Assembly: GCA_021797555.1 (NCBI GenBank)
Contig: JAJZZM010000001.1
Span: forward strand, 166,874-230,873
Length of the DNA stretch: 64,000 bases
Origin: Thermoplasmata archaeon
GTDB lineage: Archaea; Thermoplasmatota; Thermoplasmata; Thermoplasmatales; Thermoplasmataceae
Direction of reading: 5' to 3'
Notes under the pieces: model-generated
What the model was told of the DNA's origin: nothing
The model's database searches: none
What the model saw: only the letters and a program-made list of their open reading frames with translations
In this document: piece after piece, positions 1-64,000 of the stretch
Layout of the letters: each line of letters begins with the position of its first letter
How positions within the stretch are numbered: the stretch's first letter is position 1
Made by a program: the position numbers and the translations under genes

Positions 1-582
1 TAAGTACCCTATTTTTGATGGGAAATATGTTTCCTTTACATTGAAGTATAGTATTATTATTTCAATAAATGTTGCTATTCCTGCCATTAAAAATATGTAC
101 TGGAAACCGTAAACTGATAAAATGGCACCAAGTATGGGACCTATTGCAGCACCGGCATTTGCCATTACACGAATTTCTGTATAGCCGGATAGCCTCTGGC
201 TTAATGATGTAACATCAGCTATTGAAGCCTGTATTGCAGGATATTGCAGTGCATTGATTACAATAGTTGAATAGAATAATAATATCAATAATATAACCGG
301 CATTCTATAAAGGACAGTAAAATACATGGATATGTATAATAAACCTGCAGGAATTGGTATTAATATTAAAAATACCCTCCTTCCAATTTTATCCGTTAAT
401 ATGCCGGAATAATATTGAATTATCGACATTAATAAAATTGCTATTCCCAGTACTATTCCTGTTTCAATAAATGATATATGGTATATGAAAACAAATATTA
501 ATGGCAGGAATATAAAGGATGAAACCCTACCCGATGCACGTATAAGCCTTGTTAAGCCAAGATAAAATACACGTTTATCCAA
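1..582 (-). CDS. MFS transporter, C-terminus cut by window edge
   Basis: Reading the minus strand from a TTG at 582 gives 194 codons with no stop up to the window edge. The protein starts MDKRVFYLGLTRLIRASG and is strongly hydrophobic, with about six helices visible. The loop after helix 2 reads GILTDKIGRR, the MFS motif A (G-x-L-a-D-r-x-G-r-k). An in-frame TAA lies directly before the TTG, so TTG is the first possible start; AAGGTG just upstream serves as ribosome site. It follows the next MFS gene with a 4-nt gap, so the two are a co-transcribed tandem pair and may be paralogues. Substrate unknown; family call is firm. Confidence 0.85.
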   Translation of the reverse strand, partial: MDKRVFYLGLTRLIRASGRVSSFIFLPLIFVFIYHISFIETGIVLGIAILLMSIIQYYSGILTDKIGRRVFLILIPIPAGLLYISMYFTVLYRMPVILLILLFYSTIVINALQYPAIQASIADVTSLSQRLSGYTEIRVMANAGAAIGPILGAILSVYGFQYIFLMAGIATFIEIIILYFNVKETYFPSKIGYL

Positions 583-586
583 TTAT

Positions 587-1816
587 TTACACCTTCGTTT
601 TTTCTATTTTATTACTATTTTCTGGGCGCCATGATTTTATCATTGTATAATATAAAACGCCACCTAAAGCCTGCAATGACCCACCTATAACTAATGGAAA
701 TGCCATGTTGAAATCAAAGAGATAGCCTGAGGCACCGGAAGTTAATTGGGACCCCCTGCCTGAAACACCCTGAATTGCTGTTGATGTACCATAATCTTCC
801 TTATTTATGCCACGCACATTTATTGCACCACGCATTGGAGAACCAATACCGGCCACACCCATTCTCATAACATATACAAAACCTGCCAGGAATAAAAATG
901 GTGTGAAAGCCATTATTATAAACAATGCACCCTGTAAAACATGTGCTATGGATGCAATTTTTAAATTATTAAACCTGCCGTTTATATATTTCCCTGATAC
1001 ATATGAACCTATTGCAGTGGAGGCATATGCTAATGTATAAACATAGCCAACAACACTTGGGTCTACATGGTACTTTAATTCAAAGAATAATGGCAGTAAT
1101 GGCATTGATATGCCTATTGCCGCAGCATTTATACTGTTGGGCAGTATTATTCTCAACAGATATTTGAAACTCTCTTTTTTCATAACCCTTGTTGTTTTCT
1201 TTGGCCTTTTGTATTCCCTTAGCCTTGATAATGATATTAATGATGATAGTACAAGTATAAATGATATAAAAAAGAAAACTCTATAAAATAATACTGCACC
1301 TATTATACTTTCTATTAAAACATAGGTACTTAGGAATACTCCCCCGAATACAGAGAAAACAGAGGCAGTAGCAAATAATAATGATAATTTTCCGACCCTA
1401 TCATTTTCTATGCCATAGTTATTTGCTATAAATGCGGTCATGCCCGGGGAAAATGCTCCACGCAACCCGCCTGCACTGCCTGATATGCCTGCTATTGTTG
1501 CACCAACGGCAATAAAATATATATTTGTTGATATGGTCATTAATAACAATCCTGCTGTAGGGAATATCTCTCCTATAAACAATATCCTTGAATAGCCAAT
1601 TTTATCTCCAAGTCTTCCCAGAATTAATGTTAAGAAAACGTTGAATAAAGTTATCGGTATATATAAAAGCCCTATAAATATCACTGAAAAATGTAAATAA
1701 TGTAAATATAATGGCAATGCCAATGTAACAAATATAAGTCCCGAACTACGGGTAGCCCTTGAAATTAATAGGTATTTAAACGATTTGTTTACAATTTCAG
1801 TAGAATCTGAAAACAT
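587..1816 (-). CDS. MFS transporter
   Basis: A 409-residue, very hydrophobic protein with about 12 membrane segments, the usual MFS size. Motif A appears as GRLGDKIGYSR at about residues 66-76 after the second helix, and the central basic loop (REYKRPKKTTRVMKKE, about 199-214) separates two six-helix halves. It is the upstream member of a two-gene set with the truncated MFS gene that starts 4 nt after its stop; the DedA gene lies upstream on the same strand. ATG start at 1816. Nothing in the sequence fixes the substrate. Drug/proton antiport or solute uptake are both possible. Confidence 0.88.
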   Translation of the reverse strand: MFSDSTEIVNKSFKYLLISRATRSSGLIFVTLALPLYLHYLHFSVIFIGLLYIPITLFNVFLTLILGRLGDKIGYSRILFIGEIFPTAGLLLMTISTNIYFIAVGATIAGISGSAGGLRGAFSPGMTAFIANNYGIENDRVGKLSLLFATASVFSVFGGVFLSTYVLIESIIGAVLFYRVFFFISFILVLSSLISLSRLREYKRPKKTTRVMKKESFKYLLRIILPNSINAAAIGISMPLLPLFFELKYHVDPSVVGYVYTLAYASTAIGSYVSGKYINGRFNNLKIASIAHVLQGALFIIMAFTPFLFLAGFVYVMRMGVAGIGSPMRGAINVRGINKEDYGTSTAIQGVSGRGSQLTSGASGYLFDFNMAFPLVIGGSLQALGGVLYYTMIKSWRPENSNKIEKTKV

Positions 1817-1842
1817 ATTATAGTATATTGTTTATTGGTATA

Positions 1843-2505
1843 TTATTTATTTGTTTGTCCTTTTTGTACATTTTTCCTCTTAAGTTTCATGAATACATAT
1901 ATAATAGCTATAACAAAGGCTACAACACCAACGTATGAGAATTCATTGAAGTAACCAAGTATGATTTTCCAGTCTGAACCCAAAATAATGCCTATGTATA
2001 TTAAAATAGCATCATATACTAAATCACCTGTTAACGTATAAAATGAAAATTTTTTAAAATTCATTGTGGCTATTCCTGCAGGTATTGATATAAAAGTTCT
2101 AAAAATTGGTATAAACCTTGTTGTAAATACGGATAAATCACCATATTTATTGAACCATGCTTTTGTCCTTCCTATTGTATCGGGTTTTAAAAGCAAATAT
2201 TTCCCATACCTAATAATAAAAGGATCTCCACCATATTTCCCGATTCCATATGCAATCCATGCACCCACTAAATCCCCAACCGATCCAACAATTAACAGTA
2301 TTACCACGGAGATTATAGGGTTAAATGGGTCCAATAATCCATAATATGACAAATACCCGGCAAATGTCATCACAACCTCTGATGGTATTGGCAATAGCAT
2401 TCCTTCCAATAGCATTAAAAAAAATACACCTGAATAGCCGAGGCTTACAATAATACCCTCAACGAACTTTATTAAATCAACTGCTATAATAGTTATAATA
2501 CTCAA
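1843..2505 (-). CDS. DedA/VTT-domain membrane protein
   Basis: The 220-residue protein has the DedA family plan: an N-terminal helix followed by a re-entrant E-x-L-L-P-I-P-S-E segment (about 34-43), a G-x-x-G-D-L-x-G-A-W-x-A-Y-G-x-G-K-Y-G-G stretch (about 75-94), and the family signature FTTRFIPIFRTFISIPAG (about 127-144) with the conserved arginines. DedA proteins are proton-linked membrane proteins, and several are now thought to be lipid flippases or scramblases. It sits 26 nt upstream of the MFS pair in the same direction and may share their transcript. The family is clear; the physiological role here is not. Confidence 0.88.
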   Translation of the reverse strand: MSIITIIAVDLIKFVEGIIVSLGYSGVFFLMLLEGMLLPIPSEVVMTFAGYLSYYGLLDPFNPIISVVILLIVGSVGDLVGAWIAYGIGKYGGDPFIIRYGKYLLLKPDTIGRTKAWFNKYGDLSVFTTRFIPIFRTFISIPAGIATMNFKKFSFYTLTGDLVYDAILIYIGIILGSDWKIILGYFNEFSYVGVVAFVIAIIYVFMKLKRKNVQKGQTNK

Positions 2506-2627
2506 ATTTTATCCGTGATATATTAAAATTTATATATTAAAGTTTTTGCTATCTTATATTTTAAACATTTATTACTAAATTTAAGTAATATGATAAAATT
2601 TTATATTTATCATTATATTATTAAAAT

Positions 2628-3572
2628 ATGTATAGAATATTAGTTACGCGTGAATTGCCCGGAAATTATGTAAATGAAATCAAAAATAAAATAGATGCAA
2701 ATATATTATTTTATGATAATAAGATAAATGTACACCAGTGGCTAATAGATAATATAGAGGATGCAGATGGAATTTTAATAACGTTAAATGAGAAGATAGA
2801 TAAAGAAATAATAGATAAGGCCAGGAAATTAAAGGTTATAAGCACATATAGCGTCGGGTATGACCACATAGATGTGGATTATGCAAAATCAAAGAATGTC
2901 ACTGTAACAAATACACCAGAGGTTTTAACCGATGCAACTGCAGATTTAATTTTTGGAATAATGATAACCGTGTCAAGGAGAATTATAGAGGGAAATGAAA
3001 TAATAAAAAATAATCAATGGGAATCACAGTGGAACCCGTATTATATGCTGGGGTCAGAAATACATGGAAAAACTATAGGAATAATTGGCATGGGCAGAAT
3101 TGGCAATGCCATAGCGAAAAGGGCGAATGGCTTTGATATGAAAATAATTTATTACAGCAAACACAGGCATGATGTTAACATAGATTATGTGGATTTGAAT
3201 TATTTACTGAAAAATTCCGATTTTGTTGTTATTGCACTGGATTTAAATAATGAAACATACCATTTTATGGATTATGGCAAAATAAAACTTATGAAAAATA
3301 ATTCCTATTTAATAAATGGGACAAGGGGAAAAATAATAAATGAAAATGATTTAATAAGGGCGCTTAATGAAAAAATTATAGAAGGTGCCGCTTTGGACGT
3401 TTTTGAAAATGAGCCATTGAGCCATGATAATCCACTTATAAAAATGAAAAATGTTGTCCTTACACCACATTTGGGAAGCGCCACATTAGAAACACGAAGC
3501 AAAATGGCCGAAGTTGCTGTTAAAAATTTATTAAATGTTCTTAATGGCAATGAACCATTGTATAAACTATAA
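2628..3572 (+). CDS. D-2-hydroxyacid dehydrogenase (glyoxylate/hydroxypyruvate reductase type)
   Basis: A 314-residue NAD(P)-dependent D-isomer-specific 2-hydroxyacid dehydrogenase. The Rossmann glycine motif GMGRIGNAIAKRA is at about 154-166. The substrate-domain motif STYSVGYDHID (about 74-84) is typical of the glyoxylate reductase/glycerate dehydrogenase group. Catalytic Arg lies in INGTRGKIIN, Glu in FENEPL and His in LTPHLGSAT. Full length, ATG start. AT-rich DNA with TATA-like runs before the start suggests a leaderless transcript. It stands upstream of queC by 28 nt without an obvious functional link. The exact substrate (glyoxylate, hydroxypyruvate or another 2-oxoacid) cannot be read from sequence. 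Confidence 0.9.
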   Translation: MYRILVTRELPGNYVNEIKNKIDANILFYDNKINVHQWLIDNIEDADGILITLNEKIDKEIIDKARKLKVISTYSVGYDHIDVDYAKSKNVTVTNTPEVLTDATADLIFGIMITVSRRIIEGNEIIKNNQWESQWNPYYMLGSEIHGKTIGIIGMGRIGNAIAKRANGFDMKIIYYSKHRHDVNIDYVDLNYLLKNSDFVVIALDLNNETYHFMDYGKIKLMKNNSYLINGTRGKIINENDLIRALNEKIIEGAALDVFENEPLSHDNPLIKMKNVVLTPHLGSATLETRSKMAEVAVKNLLNVLNGNEPLYKL

Positions 3573-3600
3573 TATTTTTAATAATATTATTTAATATACC

Positions 3601-4323
3601 ATGATGGAAAATAAAAAGGCCATAGTGTTAATATCAGGCGGTCTCGATTCCCCTACTGTACTGGCATATGCACTGGAAAATAATTATGATGTTTATCCAT
3701 TAAGCTTTGATTATAACCAGAGGCATAAAAAAGAATTATTGTCATCAAAAAGTATATGTGAATATTATAATTTAAAATTAAAAGTAATAAATATGGATTT
3801 GAGGCAGATAGGTGGTTCGGCATTAACAGATGATATAAGTGTGCCTGAAAGAAAATTCAATGAGATAAAGGATGAAATACCGGTTACATATGTTCCCGCA
3901 AGGAATACCATATTTTTATCTCTGGCATCTGCATATGCAGAAACAGTTGGGGCAAATAACATATTTATTGGGGCAAATGCAGTAGATTACTCCGGATATC
4001 CCGATTGCAGGCCGGAATATTTCAACGCCATGGAAAAAGCCATAAATTTAGGCACCGAACTTGGATTAAAAAGCAAAATAAATATAAATGTGCCATTGCA
4101 GTATCTAACAAAAGGTGAAATAGTAAAACTTGGAAGGAAATTAAATGTACCATATAAATTCACATGGTCGTGCTACAATGGAAGGGTGAAGGCATGTGGA
4201 AAATGTGATTCCTGCCTATTAAGGTTGCATGGCTTTATGGATGCAGATGACTTCGATGATATTGAATATGAAGATTATCCTGATTTTTATATTGATTATT
4301 TAAAGAAAAATCATAAATTATAA
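3601..4323 (+). CDS. queC: 7-cyano-7-deazaguanine synthase QueC
   Basis: A 240-residue ATP-dependent enzyme that turns 7-carboxy-7-deazaguanine into preQ0, the precursor of archaeosine in archaeal tRNA. The PP-loop SGGLDSPT is at about 12-19. The VTYVPARNTIFLSLASAYAE block (about 98-117) is the family signature. The C-terminal zinc site is present as Cys residues in SCYNGRVKACGKCDSC (about 196-211). Two ATG codons are in tandem at 3601 and 3604; either could be used. No other archaeosine genes are adjacent. Length is normal for the family. Confidence 0.95.
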   Translation: MMENKKAIVLISGGLDSPTVLAYALENNYDVYPLSFDYNQRHKKELLSSKSICEYYNLKLKVINMDLRQIGGSALTDDISVPERKFNEIKDEIPVTYVPARNTIFLSLASAYAETVGANNIFIGANAVDYSGYPDCRPEYFNAMEKAINLGTELGLKSKININVPLQYLTKGEIVKLGRKLNVPYKFTWSCYNGRVKACGKCDSCLLRLHGFMDADDFDDIEYEDYPDFYIDYLKKNHKL

Positions 4324-4364
4324 ATTTAAAAATATTTATTTATCAATTAAGCATTATTACATTT

Positions 4365-5327
4365 ATGTTTCCAGTGGAAAGAATGAGAAGGCATAGATTA
4401 AATAGTAATATAAGGTCTATATTTAAAGAAACCAATATAAATAAGGATAAATTGATTATGCCTGTTTTTATAGATGAAAATGAAAAAAGCAAAAAAGAAA
4501 TAAAATCAATGCCAGGAATTTATAGATATTCATTAAATGACTATGAAAATTATATAAAATACCTTGATGACATAGGCGTAAAAAATGTTATATTGTTTGG
4601 AATACCAAAAAACAAGGATTCTACTGGCTCATCATCGTATGATAAAAATGGGATTGTCCAGAACGCAATAAGAATAGCAAAAGACAATACAAAAATGAAT
4701 ATCATTGCAGATTTATGTTTATGCGAATACACAGACACAGGCCATTGTGGAATTATTGAAAATGGCTATGTAAATAATGATAAAACATTGGAGATATATC
4801 AAAAGGAAGCTTTAAGTTATGCCGATGCAGGCGTTGACATTATAGCCCCGAGCGGAATGATGGACGGACAGGTAAAGGCAATTAGGGAAATTCTGGATAA
4901 AAATAATTATATAAATACAATAATAATGGCATATAGCTCAAAATTTGCCTCAAATTTATATGGCCCTTTCAGGGAAGCCGCCGATTCTACACCACAGTTT
5001 GGGGATAGAAAAAGTTACCAGATGGATTATAGCAATGGCAGGGAAGCTATAAGGGAAATAGATTTGGATATAAAAGAGGGTGCAGATATAATAATGGTAA
5101 AACCCGCTTTGTTTTATCTGGATTTAATACACGAAGCAAAGAGGCTTTATAATCTGCCCGTTGCAACATATATGGTTAGTGGAGAGTACACAATGATAAA
5201 AAATTCGGTATTGTCAGGATTATTAAATGAAAATATTATAGACGAGGCTTTAACATCGTTATTCAGGGCAGGAGCCGATATGGTAATAAATTATTTTACA
5301 GAGGATTATATAAAAAATCATAAATAA
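4365..5327 (+). CDS. hemB: Porphobilinogen synthase (delta-aminolevulinate dehydratase)
   Basis: A 320-residue HemB, condensing two 5-aminolevulinate molecules to porphobilinogen in haem/sirohaem/corrinoid synthesis. The Schiff-base lysines sit in AYSSKFASNLYGPFREA and IIMVKPALFYLD. The metal site reads DLCLCEYTDTGHCG, keeping the three cysteines with the spacing of zinc-type HemB (C-x-C-x7-C), so a zinc enzyme is expected. Substrate-loop residues QFGDRKSYQMD are intact. The gene starts at an ATG 41 nt after queC; an AT-rich TATA-like stretch lies in that gap. No other hem genes are adjacent in the window; cobS at 35178 is the only other tetrapyrrole-linked gene. Confidence 0.96.
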   Translation: MFPVERMRRHRLNSNIRSIFKETNINKDKLIMPVFIDENEKSKKEIKSMPGIYRYSLNDYENYIKYLDDIGVKNVILFGIPKNKDSTGSSSYDKNGIVQNAIRIAKDNTKMNIIADLCLCEYTDTGHCGIIENGYVNNDKTLEIYQKEALSYADAGVDIIAPSGMMDGQVKAIREILDKNNYINTIIMAYSSKFASNLYGPFREAADSTPQFGDRKSYQMDYSNGREAIREIDLDIKEGADIIMVKPALFYLDLIHEAKRLYNLPVATYMVSGEYTMIKNSVLSGLLNENIIDEALTSLFRAGADMVINYFTEDYIKNHK

Positions 5328-5353
5328 TTTTTATAATTGTGATTTGTTATAAA

Positions 5354-6151
5354 TCACCATACAAATAATGATGCTGTTGTATAAGTTATTATAAATGCAA
5401 CGATTATGCCTAAAAAATCTGCCAGATATATATCTGTTTTATAATATATGGCTATATAATATATTGAAAGATTTGCACCATAGCCTATTAAATTAAAGGC
5501 ATTATACCTTAAAAGTCTGTTTATAAAGTGGTTTTTACCTTTAAATGTATATCTATTATTCAAAATGAAATTATAAATAATGGATATTTCAATGGCAGGT
5601 ATAATGCCTATATATGACCCTAAGGATGGGTGTAACAATAATAATATTCCTTCATTAACAATGACACCGGATACGCCAACAATAAGGTATTTTAAAAGTG
5701 TTCCAGTTTTAAATATTAAATACAGTAAATTTTTCAAGCCTAGTTTATTATTATTTTTACTATTTAATTTCAAAATTTTTATATTAAAATTATTTTTAAA
5801 TAGAAGTGAATTGCCTATAATGCTTTTTCTCTCATCTTCAGGCAGTGCATTATTTTCTTTTAAAAAATTATAGGTTTCTCTTGAATATATATTTGCACAT
5901 GATAATAAAAAACCTTTTTTAACGGATAATGATAATTTTAATAGTATTTCCATGGATTTACCTATAAAATTTTTTTTGCAGTCTATAATTATGCCATCAT
6001 AATTATTATTGGATATATCTTTAAAAAGTTTATTTATATAATCATCATTTAATTTTAAATCGGTGAACATTATATAGTCAAAATCACCGGATGATGTTAT
6101 TTCATTATTGCAGTATTTAATTATCATCAAAACCTGATATATAATTAACAT
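5354..6151 (-). CDS. GtrA-like membrane protein with a truncated, catalytically dead GT2 domain
   Basis: The C-terminal half (about 150-265) is a four-helix GtrA domain: LLKYLIVGVSGVIVNEGILL, then NNRYTFKGK and RYNAFNLIGYGANL are typical. GtrA proteins are thought to flip polyprenyl-phosphate sugars and in archaea are often fused to a dolichol-phosphate sugar transferase. The N-terminal part resembles only the second half of such a GT2 domain: FDYIMFTDLKLNDDYINKL lines up with the usual VMDADLQ-PPE-IPKL stretch, but the DxD metal motif has gone and the first ~90 GT2 residues are absent. A second ATG at 6127, preceded by AGGT, may be the real start. It may work only as a flippase partner for another GT2, or may be decaying. 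Confidence 0.75.
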   Translation of the reverse strand: MLIIYQVLMIIKYCNNEITSSGDFDYIMFTDLKLNDDYINKLFKDISNNNYDGIIIDCKKNFIGKSMEILLKLSLSVKKGFLLSCANIYSRETYNFLKENNALPEDERKSIIGNSLLFKNNFNIKILKLNSKNNNKLGLKNLLYLIFKTGTLLKYLIVGVSGVIVNEGILLLLHPSLGSYIGIIPAIEISIIYNFILNNRYTFKGKNHFINRLLRYNAFNLIGYGANLSIYYIAIYYKTDIYLADFLGIIVAFIITYTTASLFVW

Positions 6152-6234
6152 TTATTTTTTTGTTTTTTCCTATAATTCCGATATGATATAACGATTATAA
6201 TAAAATTTATAATCTAATTTAATATGTATACTTG

Positions 6235-6867
6235 ATGCCGATATATGAAAATGACGAACACGAATATTTAAATGCGAAAGTAAAGAAGCTTGAAAATAAC
6301 TCATTTGTAAATGGTGTTTTATTCCTTACAGAGAAAAGGATAATTTTTGAAAAAAATGGTAAAAGAACCCTTATAAGGGCCTCTCCAGCAGTAACAGAAG
6401 TTAATGTTTATTTATATAATGTTGAAAATTCAACATTTGCGATGCCTAAATTTCCATTATTCACAAAAAAAATATTCAGTTTTGAGTATTATGATGATAA
6501 TAATAAGTTACAGAGAATTGATTTTGCAATGAAGGATCCCAAAACATGGGTAACCCAGATTACCAGATTGGCTTCTCTGGCAAAGAAGGAGGAAGCCACC
6601 AAAAATGAAAAAGAGAAAATAGAGGAAAAAAGAAGAGAAATTGAAATGGCAAAGGCAAGGGCACCTAAGGCAAACATAGGCATGGCAATCTTTGGTGATA
6701 ATAAAAACAAAAACAAAAATCCATATGATAATTTAAAGGAGAATATAATAGATGATAATACTAACGGGAATTTCCCTGCAAAAAATACCTTTAACTGCCC
6801 TAACTGTGGTTTTGAGGTTGATAACACCATGATGTACTGCCCTAACTGTGGATATAAATTAAAATAG
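6235..6867 (+). CDS. PH/GRAM-like domain protein with C-terminal zinc ribbon
   Basis: I chose the ATG at 6235; a TTG directly before it (6232) is the other option. Residues about 1-125 form a beta-rich domain with the pattern of bacterial/archaeal PH or GRAM-like domains (NGVLFLTEKRIIFEKNGKRTLI). A charged, probably helical linker (EEATKNEKEKIEEKRREIEMAKAR) follows. The last 22 residues are a zinc ribbon with two knuckles, CPNCGFEV and CPNCGYKL. Such proteins are common, uncharacterised archaeal cytosolic proteins. Its stop codon abuts the stop of the convergent gene with no spacer (6867/6868). Function unknown. Confidence 0.75.
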   Translation: MPIYENDEHEYLNAKVKKLENNSFVNGVLFLTEKRIIFEKNGKRTLIRASPAVTEVNVYLYNVENSTFAMPKFPLFTKKIFSFEYYDDNNKLQRIDFAMKDPKTWVTQITRLASLAKKEEATKNEKEKIEEKRREIEMAKARAPKANIGMAIFGDNKNKNKNPYDNLKENIIDDNTNGNFPAKNTFNCPNCGFEVDNTMMYCPNCGYKLK

Positions 6868-7749
6868 TTATTTCTCAATTAGCTCATTAATGCTTTTATT
6901 AACTTTATTCCATAGATAACTTTTCTTTTCAAGATATTTTATTTCCTTTTCTGTGAATTTTAATTTTGGAATTTTTTCCGGTATGTTATATATTTCATAA
7001 TCCTTCAGTATTAATGATTCTATTATGCTTTCTACAACAATGATATAATTATTTTTACCGTATCTATATGGCCTATTTTTTGATGCTTTGCTTAATAAAT
7101 ACGCGAGTATAATTGAAAAATATGAAGCATGTTTCAAAATAAAAGCGTCATTTAAACCATAATTGCATGATATTATTGCGTCACGCTCGTTAATAATATT
7201 ATTAATAAATGTTTTTTTATTCTGCCTATAATTTAAGATACCGTAGATATCTGCCGGGTAAGCCACAAAACCTGACATACGCGATAACCTTACAAATAAA
7301 TCAATGTCTTCATATTCCCGGAGGTTCCTCCAGCCACCGGACCTTTTTAATAAATCACGGTTTATTATTAAAACGGTATAGAGAAAAGCCTTTTTTTCTC
7401 CTTTTTTTATAAAATTATATATTATGTCGGATATGGAAATATTATATGAAATATTAGGATCAAAAACCACAATATAATCGCCGGTGCTTTTTAAATATGC
7501 TATTTGCTTGCCTGCACCATAACTTTTAAAATTATCGTAAATAAATTTAACATTGTTTTTATTTAAATCTATTTTAAAATTTGCTGATATTATTATTTCA
7601 TAGTCTATGCCTATCTCCTCTGCTATATTTATAATATTGTCTATATTATGGTTTAGATTCTCTTGATTTTCCATGAGAGTAGCGCAGAATGATATTTTTA
7701 GCTTATTTTCGGTATATAAACTTACATTTTTTATATTATACAGCTCCAT
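6868..7749 (-). CDS. Family 2-like glycosyltransferase with altered DxD
   Basis: The ATG at 7749 is preferred to a TTG two codons upstream. The 293-residue product has a GT-A fold outline: NKLKISFCATLMENQENL at the start, then GAGKQIAYLKSTGDYIVVFDPN, where family 2 enzymes usually have DADxx, and GGWRNLREYEDIDLFVRLSR, the usual ED acceptor-site region. There is no long membrane segment after it. The change of the DxD to FDPN means metal-dependent catalysis is uncertain. It lies near the GtrA-like protein (5354-6151), so both may belong to cell-surface glycan assembly. Target sugar unknown. Confidence 0.65.
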   Translation of the reverse strand: MELYNIKNVSLYTENKLKISFCATLMENQENLNHNIDNIINIAEEIGIDYEIIISANFKIDLNKNNVKFIYDNFKSYGAGKQIAYLKSTGDYIVVFDPNISYNISISDIIYNFIKKGEKKAFLYTVLIINRDLLKRSGGWRNLREYEDIDLFVRLSRMSGFVAYPADIYGILNYRQNKKTFINNIINERDAIISCNYGLNDAFILKHASYFSIILAYLLSKASKNRPYRYGKNNYIIVVESIIESLILKDYEIYNIPEKIPKLKFTEKEIKYLEKKSYLWNKVNKSINELIEK

Positions 7750-7887
7750 ATACAATAATGTAATATTTTTATTGAATTAAAGCTTATTGATTTTATTCTA
7801 TATAATTTATTACTAAAATTCTTTTAAAAATTAAATTTTTTTATTGTTAAACATCAGAAATTTTACAGTATGAATAATGTAAATAAC

Positions 7888-7896
7888 TTTATATAA
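7888..7896 (+). promoter_or_regulatory. TATA box for the 137-aa/Vps4-like gene pair
   Basis: TTTATATAA is centred 33 nt before the ATG at 7925, the right distance for archaeal TBP to place the start of transcription a few nt before the start codon. The ATG at 7910 hits a stop after four codons, so it is not the gene start. Confidence 0.5.
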
Positions 7897-7924
7897 ATCA
7901 ATTCTATAAATGATTGAATTGTAG

Positions 7925-8338
7925 ATGACCCTGATAGTTATAGGCATATTGCACCATTATAATTCTGATATAAAGGATAAACGTGCATCAGAGAATTATA
8001 TAAACATCTCAAAAAAAATATTGCAAATGTATAGCATGCATACCGGTTGCATAGTGTCCGGAAAAATATCTGAAATAAACCCTGCGGTTGATAGCGATAA
8101 GCTGACAGAAGTTGCAATGCCGGATTTGAATATTATGAATGGATTAAAGGTAAACCTTATTTATTTTGAGGGGGAGGGTGAAAAGGATTATCTGTTTCTC
8201 TCAAAAATTTTGTGGTCCAAACTTGTTGGCTTCGCAATATTTCCAGAGGAATACGAATTAAAAATTGAATTAAACCTTGTTGCCTGTGGATGGAAAAAAG
8301 TAAAACTGTTCAGCAAAGGAACTGTAATAGATAAGTAG
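7925..8338 (+). CDS. Uncharacterised 137-aa protein, upstream partner of Vps4-like ATPase
   Basis: I do not recognise the family. The protein begins MTLIVIGILHHYNSD, has a central mixed helix/strand region (NIMNGLKVNLIYFEGEGEKDYLFLSKILW) and ends with a strand-rich tail (LNLVACGWKKVKLFSKGTVIDK). No signal peptide or long membrane helix; one mildly hydrophobic N-terminus. It stops 8 nt before the AAA ATPase gene and is read from the same promoter, so it is probably translated together with that ATPase and may be a cofactor or cargo of the ESCRT-like system. Codon use matches the neighbours. Confidence 0.7.
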   Translation: MTLIVIGILHHYNSDIKDKRASENYINISKKILQMYSMHTGCIVSGKISEINPAVDSDKLTEVAMPDLNIMNGLKVNLIYFEGEGEKDYLFLSKILWSKLVGFAIFPEEYELKIELNLVACGWKKVKLFSKGTVIDK

Positions 8339-8346
8339 GTATTAAT

Positions 8347-9444
8347 ATGGATGACCAGAAAATAAATGAAATAAATAATTTACTTGAAAACGCAATAAAA
8401 AATGAATCGGAGGGCAAAAGAAAGGAGGCTTCAGATTTATATATGCTTACGTATAAAAAATTAATTGAACTTGCTAAAAATTCACATGGAAAATTAAAAA
8501 ATGAAAGATTAAACCAGGCAGATATCATATTAAAAACATATAAATCATTAAACGGTGATAATAATGATGGTGATAAAATTTCTCAGGGAAAAAAAATTCT
8601 TGAAACATTAAATATTGAAGAGCCGGAAATACCCAAAGTTACATTTAATGATGTTGCAGGCCTTGAAAATGTTAAAAATGAGATAATGTCAAAAATAATA
8701 TATCCAATGAGGTATAAGGAATTATCAAAAGAATATAATATAGAATTTGGTGGCGGAATGCTTTTATACGGTCCCCCTGGAACAGGGAAAACATTTATTG
8801 TCAAGGCAATAGCCAATGAAGTAAAAGCCAACTTTATAAATGTAAATCCCTCTTCTTTGTATAGCCAGTGGTTTGGCCAGTTTGAAAAGAACATTTCATT
8901 ATTATTTAAAGCTGCATATTTATTATCGCCATCAATAATATTTTTTGATGAAATTGATACTTTAGTTCCTAAAAGGTCCGGGTCGGAATCGGATGCGGCC
9001 AAAAGGGGTGTATCACAGCTATTAACTGAGGTTGGAGGCTTAACCTCAGAGAAGGATAAAAATATATTCATTATAGCCGCAACAAATAATCCGTGGGAAG
9101 TTGATGAGGCAGTAATGAGGCCTGGAAGATTTGATGTTAAAATATATGTTCCACCACCTGATTATGAATCCAGGAAAAAATTATTTGAATTGAAATTATC
9201 AAAAATAAAACATGTAGACAATATAGATTACGATAAACTTTCAAGAACCACAGAAAGGTATTCAGGTGCAGATATAGAATTTATATGCAAAAAAGCAGTC
9301 CAGAATGTTTTTATGGAGGTTGTAAAATCAGGGACTAAAAGGGATATAACCACGGATGACATAATAAATGTTATTTCACAGATAAAGCCATCAATAGACG
9401 AGGCAATGCTGAGGAGGTATCAGAGCTATATTATGGATATGTGA
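8347..9444 (+). CDS. Vps4/CdvC-like AAA ATPase with N-terminal MIT-like domain
   Basis: A 365-residue AAA ATPase of the Vps4/katanin/spastin clade. Residues about 1-70 form an MIT-like three-helix bundle (INNLLENAIKNESEGKRKEA...), which in Vps4 binds ESCRT-III tails. Walker A GPPGTGKT is at 142-149, Walker B IIFFDE at 197-202, and sensor ATNN at 245-248. The first pore loop SSLYSQWFGQFEKN has the aromatic W175-F176 pair used to thread substrate. The final helix KPSIDEAMLRRYQSYI resembles the C-terminal helix of Vps4/katanin. Proteasome-type and Cdc48 features (double ring, coiled coil) are absent. The next gene downstream encodes an ESCRT-III-like protein, supporting a role in remodelling ESCRT-III filaments. 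Confidence 0.85.
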   Translation: MDDQKINEINNLLENAIKNESEGKRKEASDLYMLTYKKLIELAKNSHGKLKNERLNQADIILKTYKSLNGDNNDGDKISQGKKILETLNIEEPEIPKVTFNDVAGLENVKNEIMSKIIYPMRYKELSKEYNIEFGGGMLLYGPPGTGKTFIVKAIANEVKANFINVNPSSLYSQWFGQFEKNISLLFKAAYLLSPSIIFFDEIDTLVPKRSGSESDAAKRGVSQLLTEVGGLTSEKDKNIFIIAATNNPWEVDEAVMRPGRFDVKIYVPPPDYESRKKLFELKLSKIKHVDNIDYDKLSRTTERYSGADIEFICKKAVQNVFMEVVKSGTKRDITTDDIINVISQIKPSIDEAMLRRYQSYIMDM

Positions 9445-9824
9445 TGGCCTGAGTTCAACATCAGCAATATAATCCATGGCATGGTAGTATTTGTTCCATC
9501 AATGAATGGATCTATGTGGCTTAATAAAATAGTCAGAACAATGTTAGAAAGTTTATAGATTATGGATATTATTTTATGGAGCTATATAAAGAAGTTTGGG
9601 TGGTGATTCCAAACCGAGGTATGGCGCAATGCCTCCAATTAAAATAGTCCGGGAAATTTTATCTGGATTATCAAAGGGAAATATAATTATTAATTGATCT
9701 TCAATTGTTACTTTAATATTTATCTGAAAATAGCCTGATTTTTAGCTTTTTGTTATAAAATAATAAGTATATATGGGAACTCATTTCAGAATATACGTAA
9801 AGTTTATAAATATAATATTGTTAT
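9445..9824. other. 380-nt spacer with broken ORF fragments
   Basis: No intact gene. Two short open stretches are visible on the plus strand: about 35 codons at roughly 9451-9558 and about 31 codons at roughly 9602-9697 (GDSKPRYGAMPPIKIVRE at its start). They lie in different frames, without good starts, and could be debris of an old gene, possibly a transposase. The last 30 nt hold the promoter of the Snf7-like gene: TTTATAAAT at 9803-9811. Confidence 0.4.
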
Positions 9825-10442
9825 ATGCCTATGGCAGTTTTCAAATTCGGCAAAAGTGAAGATGAAAAGATTCTTGAAAAAAGATCAAGAATAAGCATGG
9901 ATAAATCAAATATTGATAGAACTATAAGGCAATATGAAAGATTAAAACTTAAAAGTATCGAAGATGCAAAACTTGCACTAAATGATAAAAATATGAGAAA
10001 AGCCAGATTATTTGCATCGTTTATAGCCTCGCTTGAATCTTCAATAAATGGATTAAAGGACTATAAGCTATTGCTTGAAAGTGTTGATTTAAATTTACAG
10101 TATTCAAAAACGCAGAAAGATATATGGTCTGGATTAAAACAGAGTTCACAGGACCTTGTCGGCAATCAGCTGAGTGAAAAACAGATAGCAGAAATATCAC
10201 AGAGCATAGATTCTATAGTTGATGCACAGGAAAGAATACAGGATACTTTAGGAGATCAATTAGATTCAATAAAGGATGCAGTGGATCGCAGTTCAGAGAT
10301 AAATGAAACATCAAGGGACAAAGTTTTAAAAGAATTAGAAGAAGAAAAAGAGGATAATAAAACCACAGAAATATCGGATGAGGACAAACGCCTTAATGAA
10401 TTAATAAAAGAGATAAATAAGGAAAAGGAAGGAGAAAAATAA
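9825..10442 (+). CDS. Snf7/CdvB-like (ESCRT-III-type) coiled-coil protein
   Basis: A 205-residue, almost wholly helical protein with a basic N-terminal half and acidic C-terminal half, the charge split of ESCRT-III subunits. Residues about 25-105 form a long helical hairpin (IRQYERLKLKSIEDAKLAL, then RKARLFASFIASLESSIN) like the Snf7 core. The C-terminal DEDKRLNELIK (185-195) resembles part of the MIM1 motif (R-L-x-x-L) that binds MIT domains, though the usual upstream Leu is missing. It lies 380 nt after the MIT-bearing AAA ATPase. A TATA box at 9803-9811 is 18 nt before the first ATG but 24 before the second (9831), so translation may start at 9831. ESCRT-III assignment is inferred from pattern, not from a search. 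Confidence 0.65.
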   Translation: MPMAVFKFGKSEDEKILEKRSRISMDKSNIDRTIRQYERLKLKSIEDAKLALNDKNMRKARLFASFIASLESSINGLKDYKLLLESVDLNLQYSKTQKDIWSGLKQSSQDLVGNQLSEKQIAEISQSIDSIVDAQERIQDTLGDQLDSIKDAVDRSSEINETSRDKVLKELEEEKEDNKTTEISDEDKRLNELIKEINKEKEGEK

Positions 10443-10482
10443 AAAAATTTTGTAATAATATTTATATTATTTATTATAATAT

Positions 10483-10599
10483 ATGTTTATGAAATCATCG
10501 GATTCCAAGCTATTTTTTGACCTTGGCATATTTAAGATGGATGCAAATATAAAAGCATTTAAAATTAAATTTAATAAGATTAAAAATATAAAAAAATAG
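10483..10599 (+). CDS. Possible small basic protein (38 aa)
   Basis: A 38-codon frame, MFMKSSDSKLFFDLGIFK then a lysine-rich tail (FKIKFNKIKNIKK). A TATA-like TTATTATAATAT precedes the ATG. A second in-frame Met at codon 3 is possible. It fills the gap between the Snf7-like gene and the next gene. It may be a true small protein or chance in A-rich DNA. Confidence 0.3.
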   Translation: MFMKSSDSKLFFDLGIFKMDANIKAFKIKFNKIKNIKK

Positions 10600-10641
10600 T
10601 TTTTCTAAAAAATAATTAATATTATCTTAAAATTAACAATA

Positions 10642-11439
10642 ATGAACATTGATGAAAAATTAAATAAATATATGAAATCCAATTCCGGGGAAATAAAAAA
10701 TTATATTTTCTCCATATTGCTGGCAAGAGAGTACAATTTACCTGAAACTGCATATAAAAATAGAAATATAGATTTATATAATAATATCATGGAATCGGGA
10801 ATAATCAATGACAATGATGTAATAGAAAATTATATAGGAACTATGTTAATGAATAAAAAAGATGAAATAAATAATATAATGAATAATTACCCTGATGAAT
10901 TTAATTACATTGTTTTAACCGGGTCTTCAGGATATGTAACAATGTCATCATTTCTTGGCATACAGTTATCATCCGGAATAATTTTTGATGAAGAATATAT
11001 ATCTAAAATTCTAAAAATAGGTAAAAATAAACTGGATATATATTCAGACATAATATCATTTTTGCCTGAAATAGTATGGAATTACTTCACAAAATTTATA
11101 AAAACCGGCATAGGCCATATATATTATGGATCTTACAGTTCAACAATTTTATTGCCTTTTAGGGAAATGGTAAACCTGAATTTCATAAAAAAAATAAAAA
11201 TAAATGATTATTTCGAGGATTTGTTTGTTATATACAATAAATTAGGTACACATAGTATAAATGAAATAAAAAAATTACTGAATAATCCTGAAAATATAAA
11301 CATTGTAACAACTGAATTAAAAAATGAGGATATTTTATCAATAGATAATGACAATATTGTTATAAAAAATAATGAAGAATTCAATAAAATAAAGGAATTG
11401 AAAAAAATAGAATATGCTAAAAAACTTTTAAACATATAA
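10642..11439 (+). CDS. Uncharacterised 265-aa protein
   Basis: I do not recognise the family. The product is mostly helical, rich in Asn, Lys and Ile, with no signal peptide. Its centre is more hydrophobic (FNYIVLTGSSGYVTMSSFLG, about 92-111, and an amphipathic region near 140-180), while the C-terminus (about 200-265) is strongly charged. No Cys or His pattern and no nucleotide-binding motif. Codon use equals that of its neighbours, so a long-term resident gene. It follows the ESCRT-like region and precedes the lys operon, but spacing on both sides (about 200 nt) suggests its own transcript. Confidence 0.65.
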   Translation: MNIDEKLNKYMKSNSGEIKNYIFSILLAREYNLPETAYKNRNIDLYNNIMESGIINDNDVIENYIGTMLMNKKDEINNIMNNYPDEFNYIVLTGSSGYVTMSSFLGIQLSSGIIFDEEYISKILKIGKNKLDIYSDIISFLPEIVWNYFTKFIKTGIGHIYYGSYSSTILLPFREMVNLNFIKKIKINDYFEDLFVIYNKLGTHSINEIKKLLNNPENINIVTTELKNEDILSIDNDNIVIKNNEEFNKIKELKKIEYAKKLLNI

Positions 11440-11470
11440 TTTTATTTATAAAGAATATAATTATATATTA

Positions 11471-11505
11471 ATACGAATTTAATACTATAATTACATAATT
11501 CGTAT
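11471..11505. promoter_or_regulatory. Spaced inverted repeat upstream of lysW
   Basis: ATACGAATT (11471-11479) and AATTCGTAT (11497-11505) form perfect 9-bp arms around 17 nt. The arm centres are 26 bp apart, about two and a half helix turns, as for a dimeric or tetrameric regulator such as an Lrp protein. It lies about 150-185 nt before lysW. Confidence 0.4.
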
Positions 11506-11545
11506 ATTTTATATATTATGAATTAATTATGTATTGTAATGTTGT

Positions 11546-11563
11546 ATGTTCTTAATAGAACAT
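11546..11563. promoter_or_regulatory. Palindromic operator candidate upstream of lysW
   Basis: ATGTTCT-TAAT-AGAACAT is a perfect 7+4+7 palindrome in otherwise A/T-only sequence. It lies about 30-45 bp before a TATA-like ATATTTATTAAT (about 11595-11606), a typical place for an archaeal activator. An Lrp-type regulator gene (17142) follows the operon, and Sulfolobus LysM is an Lrp-type activator of its lys operon, so this is a reasonable binding site for that protein. Confidence 0.45.
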
Positions 11564-11645
11564 ATAATGTTAAAAATAATATTAACCAATACAAATATTT
11601 ATTAATAGAATAATATTAATAAATAACTGTAAAAAATAATAGTGT

Positions 11646-11649
11646 GGTG
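11646..11649 (+). promoter_or_regulatory. Ribosome binding site deciding the lysW start
   Basis: GGTG lies 6 nt before the ATG at 11656 and favours that ATG over the in-frame GTG codons at 11644 and 11647. A ribosome site at the first gene of an operon implies a 5' leader of some 30 nt, unlike the leaderless pattern of many first genes nearby. Confidence 0.5.
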
Positions 11650-11655
11650 AAATAT

Positions 11656-11829
11656 ATGGAAACAAAATGTAAAATATGTGGAGAGAAAATAGAGGTAGCC
11701 GAGGATTCAATGGCCGGGGAGTTATTAGAATGCCCTTCATGCGGCATGAGCTATGAAATAACTTCCATAAATGGCAACACAGTAAGCATAAAAAATGCAG
11801 AGAATGTAGGAGAGGACTGGGGAGAATAA
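11656..11829 (+). CDS. lysW: LysW amino-group carrier protein
   Basis: A 57-residue acidic carrier that shields the amino group of alpha-aminoadipate (lysine route) or glutamate (ornithine/arginine route) through its C-terminal glutamate. The zinc knuckles are Cys5-Cys8 (CKICGE) and Cys26-Cys29 (CPSCGM), and the protein ends in the diagnostic EDWGE, whose last Glu is the attachment point. The start is the ATG after the GGTG site. It heads the lysWYZJXK operon, with the next start codon 1 nt after its stop. Full set of partners follows, so the pathway from LysW-bound substrate to release is complete here. Confidence 0.96.
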   Translation: METKCKICGEKIEVAEDSMAGELLECPSCGMSYEITSINGNTVSIKNAENVGEDWGE

Positions 11830-11830
11830 A

Positions 11831-12877
11831 TTGATAAAAATCGGCATTGTCGGTGCTTCCGGATACGTTGGCGGTGAATTATTAAGGCTATTATCAAACC
11901 ATGAAAATGTTGAAATAAAATATGCAACATCAAATAGCCATAAAAATGAGAAAATATCAAGGATACATCCTGATTTGTATGGTTTGACAGATTTAAGGTT
12001 TTCCGATAGAACCCCCATGGAAGTGGCCCAGGACGTTGATTTAATATTTTTGGCATTGCCACATGGAACATCAATAAAATATGTCCCTGATTTGATTGAG
12101 ACAGGTGTGAACATAATAGATATGAGCGCGGACTTTAGATTGAAAGACCCAGAAAAATATCCGGAATGGTACGGGTTTGAACATAATTATCCTGATTTAT
12201 TAAAAAAATTTATTTATGGCATGCCGGAATTACATAGAGATCAGATAAAAAATGCAAAATATATCGCAACGCCAGGATGTATTGCATCATCATCAATATA
12301 TAGCATAGCACCATTTTTATCATTAAGTTTAAATGACAATATAATAAATGTTGATGCAAAGGTAGGTTCCTCAGGTTCCGGTTCAGGCCTGGATGAATCA
12401 AAAATTTTTTCTGAAAGGTTTAATTCAATAAGGGCTTACAAGCCTGTGCATCACAGGCATACGCCTGAAATTGAACAGGAATTAAAATATGTATCAAATA
12501 AGGATATAAAAATAGCATTATCGGCACATTCCGTTAATATGGTCAGGGGTATATTAACAACCTCAAGCATTTATGCGATGGATGATGAAATAAAATTATG
12601 GTCATTGCTTCGCGATTTCTACGGCAATGAAAAATTTGTAAGGCTAATGATGGATAAAAAAAGCAACTATAAATACCCTGATCCAAAAATAGTAATAGGC
12701 TCAAACTTTGCCGACATAGGCTTTGCAATAGACAAATATATAAAAAGAATAGTTTCTTTTGGTGCCATTGACAATATGATAAAGGGCGCTGCAGGCAATG
12801 CAATACAGTCAATGAATATAATGTATAAATTCAATGAGTACGAATCATTGATCATGCCATCACTATTTCCGGTGTAA
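11831..12877 (+). CDS. lysY: LysW-aminoadipyl/glutamyl-phosphate reductase
   Basis: A 348-residue ArgC-family NADPH-dependent reductase that reduces the LysW-bound acyl phosphate made by LysZ to the semialdehyde. Rossmann motif GIVGASGYVGGELLRLL is at about 4-20; the catalytic Cys is in IATPGCIASSSIYS (about 144-157) and the active His in KPVHHRHTPEIEQE. It starts at a TTG at 11831; the sequence encoding the LysW tail supplies a purine-rich GGGGAG ribosome site. Second gene of the operon, 2 nt before lysZ. Whether it acts on aminoadipate, glutamate or both cannot be settled from sequence alone. Confidence 0.93.
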   Translation: MIKIGIVGASGYVGGELLRLLSNHENVEIKYATSNSHKNEKISRIHPDLYGLTDLRFSDRTPMEVAQDVDLIFLALPHGTSIKYVPDLIETGVNIIDMSADFRLKDPEKYPEWYGFEHNYPDLLKKFIYGMPELHRDQIKNAKYIATPGCIASSSIYSIAPFLSLSLNDNIINVDAKVGSSGSGSGLDESKIFSERFNSIRAYKPVHHRHTPEIEQELKYVSNKDIKIALSAHSVNMVRGILTTSSIYAMDDEIKLWSLLRDFYGNEKFVRLMMDKKSNYKYPDPKIVIGSNFADIGFAIDKYIKRIVSFGAIDNMIKGAAGNAIQSMNIMYKFNEYESLIMPSLFPV

Positions 12878-12879
12878 AT

Positions 12880-13644
12880 ATGATAGTAGTAAAAATAGGT
12901 GGAAGCATACTCGAAAATGTAATAGAAAATAATAATTTTTATAATGTTTTAAAAAATATAAATGATGATATTATAATAGTCCATGGTGGCGGAAATTATT
13001 TAGATAATCATTCAGACCTTTTTAATTATGAAAAAAAATATGTAACATCTCCGGAAGGAATAAGGAGCAGGTATACCGATAAAAAAACACTGGATATTTT
13101 TACAATGGCAATGAATTTAATAAATAATAAAATTGTTCTAAATTTAAAAAGGTCCGGATTAAAAGCAGTATCATTAAATGGCACAATCAACGCAAGGAGA
13201 AAGGAAAAATTAATAATAATTAATGAAAAAGGGAGAAAAATGGTAATAGATGGTGGATATACGGGCAAGATTACGGATATTGATACTATTCCATTAAAAA
13301 ATATTCTGGAATCCGGGTATATACCGGTTATACCTCCATTAGCATATTCTAACGAAAGCTATTTAAATGTGGATGCTGACCGTGCAGCTGCCTATATTGC
13401 AGGTTATATGAAAGCCGATGCTTTAATATTATTAACAAATGTAAACGGATTATATATAAATAATAACATAATAGAAAAGGCCGATGAGAATTATATAAAA
13501 AGTATTATAAAAAATGTGGGCCACGGAATGGATAAAAAATTAATGGCTTCTATGGAAGCTATAGATTATGGCGTTAAAAAGGTTATAATATCAAACCCAT
13601 TCAATGATATTTATAATGGTACGGTGATTTATAATGAATTATGA
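12880..13644 (+). CDS. lysZ: LysW-aminoadipate/glutamate kinase
   Basis: A 254-residue amino-acid kinase family member (ArgB-like) that phosphorylates the side-chain carboxylate of LysW-bound aminoadipate or glutamate. The N-terminal VVKIGGSI and the IIVHGGGNYLD loop bind phosphates, and YLNVDADRAAAYIAG (about 163-177) plus ILLTNVNGLY are family signatures. ATG preceded by GGTG within the lysY end. Its last 11 nt overlap lysJ, implying coupled translation. Length is normal. Confidence 0.93.
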   Translation: MIVVKIGGSILENVIENNNFYNVLKNINDDIIIVHGGGNYLDNHSDLFNYEKKYVTSPEGIRSRYTDKKTLDIFTMAMNLINNKIVLNLKRSGLKAVSLNGTINARRKEKLIIINEKGRKMVIDGGYTGKITDIDTIPLKNILESGYIPVIPPLAYSNESYLNVDADRAAAYIAGYMKADALILLTNVNGLYINNNIIEKADENYIKSIIKNVGHGMDKKLMASMEAIDYGVKKVIISNPFNDIYNGTVIYNEL

Positions 13645-14809
13645 GGATAAATATATAGCAAATACATATCAGAGATTGCCGGTTAATATATTAAGGGGTG
13701 AAAATTCAACACTTTTTGATGTAAATGGCAAAAAATACATAGATATGATGGGAGGTTATGGCGTTGCAATTCTGGGTTATTCAAATACCGATATAAAAAA
13801 TGCAATATGCAATCAGTATGATAGGATACCTATTGCACATGCATCAGAATATACTGAGGCAAGATCTAATTTTGTGGATAAGCTATCAAAGATAGCTCCT
13901 GACTATTTGAATGAATTTTATCTTGGAAATACCGGGGCCGAGGCTATAGAGGCTGCAATAAAGGTTATAAAAAAATCATCAAAAAAACATAAAATTATTG
14001 CAATGACAAATTCATACCATGGAAAGACACTGGGAGCACTTTCAATTACATATTCAAATAAATACAGAAAAAATTTCGGTGATATTTTAATTAAAGATGT
14101 TGAATTTATCAGATATAATAATTATGATGATTTAAATATCATAAAAAATGACGATGACGTAGCAGGATTATTCTTTGAGGCAGTCCAGGGCGAAGGTGGA
14201 ATAAACATACCTGATAAAGAATATGTAAAACAGTTGAGGGAAATCACAGAGGAAAAAAACATTATTCTTGTTGCAGATGAAATACAGGCCGGATTAGGCA
14301 GGACAGGAAAAATGTGGGCATTTGAAAATTTTGATATAAAGCCGGATATAATAACAATTGGCAAAGGCATTGGAGGGGGCATGCCGCTATCTGTAACTGC
14401 AGGTAAAAAAGAATATATGGATAATCTTGATAAGGGCGAGCAATCATCAACAACCGGCGGTAATCCACTGGCATGTGCTGCCGGGTCATCTGTAATAAAT
14501 CAGTTAAAACCGGAATTATTAAACAGTGTATATAAAAAAGGGGAACTTTTAAGAAAAACACTAAATGATGAATTGAATGAAATAAAAATAGTTAAGGAAA
14601 TACGCGGTTTGGGGTTAATGGATGCTATAGAATTAAGAGTTAAATTCCTGCCCATCTTAATGGATATGATAAAAAATGGTGTTCTGCCATTATATTCCGG
14701 GATAAATATAATAAGAATGCTGCCACCATATATAATTAGCAATGATGAGATAATTAATGCATCTGAAATAATGGCTAATTCAATAAAATCATATTATAAA
14801 GGGATTTAA
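13634..14809 (+). CDS. lysJ: LysW-aminoadipate-semialdehyde/glutamate-semialdehyde aminotransferase
   Basis: A 391-residue class III PLP aminotransferase (ArgD family), converting LysW-bound semialdehyde to LysW-lysine or LysW-ornithine with glutamate as donor. Seen: the phosphate loop GNTGAEAIEAAIK, the aromatic SYHGKTLG, the VADEIQAGLGRTGKMWAFE block with the PLP-ring Asp, and the Schiff-base Lys in TIGKGIGGGMPLS (about 237-249). The start ATG lies inside lysZ (11-nt overlap) behind GGTGA, the first possible Met. Stop is 1 nt before lysX. Confidence 0.93.
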   Translation: MNYEDKYIANTYQRLPVNILRGENSTLFDVNGKKYIDMMGGYGVAILGYSNTDIKNAICNQYDRIPIAHASEYTEARSNFVDKLSKIAPDYLNEFYLGNTGAEAIEAAIKVIKKSSKKHKIIAMTNSYHGKTLGALSITYSNKYRKNFGDILIKDVEFIRYNNYDDLNIIKNDDDVAGLFFEAVQGEGGINIPDKEYVKQLREITEEKNIILVADEIQAGLGRTGKMWAFENFDIKPDIITIGKGIGGGMPLSVTAGKKEYMDNLDKGEQSSTTGGNPLACAAGSSVINQLKPELLNSVYKKGELLRKTLNDELNEIKIVKEIRGLGLMDAIELRVKFLPILMDMIKNGVLPLYSGINIIRMLPPYIISNDEIINASEIMANSIKSYYKGI

Positions 14810-14810
14810 A

Positions 14811-15659
14811 ATGAAAGTTTCATTAATTTATGATATAATAAGATGGGAAGAGAGGTCTATAATTAAAGCATTGAACGATAAAAATGTGGATGTTTCATTA
14901 ATTGATGTTAAAAACATGAACCTGGATTTAAAAAATAACAGTTATGATTTCGGTGACATATCATTGCAGAGATCAACCGGTTATTACAGGAATTTGCATT
15001 CTACTGCATATATAGAATTTACAGGCAATAGAATTATAAATGATTTTAATTCAACCATTATAACAGGAAACAAAATGTTTACATCGCTAATGTTATCAAA
15101 AAATAACATAAGAATACCCAAAACATTTGTTTCATTTAATAAGGAAACATTTTTAAAATCGTTTAATGATGATTTTAATAGTAAAGCAGTCACAAAGCCG
15201 GTAACCGGGAGCTGGGGCAGGATGATATCATTATTGAATGATTATTATGCTGCAATGGATGTTTCAGAATACAAGGATTATATGTATCCATTATACCAGA
15301 TAAATTATACACAGGAATTTATCAATGATTTCGACCGTGATTTAAGGGTTTTTGTTGTTAATGATAATGTAATAGCAGGAATATACAGGTATAAACCGGG
15401 TAATGACTGGCGGACAAATACGGCACTGGGTGGCAGGGCGGAAAAACTTAAAATAACCCCGGAAATAGAGGAAATAGCACTAAAATCAGCCCAGGCAATT
15501 GGCCCTGGAATATATGGCATAGATCTCCTCGAGTCAAGGGAAGGCTATTTTGTAAATGAAATAAATGGAAATACGGAATTTAAAAACACTGTTCCTGTAA
15601 CCGGCATAAACATACCTGATTACATTGCTGATTATGTAATATCAGAGGCAAAAAAATGA
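14811..15659 (+). CDS. lysX: LysW ligase (LysX/ArgX, ATP-grasp)
   Basis: A 282-residue RimK-like ATP-grasp ligase that joins the LysW C-terminal glutamate to the amino group of aminoadipate (LysX) or glutamate (ArgX). It shows the ATP-grasp elements: KPVTGSWGRMISLLND (about 126-141), RDLRVFVVNDNVIAGIYRY and the metal-binding YFVNEINGNTEFKN near residue 250. The usual LysX/ArgX discriminating residues sit in this last segment, but I cannot assign it to one side by eye, so a dual role is possible. ATG 1 nt after lysJ; overlaps lysK by 4 nt (ATGA). Confidence 0.92.
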   Translation: MKVSLIYDIIRWEERSIIKALNDKNVDVSLIDVKNMNLDLKNNSYDFGDISLQRSTGYYRNLHSTAYIEFTGNRIINDFNSTIITGNKMFTSLMLSKNNIRIPKTFVSFNKETFLKSFNDDFNSKAVTKPVTGSWGRMISLLNDYYAAMDVSEYKDYMYPLYQINYTQEFINDFDRDLRVFVVNDNVIAGIYRYKPGNDWRTNTALGGRAEKLKITPEIEEIALKSAQAIGPGIYGIDLLESREGYFVNEINGNTEFKNTVPVTGINIPDYIADYVISEAKK

Positions 15660-16723
15660 ATGCAAAGGATATGCTAATTAATCTATTGAATATATATTCT
15701 CCAAGTGGAAACGAGGAAGAAATAGCCAAATTAATAAAAGAATATATGGTGGATTTAGACTTTGAGGATCCTGTAATTGATGATAAATTAAATGTTATTT
15801 CTGTTAATGGTAAAAATAAGCCATATGTTTTTTTATGCGGCCATGAGGATACTGTGCCCGGATTCCTTGATGTTAAGATTAACAATGACATGATCCATGG
15901 CAGGGGTGCTGTTGATGCAAAATCATCATTGCTGTCATTAATGCTTGGTGCCAGCAGTGCCATAAAAAGAGGGTTTAATGGCAAATTATTAATATCCGCC
16001 GCTTCCGGTGAAGAAAGCGATAGCAAGGGAATATACAATATATTAAATAATTATGATAAATATGACTATGCAATCTTCGGTGAGCCTGGAGGGCCTGAAA
16101 ATATAACCGTGGGCTATAAGGGCAGATTATTATTAAAGATAGAAAAGAACAGTAAGGCACACCATGCAAGCTCATCGTGGATGGAAGAAAATGCAATAGA
16201 TTCATTAATAGCATTATGGCAAAAAATAAGGTTAAAATATGGCTATAATAAGGATTTTAACAGTGTAACAGCGGGCATTACAAAATTCAATGGCGGTGAA
16301 TATGATAATAAAACACCTGAAAAAGCATCAATGTATATAGATTTAAGGTATCCAAAATCCATAAATGAGGATAACCTCATAGATGAAATGAAATTATATA
16401 TTGATGAAATACTTAAAAATAACTATAATTATAACATTGAAAGCAGAACAGAACCATATATATCTGACCTTAAAAGCGAGTTGGTGTCCTCATTTAAGGA
16501 TGCTATAATAAAAAATAATATGAAGCCAAAATTAATTTTTAAAAGTGGATCAGGTGATATGAATACGTTGGGTAATAGATGGAAAATACCGGCAGTAACA
16601 TATGGCCCCGGAGACACAAAATTATCACATACAAATAATGAGGTAATAAATATAAATGAAATTTATAGATGTACAGATATTATATCAGATTCGCTAATTT
16701 CGATTTATAATAAATTTAAATAG
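15656..16723 (+). CDS. lysK: LysW-lysine/ornithine hydrolase
   Basis: A 355-residue M20-family metallopeptidase that frees lysine or ornithine from LysW. Metal ligands are seen in FLCGHEDTVPG (His), GRGAVDAKSS (bridging Asp), SGEESDSKG (catalytic and metal Glu pair), FGEPGGPE and the C-terminal SHTNNEVI (His). The dimerisation/lid domain lies in the middle (about 165-275). ATG overlaps the lysX stop by 4 nt. It is the last gene of the operon; a hairpin plus T-run follows directly. Confidence 0.93.
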   Translation: MNAKDMLINLLNIYSPSGNEEEIAKLIKEYMVDLDFEDPVIDDKLNVISVNGKNKPYVFLCGHEDTVPGFLDVKINNDMIHGRGAVDAKSSLLSLMLGASSAIKRGFNGKLLISAASGEESDSKGIYNILNNYDKYDYAIFGEPGGPENITVGYKGRLLLKIEKNSKAHHASSSWMEENAIDSLIALWQKIRLKYGYNKDFNSVTAGITKFNGGEYDNKTPEKASMYIDLRYPKSINEDNLIDEMKLYIDEILKNNYNYNIESRTEPYISDLKSELVSSFKDAIIKNNMKPKLIFKSGSGDMNTLGNRWKIPAVTYGPGDTKLSHTNNEVININEIYRCTDIISDSLISIYNKFK

Positions 16724-16725
16724 AA

Positions 16726-16756
16726 ATGCCTGTATATTATTAACAGGTATTTTTTG
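16726..16756 (+). terminator. Hairpin plus T-run after lysK
   Basis: ATGCCTGT (16726-16733) pairs with ACAGGTAT (16743-16750), with one G-T pair and a 9-nt loop, followed by T6 and G. This is intrinsic-terminator-like and sits 2 nt after the lysK stop, closing the lys operon. Archaeal termination needs mainly the T-tract; the hairpin is a bonus signal. Confidence 0.6.
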
Positions 16757-16853
16757 TTTAAATTATTGTATTTTTCAAAAAATAAACCCTTAAATTTTTA
16801 TCATAAATATATTTAATTAAAGATGTTTTTATATTAGGTTTTATTCACATATT

Positions 16854-17105
16854 ATGGATGATGAAAATAACGGAGTAATAGGATTTAAACTTGACGAAGA
16901 ACCAAAATGGGTAAAGGTAACACTTGAAGATGGAACTGTACTTGAAATAAAAATGGAAATAATGGCAATAGAAAGAACGGGCAATGATATTAATACAGGT
17001 TTGCCTATTTATCAGATGCAGGCAACAAATTTAATGAGGCTAATGAAAGTTCCCAAGGAATTAATAAAAAAAACAGGCAATGAAGGAAAAGGAATGTACA
17101 GATAA
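16854..17105 (+). CDS. Conserved-looking 83-aa protein
   Basis: I do not recognise a named family. The product is a small acidic-then-basic cytosolic protein, beta-rich at the front (WVKVTLEDGTVLEIKMEIMA) and helical/basic at the end (MRLMKVPKELIKKTG). The TLEDGT...ERTG-x-D-x-x-T-G-x-P-x-Y pattern looks like a compact beta-barrel. Own TATA-like stretch upstream. It lies between the lys terminator and the Lrp-type regulator and may be read with the latter (36-nt gap). Confidence 0.65.
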   Translation: MDDENNGVIGFKLDEEPKWVKVTLEDGTVLEIKMEIMAIERTGNDINTGLPIYQMQATNLMRLMKVPKELIKKTGNEGKGMYR

Positions 17106-17141
17106 TAAATAAATTTAAATCTTTACCTGATATAAAGTTTT

Positions 17142-17531
17142 ATGGATGAGCTTGATTATAAGATCCTTGAAATACTACGCAATAACTCAAGAGAAACAAA
17201 TATGGAAATTGCAAGGAAATTTAATGTATCAGAAGGTACGGTAAGGAAAAGAATTGCAAATCTATACAGGAATGGCATTATCAAAAGGTTTACAGTGGAA
17301 ACAGCAGCATCTGTTGATAGCATTGTTTTAATAAAGGTTGATCCTGGCAGGGCAGAAAAAGTATTAAAAAAAATGAGGGAAAATTATACAGATTTATATG
17401 AATTTTCAGGGAGCATAGATATAGCAGTAAGATTAACAAAAAATACCCTGGATGAGCTAAATTCGGAAGTTGATAATATAAGGAATATTGATGGCGTTAT
17501 AAATACAGATACAATGATCAGGCTAAAATAA
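17142..17531 (+). CDS. Lrp/AsnC-family regulator, LysM-like candidate
   Basis: A 129-residue regulator with the usual N-terminal helix-turn-helix (LDYKILEILRNNSRETNMEI... with EGTVRKRIANLYRNGIIKRF, about 30-52) and a C-terminal RAM/AsnC ligand-binding domain (VLIKVDPGRAEKV to the end). Shorter than typical Lrp (about 150), in line with the archaeal LysM-type members. It lies 0.4 kb after the lys operon. In Sulfolobus LysM, an Lrp-type protein, senses lysine and activates the lysW operon, so this is the best candidate for the palindromes before lysW. The lys link is inferred from position only. Confidence 0.85.
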   Translation: MDELDYKILEILRNNSRETNMEIARKFNVSEGTVRKRIANLYRNGIIKRFTVETAASVDSIVLIKVDPGRAEKVLKKMRENYTDLYEFSGSIDIAVRLTKNTLDELNSEVDNIRNIDGVINTDTMIRLK

Positions 17532-17617
17532 CATTTTAATAATATTATTTTTAATGCATAATTGCATTAGCGATATAATTATATATTTAAAATAAATAAC
17601 CAGATAAGGTAATTTTC

Positions 17618-17890
17618 ATGGCAGAAGAAAACATAATCTTTGTGGGAAAGAAACCAACTATGAACTATGTGCTTGCTATAGTGACCCAGTTTAATAACGA
17701 TGAGGTAAACCGTATTGTTATAAAAGCTAGAGGCAAGGCAATCAGCAAAGCTGTTGATATTGCTGAAATAACAAAACACAAATTTGTTCAGGCAATAGAA
17801 TATGAAGGCATAAAACTTGATACTGAGGTTTTAGAGGGGGAAAAAGGGCCATCCAACGTTTCATCCATAGAAATTGTTCTTAAAAAATAA
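17618..17890 (+). CDS. albA: Alba DNA/RNA-binding protein
   Basis: A 90-residue Alba chromatin protein. The family block VGKKPTMNYVLAIVTQFN (about 9-26) contains the lysine (Lys11/12 region) acetylated in Sulfolobus Alba, followed by IKARGKAISKAVDIAEIT, the second DNA-contact stretch. Full length with a short acidic C-terminal loop (LEGEKGPSNVSSIEIV) forming the beta hairpin. AT-rich promoter with TATATTTAAAATAAAT upstream. Expected to be abundant; the poly-T after the stop (17900-17906) may end its transcript. Confidence 0.95.
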   Translation: MAEENIIFVGKKPTMNYVLAIVTQFNNDEVNRIVIKARGKAISKAVDIAEITKHKFVQAIEYEGIKLDTEVLEGEKGPSNVSSIEIVLKK

Positions 17891-17956
17891 GAATTAAAAA
17901 ATTTTTTAACAAACCTTAAATTGTTATTTTTAATACATTATTTATCCGGTGTTCAA

Positions 17957-18949
17957 ATGAAAAGTTTTTATGAGTGGTCATCAGGTTTACGTGACAAAAT
18001 TAATGAGGTTAACGAAAGGCTTTTAGAAACAATAAAAACAGACCAGAGTTATTTATATGAGATGGCCAGTTATACAATTGAAGCCGGTGGGAAGAGATTC
18101 CGTCCATTATTAACAATTTTATCATATGAAATATCATCTAATAAGCCCTATAAAAATATATTGGATCTTGCGGCAGGTTATGAGCTGATACATACTGCAA
18201 GCTTGATCCACGATGACATAATAGATAATTCTCCATATAGAAGGGGGAGAAAAACATTAAGTTACAGGGACGGGATAAACAATGCAATTGTTGTGGGTGA
18301 TTACCTGTTTGCAAAGGCATATGAACTTGGCTCACGGTATGGAAAGGAGGTGTCCAAGGTTATGGCTGATGCATCGTCAAGGCTTGCCGAAGGCCAGATT
18401 CTTGAGGCAATAAACATAGGGAATTTAGATTTAGGCATTGAAACATACATGCAGATAATAAAAAATAAAACTGCAGATTTTTTTGCAGCATGTTCCATGG
18501 GCGCAACCATGGCAGCATCTGTTGATAAAAACATTTCCCAGAAACTGACTGATTTTGCATATAACATGGGCATGGCATTCCAGATAACAGATGATATTCT
18601 GGATGTTGTTGGCAATGAAAAGGACATGGGAAAACCAACTATGGTAGATTTAAACCATGATGTTGTAACATTGCCTATAATATATGCATTGAAACATTCA
18701 GATGATAAGGACAAATATATTTTAATAAAAATATTGAAAAATGAATATAAGGAAAATGATTATAAGAAGATATTTAAGGAAATATTATTTAAAACAGGTT
18801 CTTTAGATTACGCATTTAAAATAGCTAAGGACTATATTATGAAGTCGGTTGAAAATTTAAACAATATAGGAAGGTCGGACGACATAGATTTATTAATGGA
18901 TTTAGCATTAATAGTTGTGGATAGAATAAATGAATCAGGTGTTATTTAA
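17957..18949 (+). CDS. idsA: Polyprenyl diphosphate synthase (GGPP synthase type)
   Basis: The ATG at 17957 with GGTG five nt before it is preferred over a TTG at 17921; this gives 330 residues. Both aspartate-rich motifs of trans-isoprenyl synthases are present: LIHDDIIDNSPYRRG (first, DDxxD) and ITDDILDVVGNEKDMGKP (second). GGKRFRPLL near residue 45 binds IPP. In archaea this enzyme supplies C20 (or C25) chains for ether lipids. Product length cannot be fixed by eye. Its stop overlaps the ATG of the ArsA gene by 1 nt (TAATG), so the two are translated together. Confidence 0.92.
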   Translation: MKSFYEWSSGLRDKINEVNERLLETIKTDQSYLYEMASYTIEAGGKRFRPLLTILSYEISSNKPYKNILDLAAGYELIHTASLIHDDIIDNSPYRRGRKTLSYRDGINNAIVVGDYLFAKAYELGSRYGKEVSKVMADASSRLAEGQILEAINIGNLDLGIETYMQIIKNKTADFFAACSMGATMAASVDKNISQKLTDFAYNMGMAFQITDDILDVVGNEKDMGKPTMVDLNHDVVTLPIIYALKHSDDKDKYILIKILKNEYKENDYKKIFKEILFKTGSLDYAFKIAKDYIMKSVENLNNIGRSDDIDLLMDLALIVVDRINESGVI

Positions 18950-20106
18950 TGTCAAGAGTATTATTATATACAGGCAAAGGTGGAGTTGGAAAAACAAGTG
19001 TTGCGACATCGACTGCAGTCATGCTTTCTAAAAAGTATAAAACCATAGTCATGTCTACGGACCCGGCACATAGCCTAAGTGATTCCCTTGGTGTGAATAT
19101 AGGTTCAGAGGCAACAAAAATTTCAGATAATTTATATGCACAGGAAATAAATATAAATGATGCAATCCAGTCACACTGGAATGATTTAAGGGAGTACCTA
19201 ACTGCATTATTCCAGTACCAGGGCCTGGATCCCATATCCGCCGATGAAATAGCGATATTGCCCGGGTTTGAGGAGGCTGCATATTTATTATATATAAATG
19301 ATTACATCAAAAATAATGAATATGATGTAATAGTTGTTGATAGCGCTCCTACAGGTGAAGCTTTAAGATTATTGTCTTTTCCCGAGGTTATGAGATGGTA
19401 CATGGTGAAAATATTTCCAATAAGCCGGACGGCCGCTAAAATGGCAAGACCCTTTATGAAAACGTTTTCAAGTATACCAATGCCGAATGATAAGGTATTC
19501 AAAAGTGCAGAAACATTATATGACGAACTTGGAAATATACATGAAATTTTACAGAACCCAGATATAACATCTATAAGGCTGGTAACAAATGTGGATAATA
19601 TGTCGTATAATGAAACAAAAAGGGCATTTACATATTTATTATTATATAATTACCCTATAGACGCTGTAATAGCAAATAAAATCTATCCTGATAATACTGG
19701 AGATTTTTTTATAGGCTGGAGAGACTCGCAGGTTAAAATACTAAATGAAATTGATTCTGCTTTCCCTGAAATTAAAATATTCAAAAGCTATTTGCAGGAT
19801 TATGAGTTATTAGGTTCTGAAAAATTATTAAAATTTGCAGAAACCTTATACAATAATAATGATCCTTATTCAATATTTTATAAGGGAAAACCGGTAGAAT
19901 TTTCAAGGGAAAACAATAAAACTACTGTTAAATTAAAATTGCCATTTGCGGATAAGAAAAATCTTAATTTATATAACCGTGCAGGTGAATTAATAATTGA
20001 GGTTAACAACTGGAAAAGAATATTATATTTACCTGAAACTATGGCAAATTTACAGCCTGAAAATGCAGAATTCAAAAATGGTTATCTATATATAACATTA
20101 AGTTAA
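18949..20106 (+). CDS. ArsA/GET3-type ATPase with C-terminal Hsp20-like domain
   Basis: A 385-residue single ArsA-domain ATPase. The deviant Walker A TGKGGVGKTS is at 8-17, and the switch sequence STDPAHSLSDSLG at about 36-48 is diagnostic. VVDSAPTGEALRLL is the switch II/A-loop region. Residues about 305-385 (PVEFSRENNKTTVKLKLPFADK to the end) look like the small alpha-crystallin-like domain found at the tail of many archaeal/cyanobacterial ArsA proteins. The arsenite-binding cysteines of bacterial ArsA are absent, so a GET3-like tail-anchored-protein or chaperone role is more likely than arsenite export. One-nt overlap with the prenyl synthase and 9 nt to the next gene. Confidence 0.88.
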   Translation: MSRVLLYTGKGGVGKTSVATSTAVMLSKKYKTIVMSTDPAHSLSDSLGVNIGSEATKISDNLYAQEININDAIQSHWNDLREYLTALFQYQGLDPISADEIAILPGFEEAAYLLYINDYIKNNEYDVIVVDSAPTGEALRLLSFPEVMRWYMVKIFPISRTAAKMARPFMKTFSSIPMPNDKVFKSAETLYDELGNIHEILQNPDITSIRLVTNVDNMSYNETKRAFTYLLLYNYPIDAVIANKIYPDNTGDFFIGWRDSQVKILNEIDSAFPEIKIFKSYLQDYELLGSEKLLKFAETLYNNNDPYSIFYKGKPVEFSRENNKTTVKLKLPFADKKNLNLYNRAGELIIEVNNWKRILYLPETMANLQPENAEFKNGYLYITLS

Positions 20107-20115
20107 TTACCATAT

Positions 20116-20304
20116 ATGGCAGATAAAAAAACCATAATACAGATAAATATAGAGGTACCAAAAATATTTGATTACGCAATGAATGAATCGATGAAATTTG
20201 TTAAGGGTGGATTTGAATTACTAAGATTTGGTGAAAGGTTTGTATCAAGCAAAAGTTCAGATAGCACTGTGAAACAAACATTAAGGAAAATAAATATAAA
20301 ATAA
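20116..20304 (+). CDS. Small 62-aa protein in the ArsA operon
   Basis: Not recognised. A 62-residue basic protein, MADKKTIIQINIEVPKIFDY then an amphipathic helical centre (NESMKFVKGGFELLRFG) and a charged end. It starts 9 nt after the ArsA gene and is surely co-transcribed. Its stop abuts the stop of convergent tyw1 without spacing. It may be a partner or small regulator of the ArsA ATPase. Confidence 0.65.
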   Translation: MADKKTIIQINIEVPKIFDYAMNESMKFVKGGFELLRFGERFVSSKSSDSTVKQTLRKINIK

Positions 20305-21291
20305 TTAATTTCTAATATTCCTTTCTTTATCTAATTTATTTAAGGTTTTCTGTATTTCCAGGTCAAAGTTTATTTTTGCCTTGTCCGGGTTTTTGGCTAT
20401 CATCGCTACCCTGCTCTCATATCTATCTGCATATGGTGTATACCCTAATCTTTTTGCAAGTTCATTGGAAAATTCCATGATTTCTTCGTGTGATGGCATA
20501 TTCTCATATTTTAATCTCTCCGAGGATTGCCCAACATGGACATAACCTTTAGATTCTATAAAATCAGGGTCTGCTTTACGGTCCATTTTTTCATATTCAT
20601 CATAGTATGGCATGCTTACATTCTTCACAAGTGTATGCCTTATCACCTTTCTTGTATCCAAGGATGGCAATAATTCCAAAGTTTTATTGAAGTTTTCCCA
20701 TGCATTGCCTATTGACGGGTGCAATACCTCATTGAATATTTCCTTTGTTGGACCTGCAACGGTAACGTATAGCTGTGTTGGCAGAGGATCCAATCTTTCC
20801 AATACCATTGGCAGGGTCCCGTTGGTTACAACAAATGTTGATATGCCTTTCCTTGCTGCAGCTTCTATTAATTCACCTAGCCTAGTATATACTGTTGGCT
20901 CGCCTGTTAATGATATTGCCATATGCCGGGGATGTTCTGCCTCCTCAAATAATTCTTTTTTAACCGCAGGGTTCCCCTTAAAGCCGGAAATTAATTTTAA
21001 ATGCTGCTTTATGCTTTCCTCTAAAATAAATTCCGGATCATCCTCATTATCTATATGCATTGAATCAAAACCTTGGAATCTCCAGCAAAAATCACAGTTT
21101 TCTGTGCACTGGTTTAATGCCGGGGTCATCTGTATGCACTGATGTGAATTTATGCCGTAAAATGTATTTTTATAGCATGCCGCGTGTCCGGTAAGCTGGC
21201 TTTTTGTCCAGTGGCATACCTTAACGGCTGAATGATTTCCAACCAGACCATAATGCTGTTTCTTATAAATTGTATTGTAATTATTGATCAT
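20305..21291 (-). CDS. taw1: 4-demethylwyosine synthase TYW1 (archaeal Taw1)
   Basis: A 328-residue radical SAM enzyme that builds the tricyclic 4-demethylwyosine base at G37 of tRNA-Phe from N1-methylguanosine and pyruvate. The radical SAM cysteines are Cys62-x3-Cys66-x2-Cys69 (QCTENCDFCW). Cys26, Cys39 and Cys52 match the second [4Fe-4S] cluster site known for archaeal TYW1. The MAISLTGEPTVYTRLGEL stretch (about 127-144) binds SAM. No flavodoxin domain, as usual in archaea. ATG start at 21291, promoter in the A/T-rich gap shared with the divergent SDR gene. Confidence 0.95.
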   Translation of the reverse strand: MINNYNTIYKKQHYGLVGNHSAVKVCHWTKSQLTGHAACYKNTFYGINSHQCIQMTPALNQCTENCDFCWRFQGFDSMHIDNEDDPEFILEESIKQHLKLISGFKGNPAVKKELFEEAEHPRHMAISLTGEPTVYTRLGELIEAAARKGISTFVVTNGTLPMVLERLDPLPTQLYVTVAGPTKEIFNEVLHPSIGNAWENFNKTLELLPSLDTRKVIRHTLVKNVSMPYYDEYEKMDRKADPDFIESKGYVHVGQSSERLKYENMPSHEEIMEFSNELAKRLGYTPYADRYESRVAMIAKNPDKAKINFDLEIQKTLNKLDKERNIRN

Positions 21292-21396
21292 TGTACTATA
21301 AATTTAAAAACTATATTTAAACTCTTTTAAATAAAATATTAACTATATAAATAAATTAGTGCAAAAATGATTTATAATAAGTAATAATTATAAATT

Positions 21397-22164
21397 ATGG
21401 GGAAACTTGATAATAAAATTGTATTAATAACAGGCGGGTCTAAAGGTCTGGGCAGAGCAATAGCAAGGAAGTTTTATTCTGAGGGTGCAAAAATAGCAAT
21501 AAACTATAACAGTGATGAAAGATCTGCAAATGAATTAAAAAATGAATTGAGGGGATCAGAGATATTCAAAGCTGATGTTTCAAACCATGAACAAGTAAAA
21601 AAAATGGTAGATGATATACATAAAAGATTGGGAACAGTGGATGTTTTAGTGAACAATGCAGGCATGTGGCATTTATTGTCATGGGATGAATTTGATGATA
21701 AAAAGGTAGAACAGATGTTCAATGTTAATTTATTGGGCCAGATATTTACTGTAAAAGAATGCCTGAATGATTTAAAAAAGAATCACGGCATAATAATAAA
21801 TATGGCATCAAATGCCGGTGTTGGAACGGCTGCAAAGAACACAACGTTTTATTCAATAACAAAGGCTGGCGTAACAATGTTAACAAAGAGATTGGCCTTT
21901 GATTTAATGGATGATAACATACGAGTAAATGCAATAGCACCGGGCTGGATTGAAACTGATATGACAATAGGCAATAAAACCGAGGAGGAAAGGAAAAACC
22001 TTGAAAATTTCTTTATATCAAGAACAACGTTAAAAATGTTCGGGAAGCCTGAATATATAGCTGATGCTGCAATGTTTCTTGCAACTGATGATTCAAAATA
22101 TATGAATGGCCAGGTTCTTGTTGTTGATGGCGGCAGAATAGATAACTTAACACATAGTTTATAA
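21397..22164 (+). CDS. SDR-family oxidoreductase
   Basis: A 255-residue classical short-chain dehydrogenase. The cofactor motif TGGSKGLGRAIA is at 11-22 (TGxxxGxG), NNAG at about 87-90, catalytic Ser in NMASNAG, and the YSITKAG pair (Tyr/Lys) near 150. The C-terminal VVDGG is typical of the FabG/glucose dehydrogenase branch. Basic residues after beta-strand 2 (NYNSDERSANEL) hint at NADP(H). Candidate substrates are sugars or acyl-ACP-like thioesters, but archaea have no standard fatty-acid pathway, so a sugar or alcohol dehydrogenase is more likely. Divergent from tyw1. Confidence 0.88.
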   Translation: MGKLDNKIVLITGGSKGLGRAIARKFYSEGAKIAINYNSDERSANELKNELRGSEIFKADVSNHEQVKKMVDDIHKRLGTVDVLVNNAGMWHLLSWDEFDDKKVEQMFNVNLLGQIFTVKECLNDLKKNHGIIINMASNAGVGTAAKNTTFYSITKAGVTMLTKRLAFDLMDDNIRVNAIAPGWIETDMTIGNKTEEERKNLENFFISRTTLKMFGKPEYIADAAMFLATDDSKYMNGQVLVVDGGRIDNLTHSL

Positions 22165-22260
22165 TTTTTAAATTAATAATTTTAAATATAATATTTTAAA
22201 TATATTATAAACAAATTTTAATACAGCTAAAATAACCAGAACATAACTTTTCTTAAAATA

Positions 22261-23160
22261 TCAAACAAGATATCCCAGTGCAAGCCCCAGCAATGGCGAT
22301 AGAACCCATGTGGTTATTATAATAAAAAATGGCTTCATATATATCGCCTTGTATTTATATGATATCCCGACACCAAAAACACTTGATGTCAGCGTCTGTG
22401 TATTGGATAATGGTACAGCAAAAAATGTTGCAATTTCAACCAGCAATGATGATACAATCAATGATATTAATGCATTGGAATACCTCATGGAATACATTTC
22501 ACCGCCTACCCTTTTTATTACGCCCTTACTTAAGAAAAACGAACCAAAGAATATGGAGAAGGTCATTATTGAAATCGTATATATATTAAACCCCTCAACA
22601 TTGGCTATAAAGCCCAGGGTATTTGCACCCAGTGTAAATGCTGTTAAAAATGAGGATATAATAATTAAAATTTTTAAGTATTTTGCAACTGTCCACACAT
22701 TTTTATAATTCCTGTGGAAAACCGTTCTTTCCATTATATATGCTGCTGCTATTGATATTACCGGAGCTATAACCCAGAATAATACCATTATTAAAACAAA
22801 TCTATAATCTATTGAGTAATCTATTCTAAGGTCCATTCCTATTGCAGTTCCCGCTAATGCCATTGTCAGTGATAATGGTGACCTTATTATCTGTGCAAAG
22901 AAAAATATTAAAAATGATACTAAAAATGCATATGATATATAAAAATATGAATGTGGCACCAGTGATATTGCAGCCCCCTTTAAAAACCTCCCCTCAAGCA
23001 ATAGGCCAAGCAAAAATCCGGACGAGCCTATTACTATGCCTGCAGTTCTTGATACTATCCTTGAACCTATCAATGTACCCACAGCCGCAGATAAATTATT
23101 GCCGGAAACAAAAGTTGTTAATAAAAATGTTAATAATAATGAGGTAATGAAAAAAATCAA
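22261..23160 (-). CDS. Pit-type inorganic phosphate permease
   Basis: A 299-residue membrane protein with about 9-10 helices. The two PiT signature repeats are visible as FVSGNNLSAAVGTLIGSRIV (about 17-36) and FTLGANTLGFIANVEG; the first has GNN in place of the common GAND. PiT carriers import metal-phosphate with H+ or Na+. The start is a TTG overlapping the TGA stop of the upstream gene, with GGTGG 6 nt before it. The partner directly upstream is the DUF47/PhoU-like protein usual for archaeal Pit operons. Slightly short for the family. Confidence 0.87.
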   Translation of the reverse strand: MIFFITSLLLTFLLTTFVSGNNLSAAVGTLIGSRIVSRTAGIVIGSSGFLLGLLLEGRFLKGAAISLVPHSYFYISYAFLVSFLIFFFAQIIRSPLSLTMALAGTAIGMDLRIDYSIDYRFVLIMVLFWVIAPVISIAAAYIMERTVFHRNYKNVWTVAKYLKILIIISSFLTAFTLGANTLGFIANVEGFNIYTISIMTFSIFFGSFFLSKGVIKRVGGEMYSMRYSNALISLIVSSLLVEIATFFAVPLSNTQTLTSSVFGVGISYKYKAIYMKPFFIIITTWVLSPLLGLALGYLV

Positions 23161-23837
23161 TTTGCCACCGATAACATTATTGTAAATACCAAATCTGAAA
23201 TATCCTCACAATCGTCTAATAAATCATCAAGTGCATGTGCCAGTGTATTCAAATGCTCAAAAACTAAATATGAAATCTTATTTGAGTTTTTATATGTATA
23301 ATCTATTACCCCGTCCTTTATTTCATCGACATTTTCCTCTATTAATTCTATATTCTTACGGTCACTCCTCATTTTTGATAAATCCGTTTCATTTAATATA
23401 TTATGTACAAAATCCAAAGCTTTTTTATCATTTTCAAGTATTTCAATAAATTTATTGTATGAATAATCTATTATATTCAATTCATCCTTGTTCCTTGAAT
23501 AATTTACATTGAATCTATTTATTTCCCTGCTTGAATAATATGATTTATCCAGTATGTCATCACATTTTTCGATTAATAATAAAATGTTGTCCATTAAACT
23601 TGAGCTGATAGCCCCACTTGTAACCTCATGCCTGAAGTTTATGTCCATTTCATCTCCTGTTTTCTCATTTGACCTTATAATTTCATTGTATTTTTCCATG
23701 TTTGCTGGAAAATTTTTAAGCATTAATATTAAGTTATCAGCACTATTTATTCCCATTAATGGATATTCTGATAATCTTGATAATAAGTTCTTTTCGCCTA
23801 CCACTAACAATCTTTTCAAAAAATTATAATTAACCAT
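23157..23837 (-). CDS. DUF47/PhoU-like Pit accessory protein
   Basis: A 226-residue helical protein with the repeated E-x-x-x-D-E pattern of PhoU-like metal-binding bundles (IRSNEKTGDEMDINF, and LIEENVDEIKDGVIDY) and the terminal DDLLDDCEDISDLVF signature of the DUF47 family. These proteins are thought to gate Pit carriers. Starts at ATG 23837 and overlaps the Pit gene by 4 nt, so the two are coupled. Confidence 0.85.
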   Translation of the reverse strand: MVNYNFLKRLLVVGEKNLLSRLSEYPLMGINSADNLILMLKNFPANMEKYNEIIRSNEKTGDEMDINFRHEVTSGAISSSLMDNILLLIEKCDDILDKSYYSSREINRFNVNYSRNKDELNIIDYSYNKFIEILENDKKALDFVHNILNETDLSKMRSDRKNIELIEENVDEIKDGVIDYTYKNSNKISYLVFEHLNTLAHALDDLLDDCEDISDLVFTIMLSVAN

Positions 23838-23868
23838 GTAAAGGTATAAAACATTAATATAAAAAAAT

Positions 23869-25548
23869 TTATGCTCTTGCCATCATGCTTAAAGATGATA
23901 TTTCTTTTGAGTTTTCTATTCCGTATCTTTTTACCTTTTCAAGGTCAACGCCGTTCTTCTTTGCAACCCTTTCAACAACCTTCAGCATTAATTCCCCGCC
24001 AATTGATATTATTGAACCGGTTCCCACTCTTGAAAATACATTTCCGTGTGTATTCCTGAAACCATCCCTGACTGCCATTTTTGCTAAATGGCGGTATGAT
24101 GCATAATAAACTCCAAGCTGCACAGGGTTTAACAATGTATTTAAATTCCTTGATTTTATTCTGCCCAGAGGTACATTGACTAACGGTGTAACTGTAAATT
24201 CAAATGGCCTGCCATCAACATATGAATTGCTTAATCTATTGATCATTGCTATTGAATCCCAGTTATCCTCATCTGTTTCCTCATCCTGGCCTACCTGTAT
24301 TGTAAACGCTGACCTCCAGTAATACCTTGTTTCATTGTATACGCCTTCCCATACAATTTCCGGAAATGTTCCATCAGCACCGATTCTCAATGGCATGGTT
24401 TTATTTGGCATATGTTTCATTGCCAGTGAGTCACTGCCGGTTTCAACACCGGTCTGTATTCCTATCCAGTTATCCGGCCCGGCCCTTGCAATTTCACTTA
24501 ATTTTTTTATTAAATCCGGGAAAGCCGCAGGTATGGATATTCTCCCGTGTGTTGGATTTGTTGTTTTTATTCCCTTAATACCCATTACGGTTTTAAATAA
24601 ATCCGTTAATGCATCCTGATTGGGTGTAAACATCTTTTCGTGCTTATACTCAAATATTTCATCTGAATGTAACCATGCATTATCGACACCCCCCCGGTTT
24701 ACATTTACCTCTATTTCATGCTTTATCATTTCCAGTGGATAATATCTCAATGGCCTTAATGTAACCTCACAGAAATCACAGCCTACACCACAGCCACGCA
24801 TAACTTCAACCATTCCCTTTTCGGAGGGGTTTACAATTTCAGGTATCCCCTCCAAAGCAGGATATGCACGTATGCCTATGCCACGTGCCAGGAATAAATC
24901 ATCGTTTTTTAATACCTTCCTGAAATGGTCATCATATGTCATGTATCCACGCATGAATAATTTTTTATCGATGCTATCCTCTGAAATTTCCTTAAACAAT
25001 TCCGAGACTATATCATCCATTTCTCCCTGAACAATGTAATCAAAATGATATTTTTCAATTTCGTCCCTCAGAATTGTGAATTCCCATACACCAGGCCCTC
25101 CTATTACCAATTTCGCCTTTTTGCCCTTCCTTACAGCATTTATCCTTTCCATCAGGGCGTCCCATTCCCTTCGTACCCAGGAATCAAGCTCTCCGCCAAA
25201 AAGCGCAGCGTATGACATTGTTGTGGGGCCTATGCCTAATGGATCCATTGTAGAAACGCCTATAATTTCGGTGTCGTCCGTTACAAATTTAGATAAATAA
25301 TCCTCGTGTGCAACAGCAACATCCTTTTTTGGATTATCCCTCAGCAAGGCGGCCTCTATTTTCCTTATTGCATATGGTGCATATTTGGTCTCCCCGTTTG
25401 GCAGCACCGCCGGTGCCGGCCCCTTCAGAAATCTGTATATTCTTCCTGGAATTTTATCTCCTGGAGCACAGGGCAAAAAATCCAGTAAAGGAAAGTTCCT
25501 ATAATCGTAGCTCAATGTTGAGTCCGAAACCAAAACGTATTTCGTCAT
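23869..25548 (-). CDS. Radical SAM protein with N-terminal B12-binding-like domain
   Basis: A 559-residue protein. Residues about 1-185 have the alternating strand/helix plan of a B12-binding domain (IIGVSTMDPLGIGPT, LVIGGPGVWEF, DYIVQGEMDDI), with no clear D-x-H-x-x-G cobalt-ligand motif, as in many B12-radical SAM enzymes. Cys253-x3-Cys257-x2-Cys260 (CGVGCDFC) is the radical SAM cluster. Only one other Cys (27) is present, so there are no extra clusters of the Tes type. Related archaeal enzymes methylate or cyclise lipids or modify cofactors; the substrate here is unknown. Single transcription unit, ATG at 25548. Confidence 0.82.
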   Translation of the reverse strand: MTKYVLVSDSTLSYDYRNFPLLDFLPCAPGDKIPGRIYRFLKGPAPAVLPNGETKYAPYAIRKIEAALLRDNPKKDVAVAHEDYLSKFVTDDTEIIGVSTMDPLGIGPTTMSYAALFGGELDSWVRREWDALMERINAVRKGKKAKLVIGGPGVWEFTILRDEIEKYHFDYIVQGEMDDIVSELFKEISEDSIDKKLFMRGYMTYDDHFRKVLKNDDLFLARGIGIRAYPALEGIPEIVNPSEKGMVEVMRGCGVGCDFCEVTLRPLRYYPLEMIKHEIEVNVNRGGVDNAWLHSDEIFEYKHEKMFTPNQDALTDLFKTVMGIKGIKTTNPTHGRISIPAAFPDLIKKLSEIARAGPDNWIGIQTGVETGSDSLAMKHMPNKTMPLRIGADGTFPEIVWEGVYNETRYYWRSAFTIQVGQDEETDEDNWDSIAMINRLSNSYVDGRPFEFTVTPLVNVPLGRIKSRNLNTLLNPVQLGVYYASYRHLAKMAVRDGFRNTHGNVFSRVGTGSIISIGGELMLKVVERVAKKNGVDLEKVKRYGIENSKEISSLSMMARA

Positions 25549-25683
25549 ATGATAGGTCTTATATTTTTATTGTTAATAAATATTTTCATGTCCGACATAT
25601 AAATATAAGTTTAAATATATAAAAAAATTTTTGGAATTGTTATTAACAGGCATAAAGATGTGTTTTATAATAATCGTCTATTG

Positions 25684-26217
25684 CTATAATATTAATGAAA
25701 ATAAAAATGATGAATAAAAATTATTATTATAATAAAATGAGTCTTTTTTAACACCGTTGAGTTCAAAATTGTTTTTTAATAAAACATTTATGGATGCTAT
25801 ATTATTTATAAGAACATCTGTATATAAACTATGCATATTTAATTCATTTTTTGAAAATTCTATTACTTTTGACAATGCCCTTGTTGCTATTCCATTGTTT
25901 CTGTATTTTTTGCCTATCCAGTAACCTGTATGCGACCTTAAATCCAGATAGTCTATATCGCTTAAGCCGATTACACCAGATATCTCATCTTTATAAAATA
26001 TATAAAAATCTATTTCAAATATTTCATTATAAATTTCACGGTTTTTGTCAATAAAATTTAATGCATCTTCCTCAGTATAAGGATAATTGAAATTATGGTT
26101 CATTAATAAAAACCCCCTATCCTTTTCATTTGCGATTTCTATAAAATCATTCAGATATTTTTTATCGAAGTAATTTGTTAGTTTAATATCATCAATATAA
26201 AATTCGTAATTTTTCAT
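25684..26217 (-). CDS. GNAT-family N-acetyltransferase (RimJ/RimL-like)
   Basis: A 177-residue acetyltransferase. The acetyl-CoA loop is seen as GKKYRNNGIATRALSKVIEF (R-x-x-G-x-A/G type, about 103-122), preceded by SHTGYWIG and followed by LYTDVLINNIASINVLLKNNFE, which is the typical N-x-x-S-x-x-x-L-x-K-x-G/N-F motif B of the RimJ/RimL branch. Probably acetylates a protein N-terminus or small amine. Divergent from rnhB, 48 nt apart. Confidence 0.85.
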   Translation of the reverse strand: MKNYEFYIDDIKLTNYFDKKYLNDFIEIANEKDRGFLLMNHNFNYPYTEEDALNFIDKNREIYNEIFEIDFYIFYKDEISGVIGLSDIDYLDLRSHTGYWIGKKYRNNGIATRALSKVIEFSKNELNMHSLYTDVLINNIASINVLLKNNFELNGVKKDSFYYNNNFYSSFLFSLIL

Positions 26218-26265
26218 TTTTCCCTATTTATAGAAAATATAAATATATTTTTAATATACCATCAT

Positions 26266-26880
26266 ATGATAAATTGTGGCATTGATGAGGCTGGCCGTGG
26301 ACCGGTCATAGGCCCAATGGTTATGGCTATTTTATGCGGCGATGATGAAAAAATAAAAAATATTGGAGCAAAAGATTCGAAAAAGTTATCGCCATCAAGA
26401 AGGGAAGACCTATTTAATGAACTGATAAAATATAATTATAAATATTTTATAATTGAACCTGAAGAAATAGATGAATACGTAAAAAATAAAAAATTAAATG
26501 TCATGGAAGAAAATTATGCAATAAAACTTATAGGATATACTGAAAATTCATATGATATATATGTGGATTCATTTGATGTAAATGAAAAAAGGCTTGAAGA
26601 AACATTAAAAAAATATACTTTAAAAAAAATTATATGCAAACATCATGCAGATGACATTTATCCTACCGTTTCCGGCGCGTCCATAATAGCCAAAGTAATA
26701 CGTGATAATGAAATAAAAAAGCTGCATGATGTATATGGTGATTTCGGCTCAGGATATCCTTCCGATGAAAGGACGGTAAAATTTCTGGAATATTCGATAA
26801 AAAATAACATAAATATAGAAAAAATAGTGAGAAAACAGTGGAAAACATATAAAAATATAATGTACAGGAAATTATTTTAG
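26266..26880 (+). CDS. rnhB: Ribonuclease HII
   Basis: A 204-residue RNase HII, cutting RNA in RNA-DNA hybrids (primer and ribonucleotide removal). The catalytic Asp/Glu are in GIDEAGRGPVIGPMV (5-19), with a further Asp in YVDSFDVNEKRL (the family D-x-x), and SIIAKVIRDNEI contains the conserved Lys/Arg/Asp. GYPSD near the C-terminus is also typical. ATG at 26266 with TATA-like TATAAATATATTTTT some 25 nt before, thus leaderless. Confidence 0.95.
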   Translation: MINCGIDEAGRGPVIGPMVMAILCGDDEKIKNIGAKDSKKLSPSRREDLFNELIKYNYKYFIIEPEEIDEYVKNKKLNVMEENYAIKLIGYTENSYDIYVDSFDVNEKRLEETLKKYTLKKIICKHHADDIYPTVSGASIIAKVIRDNEIKKLHDVYGDFGSGYPSDERTVKFLEYSIKNNINIEKIVRKQWKTYKNIMYRKLF

Positions 26881-26924
26881 ATATAAATAAAAATAATTAT
26901 ATTGATTGTATATATCCTGCATAG

Positions 26925-27584
26925 ATGAAAATTACTGCTGTCATACCCACAATAAATGAGGAAAGGACAATAGGCAGTGTCATAGATGGCCTTAAAAAAA
27001 TAGATGATATTGAAATAATAGTTGTTGATACACATTCTACAGATAAAACAAGGGAAATAGCTGAAAGCAAAGGTGCAATAGTAATAAATGAAAATAATAG
27101 GGGTTATGGCACGGCATATAAGAAAGGCATAGAAAATGCCAATGGTGATATAATAGTATGCCTTGATGGTGATAATACATATCCCACGGATATAGTGAAG
27201 CCATTAATAGATATTTTAATAATGGATAAGGTTGATTTTATTTCCTGTGATAGAATGGCATTAAGAACTCAGCATAGCTATACATCACTCCATTATGTTG
27301 GCAATAGCGTATTAAACCTTACAATAAGGATGCTGTTTAAAATAAATTTAAATGATTCACAGAGTGGAATGTGGATATTTTATTCTGATTTTTATAAAAA
27401 AATGAAAAATCTAAGCAATGGAATGTCATTTTCTGAAGATATAAAAATAGAGGCAATAAAACTTGGAAAATTAATAGAGATACCTATAATTTATGGAATG
27501 AGAATAACAAAACCAAAGTTAAAAACATGGCATGATGGGTTCCAGAATTTACTGCATTTATTTGTGAAAAGAGTTCAGAATTAG
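26925..27584 (+). CDS. Family 2 glycosyltransferase (dolichol-phosphate sugar synthase type)
   Basis: A 219-residue soluble GT2. VIPTINEERTIGSVI (6-20), VVDTHSTDKTREIA, GYGTAYKKGIENANGD and the metal motif CLDGDNTYPTDI (about 80-91) are intact, so it should be active. YVGNSVLNLTIRMLF and SQSGMWIFYSDFY are typical of polyprenyl-phosphate mannosyl/glucosyl transferases without a GtrA tail. The separate GtrA-like protein at 5354 could serve as its flippase partner. Convergent with an MFS gene, 4-nt overlap. Confidence 0.88.
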   Translation: MKITAVIPTINEERTIGSVIDGLKKIDDIEIIVVDTHSTDKTREIAESKGAIVINENNRGYGTAYKKGIENANGDIIVCLDGDNTYPTDIVKPLIDILIMDKVDFISCDRMALRTQHSYTSLHYVGNSVLNLTIRMLFKINLNDSQSGMWIFYSDFYKKMKNLSNGMSFSEDIKIEAIKLGKLIEIPIIYGMRITKPKLKTWHDGFQNLLHLFVKRVQN

Positions 27585-28819
27585 GATGCTGTGACCTTCT
27601 TCACAGGCATTATATCGGGAGGCTTCGTTTTTATTATAAGTAATAAACCTGACAGAACAATAAAGGCGGCAAGTATAAAATCTATAGAATAGCTTATATC
27701 GAATGCAATAAATCCTGATAAACCCGAACCTATTATCTGTCCAACACCATTTAATGAGTTGTAATAACCTATGATTTTGCCCCTTGTTGTTGCCTCACAC
27801 ATATTTGATATGCTTGTAATCTGGCTTATGCCAATGAAGCTCCATATTGCACCGAAAATTCCATAAACCACTATAAATAATACCAGAAAATTTATGGTGT
27901 CATAAACAAAAAATGATATTATGCCAATAAATATGAATAACACTATCCTCAATGAAACTGAATATGACAACAGTTTATTTGAACCTGTAAAGTTGATATA
28001 TTTGCCTGCAGGCATAAATGTAAGTGCCGAGAATAAACTGTTAAGAAGATACATTATATAAATATCATTTTCACTTGCATTAAATTTTTTTATAACAAAA
28101 ACAGGGTATGGTGTTAGGAATAACTGGAATCCCAGCATAAGTATTAACGTTGTGATCAAATATTTTTTTAGATAATCAGGTATTTTTACCTTTTTTGCTT
28201 CTCCCGGGATGTGCAGTATATGTGTTGGAAAATACCTTACTCTTTCTATTACATGCAAAGTATACATAAAGCCTAGTTTTTTCCTGTTAATTGTTTTATT
28301 AGGTTCTTTAAGTATAATAAAAGAGAAGATGCCTGCAATTAAATAAACAAATGATGAAATAACATACAGGTATGGCAGTATAATTGTGCCTTCACCGGAG
28401 AATAATTCCAATATTGTTACACCTGCACCTAAACCCAGTACAGTGCCTATTGCACTGAAACTGTTAAATTTGCCCATAACCTTTGACCATAGAGTTTTAT
28501 CTGAGTTTTCAAGAATTAATAATGTTGATACGGGCACACTTGCCATGGCTATTATCTGGAATAGTATTAGCATTAGCATATATTCTGGAATATCATGGAC
28601 AAAAATTACCATTAATAATGAAAAAAATGAACCAAGGAAACCTATTAAAATAAAAATTTTCCTTTTTTTAATTTTATCCGATAAATTGCCCCAGAAAATA
28701 AGTGCAGGAACTGAGGCCAGTGATGCTCCCGACGTTATTATACCAACATATTCAACGTTGCTTTTTAAATAAAAAACTATAAATAAAGGAATTAATGGGG
28801 TTGTAAGTCCTGCTGCCAT
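27581..28819 (-). CDS. MFS transporter, start uncertain
   Basis: A 412-residue hydrophobic protein with MFS features: AAGLTTPLIPLFIVFYLKSN, motif A as GNLSDKIKKRKIF (about 44-56) and a second repeat AGKYINFTGSNKL. Two six-helix halves with a central basic loop. The ATG at 28819 starts within what should be helix 1. The frame stays open for 19 more codons upstream (to a TAG at 28877-28879), and these encode KWFIGYVFSN, a typical MFS N-terminus, but contain no ATG, GTG or TTG. Either the short form is used or an unusual start codon is. Substrate unknown. Confidence 0.82.
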   Translation of the reverse strand: MAAGLTTPLIPLFIVFYLKSNVEYVGIITSGASLASVPALIFWGNLSDKIKKRKIFILIGFLGSFFSLLMVIFVHDIPEYMLMLILFQIIAMASVPVSTLLILENSDKTLWSKVMGKFNSFSAIGTVLGLGAGVTILELFSGEGTIILPYLYVISSFVYLIAGIFSFIILKEPNKTINRKKLGFMYTLHVIERVRYFPTHILHIPGEAKKVKIPDYLKKYLITTLILMLGFQLFLTPYPVFVIKKFNASENDIYIMYLLNSLFSALTFMPAGKYINFTGSNKLLSYSVSLRIVLFIFIGIISFFVYDTINFLVLFIVVYGIFGAIWSFIGISQITSISNMCEATTRGKIIGYYNSLNGVGQIIGSGLSGFIAFDISYSIDFILAAFIVLSGLLLIIKTKPPDIMPVKKVTAS

Positions 28820-28963
28820 ATTTGAAAATACATAACCAATGAACCATTTATTGTCCGTTAAATCACTTAAATAGACCTAATAACTAGGGTATATATCTAT
28901 TTTTTTATAGTTGTTTATACATATATTTTGGGCATTGTGATGTAAAAATGAATATTTTATATG

Positions 28964-29038
28964 TAATTAACCTTAAATATTATAAATATATAGATTAAAT
29001 TCATAAATAATATAAAAAATTGTTGTAATGGTTAATTA
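28964..29038. repeat. 9-bp inverted repeat before the nucleoside phosphorylase
   Basis: TAATTAACC (28964-28972) and GGTTAATTA (29030-29038) are perfect complements about 57 nt apart in the gap before the phosphorylase gene at 29077. The right arm lies 39 nt before the ATG, so it would sit at the promoter. Could be an operator pair or chance in A/T-rich DNA. Confidence 0.25.
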
Positions 29039-29076
29039 TAGATAACTTATTTATTATATACTGTAATATTAAAATC

Positions 29077-29778
29077 ATGGCAATAATACAGTCTAATAAA
29101 GAGGATATAGGTGAAAATATTATAACAGTCGGAAATTTAAACAGGCAGAAAACTGTAAATTCACTGTTAACCGATGTAAAAAAAATAAATGAATTTGCAG
29201 GATACTATGCATACACAGGAAAATATAATGGTGAAAAGGTTACTACAGTATTCCATGGTATTGGGACACCATCAATGGCACTGATTTCAAATGACCTTGC
29301 ATCACTCGGTGCAAAAAAGATCGTTAGGTTTGGATCGGGATTTTCTGTAACACCGGATTTGAAACCTGGTGAACTTGCAGTTGTAATGGGATATTCATAC
29401 AATACAAATGGAACGTTTTACCAGTATTTAAAGGACAATATGAGCATTGCCTTAACCCCGGATTATGAACTGTTAAGGAAATTAACGGATAATCTTGATA
29501 AAAAATCATTGAAATATAGAACAGGAAATGTCTTTACCAGTGATGCCCTGCAGACACATGATGACGAGCTTGTAAAAAAACTGGCCGAAAGAAACCAGAT
29601 AGCCGTTGAACTTGAAGGTGCGGGCCTATACTTTATGGCAAATATTAAAAAATTTAAAACGGTTTCAATGCATTTAATCTATGGAAACCTGGCAACTGGA
29701 GAAAACTTAAAGCCCGAAGACAGGGATAAAACAGAAAAAGAGGCTGCACAGGCATTGATAGAAACAATAATAGATTAA
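29077..29778 (+). CDS. Nucleoside phosphorylase (PNP/UDP family)
   Basis: A 233-residue phosphorylase cleaving purine or pyrimidine nucleosides with phosphate. The phosphate/ribose site residues are seen in FHGIGTPSMALISNDLASLG (about 65-84) and FGSGFSV, and the ribose-binding AVELEGAGLYFMAN (E-x-E-x-A type, here V-E-L-E-G) near 184-197. TSDALQTHDDEL corresponds to the F-x-SDxF loop. Base preference (uridine versus purine/MTA) cannot be fixed. Own promoter. Confidence 0.88.
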   Translation: MAIIQSNKEDIGENIITVGNLNRQKTVNSLLTDVKKINEFAGYYAYTGKYNGEKVTTVFHGIGTPSMALISNDLASLGAKKIVRFGSGFSVTPDLKPGELAVVMGYSYNTNGTFYQYLKDNMSIALTPDYELLRKLTDNLDKKSLKYRTGNVFTSDALQTHDDELVKKLAERNQIAVELEGAGLYFMANIKKFKTVSMHLIYGNLATGENLKPEDRDKTEKEAAQALIETIID

Positions 29779-29850
29779 ATTATTTAATAACTTTTTTTAA
29801 TAAATTTAAAAAAAGAATATATAATTATATTATTTTATAATATATAGTAG

Positions 29851-31704
29851 ATGAATAAATTTATTCCAAGGGAATGGCAGGAAAGTTTAATAACAACGGT
29901 ATCAAAAAACCTTGAGGAAAGGAATACAATAGCCCTAGAAGCTCCTACCGGATCCGGAAAAACCTCATTTATATTATATCTATCATTTTTAACGGATAAA
30001 AAAATAATATATTTAACAAGGACACATAATGAATTTACAAGAATTTATGAGGACAATGAAAAATATTTTAATTTACCCATAATATATTTATTTGGCAAAA
30101 ACAATTTATGCCCCTTAAAGGAACGCTGGTATGATGATGAAGAACAGAAAAATGTATGCAAGGGATGCATATTAAAGGATAGAATAATAAAAATGGATTT
30201 ATTAAAAACCGGTTCACCGGAGGAGTTTATAAATTATGTTATTGATGATTCCCTGGAAAAAATAAGGAAGGATATAAACAGTAATAACATGGCAAGGGAC
30301 ACAAAGGGCAATTTAACTGCACTGAAAAAGGATAGAATGGAATCATATTGCCCGTATTATTCCGTAAGGGAAAATATGAAAAATGCTAAAATAATAATGA
30401 TGACATATAACTATTTACTGAATCCATCAATAAGATATAATGTGTTTTATAATAATGATGAGGAAAAGATTGACTTAAACGATTATTATATAATTTTTGA
30501 TGAGGCACATAACCTGGATTCTGTAATAGAAAACTTTGGAAGATCCTTAACAAACAAATCAATTTTAAGGGCAATAGATTTGCTTGTAAAAGAATTTCCA
30601 TTAAATAAATATAAATGTCATGAACGTGTTGAATCCAATTTAATTTTGGAAGATCTATTAAATAATTTCAGTTCAACAAGGGGAACTGACAATTTAAAAT
30701 TGTTTAAGTTCTCAAATGACTTTTTATTTAGAATAAAAGATTTGGAATCATTAAAGAAGATTTCGGACGAATTTGATAAAATGAATGATGAAAGGCCATT
30801 AAAAGATAGAGGCAAAAATTATATAGAAACTGTATATAATTTTCTATATGATTACCAGAGAATGGAAAATGGAGGATTATATTCATCAACAAATTTCAAT
30901 GGAAAAGAACTAAGGCTAAAAATAATGTATTATAACACATCGGAATATTTCTCATTTTTAAAGGGTAGGCCGGTTATTTTCATGTCCGGTACACTGCCTT
31001 CAGAGGAACATATATCAAAGGTCTGGAATCTGGACAATGTTTTTTATATAAATATAAATGATATTTTCAAGAATACCGGCGGCCTAAAAAAATATAGAAT
31101 TGTAGATGGATATACAACACTTGGGAAATACAGGAACAATATAGAAGAGTGGTCAAACATGCTTAAGAAATACATGGATTTTATCATGAATATATACAGT
31201 GAATCTGAAAAAAGTGTCATTGTGGCCGTTCCGTCATATAAGATAATGTTTGGTGATGCTGATAAAAATATACCCGGCATGGCAACATATTTGCCGGATG
31301 ACATGAGAAAAAACGTATTTTTTGAAAATAAAAAGATATCGTTTAGTTATCTTGAAAAGAAAGCCCTTGAATCAAAAATAATCATATTTTCAGTACATGG
31401 TGGAAAACTTCTGGAAGGGATGCAGTTAATAAAAAACAGCAAAAGCTTACTCAGTGATGTTGTCATAGCCGGCTTACCTTTAATACCGCTAGATGATTAT
31501 AGAAAAAATAAAATAAACTATTTGGAAAAAACACTTGGCAGAAGTTCATACAATGTCCTATACTATGAATATGCATTAATAAAGGTAAAGCAGGCCGCAG
31601 GACGATCGACAAGATCTCCGGATGATAATGCAAATATATGGCTATGTGATGACAGATTTGATTCATATTACTGGAAAAAGAATTTGCTGAACAGTGAACT
31701 ATAA
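29851..31704 (+). CDS. xpd: XPD/Rad3-family Fe-S DNA helicase
   Basis: A 617-residue superfamily 2 5'-3' helicase. Walker A APTGSGKTSF is at 31-40. The iron-sulphur domain cysteines are Cys87, Cys103, Cys106 and Cys167 (CPLKERW, CKGC, YCPYY). The DEAH box IIFDEAHNLD is near 216-225. Motif IV-VI stretches are present, including FSVHGGKLLEGM and QAAGRSTRSPDD. Archaeal XPD is of this size and works in repair and helix unwinding. Isolated gene; ATG at 29851. Confidence 0.94.
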   Translation: MNKFIPREWQESLITTVSKNLEERNTIALEAPTGSGKTSFILYLSFLTDKKIIYLTRTHNEFTRIYEDNEKYFNLPIIYLFGKNNLCPLKERWYDDEEQKNVCKGCILKDRIIKMDLLKTGSPEEFINYVIDDSLEKIRKDINSNNMARDTKGNLTALKKDRMESYCPYYSVRENMKNAKIIMMTYNYLLNPSIRYNVFYNNDEEKIDLNDYYIIFDEAHNLDSVIENFGRSLTNKSILRAIDLLVKEFPLNKYKCHERVESNLILEDLLNNFSSTRGTDNLKLFKFSNDFLFRIKDLESLKKISDEFDKMNDERPLKDRGKNYIETVYNFLYDYQRMENGGLYSSTNFNGKELRLKIMYYNTSEYFSFLKGRPVIFMSGTLPSEEHISKVWNLDNVFYININDIFKNTGGLKKYRIVDGYTTLGKYRNNIEEWSNMLKKYMDFIMNIYSESEKSVIVAVPSYKIMFGDADKNIPGMATYLPDDMRKNVFFENKKISFSYLEKKALESKIIIFSVHGGKLLEGMQLIKNSKSLLSDVVIAGLPLIPLDDYRKNKINYLEKTLGRSSYNVLYYEYALIKVKQAAGRSTRSPDDNANIWLCDDRFDSYYWKKNLLNSEL

Positions 31705-31736
31705 AATTTAATAAGTAATTTTATATTACAGTATTT

Positions 31737-32129
31737 ATGCCAATAATAATAGAATCAACAGTAAAATCTGAAAAATTTTTGAGGCCTTTAAATGGGAACT
31801 CTTCAAATATGCATCTATCTGTAAATTCCAGATATCTGGCAGATAGATATAACATAAAAAATGAAGGTGAAATAAATGCAAAAATATTATCAGTTTATGG
31901 CATTAAGGATTACCTAAATACCGATGATTTAAAGGACTTTGAAAATATGGATATAAAAATGTATATATTGCCTGCAGGCTGTGGCCCTAATGATGGATTA
32001 TTTTTTGATAATACCATGATAAAAGTATTTGATAAACACTCCATAATTCCTGATAAATATATATTTAAAATAGCAATAGATAAGATAGGCAATAATAAAA
32101 TTATTGATGATATAGATATAAAAGAATAA
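31737..32129 (+). CDS. Uncharacterised 130-aa protein
   Basis: Not recognised. A cytosolic protein with a beta-rich C-terminal part: MYILPAGCGPNDGLFFDNTM then MIKVFDKHSIIPDKYIFKIA. The first 60 residues resemble a short adaptor-like region with LRPLNGNSSNMHLSVNSRYLADRY. One cysteine. It follows xpd by 32 nt and may be co-transcribed, but a TATA-like run also lies between. Confidence 0.6.
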   Translation: MPIIIESTVKSEKFLRPLNGNSSNMHLSVNSRYLADRYNIKNEGEINAKILSVYGIKDYLNTDDLKDFENMDIKMYILPAGCGPNDGLFFDNTMIKVFDKHSIIPDKYIFKIAIDKIGNNKIIDDIDIKE

Positions 32130-32265
32130 ATTATTTTACTGCTGTTAACAGAATGATAAAATATTTATTTGATTTTGTATTATCAAAATACATTTAATAA
32201 TAATTAATAAATTGCATATGCATAAAAGCAAAATATTAAAAATGAAAATGTAATAACCTTATTAA

Positions 32266-32338
32266 GCCGCCATAGCTCAGTTGGTAGAGCACTCGGCTGT
32301 TAACCGAGCGGTCGTCGGTTCAAACCCGACTGACGGCG
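32266..32338 (+). tRNA. tRNA-Asn(GTT)
   Basis: A 73-nt cloverleaf: acceptor GCCGCCA / TGACGGC, D-arm GCTC-AGTTGGTA-GAGC, anticodon stem CTCGG/CCGAG with loop CTGTTAA (anticodon GTT), T-arm GTCGG-TTCAAAC-CCGAC, discriminator G. The acceptor stem has a C5:A68 mismatch; the rest pairs. No intron, no encoded CCA. Only 3 nt separate it from the next tRNA, so they are one transcript. Confidence 0.95.
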
Positions 32339-32341
32339 CAT

Positions 32342-32415
32342 GGGGTTGTAGCTCAGCTAGGTAGAGCGCCTGGCTCATAACCAGGTGGTCGTCGGTTCAA
32401 ACCCGGCCAGCCCCA
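32342..32415 (+). tRNA. tRNA with CAT anticodon (elongator Met, or Ile2)
   Basis: A 74-nt cloverleaf: acceptor GGGGTTG/CAGCCCC, D-arm GCTC..GAGC, anticodon stem CCTGG/CCAGG with loop CTCATAA, T-arm GTCGG/CCGGC, discriminator A. It lacks the A1-U72 or triple G-C initiator pattern, so it is elongator Met or an Ile2 tRNA whose C34 is changed to agmatidine. No intron. Confidence 0.92.
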
Positions 32416-32440
32416 TTTCTCAGAAATTTTAAAAGATTAA

Positions 32441-32803
32441 TTATAAATTATTTATGGAATCCCTGATGAATATAAGCAGTAACCCTGTAATTAGACCTGA
32501 AAAAAAGACTCCGAAGATGGCATATGCAATTTTATTGATTTCCATTAATTTTTTAATATTGTTATTTTTTATATATTTATACATTTTATTTATATGAATA
32601 ATTTCAATTAATGTGTTTATGAGCATAATTCCAAGAATGGTTATATAAAGGTAGCCTAAAGTGCTTCCGGCAACAACGCCGAAAAGTTTTGTGTAAAACA
32701 TGCCTGCAAACAATAGTGATAATATTGCAAGAAATAATATTGAATATAATAATGTGCTGTATATTTCAAATCTTATTGTGCTTATTTTCTCATTGCTTTC
32801 CAT
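32441..32803 (-). CDS. Small membrane protein (120 aa)
   Basis: Not recognised. Three hydrophobic segments at about 16-40, 46-66 and 90-112 (LYSILFLAILSLLFAGMFY is the first). Short polar N-terminus with MESNEKIS; a basic loop INKMYKYIKNNNIKKLM between segments 2 and 3. No catalytic motif. Minus strand, between the tRNA pair and the Trm56-HD gene. Confidence 0.6.
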   Translation of the reverse strand: MESNEKISTIRFEIYSTLLYSILFLAILSLLFAGMFYTKLFGVVAGSTLGYLYITILGIMLINTLIEIIHINKMYKYIKNNNIKKLMEINKIAYAIFGVFFSGLITGLLLIFIRDSINNL

Positions 32804-32860
32804 ATACCGTCATTGCTTTAAATTGACGTTGTGTATATAACATTAATTGATTAAAATGGA

Positions 32861-34401
<1,541 letters not shown>

Positions 34402-34818
34402 TTTAATCTATATGCTTAAATTAAATATAATAATTTCTAAATGGAAGATTTTGAGGCACGGTTATTTTTATCCGCCTTTAATTAACTGTATTTAAAGGCC
34501 GTATTTTATTTCCATAAATCCATATAATAAATTTATATTTTCATTATATAAACATCTATAAGGCATACAGAAAGTTAAAGAAAATAGAATCTACGGTATG
34601 CAGGCATATAAATCAGTATCCTGTGGCCCTTTTACTGGGAATTAAGATTTTATTGTGTATAAAGCTAAAACTATCCTGGTTTATTGATAAAAGACCATTA
34701 ATATGAAACAATAAACTTGTAATCTATGCAGATGGACCAATCAAGAAAGTTGATGTACAAAATATTTATGCCATGCAGATTAAAGAAAAGTTAATGTATT
34801 ATTTATAAATGATGTTCT
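34402..34818. other. 417-nt spacer with ORF remnants
   Basis: No intact gene. Two open stretches on the plus strand look like remains of coding sequence: about 34505-34703 (contains IESTVCRHINQYPVALLLG) and 34716-34808 (LVIYADGPIKKVDVQNIYAM), in the same direction but without starts. Only A/T-rich sequence otherwise. Confidence 0.35.
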
Positions 34819-35199
34819 GTGAAAAACTATAGCGGCCATATAATATTTGATGATAGCTTTCAGTGGAAGGACATTGAGAAATACTTCCCGGATATGTGGG
34901 AAATAATAGAGGAAGAATCAAAATTAAATGCTGAAGAGAAGCAATTTAATGATATATTGCTGGAGTTAAACCTTGAAGAAATTAGGAAAAATAAAAAACC
35001 GTTTGGCTATAGAAGGGAAAACGCAAGATACAGAATGATATTTCCACAGAATAAAAGTGAAATAACGATATATAGAAATATAGCATCGGAAAATATAGAG
35101 GAGTTAACAGAGAAACTTGCACATGAAATACGGAATAAAAAAATTAAATATACAATAAAATACGATGATATGTTATTTTACAAACTTGGCAAGAAATAA
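34819..35199 (+). CDS. Uncharacterised 126-aa protein, GTG start
   Basis: Not recognised. The GTG at 34819 is the start; the nearby ATG at 34812 is in another frame and ends after six codons. The protein is charged and helical, with an aromatic N-terminal part (FDDSFQWKDIEKYFPDMWEI) and a beta-alpha C-terminal part (EITIYRNIASENIEEL, IKYTIKYDDMLFYKL). No cysteines; no membrane segment. The last 22 nt overlap the convergent cobS gene. Confidence 0.6.
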   Translation: MKNYSGHIIFDDSFQWKDIEKYFPDMWEIIEEESKLNAEEKQFNDILLELNLEEIRKNKKPFGYRRENARYRMIFPQNKSEITIYRNIASENIEELTEKLAHEIRNKKIKYTIKYDDMLFYKLGKK

Positions 35200-35945
35200 A
35201 ATTTAAGGTTTAATATTATAAATATAAATGATATAACATAAAATAATAAACGTGTTACCTCACCGACGGAACCTATAATATCACCGTTTATTCCATGATA
35301 ATCTATATTTATTCTGGTTTTTGAGAATTTGATTATGAAGAATATTATAAAGAATATTATTATATTATAAAAATCAAGGATAAATGCAATAAACAGCGGA
35401 ATAGCATTGTAAATAAAAGCTTTTGTATTAAGTTTCTGCATAAAAATATTGCCTAACCCCTCATTAAATGAATCCATATTATTCATTGAGTATAACGTTA
35501 TATACTTTGATACCAGCTCACCGGATATTATTATTATAAAGCCATCGATATTATTAAAAAATGTTAGAAATGCAATGGCATTTATATAAACTATAAACAA
35601 CAATCCAATGCCGCCGGAACCCGTATATTTATCCTTTATTACCCTCTGCTTGTTTTCATATCCTGATACCATTAATGAGTCACCAAAATCCATTAAGGCA
35701 TCCAAATGGTTAAAGCCATAAATCAGTATTATCAGTGATACTGCAACTACGGCTGCTATTATACTATTATATTTATAAACGAAAAAATAGAGTAATGCAG
35801 GTATAATGCTTACTATCAAACCTGTTAACGTAAAAAAGTATAATGTATATTTGGTTATTCCATAATTTTTTTTCAGTGGTATCACTGTAAAAAACGATAG
35901 TGCCGATAAAAAGCCGTTTAAATATTTATTTGTTATATCTTTCAT
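35178..35945 (-). CDS. cobS: Adenosylcobinamide-GDP ribazoletransferase (cobalamin synthase)
   Basis: A 255-residue membrane enzyme joining AdoCbi-GDP and alpha-ribazole in the last step of the B12 nucleotide-loop pathway. It has 6-7 membrane segments and the CobS signature GFNHLDALMDFGDSLMVSG (about 74-92) with the D-x-x-D-x-x-D metal motif, followed by KDKYTGSGGIGLL. No other cob genes adjoin; it overlaps the gamma-carbonic-anhydrase-like gene upstream by 20 nt. The B12-type radical SAM protein (23869) and other corrinoid users would need its product. Confidence 0.93.
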   Translation of the reverse strand: MKDITNKYLNGFLSALSFFTVIPLKKNYGITKYTLYFFTLTGLIVSIIPALLYFFVYKYNSIIAAVVAVSLIILIYGFNHLDALMDFGDSLMVSGYENKQRVIKDKYTGSGGIGLLFIVYINAIAFLTFFNNIDGFIIIISGELVSKYITLYSMNNMDSFNEGLGNIFMQKLNTKAFIYNAIPLFIAFILDFYNIIIFFIIFFIIKFSKTRINIDYHGINGDIIGSVGEVTRLLFYVISFIFIILNLKFYFLPSL

Positions 35946-36426
35946 ATTTATTTTCCCGGTACTCTCTATTTAATTTTAAATATTCCAGAGAATTGTTATA
36001 TGCCATGTCATAATATTTTTTATCTGCTTTTTTTATTTTTCCTGGTATTCCTGTTATTAATGAATTGTTTTCGGATTCAAAATTTTCCATTACAACAGAA
36101 CCTGCAGCAACAACAGTCCCTGATTTTAAATGCGCATTGTTCAATATTATTGATCCCATGCCTATCAATACATTATCATCTATTTTAGCACCGTGCACTA
36201 TTGCATTATGCCCTATGGAAACATTTTTGCCTATGTATGTCTGATTTTTTAAATTAACGTGTATTGTGGCATTATCCTGTATATTTGAATAGTCATCTAT
36301 AAAAATTTTATTCTGGTCACCCCTGATAACCGCGGAATCCATTATTGTAACATTGTTTCCTATTATAACATCGCCTATAATAACTGCAGTGTCCGCAATA
36401 TAAACATTATTGCCTATTTTAATCAT
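35926..36426 (-). CDS. Gamma-class carbonic anhydrase-like protein
   Basis: A 166-residue left-handed beta-helix with hexapeptide repeats, (V/I)-I-G-x-x-V type, about 10-120, then a C-terminal helix. The three zinc-ligand histidines of the Cam/CamH group are in NATIHVN and SIGHNAIVHGA. Residues N and Q for the active site (DNATIH, RGDQN) are present. It lacks the acidic proton-shuttle loop of Cam, thus CamH-like; related proteins (PaaY, CaiE, YrdA) act on CoA thioesters or are unassigned. It overlaps cobS by 20 nt. Confidence 0.85.
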   Translation of the reverse strand: MIKIGNNVYIADTAVIIGDVIIGNNVTIMDSAVIRGDQNKIFIDDYSNIQDNATIHVNLKNQTYIGKNVSIGHNAIVHGAKIDDNVLIGMGSIILNNAHLKSGTVVAAGSVVMENFESENNSLITGIPGKIKKADKKYYDMAYNNSLEYLKLNREYRENKYERYNK

Positions 36427-36534
36427 TTATACATGATAATGAATATATAAATAATTTTTTTGCTGTATATATAATTTCATAATTTAAATTAAAAAATTTT
36501 TAAGTATATAATAAGTATATCTATATGATCATTA

Positions 36535-37356
36535 ATGGAAGAATATAATATTAACAATTTAGCCGGAATTGCAAGGGAAATAAGAAAAAAAATTATAGAG
36601 ATGACATACACTGCGAATAGTGGTCATCCCGGCGGGTCTTTAAGCATTACTGATGTTTTAACGGTTCTTTATTTTAAGGAAATGAACATAGACCCATTGA
36701 AACCAAATGATGAGAACAGGGATATATTAATAATGAGCAAGGGGCATGCATCGCCTGCATTATATGCTACTTTAGCAATAAGAGGATATTTTTCAGAGAG
36801 CCTATTAAGTGGTTTCAGGTCAATGAATTCTGATTTCGAAGGGCATGTGCATAGGGGAATAAATGGAGTTGAGTCCTCTACAGGTTCCCTGGGCCAGGGC
36901 CTGGGAGTTGCCGTGGGTTTTGCCATTGAATCAAAAATTGATAAAAAAAATAATAAAGTATATGCAATTTTAGGAGATGGAGAAATGGAAGAAGGCAATA
37001 TATGGGAATCCCTTATGGCTGCAAATAAATACCATTTGAATAATTTAATAGCAATTTTAGATAGAAATATGATACAGTTAGATGGCTTTACCGAGGATAT
37101 CATGCCACTGAATGATATAGGAGAAAAGGTAAGACCTTTTGGCTGGGATATAATAAACATAAATGGAAATGACATAAATGAGGTTATAGATGCTGTAGAA
37201 AAAGCAAAGAAAAGTAAAAATAATCCAACAATGATTGTTGCACATACTATAAAGGGAAAGGGAGTAAGCTACATGGAGAACAATCCAAAATACCACGGAG
37301 CTCCGCCAAAGAACCAGGAAGAATATGAAAGGGCGTTAAGGGAAATAGGTGAATAA
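36535..37356 (+). CDS. Transketolase, N-terminal subunit
   Basis: A 273-residue ThDP-binding subunit. SGHPGGSLSITDVLTVLYF (about 26-44), SKGHASPALYA and STGSLGQGLGVAVGFAI are typical; the ThDP/Mg motif GDGEMEEGNIWESLMAANKY (about 146-165) is intact. Archaea often split transketolase in two; the C-terminal half follows with its ATG 1 nt after this stop. Together with transaldolase this gives the non-oxidative pentose phosphate route. ATG 36535; promoter in the 100-nt gap from the divergent gene. Confidence 0.93.
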   Translation: MEEYNINNLAGIAREIRKKIIEMTYTANSGHPGGSLSITDVLTVLYFKEMNIDPLKPNDENRDILIMSKGHASPALYATLAIRGYFSESLLSGFRSMNSDFEGHVHRGINGVESSTGSLGQGLGVAVGFAIESKIDKKNNKVYAILGDGEMEEGNIWESLMAANKYHLNNLIAILDRNMIQLDGFTEDIMPLNDIGEKVRPFGWDIININGNDINEVIDAVEKAKKSKNNPTMIVAHTIKGKGVSYMENNPKYHGAPPKNQEEYERALREIGE

Positions 37357-37357
37357 A

Positions 37358-38308
37358 ATGGAAAAATTGGAAAAGCTTGAAAGCTTGCGTGAAGCGTATG
37401 GAGATGAATTAGCCGATTTAGGTGAAGAAAATAAAAATATTGTTGTCCTTGATGCTGATTTATCAACCTCAACAAAAACAGAGATATTTGGAAAAAAATT
37501 TCCAGACAGGTTTTTTAATATGGGAATATCCGAACAATCAATGGTAAGTGCGGCAGCAGGTTTATCATTGTCTGGAAAAACCGTATTTGCATCAACCTTT
37601 GCAGTTTTTTTAAGCAATACATATAACGTTATAAGACAATCAATATGCTATAATAAAGCACCGGTAAATTTTGTGGTGACACACTCCGGGATATCGCTGG
37701 GCGAGGATGGGCCTACACACCAGATTTTAGAGGATGTGGGCATAATGTCCGGGCTTCCCGGGATGAAGGTAATAGTTCCGGTTGATTCAATAGAAACAAG
37801 AAGGGTCATAGATTATTTATCTGAAAAAAAGAATTCTCCATATTACATAAGGTTGACAAGGGAAAAATTCCCGGTTTTAAATGATAATAATTATGAGTTC
37901 AAGGAGGGGAGGGCTGTAACCATGCGTGATGGCAAGGATATTACAATTATTGCCTATGGCATTATGGTTTCATTTGCACTGAAAGCAGCAGAAATATTAA
38001 AAAAGAAAAATATAGATGCAAGGGTTATCAATATGTCATCCATAAAACCTATTGATGGCAATGCAATAATAAAGGCTGCAAGAGAAACAGGGAAAATCAT
38101 GACAGCCGAAGAACATTCCATATACAACGGTTTGGGGTCAAGGGTTTCCGAAGTGGTATCGGAAAATTATCCTGTTCCTGTGAAAATATTTGGAATGCCC
38201 GATATATTCGGCAAAAGTGGAAAGGGAATGTTATTGTTTGATTATTTTCATATAGGTGTTAATGATATGGTAAATACAGCAGAGAAATTTTATAATGAGG
38301 TGTTTTAA
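37358..38308 (+). CDS. Transketolase, C-terminal subunit
   Basis: The ATG at 37358 with AGGTGA just before is preferred over a GTG at 37349; 316 residues. The pyrimidine-binding domain carries the Glu in FFNMGISEQSMVSAAAGLS and the LGEDGPTHQILEDVGIM stretch (about 107-123) of transketolase/DXS proteins. The C-terminal domain is complete. Pairs with the N-terminal subunit to form the active enzyme. The next ATG (transaldolase) follows the stop directly. Confidence 0.93.
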   Translation: MEKLEKLESLREAYGDELADLGEENKNIVVLDADLSTSTKTEIFGKKFPDRFFNMGISEQSMVSAAAGLSLSGKTVFASTFAVFLSNTYNVIRQSICYNKAPVNFVVTHSGISLGEDGPTHQILEDVGIMSGLPGMKVIVPVDSIETRRVIDYLSEKKNSPYYIRLTREKFPVLNDNNYEFKEGRAVTMRDGKDITIIAYGIMVSFALKAAEILKKKNIDARVINMSSIKPIDGNAIIKAARETGKIMTAEEHSIYNGLGSRVSEVVSENYPVPVKIFGMPDIFGKSGKGMLLFDYFHIGVNDMVNTAEKFYNEVF

Positions 38309-38980
38309 ATGAAAATATTTATAGATACAGCAAATGTGGAAGAGATAAAAGAAGCAAGTGATTATGGTTTAATAGATGGCGTAACAACAAATCCTTCACT
38401 TATAATGAAGGCAAATAAGGATGGAAAAAGTTTTAAGAATATTGTTTCAGAGATACTGAAAACCGTTAATGGGCCGGTAAGCCTCGAGGTTGTTTCGGAA
38501 AATTCTAATGAAATGATTGAGCAGGCAGTTAAACTGCACAATTTAGGAGATAATGCCGTAGTAAAAATACCGATGACACTGGAGGGCTTAAAAGCAATGA
38601 AAACCTTGAAGAAGAAGGAAATACCGGTCAATACAACATTAATATTTAATCCATTGCAGGCATTATTAGCAGCAAAGAATGGCGCAATGTTTGTGTCACC
38701 ATTTGTTGGCAGGCTGGATGATATTGGCGAGGATGGTATGGCCATTATAAACCAGATTAAGGCAATATATACAAATTATAATATAAAAACAGAGGTTTTG
38801 GTTGCTTCAGTTAGAAACCCTGTACATGTTCTGCGTGCCGCATTAATGGGAGCAGATGCAGTAACGATACCGTACGATGTTATTAAGAAATTAGCACTGC
38901 ATCCAAAAACAGATGAGGGATTATCCAAATTTATGAGTGACTGGAAAAAGGTATCACCCGATGGAACACTCCCCTTATAA
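38309..38980 (+). CDS. tal: Transaldolase (TalC/F6P-aldolase type)
   Basis: A 223-residue, single-domain transaldolase. [29 protein letters not shown] (16-34 region), the Schiff-base Lys in AVVKIPMT (about 85-92) and the [14 protein letters not shown] stretch are diagnostic; [11 protein letters not shown] is also typical. It sits directly after split transketolase with no spacing, so the three form an operon for ribose/erythrose phosphate supply. Transaldolase versus fructose-6-phosphate aldolase activity cannot be separated by eye; context favours transaldolase. A short spacer, then a convergent gene 1 nt away. Confidence 0.93.
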
Positions 38981-38981
38981 T

Positions 38982-40676
38982 TTATTTTTTTCTTTTATTT
39001 ATGGCTATTCCTGCAATTATTGATGCCATCACTATTATTGCAATAACCCCAATTTCATAATAATTTATATTATTCTTTACCGGCTTTACGTCGGTTATAT
39101 CTACTGTGTGATTTGAGAAATGCGGTATATATAGTAATATATATGTATACGAATTGTAATTTATGTATGTATAATACGATGTATTTTTTGATGTCATATT
39201 CATTATACCATTTATATCTGTATATTTTGAAATATGGTTATCAAATTTTATATAAATATTATTTGAATTTATTATGCTTTTTGACAGGCTAAATAATACA
39301 ATAGTTCCAGATCTCTCCGTTGATGAAACGTTTATTATAATATTTGTATTATTAATTTTATTAATGGACATTGCAATTGATGAATTGTAATATAAAACTG
39401 TATTTTCTTCTGTACTGTTATAATTTATTAGCATTTCAGATGAAATCACGCCTTTTGATATGCCCTGCATTATTACCCTATTATAAGTGCTTTTTATTGC
39501 AGGGTTTACAATAAGTGATAGCATACCGTCTGAGGATATATTTATTTCATGGTTATTGTATGTGTAACTAAGATTATTCATAAATATTTTTGCCTGAATG
39601 CTGCCATCGTTTATGTATATAGCATCTTCACCACGTATTATATGATTGAAATTTAATATGCTTATCATTGATGATGTATTATAACCGGGATTTTCTGATG
39701 AAAATGATTTCATGGATTCCATATATGAACTGTTGATTCCCGGAAAGGATGTATTATAAAATGTTTCATTTTTATTTAACAGTAAATGCAGTGTTCCATT
39801 ATTTATGAAAATGTTTGATTCAAGTTCTGGATTATTATACATTGCAATATACGCTGTATTATTAAAATATGTTAGTAAGTTATTATCTAATAAAATTGAA
39901 TTGTTTTTTAGAAAATCTGTCTTCATTTCCCCGTTTCCTGTAACATATAATTTATTGAATAATGAAATATTTTTATATTTTATATTTGAAAATATGCCGT
40001 TATTATAAAAAAGATTAATGTATGTACCTGAAATGTTGTTATTTTTATCTGCAAGTTGTGATTTATAATTATTCCTTTCTTTAAGGAGGGAATTTAAATA
40101 GCTGTTCAGTGATTGCCCAAGTGAGAATCCTATAACAAGGGTTTTATTGGAATATATACTTATATTATTTCCACTGGCTATAACACTGCCATCTGTCATG
40201 AAATAGCCGGAATAATTATAGGAATAAATACTGTAAACATTGAAAAGCTTTGTTCCCACGCCCATTGATAAAAAACCAATATTTTTAGAATTTATAATGC
40301 TATCATTAAAATTAAAGGATTTATTAAACTGCATATTTATATATCCTTTAGTAAATATAAACAGTGAGTTTCCATTTAACAGAACAGTTGCATTTTTTAA
40401 ATTAATAATGTTATTGATAAGTAATGGCAGGTTTGCATTATTGCCTGAGATATTTATATAATTGGCAATTACATTATTATTATACATTAAATTTGTGATG
40501 CCTGAACAGCTTGCCTGGAAATCATAATTGCCCAGGGAACAGTTTTTAACATCGTTGTAATTGCTTTTAGTATTATCAGGTTTATAACCATTTTCTGTGC
40601 CACCAAGAATATACAATGATGAGAATATAAGCATAAACACTATAAAAATAGATATAATAATCCTTTTATCTGCCAT
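38982..40676 (-). CDS. Membrane-anchored surface protein (564 aa)
   Basis: Not recognised. An N-terminal signal/anchor helix (ISIFIVFMLIFSSLYILGG, 8-26) and a C-terminal helix (EIGVIAIIVMASIIAGIAI) followed by NKRKK, so the bulk lies outside with the tail held in the membrane. The exported part is Asn/Ser/Tyr-rich beta structure with many N-x-S/T sites, as expected of glycosylated proteins of wall-less acidophiles. One Cys pair near residues 46 and 57 could form a disulphide. Own promoter; convergent with transaldolase. Confidence 0.7.
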   Translation of the reverse strand: MADKRIIISIFIVFMLIFSSLYILGGTENGYKPDNTKSNYNDVKNCSLGNYDFQASCSGITNLMYNNNVIANYINISGNNANLPLLINNIINLKNATVLLNGNSLFIFTKGYINMQFNKSFNFNDSIINSKNIGFLSMGVGTKLFNVYSIYSYNYSGYFMTDGSVIASGNNISIYSNKTLVIGFSLGQSLNSYLNSLLKERNNYKSQLADKNNNISGTYINLFYNNGIFSNIKYKNISLFNKLYVTGNGEMKTDFLKNNSILLDNNLLTYFNNTAYIAMYNNPELESNIFINNGTLHLLLNKNETFYNTSFPGINSSYMESMKSFSSENPGYNTSSMISILNFNHIIRGEDAIYINDGSIQAKIFMNNLSYTYNNHEINISSDGMLSLIVNPAIKSTYNRVIMQGISKGVISSEMLINYNSTEENTVLYYNSSIAMSINKINNTNIIINVSSTERSGTIVLFSLSKSIINSNNIYIKFDNHISKYTDINGIMNMTSKNTSYYTYINYNSYTYILLYIPHFSNHTVDITDVKPVKNNINYYEIGVIAIIVMASIIAGIAINKRKK

Positions 40677-40709
40677 AAATTATTATAAATAAAATTGGTT
40701 ATATAAAGT

Positions 40710-42626
40710 TTAATATAATCTCGTTGTTTCTAAATTTTTCATTGATGCTGCATCTATTCCAAACTTTGCATGTATTAATTTTGCAAATTCATAGCATTTA
40801 TTGCCATCACCATGGTTTACCAATATCCTCTGCGGCCTGGGCTGCATGCCACCTATGAAATTTAATAATTCCCTTTTGGTGGAATGACCCGAAAAACCCT
40901 CTGCATTTTCAACTGCCATTTTTATATCAAACCTTGTTGCCCTGCCATTGTCAGATAATGTTACATAATTGGCGCCGGACTGAATTCTGCGCCCGAGTGT
41001 ACCGTCTGCCTGATAACCGACAAATGCAAGTGAATTCTTACTATCAGAGGATAAGGTTTTAAAATATTCCAGAACAGGGCCGCCATTCATCATGCCCGCA
41101 GTTGCAAGTATAACCTTGCTTTCCGGTGAATCACAGATATCCATCCTCTGCTGCCTGGTTTCAACACTCTTAAATATTGGGGATAAAAATGGGTTTTCCC
41201 TTTTTATCATTATTGCTTCCCTTAAATCCCTATTTAGGTATTCTGGATATGCTGCATGTATCGCCGTTGCCTCCATAATCATGCCATCAAGGTATACCTT
41301 TGTATTTTCAGGAATTAAATTATTCCTGTATGCATCCTCAAGGACCAACATGACCTCCTGGCTTCTTCCCACTGCAAATACCGGTACAAGTACGGATCCA
41401 CCACGATCAAATGTCCTGTTTACAACATCTATTAATGTATTTGTTGCCTCAACACGTGTAAATGAATAATCCTCCCTGCCAGCATATGTTGACTCCAGCA
41501 TCAATGTTTCTACCCTTGGAAATCTGTTAACTGCAGGATTGAACAACCAGGTCTTTTCAAATTTCTGGTCTCCGCTCAAAACAACGTTGTATAATCCATC
41601 GCCAATGTGAAGATGGACCGCTGCCGATCCTAAAATATGCCCTGCATTATAGAATGTTAACCTTATGTCAGGTGTGATATCTGCCGTTTCATTATATTTT
41701 AATACTATTGTATGCCTCAGTTCATCCCTGACCTGTTTTGATTCATATGATAATTTATGGTTCTCAGAATGCGATACCTTGATATAATCATTCTGAAGCA
41801 GTGCTGCCAAATCCCTTGTAGGTGCTGTTGTATATACAGGGCCATCATAACCATATTTGTATAGTAATGGAAGTAATCCAGAATGGTCTAAATGCGCATG
41901 TGTCAGTACAACCGCATCCAAAGATGAAAATGGCTGTATTTCAGGTGCGTATAAATACGGTGCCTCCTCCCAGGGCTGATCTGGATCATTTATATTTATC
42001 ATCCCGCAGTCAACTAAAACCTTTGAATTGTTTGTTGATATTAATGTTGCACTTCTGCCTACTTCCCTATGGCCACCCAAAGCAGTCATTCTTATCCATG
42101 TTTCTCCCGGCATTAATGGCGTTGTTAATTTTATTCCGAGATTATGTAAAAATTCTTTTCTTTCCTGTTTTACATCACGTATATATTCACGTACCTCCTT
42201 GACCGTCCTTGAATACATGGGAGGAGCCCTGACAATTCTTGGGGACCAGTTTGTTTCTGATTTTATCTCCTTGATTAAATCTGAATTTGTTATAACCGAC
42301 GGCTCATCAACTTCAATCACTGCCTCTCCGGTATCAGGTTCAAAATATAAATCCTTTAGGCCTGCTTCTTCGGGCACTAAGGACCTTATTTTTTTATCTG
42401 CATCTTTTTCATCACTCATTATTGATGGATCGGGCCTTATTGCAATTCGTCTCCTTAATTCCTGGGCTATCTGCCTTGCTAAATCATCCCTCTGTGAGAA
42501 TAAATTCTGATCCTTTGTGTAAACAACTATTGTTGATCCTTCATAATCAACCTCTGTAATCTTATTATCCGGATACAATCTATCAAAAATAGACCTTGCT
42601 TCGCTTAAATAATCTCGAAAAGACAT
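40710..42626 (-). CDS. aCPSF1/FttA beta-CASP ribonuclease
   Basis: I choose the ATG at 42626 (AAGGTG upstream) rather than GTG/TTG codons at 42635/42632; 638 residues. The N-terminal part has two KH-like domains (about 1-145). The metallo-beta-lactamase motif is THAHLDHSGLLPLL, and the beta-CASP part has LEST..., VFAVGRSQE, ATAGMMNGGP and SGHSTKRELL near the end. Archaeal CPSF1 trims RNA 3' ends and, as FttA, is the general transcription termination factor. Located directly before the proteasome beta gene in the same direction, and may be part of its transcript. Confidence 0.94.
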   Translation of the reverse strand: MSFRDYLSEARSIFDRLYPDNKITEVDYEGSTIVVYTKDQNLFSQRDDLARQIAQELRRRIAIRPDPSIMSDEKDADKKIRSLVPEEAGLKDLYFEPDTGEAVIEVDEPSVITNSDLIKEIKSETNWSPRIVRAPPMYSRTVKEVREYIRDVKQERKEFLHNLGIKLTTPLMPGETWIRMTALGGHREVGRSATLISTNNSKVLVDCGMININDPDQPWEEAPYLYAPEIQPFSSLDAVVLTHAHLDHSGLLPLLYKYGYDGPVYTTAPTRDLAALLQNDYIKVSHSENHKLSYESKQVRDELRHTIVLKYNETADITPDIRLTFYNAGHILGSAAVHLHIGDGLYNVVLSGDQKFEKTWLFNPAVNRFPRVETLMLESTYAGREDYSFTRVEATNTLIDVVNRTFDRGGSVLVPVFAVGRSQEVMLVLEDAYRNNLIPENTKVYLDGMIMEATAIHAAYPEYLNRDLREAIMIKRENPFLSPIFKSVETRQQRMDICDSPESKVILATAGMMNGGPVLEYFKTLSSDSKNSLAFVGYQADGTLGRRIQSGANYVTLSDNGRATRFDIKMAVENAEGFSGHSTKRELLNFIGGMQPRPQRILVNHGDGNKCYEFAKLIHAKFGIDAASMKNLETTRLY

Positions 42627-42656
42627 TTTCAACACCTTAAAATTTAAAATAAAAAT

Positions 42657-43289
42657 TTATAATATTAATTTCATTTTTTTAATTCTGGACAGTACATCAT
42701 CTTCAGATAAATAACTAAATCCTTTTTCAGGGTCTATAACACCTACCTGAATCATATTTCCAGATGCAGAATCTCTCTGCTTTGATACACTTATTGCCCT
42801 TACAACAAGATTTATCGCATCGTCCAGTTTCATATTTTCGGAATACTCTGCTTCCAGAACACCGTAAACAAATGGGGACCCTGATCCTGTGCTTGCATAT
42901 TTATCCTCCACAGAACCACCGGCAGCATCTATTGAAAATATGTGTGGCTGTTTATCGTATCCACCTACCAGTAGCTGGACCATGTATGGATAAAACTTTG
43001 ACTGGTTTAGCATGTTTGATAGTAATGTTGCCGCTGCCTCAATGGGCATATTAATTTTCCTCTGAACACGGTATAATTCCATTTCCGCCCTCATATACCT
43101 TACCAGAACCTGGGCATCCCCGACTAAACCTGCTATGGTCATGCCGGCATATGTATCTATCTGGTATAATTTCTGGGCATTTTTATTGGAAATGAAATTT
43201 CCCATGGTGGCCCTGCTATCTGTTCCCATTATAACGTAATTTCCAGCTGTAATTCCTACTGTAGTTGTTCCTGTTTTTAATACATCCAT
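42657..43289 (-). CDS. psmB: Proteasome beta subunit
   Basis: A 210-residue N-terminal nucleophile hydrolase. The short propeptide MDVLKTG ends before the catalytic Thr8 of TTTVGIT. Catalytic Asp and Lys follow ([11 protein letters not shown] and [12 protein letters not shown]). The stretch [18 protein letters not shown] and the [19 protein letters not shown] region are near-identical to the Thermoplasma acidophilum subunit, the best single hint to the order. Forms the inner rings of the 20S proteasome; the alpha subunit and the AAA activator (VAT/PAN) are outside the window. Confidence 0.97.
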
Positions 43290-43379
43290 ACGATCACTTC
43301 TATAAATTAATTATTTCTACATAACAAATAATATATTTAAATTTTCTATTTACCTTTATTAACTATACATTTATATATC

Positions 43380-45005
43380 TTATGATTTTCCTGCATCCAG
43401 TACATCAGATATATGCTTTAATATTTCCCTTTCTAATATAGTTCCGATAAATTTGCGGTTTTCATCGACAACCGCAATTATAGGCGGATCATTTTCCCTG
43501 AATACTTTTATTAAATCCGTTGCAGGGGAATTGCATTTTACCTTTACTGCAGGGACTATATTGCCATCCCTGACATTCAATGTCCTTAATTTGTTTTCAC
43601 CTAATAAAACCATATCGCTTAATAATAGTTCTCCGATAACCTTATTGCTTGAATTTATAACAATTACCGCCCTTGCGTTTAAATCATTGCACATTTTGAA
43701 TGCCAGGCTTATCGGGTTATCAATATGTACCGATACTGTTTGCAGTGTTTTCGCTATATCGCACGCCTTTAAATTTTTAAACTCCGTATTAACAATCTCC
43801 CATATATATTTTGATTTTTTAACAGGTATAATAGGCGCCTTTATATTAAATAATAGTGGCACAATTAATGACAATAATGTTATTGCAATCATTATAACCG
43901 AATAATCATACCTGCCAACAAGAGATAAACCTAAAGCAACAACTAACAACGCTGCATCGACACCACCGTTTACAGATGTACCGAATGCATTTTTCCACAT
44001 GCCTACCTTTGTTATCTTTGATGTTATTATTCCTGCTATGGGCTTGAATACCAATGCTATTGCAAATAATGCAAGCCCCAGAAGCAATAATGGTAAGGTA
44101 ATTCTAACAAAGTATAAACCCAGGCCTATAAAAAATAATGGTTCAAAAAAGCCATATGTTACTGTTGAAACCTTTTCTGCAATTATTGGCCTCTCCTTTA
44201 TGAAATCCCTTAAGGTTATACCTATAAATAATGCAACTATAGCAGAATTGAAGCCATATAGCTGGCCTATAAAGCCAAGAATAAAAACAAATCCAATTAT
44301 AACAGCTATAATGGTTTCATGTGCCCTTGAACTGTAATCCAATTTAGTTAATAGCCCTGTCAATACATATTTTGAGAATAATATTATCAGCAACAGCGAT
44401 ACAAACAATTCAATGGCTATTGTGGCAATGCTTATTGCCGTTACCGGCTTATTATGCAGGTCTGAGATAAATGAGAATAATATAACAGCGGATATTTCAA
44501 TAATAACAACTTCCTGGAATATTTTATTTCCCTCCTCAGTTTTATTTAATCCGGTATCGCTTAATAGCCTTGTTAATGGGCCGGCACTGCTCATGCCCGT
44601 TACTATGCCTACAACAATAGCTATCAAAAAACTATGAAATATATAATAAACTACATATGTTATAAGAGAAAATGGTAATATAAATTCTATTACGCCAATT
44701 ATTATATTTCTGTAATTTAATAATTCTTTTGTTTTAACATCCCTAAATTCTAGTGCACCGCCTGAAAACAATAAAAAATTTATTCCAAGGGATACAAATA
44801 ATGTTATATTCGGCAATATATTTATTAAACCAAGGACGCCCGGGCCTACAATAATACCCAGGAATATTGCTGCAACATATGGAACAAGGTTAAATCTTTC
44901 GAATAGTTCTTCACCAAATTTTGCAAGTAATAATAATACGCCTAAGAACAGTAAAGCCAATAGCGAATCCGATATATTGTACATGGAATTATATATAGTA
45001 ATCAT
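43380..45005 (-). CDS. CPA2-type cation/proton antiporter with CBS domains
   Basis: A 541-residue protein: about 12 membrane segments up to residue 380 (LVPYVAAIFLGIIVGPGVLG at 37-56; GMSSAGPLTRLLSDTG around 138-153; FIGITLRDFIKERP) typical of the Na+/H+ or K+/H+ exchanger fold, followed by a soluble tail with two CBS-like halves (VHIDNPISLAFKMCNDLNARAVIVIN and LIKVFRENDPPIIAVVDENRKFIG). The usual ND/DD ion-site in helix 5 is not clear from reading; S-S-A-G-P takes its place, so coupling ion is uncertain. CBS tail suggests nucleotide control. Single gene, ATG 45005. Confidence 0.85.
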   Translation of the reverse strand: MITIYNSMYNISDSLLALLFLGVLLLLAKFGEELFERFNLVPYVAAIFLGIIVGPGVLGLINILPNITLFVSLGINFLLFSGGALEFRDVKTKELLNYRNIIIGVIEFILPFSLITYVVYYIFHSFLIAIVVGIVTGMSSAGPLTRLLSDTGLNKTEEGNKIFQEVVIIEISAVILFSFISDLHNKPVTAISIATIAIELFVSLLLIILFSKYVLTGLLTKLDYSSRAHETIIAVIIGFVFILGFIGQLYGFNSAIVALFIGITLRDFIKERPIIAEKVSTVTYGFFEPLFFIGLGLYFVRITLPLLLLGLALFAIALVFKPIAGIITSKITKVGMWKNAFGTSVNGGVDAALLVVALGLSLVGRYDYSVIMIAITLLSLIVPLLFNIKAPIIPVKKSKYIWEIVNTEFKNLKACDIAKTLQTVSVHIDNPISLAFKMCNDLNARAVIVINSSNKVIGELLLSDMVLLGENKLRTLNVRDGNIVPAVKVKCNSPATDLIKVFRENDPPIIAVVDENRKFIGTILEREILKHISDVLDAGKS

Positions 45006-45170
45006 ATTTAATATTTCTGTAAAATTTTTTGGTGATAAATATTCATAAAATTATCTTTTTATGTTGGATAATTTATATTTGACCTATATTAGATATAATA
45101 ATTATAAAAGTTAATAAAAAGTAACAAATTGGCTTTCTTAAATTTTTTATAATTTAAAAATATTTAAATA

Positions 45171-45267
45171 TCCCGACTTCCGGATTCGAACCAGAGACCT
45201 ATGGATAACTGCGTATGCAGTAATAACACTCTACAGTCCATCGCTCTACCAACTGAGCTAAGTCGGG
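45171..45267 (-). tRNA. tRNA-Tyr(GTA) with 24-nt intron
   Basis: Minus-strand cloverleaf: acceptor CCCGACT/AGTCGGG perfect, D-arm GCTC..GAGC, anticodon stem ATGGA/TCCAT, T-arm TCTGG/CCGGA with TTCGAAT, discriminator A. The loop CTGTAG (anticodon GTA) is followed by a 24-nt intron at the canonical 37/38 place (45207-45230), leaving one loop A. The intron forms a stem ACTGC/GCAGT with a 4-nt loop, fitting a splice-endonuclease substrate. Mature length 73 nt. Confidence 0.93.
45207..45230 (-). other. Intron of tRNA-Tyr
   Basis: 24 nt between position 37 and 38, the standard archaeal intron site. Its inner hairpin ACTGC-ATAC-GCAGT brings the two splice sites together in a bulge-helix-bulge-like shape. 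Confidence 0.8.
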
Positions 45268-45399
45268 TAATAGATGATTATAACAATGGATATAAATTTT
45301 AAGTTTTTGTATATTTATAACCTGATTTATTATAAATATTAAAATAATATAATACATATTTTATTGAAAGATTTATAATATATAAAATAATTATTAAAT

Positions 45400-47148
45400 A
45401 TGTTATTTTCTGAAATTACGGCTAAATTCATGGAAATGGAAAAAACCACGAAAAGATTGGAATTAACAGATATACTGGCATCATTATTTAAGGATGCAGG
45501 TGATGATTTAAAAAATATTACATACTTAATTCAGGGCAAACTTGCACCTGACTATGAAAACACTGAATTTGGAATATCCGATAAGATAATAATAAAGGCA
45601 TTATCAAACATTTCAAGTCTATCGGAGGAGGAAATAAATAAAATTCTTTATAAAAATGGTGACCTGGGAACAACAGCATATGAAATCGGCAGCAAAATTC
45701 GGCAGAGACCATTATTCAAAGAAAATTTAACTGTAAAATATGTATATGATAATTTAACATTGCTTGCAAGAAGTTCTGGCCATGAAAGCACAAAAACAAA
45801 GATAAATATATATAAAAATTTATTGATGGATTCATCACCGGATGATATTAAATATATTACAAGGATAATAACAGGAAAACTGAGGTTGGGCGTGGCTAAT
45901 TCCACAATTTTGGATTCTTTAGTTTTAGCATTTTCAGATAAAGATTATTCAGATGCAATAGAAACTGCATACAATTTCCATCCCGATATCGGGTATATTG
46001 CATTATTATTAAAAAATAATGATATTGAGAGGATAAAAAATACAGGTCCCGACCCATTAATACCCTTTAAGGTAATGCTGGCTGAAAGATTAAAATCGAT
46101 AAAGGACATAAATGAAAAAATGAACCACAACTCTGCCTATGAATACAAATATGATGGCCTGAGAACAGAGCTGCACAAGAAAGGTGATGTAATAAAAATA
46201 TTCTCAAGAGGTTTAGAAGAAACAACCATGAATTTTCCGGATATACAGAAAAACTTTAAGGACAGCTATAAATTTGATTCAATAATAATTGATGGAGAAT
46301 CAGTACCGTACAATCCCGATACGGGTGAGTTATATCCATTCCAGATGGTTTCCCAGAGGAGGGGGAGGAAATATGGAATAACTGAAATATCAAAGGAGAT
46401 ACCTATAGTTATGTTTATTTTTGATATTTTATATTTAAATGGCAAATCACTGGTAAATTTGCCATATCCGGAAAGGCGCAAAATTTTAGAGGATAATTTT
46501 AATGACAACGATTATTTTAAATTGGCAACAAGAATAGTTTCTGACGATGAAAATATAATTAATAAATTCTTTGAAGAAAGTATAGAAAATGGATGCGAGG
46601 GGATAGTTGCAAAAAATACTTCCGATGAATCAGTATACCGTGCAGGGGCCAGGGGATGGTTATGGATAAAATTTAAAAGGGATTATGAAAAGGAACTTGC
46701 GGATTCTATGGATCTGGTTGTTATTGGTGCATTCAATGGCCATGGTAGAAGGACGGGTGCATACGGTGCACTGTTAATGGCATCGTACAATGATGAAAAT
46801 GATACATTTGAATCCTTTACAAAGTTGGGTACAGGATTTACAGATGAACTATTATTTTCACTGCCAGAAATGTTTTCAGACAAAATTGTAATGAAAAAAC
46901 CGGCAAGGGTTAATACCAAAATAGTTCCTGATGTATGGATCTATCCTGAAATTGTAATGGAGATAAATGGTGCAGAAATCACTGTAAGCCCGGCACACAA
47001 ATGTGCATACAATTTAATCGAAAAAGATTCCGGACTGGCATTGAGATTCCCCAGATTGGTAAAGATAAGGAATGATAAAAAACCTGAAGATGCCACAACA
47101 ACAAAAGAAATTGTAGAATTATTCAAAATGCAGAAAAAAACAAAATAA
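45400..47148 (+). CDS. lig: ATP-dependent DNA ligase
   Basis: A 582-residue archaeal DNA ligase I-type enzyme. The N-terminal DNA-binding domain (about 1-235) is followed by the adenylation motif [13 protein letters not shown] with the active Lys, RNase-like motif III (IIDGESVPY), motif IIIa ([14 protein letters not shown]), motif IV (GCEGIVAKN) and motif V ([10 protein letters not shown]). The OB domain ends with the short C-terminal helix ([14 protein letters not shown]). Works in replication and repair. Isolated gene with own promoter; convergent to the SSB gene 30 nt away. Confidence 0.95.
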
Positions 47149-47178
47149 ATTGATAAAAATAAAATTAATAAAAAATAT

Positions 47179-47649
47179 TTACTCTTCGTTATCGTCGTTT
47201 TTATTGTAGCTTCTTCTATTGTTGTTATTGTTATATCTATGGTTTCCGCCGTTTCTGTTATTGTTATTGTTGTATCTATTGTAATTATTATACTGGTATT
47301 CGTATTCCTTTTCACTCATATCTAATTCTTCATTTGGTTCTATATCTTCTTCTGATTCTGCAAGGGATCCATATTTTCCAACATTTAATCTCATGTGTCC
47401 TCTTAACAATGATATATACCCATTATCTATTTTTAAAACTCCACCATCTTTTATATCCTTAGTTTGATCATCCCATAGTGTCAGGGTTATTTTTCCTGTA
47501 TCATCGGCAACTGTTACCTCTGTAACGGATTTATCTTCCCCGAATCTGGTTTTTATCTCTTTTGGCTCACCTAATACTACTACCTTACCTACAACGTTAA
47601 CACGTCTTGAGGAAGGTGTTAAATCCTTAATTTTGGTTATTTCATCCAT
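47179..47649 (-). CDS. Single-stranded DNA-binding protein (RPA-like OB fold)
   Basis: A 156-residue protein: one OB fold (about 1-100; ITKIKDLTPSSRRVNVVGKV, EVTVADDTGKITLTLWDD), like crenarchaeal/Thermoplasma SSB, then an acidic linker (EESEDIEPNEELDMSEKE type), and a flexible tail rich in Asn/Tyr/Arg/Gly with two copies of RYNNNNNR (125-132 and 138-145), ending in acidic NDDNEE, comparable to the partner-binding acidic tip of bacterial SSB. Likely the main SSB. Adjacent, convergent, to DNA ligase. Confidence 0.85.
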   Translation of the reverse strand: MDEITKIKDLTPSSRRVNVVGKVVVLGEPKEIKTRFGEDKSVTEVTVADDTGKITLTLWDDQTKDIKDGGVLKIDNGYISLLRGHMRLNVGKYGSLAESEEDIEPNEELDMSEKEYEYQYNNYNRYNNNNNRNGGNHRYNNNNNRRSYNKNDDNEE

Positions 47650-47795
47650 ATTATTACTCTCTTTTATCCTTTCGGATATATAATGATATTTAACGGTTAT
47701 TTAAACATATCTATTTTCAAATCTATATAAACTAATTTTAAAAAAATAAAGAAATTTTCACAGGGATTATTAAATATTTACACTGTAGGTGTACG

Positions 47796-48275
47796 TTAAA
47801 TTCCATCCTTTTTATTGTTCTCAATGCTATCGATATTGATCTCTAGCCATTTCATGTCATCTGGATTTTTGATTTTCCCAGAATATCCCTTTGCCATTTC
47901 ACGATATTTAATGTATTCTTGTACATGTCCATTCAGATAATATGCCCTGGCCAGAGCTTCACAAGCAAATCCAAATTCAAAATCTTCGAGATTGCCTGTC
48001 ATGCAGAGTTCAAGACATTTATTGCCATGATATATGGCCGATTCCGGCATTGATAGAATAGAGTAAACTCTTGATATTATCCAGTGCCCTCTTGAAAATT
48101 CCAGGTCTCCCCCTGCAAATCTCCAGTGAAAAAGCGATGCTTGGGATTCACTTATCATCAATTCATCTTCAAACGGAGTTCTTGTTTTTTCTATCAGTTT
48201 CCAGGTGTGATTGAAAAGAGAAACCGCAATTTTTCTATGCAACTGACGATCCATCCCATATTCATCTAATTCCAT
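47796..48275 (-). CDS. TPR-like helical protein, probably acquired by transfer
   Basis: A 159-residue helical protein of unknown function. It has an HWRFAGGDLEFSRGHWIISR centre and helical pairs such as SAIYHGNKCLELCMTG and EFGFACEALARAYYLNG that look like tetratricopeptide repeats; this last motif is commonly seen in bacterial proteins. The base composition is visibly richer in G and C than the flanks, and Ile codons include many ATC/ATT instead of the local ATA preference, hinting at import from another genome. It lies between the SSB gene and tRNA-Arg, a typical landing zone. Confidence 0.6.
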   Translation of the reverse strand: MELDEYGMDRQLHRKIAVSLFNHTWKLIEKTRTPFEDELMISESQASLFHWRFAGGDLEFSRGHWIISRVYSILSMPESAIYHGNKCLELCMTGNLEDFEFGFACEALARAYYLNGHVQEYIKYREMAKGYSGKIKNPDDMKWLEINIDSIENNKKDGI

Positions 48276-48430
48276 TAAATCTTATTATTATCCACTATTT
48301 TAATTATATGATCTAACCATTCCAGGTATAATTTCAATATATCTGCTATTGAATATATGAACTTCTGCTACTAATACATAATATGTGATATCCTGAAATG
48401 AGTTCCTTAATAGGTGGATTTTTATATAGA

Positions 48431-48504
48431 CGCCCGCACCGGGATTTGAACCCGAATCTAAGGCTCCGCAGGCCTTCAGGATATCCAAATTACCCCATAC
48501 GGGC
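48431..48504 (-). tRNA. tRNA-Arg(GCG)
   Basis: Minus-strand 74-nt cloverleaf: acceptor GCCCGTA/TGCGGGC, D-arm GGGT-AATTTGGAT-ATCC, anticodon stem AAGGC/GCCTT with loop CTGCGGA (anticodon GCG), variable AGAT, T-arm TCGGG-TTCAAAT-CCCGG, discriminator G. The GCCTGCGGAGCC core is typical of archaeal Arg(GCG). No intron. Confidence 0.9.
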
Positions 48505-48738
48505 TTTTACATATTGCTTAAATGTATTTTAATTTTAATAGAAAATGTTGTGGACATAATTTTGTTTTATCCATTTTTAAGTTAGTGGCATGCATGGAAC
48601 ATTACAGCACTCCTGATAATAATTTGATTTTGCCACGGTATTACAATATTAAATTTAATCTAGGAAGTATATAAATATAATGTGTTTATGTTAAGGTTAA
48701 TAGAAAAGTAAATTATATATAATTTACATTACTAGATT

Positions 48739-49656
48739 ATGATAGGAGCTATACTGGCAGGTGGCTATGGAAAAAGGCTAAAGCCCATAACGGATCATAT
48801 ACCCAAGACCCTGGTAGAAATAAAGGATAATTATACAATAATGGACAGGCAGTTATTCGATTTTAAAAATATAGGCATAAAAGATGTATATATAATGTCC
48901 GGATATTTAAGTGAAAAAATAGAGGACAGGTATAGAGATTATAATGAAATTAACCTCCATTATCTGAGGGAAGAAAAACCCATGGGTACATTGTTTTCAC
49001 TAAAAAATTTAATGGAGAACATAGATGATGATGTAATAATACGCAATGGCGATACAGTAACAGACATAAATTTCAAAAATTTTGTTGAAACTGCAAAAAA
49101 TAAGAATTATGGAATGCTGATGTATGTAACAAAAATGAAAAGTCCATATGGCATTGTTGAATTTTCCGGTGATAAAATATATAATTTCAAGGAAAAACCG
49201 GAATTGGATTATTATATAAATGCAGGTATATATTATATAAAAAAATCAATTTTCAGTGCTTTTTTTAGGGAGTATATAGAGAAGGATATAGAAAAAAGTG
49301 TTTTCCCCTACATTGTTAAAAATAATGAGATGGGAGTTTATAGCGAGAATGCATTATGGATCGGCATAGATAGTGAGAAGGATTTAAGTACAATAAGAAA
49401 TGAGTATAAATGCCGTGAGGACACATTATTTGGATATGTAAAACATATATATAACTCAAATAATAGAAAGATAGATGAATATTATATAAGGTCCGGAGAA
49501 GATATAAAAATAAATGAAAAAGGAATAATAAAAATGAACTACGGCACCGGATATATTAACAATGATAAATACGACGGCTCTAAAATTTTTACAGTAGAAG
49601 AACCTTTTAATATATCTGCATATGAAAATACATGTATTGATATAATAAAATTTTAG
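48739..49656 (+). CDS. Sugar-phosphate nucleotidyltransferase
   Basis: A 305-residue NTP-transferase. MIGAILAGGYGKRLKPITDHIPK (the signature G-G-x-G-x-R-L-x-P-x-T-x-x-x-P-K) is at 1-23. The RNGDTVTDINF stretch gives the metal-binding Asp, and YIVEFSG-like and KEKPELDYYINAGIYY (about 152-167) are the sugar-binding region. The last ~90 residues have no recognised domain (no left-handed beta-helix). Likely activates mannose- or glucose-1-phosphate for surface glycans, fitting the GT2 genes in the window. Base/sugar preference not determined. Confidence 0.87.
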   Translation: MIGAILAGGYGKRLKPITDHIPKTLVEIKDNYTIMDRQLFDFKNIGIKDVYIMSGYLSEKIEDRYRDYNEINLHYLREEKPMGTLFSLKNLMENIDDDVIIRNGDTVTDINFKNFVETAKNKNYGMLMYVTKMKSPYGIVEFSGDKIYNFKEKPELDYYINAGIYYIKKSIFSAFFREYIEKDIEKSVFPYIVKNNEMGVYSENALWIGIDSEKDLSTIRNEYKCREDTLFGYVKHIYNSNNRKIDEYYIRSGEDIKINEKGIIKMNYGTGYINNDKYDGSKIFTVEEPFNISAYENTCIDIIKF

Positions 49657-49735
49657 TATTTTTTTAATGTTTTAATGTATTTTTATTTAAAATTTTATAA
49701 AAAGATTTAATAATGTGTAAATAATAATTGTAATT

Positions 49736-50086
49736 ATGACCATAGATAGGAATGAATTGATAAAAGCAATTGAAAATGTCTACGGCAAAAAGGGCATGCC
49801 GGAAAAAGACGTTGAGGATTTATGCGATTTTATATTATCATTTTTCGGCTATGAGGACTATGTTCTTGATAACGTATTATCTGCTTCAGAAAGAGATGTT
49901 TTCTATAATTTGGAGGAATATGGAATATTAACAACGTTCCGTGAGGAGATAAATATCATAAAAGGCAAGGCATGGAGAATAAATCAGTGGTATATGGACA
50001 AGGAAAAGATACACAAACTTGCACAGGATAAAAATGAGGAAAATAAGGAAACAAATATATATGATTCAATATTCAAAAACATGTAA
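49736..50086 (+). CDS. Small conserved-looking helical protein (116 aa)
   Basis: I do not recall a named family with confidence. Residues 1-80 look like a winged-helix-like domain (MTIDRNELIKAIENVYGKK, VEDLCDFILSFFGYEDY, DVFYNLEEYGILTTFRE), then WRINQWYMDKEKIHKLAQ. It ends with an acidic low-complexity tail. Such architecture suggests a DNA-binding or adaptor protein. It precedes the CinA-like gene by 28 nt, so could be co-transcribed. Confidence 0.6.
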   Translation: MTIDRNELIKAIENVYGKKGMPEKDVEDLCDFILSFFGYEDYVLDNVLSASERDVFYNLEEYGILTTFREEINIIKGKAWRINQWYMDKEKIHKLAQDKNEENKETNIYDSIFKNM

Positions 50087-50114
50087 TTTATATATAATTT
50101 TAATATAATATATT

Positions 50115-50867
50115 ATGAAGGCCATAATTATTACAACAGGCAATGAGGTTTTAAAGGGAAGGACTGTAAATACCAATTTTGCTTTTATAGGCAAATTATT
50201 AACGTATTCTGGATATGATGTAATAAAAGGAATAATAATAAAGGATAATTTAGAGGATATAAAAAATGCATTTACATATGCATACAATAATGCTGATTTA
50301 ATCGTTTCATCTGGTGGCTTAGGACCTACATATGATGATATGACATTAAAGGGGTTTTCAATGGCTTTTAATTTAAAATTAGTATTGAATATCGATGCAT
50401 TAAATATGATAAAAAAGAAATTAAATGAGATTACAGAGGAACGGGAAAAAATGGCTGTACTTCCGGAGGGTTCTATTCCAGTAAGGAATGATAAGGGTAC
50501 TGCTCCCGGGGTTTATAAAATCATAAATAATAAAAAATTTATAATTCTGCCGGGAGTGCCAAAAGAGGTTGAATCAATAATGAATAACATATTGGATGAA
50601 ATAAAAATAAAGGATTATTTTTATTATGATAATTCAATAAGGGCTGAAAATGTTATGGAAAGCAAGATAGCTCCCTTAATTTCAAACATGATGGAATTAT
50701 ATGGCAATGAGGTATACATTAAAACACATCCACTTGGCATAGAAAATAAAACTCCGGGAGTTGAAATAGAGGTTTCCTCCTCAGGTAATGATAAAAATTA
50801 TGTTATAAATAATGTTAAAAAAATACTAAATGAAATAAAAAATAAAATAAATGAAAATGATTATTAG
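50115..50867 (+). CDS. cinA: CinA N-terminal-domain protein (MoaB-like nucleotide pyrophosphatase)
   Basis: A 250-residue protein with the CinA/MoCF-binding N-terminal domain: IITTGNEVLKGRTVNTN (6-22), IVSSGGLGPTYDDMTLKG (about 62-79) and VLPEGSIPVRNDKGTAPGVY then FIILPGVPKEVESI. The C-terminal amidase domain of bacterial CinA (about 160 aa) is absent, as usual in archaea. The N-terminal part is an ADP-ribose/FAD-type pyrophosphatase in characterised members. Its stop is 20 nt before the next gene. Confidence 0.88.
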   Translation: MKAIIITTGNEVLKGRTVNTNFAFIGKLLTYSGYDVIKGIIIKDNLEDIKNAFTYAYNNADLIVSSGGLGPTYDDMTLKGFSMAFNLKLVLNIDALNMIKKKLNEITEEREKMAVLPEGSIPVRNDKGTAPGVYKIINNKKFIILPGVPKEVESIMNNILDEIKIKDYFYYDNSIRAENVMESKIAPLISNMMELYGNEVYIKTHPLGIENKTPGVEIEVSSSGNDKNYVINNVKKILNEIKNKINENDY

Positions 50868-50887
50868 CAAATTAAATATTTACATAT

Positions 50888-51361
50888 ATGAATAAGGATA
50901 TATCAAGGAAATTAATAGCAATACTTTCCAATAAAAAACTTGATGGATACACAAAAAATGATTTTTTAAATGTATTATCATTTAAAAGGGCATTGATTCC
51001 TCCGGATTTAATAGATAAATTTATAGCAGGATGCATTGATGACAAATTATTAGTGGAGGCAAATGGAAAATATCTGCCTAATTTCAGTACAGATGGCGTG
51101 ATAGTACCTCTGGATTTTAGTGTCGATGTAAACAATTTATTTTCAAATGCAGGAGAAAAGCCTTTGGTTGATAGATTGCTGGAAGCGGCATCAGCATCCG
51201 GAAAACTGACAAAAAAGGAGGCAATAATAAAGGCAAAGGAATTATTGACAAATATGGAATTTATAGATTTTGAAACCGCATTATTAACGGTACTGTCTGA
51301 TAATAATATAGAAATAAATGAATTTGTAAGGGAAAAGGAGGAAACATTAAATAAAAATTAA
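50888..51361 (+). CDS. DUF2240-like archaeal protein (157 aa)
   Basis: A helical, cytosolic protein I take as DUF2240, an archaeal family without known function. The first ~75 residues look like a winged helix (SRKLIAILSNKKLDGYTKND, IPPDLIDKFIAGCIDDKLLV), then a helix-rich half with a LTKKEAIIKAKELLTNM stretch. Neighbours are cinA (20 nt) and the convergent trm1 (4-nt overlap). A DNA- or RNA-binding role is plausible from the fold pattern. Confidence 0.7.
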   Translation: MNKDISRKLIAILSNKKLDGYTKNDFLNVLSFKRALIPPDLIDKFIAGCIDDKLLVEANGKYLPNFSTDGVIVPLDFSVDVNNLFSNAGEKPLVDRLLEAASASGKLTKKEAIIKAKELLTNMEFIDFETALLTVLSDNNIEINEFVREKEETLNKN

Positions 51362-52413
51362 TATAGATATTTTATTGCCTCTTTTAGATTATAATCTATT
51401 TTTAATCCTGTGTCCGAAAATATTGTCCTTCCGGATTTTATATTATTTCTTTCCAGCAGGTCTATGGCCTTTTCAATATTCAATGTATCAATTTTTTTAA
51501 ATTTTGCAATATCTGATAATTCTAAAAAATAGTATGACAAATCACTGTTTTTAATTCTATTTAAATATTTTAAAAAAAGTTTATCCGGGTTTTCTATAAT
51601 ATCAAGATTATTAACCATATCAGAATTCAAATTCCCGGACCATAATGGCCCTTCATTTACATTGTTATATAAATCAGAAATAATATTATTTTTATTTACG
51701 TAATTTATTTTGTTTAATAATTCATCTGCCATATTTGCGGATGAGAATATCTGGAATATTACCCGGTAATAATGTGAATGCCATAATGAAAGCATTGGAA
51801 ATGCAGCCTTATCCATGGACGCAGCCCTTTTTATTATTTCTGATATTAGTAGCCTTATTCCCGATTCGTGACGGTAATTATCATTTAAAATAAGGGCATG
51901 GTACCTTCTTTTGGTTTTTCTTTCCATTGAACCGGTTAATGCTGTTAAATCCGTTGCTGTTATGCCTATATAACCCTTATTCCGTATATTAATCAATGCA
52001 TCATCCATATACGGTAAAACGGAACCATAAGGATCTATATCAATATAATCAAATAGATAATCATTTAATACCGACTGAAAGCTTTTATTGTATATTTCAA
52101 CATTTAAATTATTATATTCCCTATTATTTTCTATAAAATTAAATGACCCTTTATTAATTTCGGTTATTACAGTTTTTATATTTGCTTCTCTGTTAATTCT
52201 TAAACCACGTATGCCTGTTCCGCCGAAAGCATCCAGTGCCAATTTAGGTTTAACAGTTCTTAAAAATGATATGGTAAAATCACGATTTAATTTTTGATCC
52301 ATATTATAGAATCCTATAGACCGTTTTCCCGGGCCCTTAATAAAAAAATTATCCGGTATAATTAATTTTATTTTACCCTCGTCTATGGTTTTAAATTGAT
52401 TCTTCTTCTCCAT
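51358..52413 (-). CDS. trm1: tRNA (guanine26-N2)-dimethyltransferase Trm1
   Basis: A 351-residue class I methyltransferase. The SAM-binding and catalytic features: FAIDAFGGTGIRGLRI-like loop at about 57-72 (LDAFGGTGIRGLR), then YIDIDPYGSVLPYMDDALINI (D-P-F/Y-G-S motif) and GYIGITATDLTALTGS (about 147-162), all diagnostic of Trm1. The C-terminal part is shorter than eukaryotic enzymes. The start lies inside the preceding THEP1-like gene (23-nt overlap), so they are translated together. Convergent with DUF2240 gene. Confidence 0.93.
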   Translation of the reverse strand: MEKKNQFKTIDEGKIKLIIPDNFFIKGPGKRSIGFYNMDQKLNRDFTISFLRTVKPKLALDAFGGTGIRGLRINREANIKTVITEINKGSFNFIENNREYNNLNVEIYNKSFQSVLNDYLFDYIDIDPYGSVLPYMDDALINIRNKGYIGITATDLTALTGSMERKTKRRYHALILNDNYRHESGIRLLISEIIKRAASMDKAAFPMLSLWHSHYYRVIFQIFSSANMADELLNKINYVNKNNIISDLYNNVNEGPLWSGNLNSDMVNNLDIIENPDKLFLKYLNRIKNSDLSYYFLELSDIAKFKKIDTLNIEKAIDLLERNNIKSGRTIFSDTGLKIDYNLKEAIKYLY

Positions 52414-52936
52414 TTAATACCTTTATTATTTTAAACGGTAATATGTTTTTATTTATAGGTGTTATATCAAATACACGCACGCTTTCATATCCGCGGAATT
52501 CCTGCAATACCGGATTTCGTGATTTTTTATGCAGCGTTACGATTATTGATTTTTCTGATTTCATTGTTGTTTCTATTTCGCTTTTTATATTTTTTGTTGA
52601 GTTTTCTATTTTGCCCAGTTCATCTATTACAATTATATCTGCCTCTTCACGTGACCTCTGCAAACTCGGGACAAATAATTCTTCCAGTGATTTGGTATCA
52701 ACTCCCAATTTATCAACCTTTACCCTTGATACAAGGTCTGATCTGGCAAATTCCACCCTTTTTTTTGTTAAAATGTCTGTTATATAATATGATGTTATTT
52801 TACCATGCTCATATTTTTCGGAAACCAAAGTTCCTTCTATGACCTTGCCATCATTTTTAAGCATTCCCATAATTTTGTTCAATGCCTCAGTTTTTATCGA
52901 TCCTATAGGACCTGTTATGCCTACTTTCACTGCCAT
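52391..52936 (-). CDS. THEP1-like NTPase with altered P-loop
   Basis: A 181-residue protein of the THEP1 (nucleoside-triphosphatase) family. The Walker B/family signature VIDELGKIENS is near 103-113, and the SSTC-like DLVSRVKVDKLGVDTKSLEEL stretch follows the usual plan. The Walker A reads TGPIGSIKT (8-16): the last conserved glycine of GxxGxGK is Ile14, by GGA-TCG-ATA codons. Such a loop may bind nucleotide poorly. GGAGG lies 6-10 nt before the ATG. It overlaps trm1 by 23 nt. Confidence 0.83.
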   Translation of the reverse strand: MAVKVGITGPIGSIKTEALNKIMGMLKNDGKVIEGTLVSEKYEHGKITSYYITDILTKKRVEFARSDLVSRVKVDKLGVDTKSLEELFVPSLQRSREEADIIVIDELGKIENSTKNIKSEIETTMKSEKSIIVTLHKKSRNPVLQEFRGYESVRVFDITPINKNILPFKIIKVLNGEEESI

Positions 52937-52938
52937 AA

Positions 52939-53286
52939 TTATTCCTCCAGATACATCAAGGGGTAATTCAATTCTTCTATATACCTCATCCTCGCTTTTA
53001 CCTCCTGATCGTTGTATTTTATGGTTAATTTCACATCCAGCATTTTACAGTTTAATGATAGATAATTAAATGACGAATTGTTATCAATATTTATATTTAC
53101 ATCTATGTTTTCAACAAATGGCTGTATTTTTGTACTATCTTCCATTGCTTTTTTTACTGTATTTACATTGTCTTTATTTACCGGTGTACCTATATACTGA
53201 TGAAATATTGCACCTAATTTTATTCCTGCTTCAAATATGGCCCTTTCACGGTCTGTACAATGAAAATATTTACTTGCTGGATCCAT
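52939..53286 (-). CDS. mptD: Archaeal dihydroneopterin aldolase MptD
   Basis: A 115-residue protein of the archaeal MptD family (formerly DUF372), which cleaves 7,8-dihydroneopterin in folate/methanopterin-type cofactor synthesis. The family block TDRERAIFEAGIKLGAIFHQYIGTP (12-36) holds the active residues, followed by DVKLTIKYNDQEVKARMRYIEELNYPL. Full length. It lies 2 nt upstream of the THEP1-like gene, so heads a small operon mptD-THEP1-trm1. Confidence 0.9.
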   Translation of the reverse strand: MDPASKYFHCTDRERAIFEAGIKLGAIFHQYIGTPVNKDNVNTVKKAMEDSTKIQPFVENIDVNINIDNNSSFNYLSLNCKMLDVKLTIKYNDQEVKARMRYIEELNYPLMYLEE

Positions 53287-53372
53287 CTATTCTATATTAC
53301 AAAGTGTATAATAAACATTGTTTATAGTTGATAATAATTAAAAATTTGTATATAAATTATAAAATAAAAAAT

Positions 53373-56300
53373 TTATTTTTTAACTGTTTTTCTTAGCTTT
53401 CTCATTTCCATTGCATACAATCCTATGAATATTGCTGCTATTGCTGCAACTACACCTATTATTGCATAATCCAATGTATATGATGGTGCTTTATATGGCT
53501 CTACATAGAATGAATATACCTCCTTCTGTCCTGAACCTGTCATTGTTATTGTTACCGTTATTTTGGTTATCTTTGTAACGGGCTTTGATGTGAATGTTAG
53601 TTTGTATGAACCTGCTGAACCTGTATTTCCTTTGCTCACAGATAAATGTCCATAGTTGGTTGATACTGTAAATGGTAAATTCTTATATGTAGGCCCTGCC
53701 ATTGTATTGTATGTTGAGTTAATGTACATTGTATATGAGTGGTCGCTTAATATGTAGTATTGCCCATTGGAATATGATGCTCCAAATAGATATGCTGTTG
53801 CTGTTGGATATATGAATGGCGATGTTGTATTGTTGAATACAAATGGTGTTGATACTATATAAGGCGCGGATACATATTGATATGCACCTGTTCCGTTCAT
53901 TCCCATTATTCCAAGCTGGAATTCATCATATGGAACCAAATGGGTTGAGGAGAATGGAACAACTTTATATCCTACATTTACACCTGTTGAATTTACAGTA
54001 TATGTATATTCGCTTGCAGTGAAATTAACATATGCCATACCATGTGCGTTTGTTGTTACGGTTATTTCAGGCATGCTTGTTGAACCGAAGTAGCTGTTAG
54101 GATTAAATGCGGAACCGGTTGTGCCTATGAATATTCCACGGTTTGCTCCCAATGTGTTCTGTGCCGTTAGTGTTATATTGTAATCGGATAATGGTTTACC
54201 GCCCATAGTTGCATTTAATGTTATCATTTCTGTTCCATTGTATGTTGTTGTTTTGCTGTACGATACTGATATATGGACATTATCCATAGATGTTTCATTT
54301 ACCACAACAGGTATTTCAAAGGGCTGGGATACACCGAAGCCGTTTGGATTTATTGATGATGTTAATTCTGCTAAATCCATATACGGTGATTCCCCTCCCA
54401 TTGCTGCTCCTGCTGCATAGTCTCCCATGAATATATATGTGTTTGCATATCCGGTTGTTATTCCATTTATTCCCCAGTCAAATGATGAATTGTATTCCAT
54501 GGATATGTATACCATTCCATTTGACCCTGTTGTACCTGATAATTCTGTCATATTATAATCAGGTACCGGCAAAGTCTCCGTTATATTCAATCCGGGTATG
54601 TTGAAGCTCTTTACTGTTGCGTTTGTTGTTAAATCTATTTCCGTTATATTTCCTGACATGTAGTTTGCTGCAAATAATTCTGTCTTGCTACTGTTTATAG
54701 CAATATTCATAGGCATTGTGCCTACCATTATATTTTTGAATATTGTTGTATAGTTGCTTGTGTTTGTTATACCCATTGCGTTTTTATCACTTATTGCCGA
54801 TGTTATATTTATTACAGTAACATTATTTGCCCCTGTATCTGTTGCATATAATTCACCCTTATTATATGTTAATCCCATAGGTTCGTTTAATAATGGTACT
54901 CCTGTTGCATTTTCCAGTGTTAAATTGTTTACTGCCATATTTTTACTCATATTTACTATTGTTATATTGTCCGAACCGGCATTTGCTATGAACAGGTCTG
55001 TACTGTTCATTGCCATGCCTGCAGGGTTGGCGCCGTATGTATTTATATTAGCGGTTATATTTATTACTGTTGAATTCATCTGTTTTATTGCAGTTACATT
55101 ATGTGAACCATAGTTTGTAACATATATTGTATTGTTTATTCCCATTATTAATCCTTCAGGAGTATTGCCTACTTCTATTGTTTTTATTACCTTCCCTGTT
55201 AATTCAACTTTATTTGTTGAAATTACTCCGTTTACTGTTACCTGTGTTGTTACATTGTATGAACCCGCATTTATTACACTTACTGTATTGGAGCCTGAAT
55301 TTGCCACATACATCGTATTGTTATATTTATCGTATGCAATTCCTATAGGTGCTTTTCCTACAGCTATGTTTGATATTACATTGTTTGTTTTTGCATTTAT
55401 AACTGTTACATTGTTTGAGCCTATATTTGTTACATATATTGTATTATTCATTGAATCATATGCTAATTGCATTGGGTTTGTTCCTACAGTTATGTTTTTT
55501 AAAGTTCCTGTAGCAAGGTTATACATTGTTACATTGTTTGTTCCCATATCCGCTATATACAGATTTCCATTAAGGTATAGCATTCCATCTCCTAAATCAG
55601 TTGTATTGTAATAGAATTTGCCAGGTGTTGATGTGGACATGAACCCACTGTTTACAAGGTTTGTTAATGTTTCAGTGCCTGTAGGTATTAACTGTAATAA
55701 TCCGGATAATGTTTCTACGCTGTATTTATATCCAGATATTGGGCTTCCGGTAACAGGATTATATATCTCTACCTCCATTGTTGTATTCTTTGTTGATGTA
55801 TCATTTGCCGTTGATATATAATTAGGATATTTTACTATCTTGTATGCCACTGCATATGGCTCGGTATTTACATTTAATTTGCCTATGCCGCTGGTATAGC
55901 TTGAATTTGGAGCCAATGCTGTTGCTGTAAACTGTAAATCTCCTCCATAGTCACTGGTATATACGAATGTGCTTGATGATAGTACCTTGAATTCGAAATG
56001 GTATATACCATTGCTATTTGTTGTTCCTGTGGTTGATGTTATATTTATTACTCCTCCTTCTGATGCAACATATCCTACGGATACTGGTATATTTGCCATT
56101 GCCTGTCCGTATTGATCCCTTACCTGTATTGTAAGGTTTCCGTATTGTCCACTGTAGTATATCTGCTGATTGCTTATTACTCCTACTTCCAACTGGTATG
56201 GCAATGCAACAGGTTTAACTATAACTACAGGTTTTTTAAGGTGTATACTCATGAAGTTCCAGTACCAGAAACCGGTAAGACCTAGGTTATCATGGACTAT

Positions 56301-58508
56301 TCCGGTGAATGTTGAATTAACTATTGCCATTGGGTCAACACTGTATCCCAGATTCTCAAATGTTCCTTCATCAGCAAGTACATACTGGAGTACATCTAAA
56401 ATTACATGCTCTGCAGTTATATTTGTTTCCACATATGACTCATTTACTAATTTGTTCAGGAAGTTATTAACATATTTACCTTTATAAGTTATGTCGTGTA
56501 TTAATTTCATATTTGCGGTAAAATCTGACGGATTTGAACTTATGTATGAAGCTGATGTGCTTATGTCACCGTTTGTTAAGTTTACTGCAAGAGTTGGTCC
56601 ATTTGTATAATTAAATGTTGTAAATGTTCCTTTATAGACACCTGTTCCTGCACCTAGATATGAGTTTTCCCATGAAGCTAAGTCATCTGCAGGATTTAAT
56701 TCCCATCCAGAACAGCCAAGGTCAACTGCCTCGTATGCTGTTTGATCTGATGGTGATAGTGAAACTATGTTGGCTATTAATGTAGAGAATGACTCTTCCT
56801 TAACACTTGTTGATATGCCAAGTGAATTCCAGTATGATGCTATTTTATCTGCTCCTTCTACTCCTAATGGATCTTCTGATGCTACTGTTATCTGTATTGT
56901 TATTGATACAGGTTTACCACCATAATATAAGGTTGCCCCTGGTGAATATAACGTATGTGAATCCGGAGTTGATGAATAACTTAGCTGGTTTGAGCTGGGC
57001 AATTTTGCTGTTTCATTTATTGCAGCATCTATTTCAGATTCTGCATTTGCTAAATCAAAGTGGTAATATGGAACCCCAGATGCCTGCCATAATATATCTG
57101 AATCAGGTACAGGTGTTGATGGGCCAGGTATCGAGTAACCTTCGGCTACAACGGATGCAAGATATGTTTTTGGTATTGCATATTCCAGTGCTAACCTTAA
57201 ATCGGTTATGTTAAACGGTGCATTTCCTGCATATGAATTTACCTGCTGGTACCCGAATCCTGTACCTGCTTTATCGTATATGTACGAACTGGGTATAGAT
57301 TTTACAGTTGGTATAAATGTAGGTGGCAATGCATTTAATAATGCATATGTTTGGCCATCGGCTAATGATGCAACAGCAGCAGAATCGGATGTGTAAATTG
57401 CTGTATATAAACTGTATACTCTGGGTGTGTACTGTGCTAAACTTGGCACATACTGTACAAAGTAATCGGGATTTACATATAATTGCCAGTAATCACTTGA
57501 TATCCATGCGCCTTTAGGCATGCCAAATCCTCCATACATCATAAATGGCCCAGAACCTACTAATCCCGGTGCATATCCAGTTGCTGGATTATATCCTAAA
57601 TCCCAGTCATTGTATGCACCTGATGATGGTAATGTTGCAGAATAATTCCATAGTCCTGGTACTGATGAATATGCATGTGAACTCCATACATTGTATGGTA
57701 TTATATCCGTATCTAAAATTGTTTCAGTAAACAATGATGTGGGTGCTGACATATAATATTCCACTGTAAGATTATTTACAGGTACCATGTTAACTAAATC
57801 GGGATATTCACTTGAGAAATCTTCAGATTCTGACATTATTTCCCATGATAATATGAAATCTGCAGATTGTACATAATATGTATCCATTGTCAGGTTTTTT
57901 GCTGCCACTGTTATATTATGGCCTACTGCCGTATCATAAATTAATGTATTGTTTACTTTTACAGGTTTACCGCTTTCAGCTGTAAATGTCTGTACTAAAG
58001 GATATTCATATGTATCCTTTGCATTTGCTGGTGTCCAGTCCTGCCATTTAACTCCTGGCCTTATATGAACTGTGTATATATAAGCAACAGGGCAAACTGC
58101 TCCGGTTAATGGGTCTACAGTTGTAACATTATGTACAGCTGTTCCGTTAAATCCGGTTGCTAACCATGGACCTAATGATTCATTGGGGAAAAAATTGTAA
58201 GGTGAATCATATATTTCATCTAAAAGGTTAAAATCACATACAGTGCTAGCTTCGAATATGTTTAGATGATTTATGTTTCCTATTTCTGCTACTTTATATG
58301 TCCCATTTGTATATCCTGATGTTGAAAAGACATTATCAGGCGTGGCTGCTTGCGTAGTGCTTGATGCTGGAGTTGGCGTGCCTACAGTATTTAAAGAAGC
58401 CTGAAAAGCTTCGCCAACAAACATAGCAGATACAAAAATTGCTGCTGCTATAACCAATATCTTAATTAATCTCTTATTCTTATCTTTATGGCTATAATAA
58501 TTCTTCAT
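53373..58508 (-). CDS. Giant family-5 ABC substrate-binding protein with Ig-like and YVTN propeller domains
   Basis: The start is the ATG at 58508 (MKNYYSHKDKNKRLIKILVI); a longer frame to 58550 has no signal. This gives 1711 residues. The N-terminal signal/anchor (IKILVIAAAIFVSAMFVGEA) is followed by a peptide-type family-5 binding domain (about 55-790) with WQDWTPANAKDTYEYPLV and SGWELNPADDLASW. A beta-sandwich segment follows, then about 1000-1290 has YVTN-type propeller blades (NTIYVTNIGSNNVTVINA and MYVANSGSNTVSVINAGS). More Ig-like segments and a C-terminal helix (LDYAIIGVVAAIAAIFIGLYA) with RKLRKTVKK close it. So it is anchored in the membrane and N-glycosylation sites are many. Partner of the permease and ATPase genes at 61368-64000. 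Confidence 0.88.
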   Translation of the reverse strand: MKNYYSHKDKNKRLIKILVIAAAIFVSAMFVGEAFQASLNTVGTPTPASSTTQAATPDNVFSTSGYTNGTYKVAEIGNINHLNIFEASTVCDFNLLDEIYDSPYNFFPNESLGPWLATGFNGTAVHNVTTVDPLTGAVCPVAYIYTVHIRPGVKWQDWTPANAKDTYEYPLVQTFTAESGKPVKVNNTLIYDTAVGHNITVAAKNLTMDTYYVQSADFILSWEIMSESEDFSSEYPDLVNMVPVNNLTVEYYMSAPTSLFTETILDTDIIPYNVWSSHAYSSVPGLWNYSATLPSSGAYNDWDLGYNPATGYAPGLVGSGPFMMYGGFGMPKGAWISSDYWQLYVNPDYFVQYVPSLAQYTPRVYSLYTAIYTSDSAAVASLADGQTYALLNALPPTFIPTVKSIPSSYIYDKAGTGFGYQQVNSYAGNAPFNITDLRLALEYAIPKTYLASVVAEGYSIPGPSTPVPDSDILWQASGVPYYHFDLANAESEIDAAINETAKLPSSNQLSYSSTPDSHTLYSPGATLYYGGKPVSITIQITVASEDPLGVEGADKIASYWNSLGISTSVKEESFSTLIANIVSLSPSDQTAYEAVDLGCSGWELNPADDLASWENSYLGAGTGVYKGTFTTFNYTNGPTLAVNLTNGDISTSASYISSNPSDFTANMKLIHDITYKGKYVNNFLNKLVNESYVETNITAEHVILDVLQYVLADEGTFENLGYSVDPMAIVNSTFTGIVHDNLGLTGFWYWNFMSIHLKKPVVIVKPVALPYQLEVGVISNQQIYYSGQYGNLTIQVRDQYGQAMANIPVSVGYVASEGGVINITSTTGTTNSNGIYHFEFKVLSSSTFVYTSDYGGDLQFTATALAPNSSYTSGIGKLNVNTEPYAVAYKIVKYPNYISTANDTSTKNTTMEVEIYNPVTGSPISGYKYSVETLSGLLQLIPTGTETLTNLVNSGFMSTSTPGKFYYNTTDLGDGMLYLNGNLYIADMGTNNVTMYNLATGTLKNITVGTNPMQLAYDSMNNTIYVTNIGSNNVTVINAKTNNVISNIAVGKAPIGIAYDKYNNTMYVANSGSNTVSVINAGSYNVTTQVTVNGVISTNKVELTGKVIKTIEVGNTPEGLIMGINNTIYVTNYGSHNVTAIKQMNSTVINITANINTYGANPAGMAMNSTDLFIANAGSDNITIVNMSKNMAVNNLTLENATGVPLLNEPMGLTYNKGELYATDTGANNVTVINITSAISDKNAMGITNTSNYTTIFKNIMVGTMPMNIAINSSKTELFAANYMSGNITEIDLTTNATVKSFNIPGLNITETLPVPDYNMTELSGTTGSNGMVYISMEYNSSFDWGINGITTGYANTYIFMGDYAAGAAMGGESPYMDLAELTSSINPNGFGVSQPFEIPVVVNETSMDNVHISVSYSKTTTYNGTEMITLNATMGGKPLSDYNITLTAQNTLGANRGIFIGTTGSAFNPNSYFGSTSMPEITVTTNAHGMAYVNFTASEYTYTVNSTGVNVGYKVVPFSSTHLVPYDEFQLGIMGMNGTGAYQYVSAPYIVSTPFVFNNTTSPFIYPTATAYLFGASYSNGQYYILSDHSYTMYINSTYNTMAGPTYKNLPFTVSTNYGHLSVSKGNTGSAGSYKLTFTSKPVTKITKITVTITMTGSGQKEVYSFYVEPYKAPSYTLDYAIIGVVAAIAAIFIGLYAMEMRKLRKTVKK

Positions 58509-58530
58509 TAATAGGATTAACACAATATTA

Positions 58531-58540
58531 TATATAAATA
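58531..58540 (-). promoter_or_regulatory. TATA box for the binding-protein gene
   Basis: On the minus strand TATTTATATA lies 23 nt before the ATG at 58508, fitting a leaderless transcript of the giant binding-protein gene. Confidence 0.5.
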
Positions 58541-58555
58541 TTTTGCACATAATAG

Positions 58556-58580
58556 TACTAGCATAATAATACTAGCATAA
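58556..58580. promoter_or_regulatory. Tandem 11-bp direct repeat upstream of binding-protein promoter
   Basis: TACTAGCATAA occurs at 58556-58566 and 58570-58580, 14 bp apart from start to start, with TAA between. The pair is 16 bp upstream of the TATA box of the binding-protein gene, so it may be an operator for a regulator that controls peptide uptake. Confidence 0.45.
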
Positions 58581-59007
58581 CATTGCTTATCATACATATT
58601 TAATATCTTTGAAATACGTATATAAACATGTATCTTTCATTTTAGTTCATTTTGGTTAATGTTGAACATTATTATGCTTTGAACACTTCAATATGGCTTA
58701 TATAGCGGATTGATTTCATAAATTTTTATATATTTGATATATCACCATATAAATTTATGGTATTTAGATTTGGATTACATTATATTACAGAATATATTAT
58801 AGATATTATTACTACTGGCTTATTTAAGCATAATCCTGTGTAATTATAAATTTTCCGTTGATAATTAATTATCAAATAACAGAGAATTATAGAATTTTTG
58901 AACAATAATATGCAATATAACATATAGCAAAAATAAACATAAAATATAGTTAAGTACTTGAATAGAGGATGTATTATATTTATACTCCTTTTATTATACC
59001 AAATTAA
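58581..59007. other. Long A/T-rich spacer before the IS
   Basis: About 430 nt. The only long frame (78 codons, minus, 58780-59016) is low-complexity Ile/Tyr and runs into the IS target duplication, so it is not credible as a gene. I see no other feature except the promoter material near 58540-58580. Confidence 0.6.
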
Positions 59008-59013
59008 TAAGTA
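59008..59013. repeat. Left target-site duplication of IS
   Basis: TAAGTA directly before the left inverted repeat; the same six bases follow the right end at 60251-60256. Confidence 0.75.
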
Positions 59014-59026
59014 CAATACTTTTGCA
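59014..59026. repeat. Left inverted repeat of IS
   Basis: CAATACTTTTGCA; perfect complement of the right end. Confidence 0.8.
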
Positions 59027-59027
59027 T

Positions 59028-60179
59028 TTATCCCGAAAACAACCTCGATTTGTAGTTCTTTTTAAGAATTAGAATCTCCTTTATAGCCCTGGAACATTCA
59101 CCTATTGTCATTAAAATCCTTCCAAACAGTTTATTTGATGCCCTGGACATAATGGACAGGAGGGCATAGGCCGCAATAGTGATCCTCGCGTGTATAAGCG
59201 ACCCTTCACTATCACGTACCCGGTACTCTCCCAAACCTAGAGCCTTTGCATCCTTATGAAAGTTTTCTATTGACCATCTTATGCTCCATGCATTTATAAT
59301 TTCTTCACCTGAAATATAATCTAATGCTATGAATTTCTTCCTTTTATTATCAGGATTGTACAGGATTATAAGGTTAATGGGTTCTCCATTTGATAAATAC
59401 ACTGTAAACTCCCTCTGGAGCGGGAACTCCTTCAAAGTATAAGAATCCCTATTATACATGAGGAATGTTGATTCAAGAATCTCATCCATGGTGTAAAATA
59501 AATCCCTGTTCTTTATTGTCATCCTTCCAAGGTTGTAAAATGATGCTTTCCTGTTAGATTTTAATTCAGTAACATAGTTATTTCCAAGGAACTTTATGCT
59601 TGAGTACCATGAATCAACAACCTTGCCTGCTACATTGAAGTTGTTTTCTGCTATGCTGAATATATCTTCCATGATCTCAAGCTTTGTCATGAATCTTGTT
59701 CCTGACTGTGCTCTCTTAACGTAAAGCCTTGTAAGGAATGGATAGAACATCTTATTTTCAAGATCATACAATCCTGATGTAACAGGCTGGTGTGCAAGCA
59801 CATTGTTTCCCGATGCATGGTCAAAGAACCATCCTACATTCTCCATGACCTTTGAACCGGGATGCTCCAGCATTGTATCATCACCGATGAACATAATTTT
59901 ATGGTTGCCTATTGCTGTTTTCAGGAATTTAATATAGTTCTGTTCCAGAAGATTAGAATCTATTCCATGTAATGCCCTGTTGATAGTGCTCTGATCATAC
60001 TCAGATACAAGTGACGATATGTTTTATATGCTCTTCCTCCTGTTCTCAGGAGGGATCATTATTCCAAGCATGTATTCCCTGAAGTGCTTCCTCACAGACC
60101 TCTTCATTCCGGATGTCATATTATCAGAAAATTCACCTATTCCTTTAGTTAGTTCAGCTACAGAAACTGTTGAAGTCAT
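59028..60179 (-). pseudogene. DDE transposase interrupted by one in-frame stop
   Basis: Read from ATG 60179 the frame gives MTSTVSVAELTKGIGEF... and continues to 59028 (384 codons), broken only by TAA at 60024-60026 (codon 52) between KSI and NIS. Downstream are the DDE residues: Asp in FIGDDTMLEHPG, Asp in VVDSWYSSIKFL, and Glu in IENFHKDAKALGLGEYRV, the IS4-like Y-(2)-R/E region. So the catalytic part (from ATG 59894 or an earlier codon) is intact and only the N-terminal DNA-binding region is cut off. Either a recent nonsense mutation or use of an internal start; a single base would restore it. Confidence 0.88.
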
Positions 60180-60237
60180 ACCAATGTCTTGCAAACATCG
60201 TATTATTGCTTATATGCTTTCACTTTGAAGGTCATTT

Positions 60238-60250
60238 TGCAAAAGTATTG
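60238..60250. repeat. Right inverted repeat of IS
   Basis: TGCAAAAGTATTG; perfect complement of the left end. Confidence 0.8.
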
Positions 60251-60256
60251 TAAGTA
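60251..60256. repeat. Right target-site duplication of IS
   Basis: TAAGTA directly after the right inverted repeat, matching 59008-59013. Confidence 0.75.
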
Positions 60257-60369
60257 TATATCATTTACTTATGCTTAATTATGGTTTCCAAGCTTTTCTA
60301 AACTGTTCTAAAATTTTCACACCTCATTGATTATGCAAATGTTGGCTCAAATAGTTACTGAAGAAGGTC

Positions 60370-60965
60370 ACCTAAATACTTCTTCAAAAGCCATAGAGAA
60401 TATATAGGATTATTAAATATGAAAGAAATGACTGATTTCGGACATTATAATACAGGCCCTTCATGTTAGACTGGCATATGATAAATTAAGCAATTATTTA
60501 CATTATAAATCCTGAAAATGATTATGCCGCGATAGATTCATCAATTATTAAGGTCTGCAAAGATACTAAAGCACAGAGGAGAAAAAAATAATAAGAAAGA
60601 ATAAGGATTATAATAGTTCATGGGTTTACAGTACAATGAGCTATGAATACGTAGGAAAGGTGCATGCAGCCATAGATACTAATTCACTTTTAATAATGGA
60701 ATGGAAGGCAACAACAACTCCGTATATAACAAGAATATAGCATTCATAATGATAGGCTCTGTGAGTGGTTACAGATATATCTTAATGGATAATTCATATG
60801 ATTCATCGGATATATAATTATATCTTTGGGATACACATGCTATTTATGTAATAATTGATACAAACAGGAGAATATATATTGTCTAGGATAAATTAACATG
60901 TAACAGGAAGCTGGAATCCCAGAAAGGAAAAATAATGTATATCATGGGTTGATGTATGTTTGGAT
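60370..60965 (+). pseudogene. Decayed IS5-like transposase
   Basis: Plus-strand fragments in shifting frames: AAIDSSIIKVCKDTKAQRR (60526-60590, then a stop), SYEYVGKVHAAIDTNSLLIM (from about 60638, then stop) and ILMDNSYDSSDI followed after a stop by DTHAIYVIIDTNRR (about 60774-60865). Order and spacing match the first and second catalytic Asp regions of IS5/ISH-type transposases (K-V-H-x-x-x-D, and D-x-x-Y-D-S). Many stops and shifts show an old, dead element. No clear ends or repeats seen. Confidence 0.6.
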
Positions 60966-61048
60966 ACTCTATATGCTTAATAAAAAAATAATATTTTTTG
61001 ATTTTATGTTTAATATATTGACAATATTATTTTAATGTTAATTAATTT

Positions 61049-61390
61049 TTATATTACAAAAACAACATACCCAATAACCATGTATAATGCTCCGATACCT
61101 ATATATATCAATGTCATAAATAATTGCTGTTTATATATATAATCAAGGTCAGAATCTTCAAAATGCTCTCCGGATTTAAAGACGGACGATAAATATTTCT
61201 TAGCACCGAAATCATACCATGCACCTACAAAAATTACAAAAAATCCTGCTATAAAAAATATTACGGGCATGTAATAAAAATAATTAAAATTAAAAAGAAA
61301 ATAAAAGGGCAATGGTATAAATATCATAGCTATTAATATTATAATTGGTACAGATGACATTTTTAGTTTAGGATTGTCCTTTAGATTCAT
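61049..61390 (-). CDS. Small membrane protein of the peptide ABC operon (113 aa)
   Basis: Not recognised. Three hydrophobic segments (about 13-33, 38-60 and 92-112; MPVIFFIAGFFVIFVGAWYD in the middle) and an acidic loop GEHFEDSDLDYIYKQQ. The start overlaps the end of the double ATPase by 23 nt, so it is translated with the transporter and may be an extra subunit. The stop is near the debris of the decayed transposase. Confidence 0.65.
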   Translation of the reverse strand: MNLKDNPKLKMSSVPIIILIAMIFIPLPFYFLFNFNYFYYMPVIFFIAGFFVIFVGAWYDFGAKKYLSSVFKSGEHFEDSDLDYIYKQQLFMTLIYIGIGALYMVIGYVVFVI

Positions 61391-63503
61391 TTTTTATCCT
61401 CAATAATTCATCCTCGCTAAAGTGACATACATAGAAATGCCCGTTAACTTCCTTTAGTGGAGGTTTATTATCTTTGCATATTTTCTGATGGTATATACAA
61501 CGGCTGTAGAATCTACATCCTTTTTCTACATTTATAGCATTCCCTATTTCTCCTATAATTTCTATATCTCCTGGGTCCCAATCCGGAGTTGGCAGGGGTA
61601 CCGCCCTTATTAATGCTTTTGTATATGGGTGCAATGGATTCTGTATTATATCATCTGCATTGCCATATTCAACTATAACGCCCAAATACATAACCGCAAT
61701 TCGATCAGATAAATAATATACAGAAGCTATATCGTGTGATATATATATAACAGATAATTCATCTGTTTTCCTTATATTATTTAGCATGTTCATAAATCCT
61801 GCCCTTAAGGAAACATCAAGCATAGATGTCGGTTCATCTGCAATGATAAATTTTGTTTTAAGAACAAGAGCTCTTGCAGTTGCCACACGCTGTTTTTCTC
61901 CACCTGACAATTCATAAGGGAATCTATAAAGATAATTGCCAGGAGGATTTAAATTAACCTTTTTCAAGGATTCACTTACCATATCCATCATTTCTTCCGG
62001 ATTATTTGTGGCTTTATGTGCAATTATAGGTTCTGATACAATATCAAAAACAGTCATTTTTGGATTTAATGAATCGTATGGGTCTTGGAATATCATCTGT
62101 ATGTTCCTTTTAAACTCTTTGTATTCTTCTTCAGCCACTTTATTTTTTCTATTTAGTTTTGTAATGTCTATTGTTCCTTTATCTAAATGATAATATATAT
62201 TGCCGGAAGTAGCGTCGTATAATTTTATTAATGTCCTTCCTAAAGTCGTTTTCCCTGAACCAGATTCACCAACAATTCCAAGTATTTCACTTTTTCTTAG
62301 GTAGATATTTACATCATCAACAGCCCTTACAAATCTATGGGATTTTGCAAAAAGTGATCCTGCACCGGCTTTTAAATCGAAATATTTTCTTAAATCCTTT
62401 GTTTCAACTATATTTTTATCACTGACAATGTATTTTTCATCATATTTCTGAGGACTTAATTTATTTGGTTCCAGTGAGTCAGCAAAAAAACATGCACTGT
62501 AATGGTCTGGCCCTACCTTTTTTGGTTCCGGGTCACTTTGTTGGCATACATCCTTTGCAAAGTAACATCTTTCATAAAACCTGCATCCCTTTGGCAGATT
62601 TATCGGATCGGGTAATGTCCCAGGAATACCATTAACATGTTTTTTGCCATTTTTAATGCTTGGATAACTTTTTAAAAGTTCAATAGAATAAGGATTTTTT
62701 GAATTTATATATATATCTCTTGACGTGCCATATTCCATTATTTTACCTGCGTATAAAACAACTATATGATCTGCTAACTGTGATATAACACCTATATCGT
62801 GTGATATAATTATTAGAGATTTTATTTTGTTTTCCTGTTTTAATTTTTTTAACTGTGAAATTATTTCGGCCTGTGTTATCACATCCAGTCCTGTTGTCGG
62901 CTCATCTGCTATAACTATATCAGGTTTTAAGGCAAGTGCCATAGCCATTACTGCCCTCTGCTTCATGCCGCCGGATAATTCATGTGGATACGCATCAAGA
63001 ACCGATGGGTTTAAACCTGCTAATTTTACGGTTTCAATAAGTTTTTTATTGATTTCATCATCTGTGTAATCTGTATGTATTTTAAATACCTCTGCAATCT
63101 GTTTTCTTACTGTATATACCGGATTAAATGAGTTCATAGCACCCTGGAAAACCATAGATATATTTTTCCATCTCATGTTTCTCATATTTTCGTCAAGGAT
63201 CTTTTTGCTTTTTCTGCTTATTTTATTATTTTTGCCGGAAATATATGTTTTATCCTTGAAACTTATGCTACCCTCAATTATGGCATTGGATGCAAGCAAT
63301 GACATTATTGACATTGCTATTGTGCTTTTACCTGAACCTGATTCACCCAATATACCTAAAGTTTCACCCTCACTTAAGGTTAAATTTATATTTGTCAGGG
63401 CATGAACCATACCTTCAAAGGTTTTAAAGTTAACAGATAAGTTTTCTATTTTTAACAGCGGCTTATTTATTTCTTTTACTTCTACATCTTCTGCCTCAAT
63501 CAT
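61368..63503 (-). CDS. Single-chain double ATPase of peptide ABC transporter (DppD-DppF fusion)
   Basis: 711 residues: two ABC domains in one protein. First: Walker A GESGSGKST (53-61), LSGGMKQRAVMAMALA and DEPTTGLD. Second: GESGSGKTTLGRTL at about 425, LSGGEKQRVATARALVL and DEPTSMLD. Each half ends with the oligopeptide/dipeptide tail with cysteines (CRFYERCYFAKDVCQQ... and CRFYSRCIYHQKIC...), which in DppD-type proteins can bind an Fe-S cluster. Bacteria usually have two separate genes. The ATG overlaps the permease stop (ATGA); next the 113-aa membrane protein overlaps by 23 nt. Confidence 0.93.
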   Translation of the reverse strand: MIEAEDVEVKEINKPLLKIENLSVNFKTFEGMVHALTNINLTLSEGETLGILGESGSGKSTIAMSIMSLLASNAIIEGSISFKDKTYISGKNNKISRKSKKILDENMRNMRWKNISMVFQGAMNSFNPVYTVRKQIAEVFKIHTDYTDDEINKKLIETVKLAGLNPSVLDAYPHELSGGMKQRAVMAMALALKPDIVIADEPTTGLDVITQAEIISQLKKLKQENKIKSLIIISHDIGVISQLADHIVVLYAGKIMEYGTSRDIYINSKNPYSIELLKSYPSIKNGKKHVNGIPGTLPDPINLPKGCRFYERCYFAKDVCQQSDPEPKKVGPDHYSACFFADSLEPNKLSPQKYDEKYIVSDKNIVETKDLRKYFDLKAGAGSLFAKSHRFVRAVDDVNIYLRKSEILGIVGESGSGKTTLGRTLIKLYDATSGNIYYHLDKGTIDITKLNRKNKVAEEEYKEFKRNIQMIFQDPYDSLNPKMTVFDIVSEPIIAHKATNNPEEMMDMVSESLKKVNLNPPGNYLYRFPYELSGGEKQRVATARALVLKTKFIIADEPTSMLDVSLRAGFMNMLNNIRKTDELSVIYISHDIASVYYLSDRIAVMYLGVIVEYGNADDIIQNPLHPYTKALIRAVPLPTPDWDPGDIEIIGEIGNAINVEKGCRFYSRCIYHQKICKDNKPPLKEVNGHFYVCHFSEDELLRIKNESKGQS

Positions 63504-64000
63504 CTATGACCACCTACTCTTGGATTCACAACGTTATCCATGCCCCTTGATACGAATATAAATGCCAGTATAAATAATGTAATTGCGATTATAGGGGGTG
63601 CAAACCACCATGGTGCCAGGGCCAGGGCAAATGCATCGGAGTAAAATCCATCAAGCATTCCACCCCATGTTGGTACTGTTAATGGAGCTATCCCAAGTAC
63701 CTGTAATGTTGATACTGCTGCAACAGCACCACCAATATTAATTGCGGTTAAATAAACTAGTATAGGAGTAACGTTTTTTAACATATGATTTTTTAGTATC
63801 TGGAAAGTACTTGCCCCGGATACTTTTGCTGCATCAACAAAGGCCCTACTTTTAAGGCTTCTAACTATGCCTATAAGTGTAAACGATGCAAATGGCCAGC
63901 TTAAAAGCGTCAATACAAGTATTATTCCAATAAGCGATGGCCCGACTATTGCTGCTACGACTATAAGTAAAGGAAGGTTTGGTATAAGGTATATTGCCAG
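63500..64000 (-). CDS. Peptide ABC permease (DppC-like), N-terminus outside window
   Basis: The frame is open from the window edge at 64000 to a TGA at 63500 (167 codons). The EAA loop is seen as RAFVDAAKVSGASTFQILKNHMLKN, facing the ATPase, and the rest has about four membrane helices including the last at WWFAPPIIAITLFILAFIFV. End matches DppC/OppC (MDNVVNPRVGGHR). The stop overlaps the ATPase ATG by 4 nt. A DppB-like permease gene is expected just beyond the window. Confidence 0.92.
   Translation of the reverse strand: MAIYLIPNLPLLIVVAAIVGPSLIGIILVLTLLSWPFASFTLIGIVRSLKSRAFVDAAKVSGASTFQILKNHMLKNVTPILVYLTAINIGGAVAAVSTLQVLGIAPLTVPTWGGMLDGFYSDAFALALAPWWFAPPIIAITLFILAFIFVSRGMDNVVNPRVGGHR

Follow-up and report, generated by a model that had tools for sequence, protein, structure and literature searches.

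A minimal ESCRT system of Thermoplasmata has already been published by Makarova et al. (2024, mBio; PMC10936438), whose main text covers Acidiplasma, Ferroplasma, and Thermoplasma and names arCOG07400 as the third component. Among wall-less acidophiles that must divide without FtsZ, the minimal ESCRT is the foremost candidate for the divider in Ferroplasma and Acidiplasma; it cannot explain Picrophilus. Here we examined a window of 64,000 nucleotides (the whole stretch of DNA analyzed) from a host genome of 1.94 Mb that is 99.6% complete. A first-pass annotation had proposed that this DNA encodes a three-part minimal ESCRT-like module and had regarded the 137-amino-acid partner as its new element. 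The first proposal proved to be the right reading, given that the Snf7 similarity is significant and that the genes are neighbors in related genomes. The second is not upheld: the three-gene system is real but was already described, and it shares with the one of Makarova et al. (PMC10936438) its Vps4, ESCRT-III, and arCOG07400 beta-barrel proteins, the organism group, and the fact that Ferroplasma and Acidiplasma lack FtsZ, with no essential difference between the two. We put at about 85% the probability that the locus encodes an ESCRT system of the published type that acts in membrane fission.

The three open reading frames were all recovered where they had been annotated (Table 1), and the distance of 8 nt between the gene for the 137-amino-acid protein (P137) and the ATPase gene that follows was borne out. 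The frame of the 205-amino-acid protein is indeed present from position 9825, but the alignment of its relatives places the conserved start at the second ATG, at 9831. Because this ESCRT-III gene begins approximately 380 nt downstream of vps4, tight coupling in the window is limited to P137 and vps4. A scan for Sigma-70 promoters and terminators performed at chance level, its model being ill-suited to archaea.

Table 1. Positions of the genes for the predicted ESCRT components and the P137 paralog in the window.
Feature	Position	Strand	Description	Basis
P137	7925..8338	+	small beta-barrel protein (predicted)	24 genomes adjacent to vps4, AlphaFold model, published family
Vps4/CdvC-type AAA ATPase	8347..9444	+	MIT-like front, residues ~5-75; Walker A GPPGTGKT; Walker B FFDEID	
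ESCRT-III (Snf7-family)	9831..10442	+		Pfam Snf7, CHMP3 match, alignment, tail statistics
P130	31737..32129	+	P137 paralog family	P137 profile match, profile-profile comparison, distribution, AlphaFold model

Against Pfam Snf7, the 205-amino-acid protein reaches 32.7 bits, above the gathering cutoff of 27.3, and 18 of 22 family members match the same model at E up to 0.001. Moreover, the family profile (A2) matches the structure of CHMP3 (E 6.9e-7) and also Vps24 and, weakly, CdvB. That this protein might instead be an ordinary coiled coil that does not share the descent of Snf7 would fit its helical, charged character and the finding that the window sequence, used as a lone query, matched no ESCRT-III structure; set against the significant Snf7 similarity and the family-wide matches, we consider this explanation highly improbable. 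Near the C terminus resides the MIM1-like tail DKRLNELIKEI. A tail of this kind, roughly [DE]xxLxx(L/I)(L/I)xx(I/L), is found in 20 of the 22 relatives, compared with a mean of 0.17 in shuffled tails. The strict MIM1 pattern occurs in none of the tested relatives, wherein a hydrophobic residue replaces its arginine. The description of a Snf7-like protein with a partial MIM1 motif is thereby sustained. There is hardly room for doubt about the ESCRT identity of the module.

The ATPase has a single AAA domain (Pfam AAA, 4e-41) with both Walker motifs and the arginine finger region present. Its match to the NCBIfam CdvC equivalog extends over residues 14 to 361 and reaches 228 bits, well below the curated cutoff of 650; the protein is therefore not a crenarchaeal CdvC ortholog, and we file it as a Thermoplasmata Vps4 rather than as CdvC. 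Taken alone, the MIT-like front of the window protein is sub-threshold (14.4 bits versus the Pfam MIT cutoff of 30). Among 17 relatives of the ATPase, 14 match Pfam MIT (PF04212) at E up to 1, the best at 5.9e-9, and the profile of the front matches the MIT structures of Vps4B and calpain-7. Sequence comparison at the family level thus indicates that the first 85 residues have the character of an MIT domain, in agreement with the annotation of a Vps4-type ATPase with an MIT-like front. The genome from which the window derives encodes a single Vps4 and a Cdc48. Two genomes of the same genus encode, close to the locus, a second Vps4-like ATPase of 419 to 422 amino acids that is approximately 42 to 49% identical to the window copy and absent from the window's genome (L073:9514-10782, minus strand; L069:2178-3437, plus strand).

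The remaining protein, P137, had been regarded as the new element that could not be placed in any family. However, it almost certainly corresponds to arCOG07400, the third component in Makarova et al. 2024. Relatives with 22 to 87% identity are encoded in 24 of the 117 genomes of the order that were surveyed, and they share the start M-T/S-L-I-V; this distribution and the conserved start establish that P137 is a real gene. Its AlphaFold model (pLDDT 90, pTM 0.85) has a barrel-like arrangement of strands and no long coiled coil. Neither a Pfam search with P137 nor a Foldseek comparison of the model with solved structures gave a significant match. When P137 was considered along with its paralog P130 (see below), again no solved structure was matched at E up to 0.001, and the best hints, among them PG0164 (2d9r) and archaeal riboflavin kinase (5trd), were not significant. 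We also considered that P137 might be a tandem-duplicated AbrB-like or double-psi barrel, an idea that came from two strand-helix-strand units judged by eye, and rejected it because the halves fail to align (hhalign E 0.06, 11 columns). After the Acidiplasma aeolicum locus (L064) and two Thermoplasma-type loci (L077 and L078) were set beside the published description of the barrel, gene context and the predicted fold indicate that P137 is almost certainly the arCOG07400 barrel protein.

Gene order was compared across genomes, and the components proved to be neighbors. The vps4 gene adjoins P137 in all 24 P137-bearing genomes, often with the two genes overlapping, and the ESCRT-III gene resides within approximately 10 kb of this pair in 18 of them. 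In Acidiplasma aeolicum (L064), the P137, vps4, and ESCRT-III genes have the same order as in the window. P137 could nevertheless be a mere neighbor that is held in place by chance or co-expression and is not an ESCRT component. In favor of this, profile searches detected Vps4 without P137 in approximately 17 further genomes of the family, where Vps4 is accompanied by Snf7, and P130 is encoded away from any Vps4. We judge this explanation unlikely, as the P137-vps4 adjacency is without exception and spans several genera in which the surrounding genes differ. The approximately 17 genomes do signify that Vps4 can do without the barrel, which marks a subset of these systems. A direct partnership of P137 with Vps4 or ESCRT-III is probable. 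The partner role is placed through gene linkage only, and the likeliest assignment is that of a putative cofactor of fission.

Other genes accompany the locus. A 211-amino-acid protein (window 6232-6867, plus strand) combines a weak GRAM/PH-like N terminus (E 0.05) with a zinc ribbon at the C terminus; in the closest relatives and in Acidiplasma aeolicum, its gene likewise stays close to P137. The combination of PH domain and zinc ribbon recalls Vps36-type ESCRT parts, although the PH match is not significant. The gene for a 295-amino-acid protein without a Pfam match (window 6868-7755, minus strand), which by eye resembles a family 2 glycosyltransferase, is divergent from P137 in the loci of the Ferroplasma group and of Acidiplasma aeolicum. 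A 265-amino-acid orphan encoded downstream of ESCRT-III (window 10642-11439, plus strand) matches nothing significantly in Pfam or NCBIfam, and none of the related loci that were compared showed a relative of it.

For comparisons among groups of genomes, g2 is the Acidiplasma group and includes the named Acidiplasma aeolicum contig (L064). We provisionally take g1 to be Ferroplasma, g13 Picrophilus, and g15 Thermoplasma, in line with their fit to published gene patterns.

In six genomes, the window ESCRT-III protein had no match, and Pfam Snf7 gave nothing convincing. We entertained the idea that Ferroplasma had lost ESCRT-III and rejected it for five of the six (the sixth is G062), which encode, in the vicinity of the locus, an ESCRT-III-like protein that has diverged (L065:4394-5086, minus strand, with relatives in L066 to L069; hhalign probability 92%) and that Pfam Snf7 fails to recognize. 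Relative to the window, the same five Ferroplasma-group genomes have a Vps4 that is 72 to 75% identical and a P137 that is just 31 to 36% identical. P137 and ESCRT-III therefore changed together, whereas Vps4 did not, which suggests that these two proteins may act together in some of the Ferroplasma group. Horizontal replacement of P137 in some Ferroplasma was considered and set aside, the trees having long branches and not being decisive. A separate case is G064 (L073, G064:C13), which the EF-2 tree places among the diverged Ferroplasma-group genomes and whose P137 is of the window type (69% identical). Either the locus was transferred or the contig was mis-binned; the assembly is 84% complete with 5% contamination.

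Searching the family with the P137 profile also recovered P130 and two weak matches. In the window, P130 starts 32 nt after a helicase-like gene. Profile-profile comparison shows that P130 and P137 are homologous (hhalign probability 99.7%), and the two form separate clades in a tree. The AlphaFold model of P130 (pLDDT 87) has its main strands and helices in the same order as the P137 model.

The distribution of P130 was determined in 77 genomes of the taxonomic family. None of the 15 genomes of the Ferroplasma, Acidiplasma, and Picrophilus groups has FtsZ or SepF, and P130 is present in 14 of these (Ferroplasma 10/10, Acidiplasma 2/3, Picrophilus 2/2) but in none of the 62 FtsZ-bearing genomes; weak matches elsewhere to the P130 search are the P137 genes themselves. 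The sole FtsZ-less genome without P130 is G043, a 97% complete draft in which no remnant was seen at the site occupied by P130 in its relative G042. In an EF-2 tree that took in 14 of the 15 FtsZ-less genomes, these constitute one clade (support 100/100). The association between P130 and FtsZ loss thus counts as one event, and for this reason we dropped phyletic correlation as a statistic. Both Picrophilus-group genomes carry P130, beside a gene annotated by eye as ScpB-like, whereas P137 and Vps4 were not detected in either, one of the two genomes being 59% complete.

The split between P137 and P130 is not mentioned in the main text of Makarova et al. 2024 (PMC10936438), and the finding of P130 as a family confined to the FtsZ-less clade adds modestly to the published system. 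A speculative scenario, to which we assign a low likelihood, is that the arCOG07400 family split such that P137 was kept with Vps4 and ESCRT-III, while P130 arose or was retained in the one lineage to have lost FtsZ and SepF and, within it, outlasted P137 and Vps4 in the Picrophilus group. P130 would then be a core part of a division apparatus that is independent of FtsZ and, in that group, also of ESCRT. P130 is a concrete candidate gene for the question of FtsZ-less division, with an association that represents a single evolutionary event.

By analogy with known ESCRT systems, the ESCRT-III protein would polymerize on the cytoplasmic side of the membrane, using its basic hairpin and the short segment at its N terminus, and the MIT domain of Vps4 would dock on the MIM1-like tail. 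Vps4 could then extract subunits with ATP and thereby constrict and recycle the polymer, after which the membrane neck would be cut. The barrel protein, presumably co-produced with Vps4, might be a partner that provides nucleation or regulation, in the position held by CdvA in Sulfolobus.

Since the genome lacks FtsZ and SepF, cell division is the likeliest use of the module, and we lean slightly toward this as its main role. The main rival is vesicle release: the module may serve extracellular vesicles or membrane repair, with division accomplished by other means, such as an actin homolog or P130. ESCRT makes vesicles in Sulfolobales, and the two Picrophilus-group genomes, without FtsZ and Vps4, imply that another divider exists in the same clade. 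The first-pass annotation mentioned Vps4 and Snf7 relatives alongside FtsZ, which is true of Thermoplasma-type genomes and not of the window's genome; because the former keep the complete FtsZ machinery beside the module, division is not its sole possible job. On the other hand, Vps4 and P137 are kept in all 13 genomes examined from the Ferroplasma and Acidiplasma groups, which have neither FtsZ nor SepF. We therefore regard the vesicle or repair explanation as less probable than division, though a serious competitor to it.

Two further systems provide useful comparisons. Like the Cdv system of Sulfolobales (CdvA, CdvB, and CdvC), the module combines ESCRT-III and Vps4 without protein-sorting components. 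It differs in that the barrel protein takes the place of CdvA, of which it is a positional counterpart with none of those defining parts (PRC domain, coiled coil, and ESCRT-III-binding tail) that could be tested, and in that the tail motif is MIM1-like, whereas most CdvB proteins carry MIM2 according to the main text of Makarova et al. (PMC10936438). With the eukaryotic ESCRT-III and Vps4 proteins (CHMP3 and VPS4B), it shares the Snf7 domain, the MIT domain, and an MIM1-like tail, and it departs from them in the hydrophobic residue that stands in place of the strict MIM1 arginine.

Follow-up and report, generated by a model that had tools for sequence, protein, structure and literature searches.

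Gene organization at the X locus

The window (the whole 64,000-nucleotide stretch of Thermoplasmata archaeon DNA that was analysed) carries three genes in a row on its forward strand, encoding a 137-aa predicted β-barrel protein that we call X (7925–8338), a Vps4/CdvC-type AAA ATPase of 365 aa (8347–9444; Pfam AAA, 4e-41) and an ESCRT-III (CdvB/Snf7) protein of 205 aa (9825–10442; Pfam Snf7, 7e-8, over cut-off). The X reading frame runs from an ATG start to a TAG stop at 8336–8338, and its extent, its length and its position next to a Vps4-like AAA gene are exactly as a first-pass annotation of this DNA had them, with the ATPase gene starting 8 nt past the stop codon after a gap at 8339–8346. 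A TATA-like box for the pair (TATATAAA, 7890–7897, forward strand), recognized by eye rather than by a promoter scan, lies ~31 nt 5′ of the X start codon, and a second promoter hardly fits inside the 8-nt gap; X and the Vps4 ATPase are probably carried on one mRNA, and translational linkage of the two is plausible. The first-pass annotation had seen the link to Vps4 and mentioned neither the ESCRT-III gene nor a distant X paralogue of 130 aa, X2, encoded on the same strand at 31737–32129 and identified by its match to the X profile.

X has no visible known motif, as had been stated, and searches of Pfam and NCBIfam assigned the window protein to no family. The best Pfam row, Pas_Saposin (E 0.04), falls under the cut-off and was taken as chance, as were Rho_RNA_bind (0.043, in two of the 19 members of the X alignment) and NCBIfam rows seen in one member each, among them T4SS_effec_BID (0.017) and ftsA (0.039). 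PHROGs gave no family for X, a PDB sequence search returned zero rows, and two scans of viral contigs, each with one protein as query, turned up no relative. A clear match to an unrelated housekeeping family, the outcome that would have spoken against a partner of Vps4, did not occur. This absence of database families is all that favours reading the frame as a chance ORF. Against it, dN/dS for X is 0.09 and 0.10 between the window gene and two relatives (CdvC, 0.05 and 0.05), ratios that are rough because dS is ~1 in both comparisons, and between those two relatives, which are mutually closer, it is 0.18 (CdvC, 0.04); the start, length and gene order of X are also kept across 24 genomes. X is under purifying selection, and the chance-ORF reading, whose probability we put close to nil, is already refuted.

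Most other neighbours vary. The gene at 6232–6867 (forward strand) encodes a protein in which a GRAM/PH-like region (GRAM E 0.049, under its cut-off) is combined with a zinc ribbon at the C-terminus (over its cut-off), and a neighbour of this type occurs in the loci of G000, G023, G025, G001 and G056 among the 28 loci examined. In genomes G043 and G033 a bacterial PH-like protein is encoded directly after CdvC (L082:9806–10162 and L084:10064–10402), with a Pfam score just above the cut-off in the former and below it in the latter. The PH/GRAM-like proteins near the module are possible membrane-binding partners. A membrane-type protein of ~100 aa with a very weak resemblance to CvpA is present in the loci of all 11 X genomes of genera g2, g12, g14 and g15 (L093:7243–7548, L091:82–387, L080:10367–10675 and eight more loci) and absent from the loci examined of g1, G010, G043 and G033. 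We take g15 to be Thermoplasma, g13 to be Picrophilus and part of g1, the window's genus, to be Ferroplasma. The opposite-strand gene at 6868–7755 has no Pfam match and looks glycosyltransferase-like by eye; relatives of it adjoin X in Acidiplasma aeolicum as well as in genomes of the window's genus.

The Vps4 and ESCRT-III partners

Against NCBIfam the AAA protein scored E 6e-69 with Cdc48 and 1e-67 with CdvC, both under the curated cut-offs. No row for an N-terminal MIT domain appeared among the best 25 of 43 Pfam families, and residues 1–75 look MIT-like by eye. The ESCRT-III protein of the window has a MIM1-like motif near its C-terminus ([DE]xxLxxLLxxL type), which is present in 15 of the 24 ESCRT-III proteins of the module; in a shuffling control the pattern was found in 13/21 sequences against a shuffled mean of 0.01, an optimistic figure, as the pattern was defined after the sequences had been viewed. 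A MIM1 motif, if real, would be expected to bind a Vps4 MIT domain. The motif, again if real, would qualify a report whose relevant passages describe euryarchaeal Cdv proteins as being without interaction domains (PMC8970359).

A single-query search with the window ESCRT-III protein recovered relatives in 18 of the 24 genomes that encode X. The other six, all of the window's genus, have instead a conserved gene for a protein of 203–231 aa near the CdvC end (L076:5394–6086, L077:6035–6730, L078:9054–9716, L094:9114–9782, L095:10674–11285 and L103:5330–6022), ~1 kb from CdvC in G020 and G021. Pfam gave no match for the five of these six proteins that were scanned. Aligned with the ESCRT-III profile, the gene product reached an hhalign probability of 94.7% (E 6e-8, 196 columns), where four control families, none of them coiled-coil, all stayed at 0.2% or less, and an ESCRT-III HMM built without the six matched them at 2.6e-6 to 3e-9 in hmmsearch. 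We regard these as diverged ESCRT-III proteins of Ferroplasma-type genomes, in agreement with the minimal ESCRT system stated for Ferroplasma (PMC10936438), whose authors probably knew of them.

The system described there for Thermoplasmata consists of Vps4, ESCRT-III and a β-barrel protein, arCOG07400, with no CdvA listed (Makarova et al. 2024, PMC10936438). X shares with it the lineage, the three-gene module with Vps4 and ESCRT-III and, as predicted from the model described below, the β barrel; X is almost certainly arCOG07400, which was uncharacterised in function in 2024 (PMC10936438). The association of X with ESCRT is thus not new, having been in print since that year. A full-text literature search for arCOG07400 returned PMC10936438 only, and a search for Ta1175 returned no mention. 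Listings of the literature on Ferroplasma and Picrophilus division and on Thermoplasmata ESCRT-III/Vps4 show no functional study of the X family in their titles and abstract openings, and the passages on division and ESCRT in PMC7285479 and PMC5473848 hold nothing on it.

X in the genomes searched: one family, always beside Vps4

Among 77 genomes of the window's family, a single-sequence search found X in 25, one of which (G070) was spurious, the match being weak and inside a seemingly unrelated 299-aa frame, and was dropped; a 19-row profile found X in 24. A class-wide draw of 400 genomes gave 20 with X, all from the window's family, and a peptide-pattern scan reaching beyond the class gave six public loci, encoding proteins 60–87% identical to X, all from Thermoplasmata or Acidiplasma. 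Co-occurrence with the AAA gene in other genomes, proposed in the first pass as a check, holds for X throughout: every one of the 24 genomes with X has it immediately upstream of CdvC in the same orientation. As longest ORFs, X and CdvC overlap by 4–38 nt in 14 of these genomes and are separated by 5–77 nt in nine. The remaining genome, G056, has a broken ATPase frame, and its X frame continues into the ATPase start (L025:1357–1920); this fusion-like arrangement was left uncounted, as the frames break near G-runs in a genome that is 50% complete and may reflect sequencing error. All 24 also carry an ESCRT-III gene no more than ~5 kb from CdvC.

The Vps4 linkage holds down to ~25% X identity while most other neighbours change from genome to genome, which argues against the notion that X is a small barrel that binds a ligand or nucleic acid or acts as an enzyme, with no more than a loose tie to ESCRT, and that it stands beside Vps4 by operon habit, a reading we consider distinctly unlikely. 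The distribution of X argues the same way. An ESCRT-III profile matched 41 of the 77 genomes, namely all 24 X genomes and 17 that lack X; this profile contains three of the six diverged proteins and is no independent test for those genomes. In 53 of the 77 family genomes, including these 17 with ESCRT-III, X gave no match, and so it is no general housekeeping gene. Vps4 can also do without X, since G041 encodes a Vps4 58% identical to that of the window together with ESCRT-III and gives no X match, in a genome that is 69% complete with the locus on one contig.

Predicted fold of X

A first, poor model of X (pLDDT 49.6) had pointed to an OB fold, an assignment dropped once a second model resolved an extra half. 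The second AlphaFold2 run, which differed from the first solely by the addition of the window X2 to an alignment of seven X sequences, gave a best of five models with pLDDT 81.5 and pTM 0.77, the other four having pLDDT 71.3, 56.6, 55.8 and 55.6. In the best model, strands are predicted at residues 3–8, 21–29, 43–53, 75–81, 87–93 and 110–121 and two short helices at 30–34 and 94–102, with two further short strands, giving the predicted order ββαβ-ββαβ along the chain. The beta-rich tail noted in the first pass therefore understated the case: predicted strands and the two short helices make up the whole of the protein.

Foldseek returned no structural match at E 0.001 or better. The best VIA-align row was PHS018 (PDB 2glw; Z 7.3, 3.0 Å over 89 residues, 14% identity), in a method that commonly gives a best Z of 7 to 8 even where no clear match exists. 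It was followed by PG0164 (6.5), riboflavin kinases (up to 5.8), the Upf1 barrel (5.4), membrane fusion proteins (about 5) and V/A-ATPase N-terminal barrels (about 4.5); FAD synthetases, phage tail-tube proteins and other barrels were also listed, and VAT-type and PRC-type chains were absent among the best 50 rows, an absence that carries no weight as evidence. The riboflavin kinases and V/A-ATPase N-terminal barrels presumably belong to one and the same RIFT group as the best match. X resembles the RIFT barrels in the order of its predicted elements, and its best-scoring structural row, PHS018, is treated as a RIFT protein in the portion of PMC11258233 concerned with it. X differs from the RIFT barrels in the low identity, in the lack of any sequence-level match and in a Z score below 8. 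No clear GD-box was seen by eye, and an internal two-fold repeat was not significant in a shuffle test, in which shuffles reached the observed score of half 1 against half 2 in 8/150 trials for X, 62/150 for X2 and 50/150 for both together. Our best guess from the model is that X folds as a RIFT-like six-stranded barrel.

The N-terminal domain of Cdc48/VAT is a comparable case, a small barrel that works with an AAA ATPase. There, however, the barrel is fused to the ATPase, whereas X is encoded by a separate gene, and the profiles do not match (hhalign 0.4%).

The structural neighbours also bear on a loose tie to ESCRT. Riboflavin kinases stand among the better matches, and reconstructed RIFT and related barrels are described as binding nucleic acids in the part of PMC11258233 that deals with them, both of which are compatible with a ligand-binding, nucleic-acid-binding or enzymatic role. 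Because several of the best neighbours (the riboflavin kinases and FAD synthetases) are enzymes, a non-catalytic X remains an assumption; for the same reason we slightly raised the probability given to a loosely tied barrel and lowered by as little that given to a Vps4-side adaptor or regulator, the reading we prefer.

X diverges with Vps4 more than with ESCRT-III

Pairwise distances were compared across 20 genomes, the 24 with X minus three near-copies and G056. X distances correlated with those of CdvC at r 0.77 (partial 0.81 given ESCRT-III) and with those of ESCRT-III at r 0.34 (partial 0.49 given CdvC), figures uncorrected for shared species history, which the X–CdvC correlation also reflects. 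The divergence of X follows Vps4 more than ESCRT-III. X evolves faster than the ATPase, with 36% identity to the Ferroplasma-type orthologues against 74% for Vps4.

These comparisons also inform the possibility that X fills the slot of CdvA, the Sulfolobus-type division protein, by binding the membrane or a membrane protein and recruiting ESCRT-III to the division site, so that its adjacency to Vps4 would be mere clustering. Like CdvA, X is a third component beside CdvB and CdvC and, by prediction, a small β barrel; CdvA itself starts with a small PRC barrel, and the published Thermoplasmata system is without CdvA (PMC10936438). The Ferroplasma-type genomes speak for this reading, as the divergence of X and of ESCRT-III jumps there and that of CdvC does not. 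In G024, however, ESCRT-III has diverged (34%) and X has not (69%), and overall X tracks CdvC better than ESCRT-III. The X model, moreover, has no coiled-coil after the barrel, its 137 aa being taken up by strands and the two short helices, and X showed no sequence similarity to seven PRC proteins (hhalign 0.27%), a mismatch in sequence that leaves a match in fold possible. We therefore judge a CdvA-like role unlikely, and return to X as a Vps4-side component below.

A paralogue in genera without FtsZ

In the window X2 lies directly 3′ of an XPD-like helicase gene (29851–31704). Profile–profile comparison relates it to X with 98% probability (E 2e-13, 117 columns); in a tree of 30 rows the nine from X2 group as one clade (100/100, with a warning from the tool about long branches), and a CGP motif is common to these nine aligned rows and missing from those of X. 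A PDB sequence search with X2 gave one row, ribosomal protein eL22 at E 0.61, and profile tests found no sequence homology to VAT N-domains or PRC barrels. Searched within the family, the X2 profile gave strong matches (E 1e-37 or better) in 14 of the 77 genomes, distributed as 10/10 in g1, 2/3 in g2 and 2/2 in g13, and every other row of that search fell on X; a weak match in G042 (E 0.009), which the profiles did not recover, was dropped. No locus seen has X2 immediately next to Vps4. X2 adjoins an XPD-type helicase gene in 10/14 X2 genomes, the window's and nine others, all of one genus.

FtsZ (E 1e-10) had no match in any of the 15 genomes of g1, g2 and g13 and matched in 61 of the 62 others, the sole exception being G074, which has no X2. 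X2 is accordingly present in 14/15 genomes of the three genera without FtsZ matches and in 0/62 of the rest of the family. SepF was without a match in the same 15 genomes and in five more of the 77, and PRC proteins had no match in 10/10 g1 genomes and matched in 31/31 others examined, all from outside g2 and g13. The agreement between X2 and FtsZ loss probably stems from one lineage rather than many independent events.

In the two Picrophilus-like genomes of g13, one of which (G055) is 59% complete, no ESCRT-III was found even by profile, and the search for Vps4 at E 1e-60 gave nothing except a Cdc48-type frame of 766 aa in G054. The fold family thus has at least one other job, given that X2 persists in two genomes lacking matches to Vps4 and ESCRT-III. 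This persistence and the helicase neighbour, in its single genus, are the observations from X2 that lend weight to a barrel loosely tied to ESCRT, as opposed to the constant Vps4 linkage and restricted distribution of X itself. A lone arCOG07400 member has been reported in Picrophilus torridus (PMC10936438), and our searches suggest that this Picrophilus candidate belongs to the X2 group and is not the ESCRT partner X. In our searches the relatives fall into two sets: X, which immediately precedes Vps4 in every case, and X2, the only one of the two present in the two Picrophilus-like genomes.

A more speculative proposal, to which we give a shade less credence than to the loosely tied barrel, is that X and X2 form a two-barrel system that replaced FtsZ–SepF–PRC-barrel division in Ferroplasma, Acidiplasma and Picrophilus, with X acting alongside Vps4/ESCRT-III in genomes that retain them, and X2, having arisen as FtsZ was lost, playing its own division or membrane role that survives in Picrophilus-like genomes even after the loss of Vps4 and ESCRT-III.

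A putative Vps4-side role for X

We favour, with somewhat better than even confidence, the reading that X, as a Vps4-side adaptor or regulator, completes the minimal ESCRT module of Thermoplasmatales-type archaea as its third component. The unbroken linkage of X to Vps4, the presence of ESCRT-III in every such locus, the tracking of CdvC by X and the barrel model all support it. In the putative mechanism, X would bind Vps4 directly and, itself presumably non-catalytic, would dock the ATPase onto ESCRT-III filaments at the membrane or set its activity there; the module so formed may drive division in the genera without FtsZ. The first-pass annotation had already suggested that X might adapt or regulate Vps4, and co-occurrence, gene order and the predicted small single-domain barrel fit that suggestion, while the binding and the regulation are what we infer.

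To the published system this analysis adds the probable barrel type, a tie of X that is closer with Vps4 than with ESCRT-III, and a paralogue confined, within the family, to genera without FtsZ. With one group locked to Vps4 and the other limited to the FtsZ-less genera, there are two specific genes to test, and both touch on the question of how euryarchaea without FtsZ divide.
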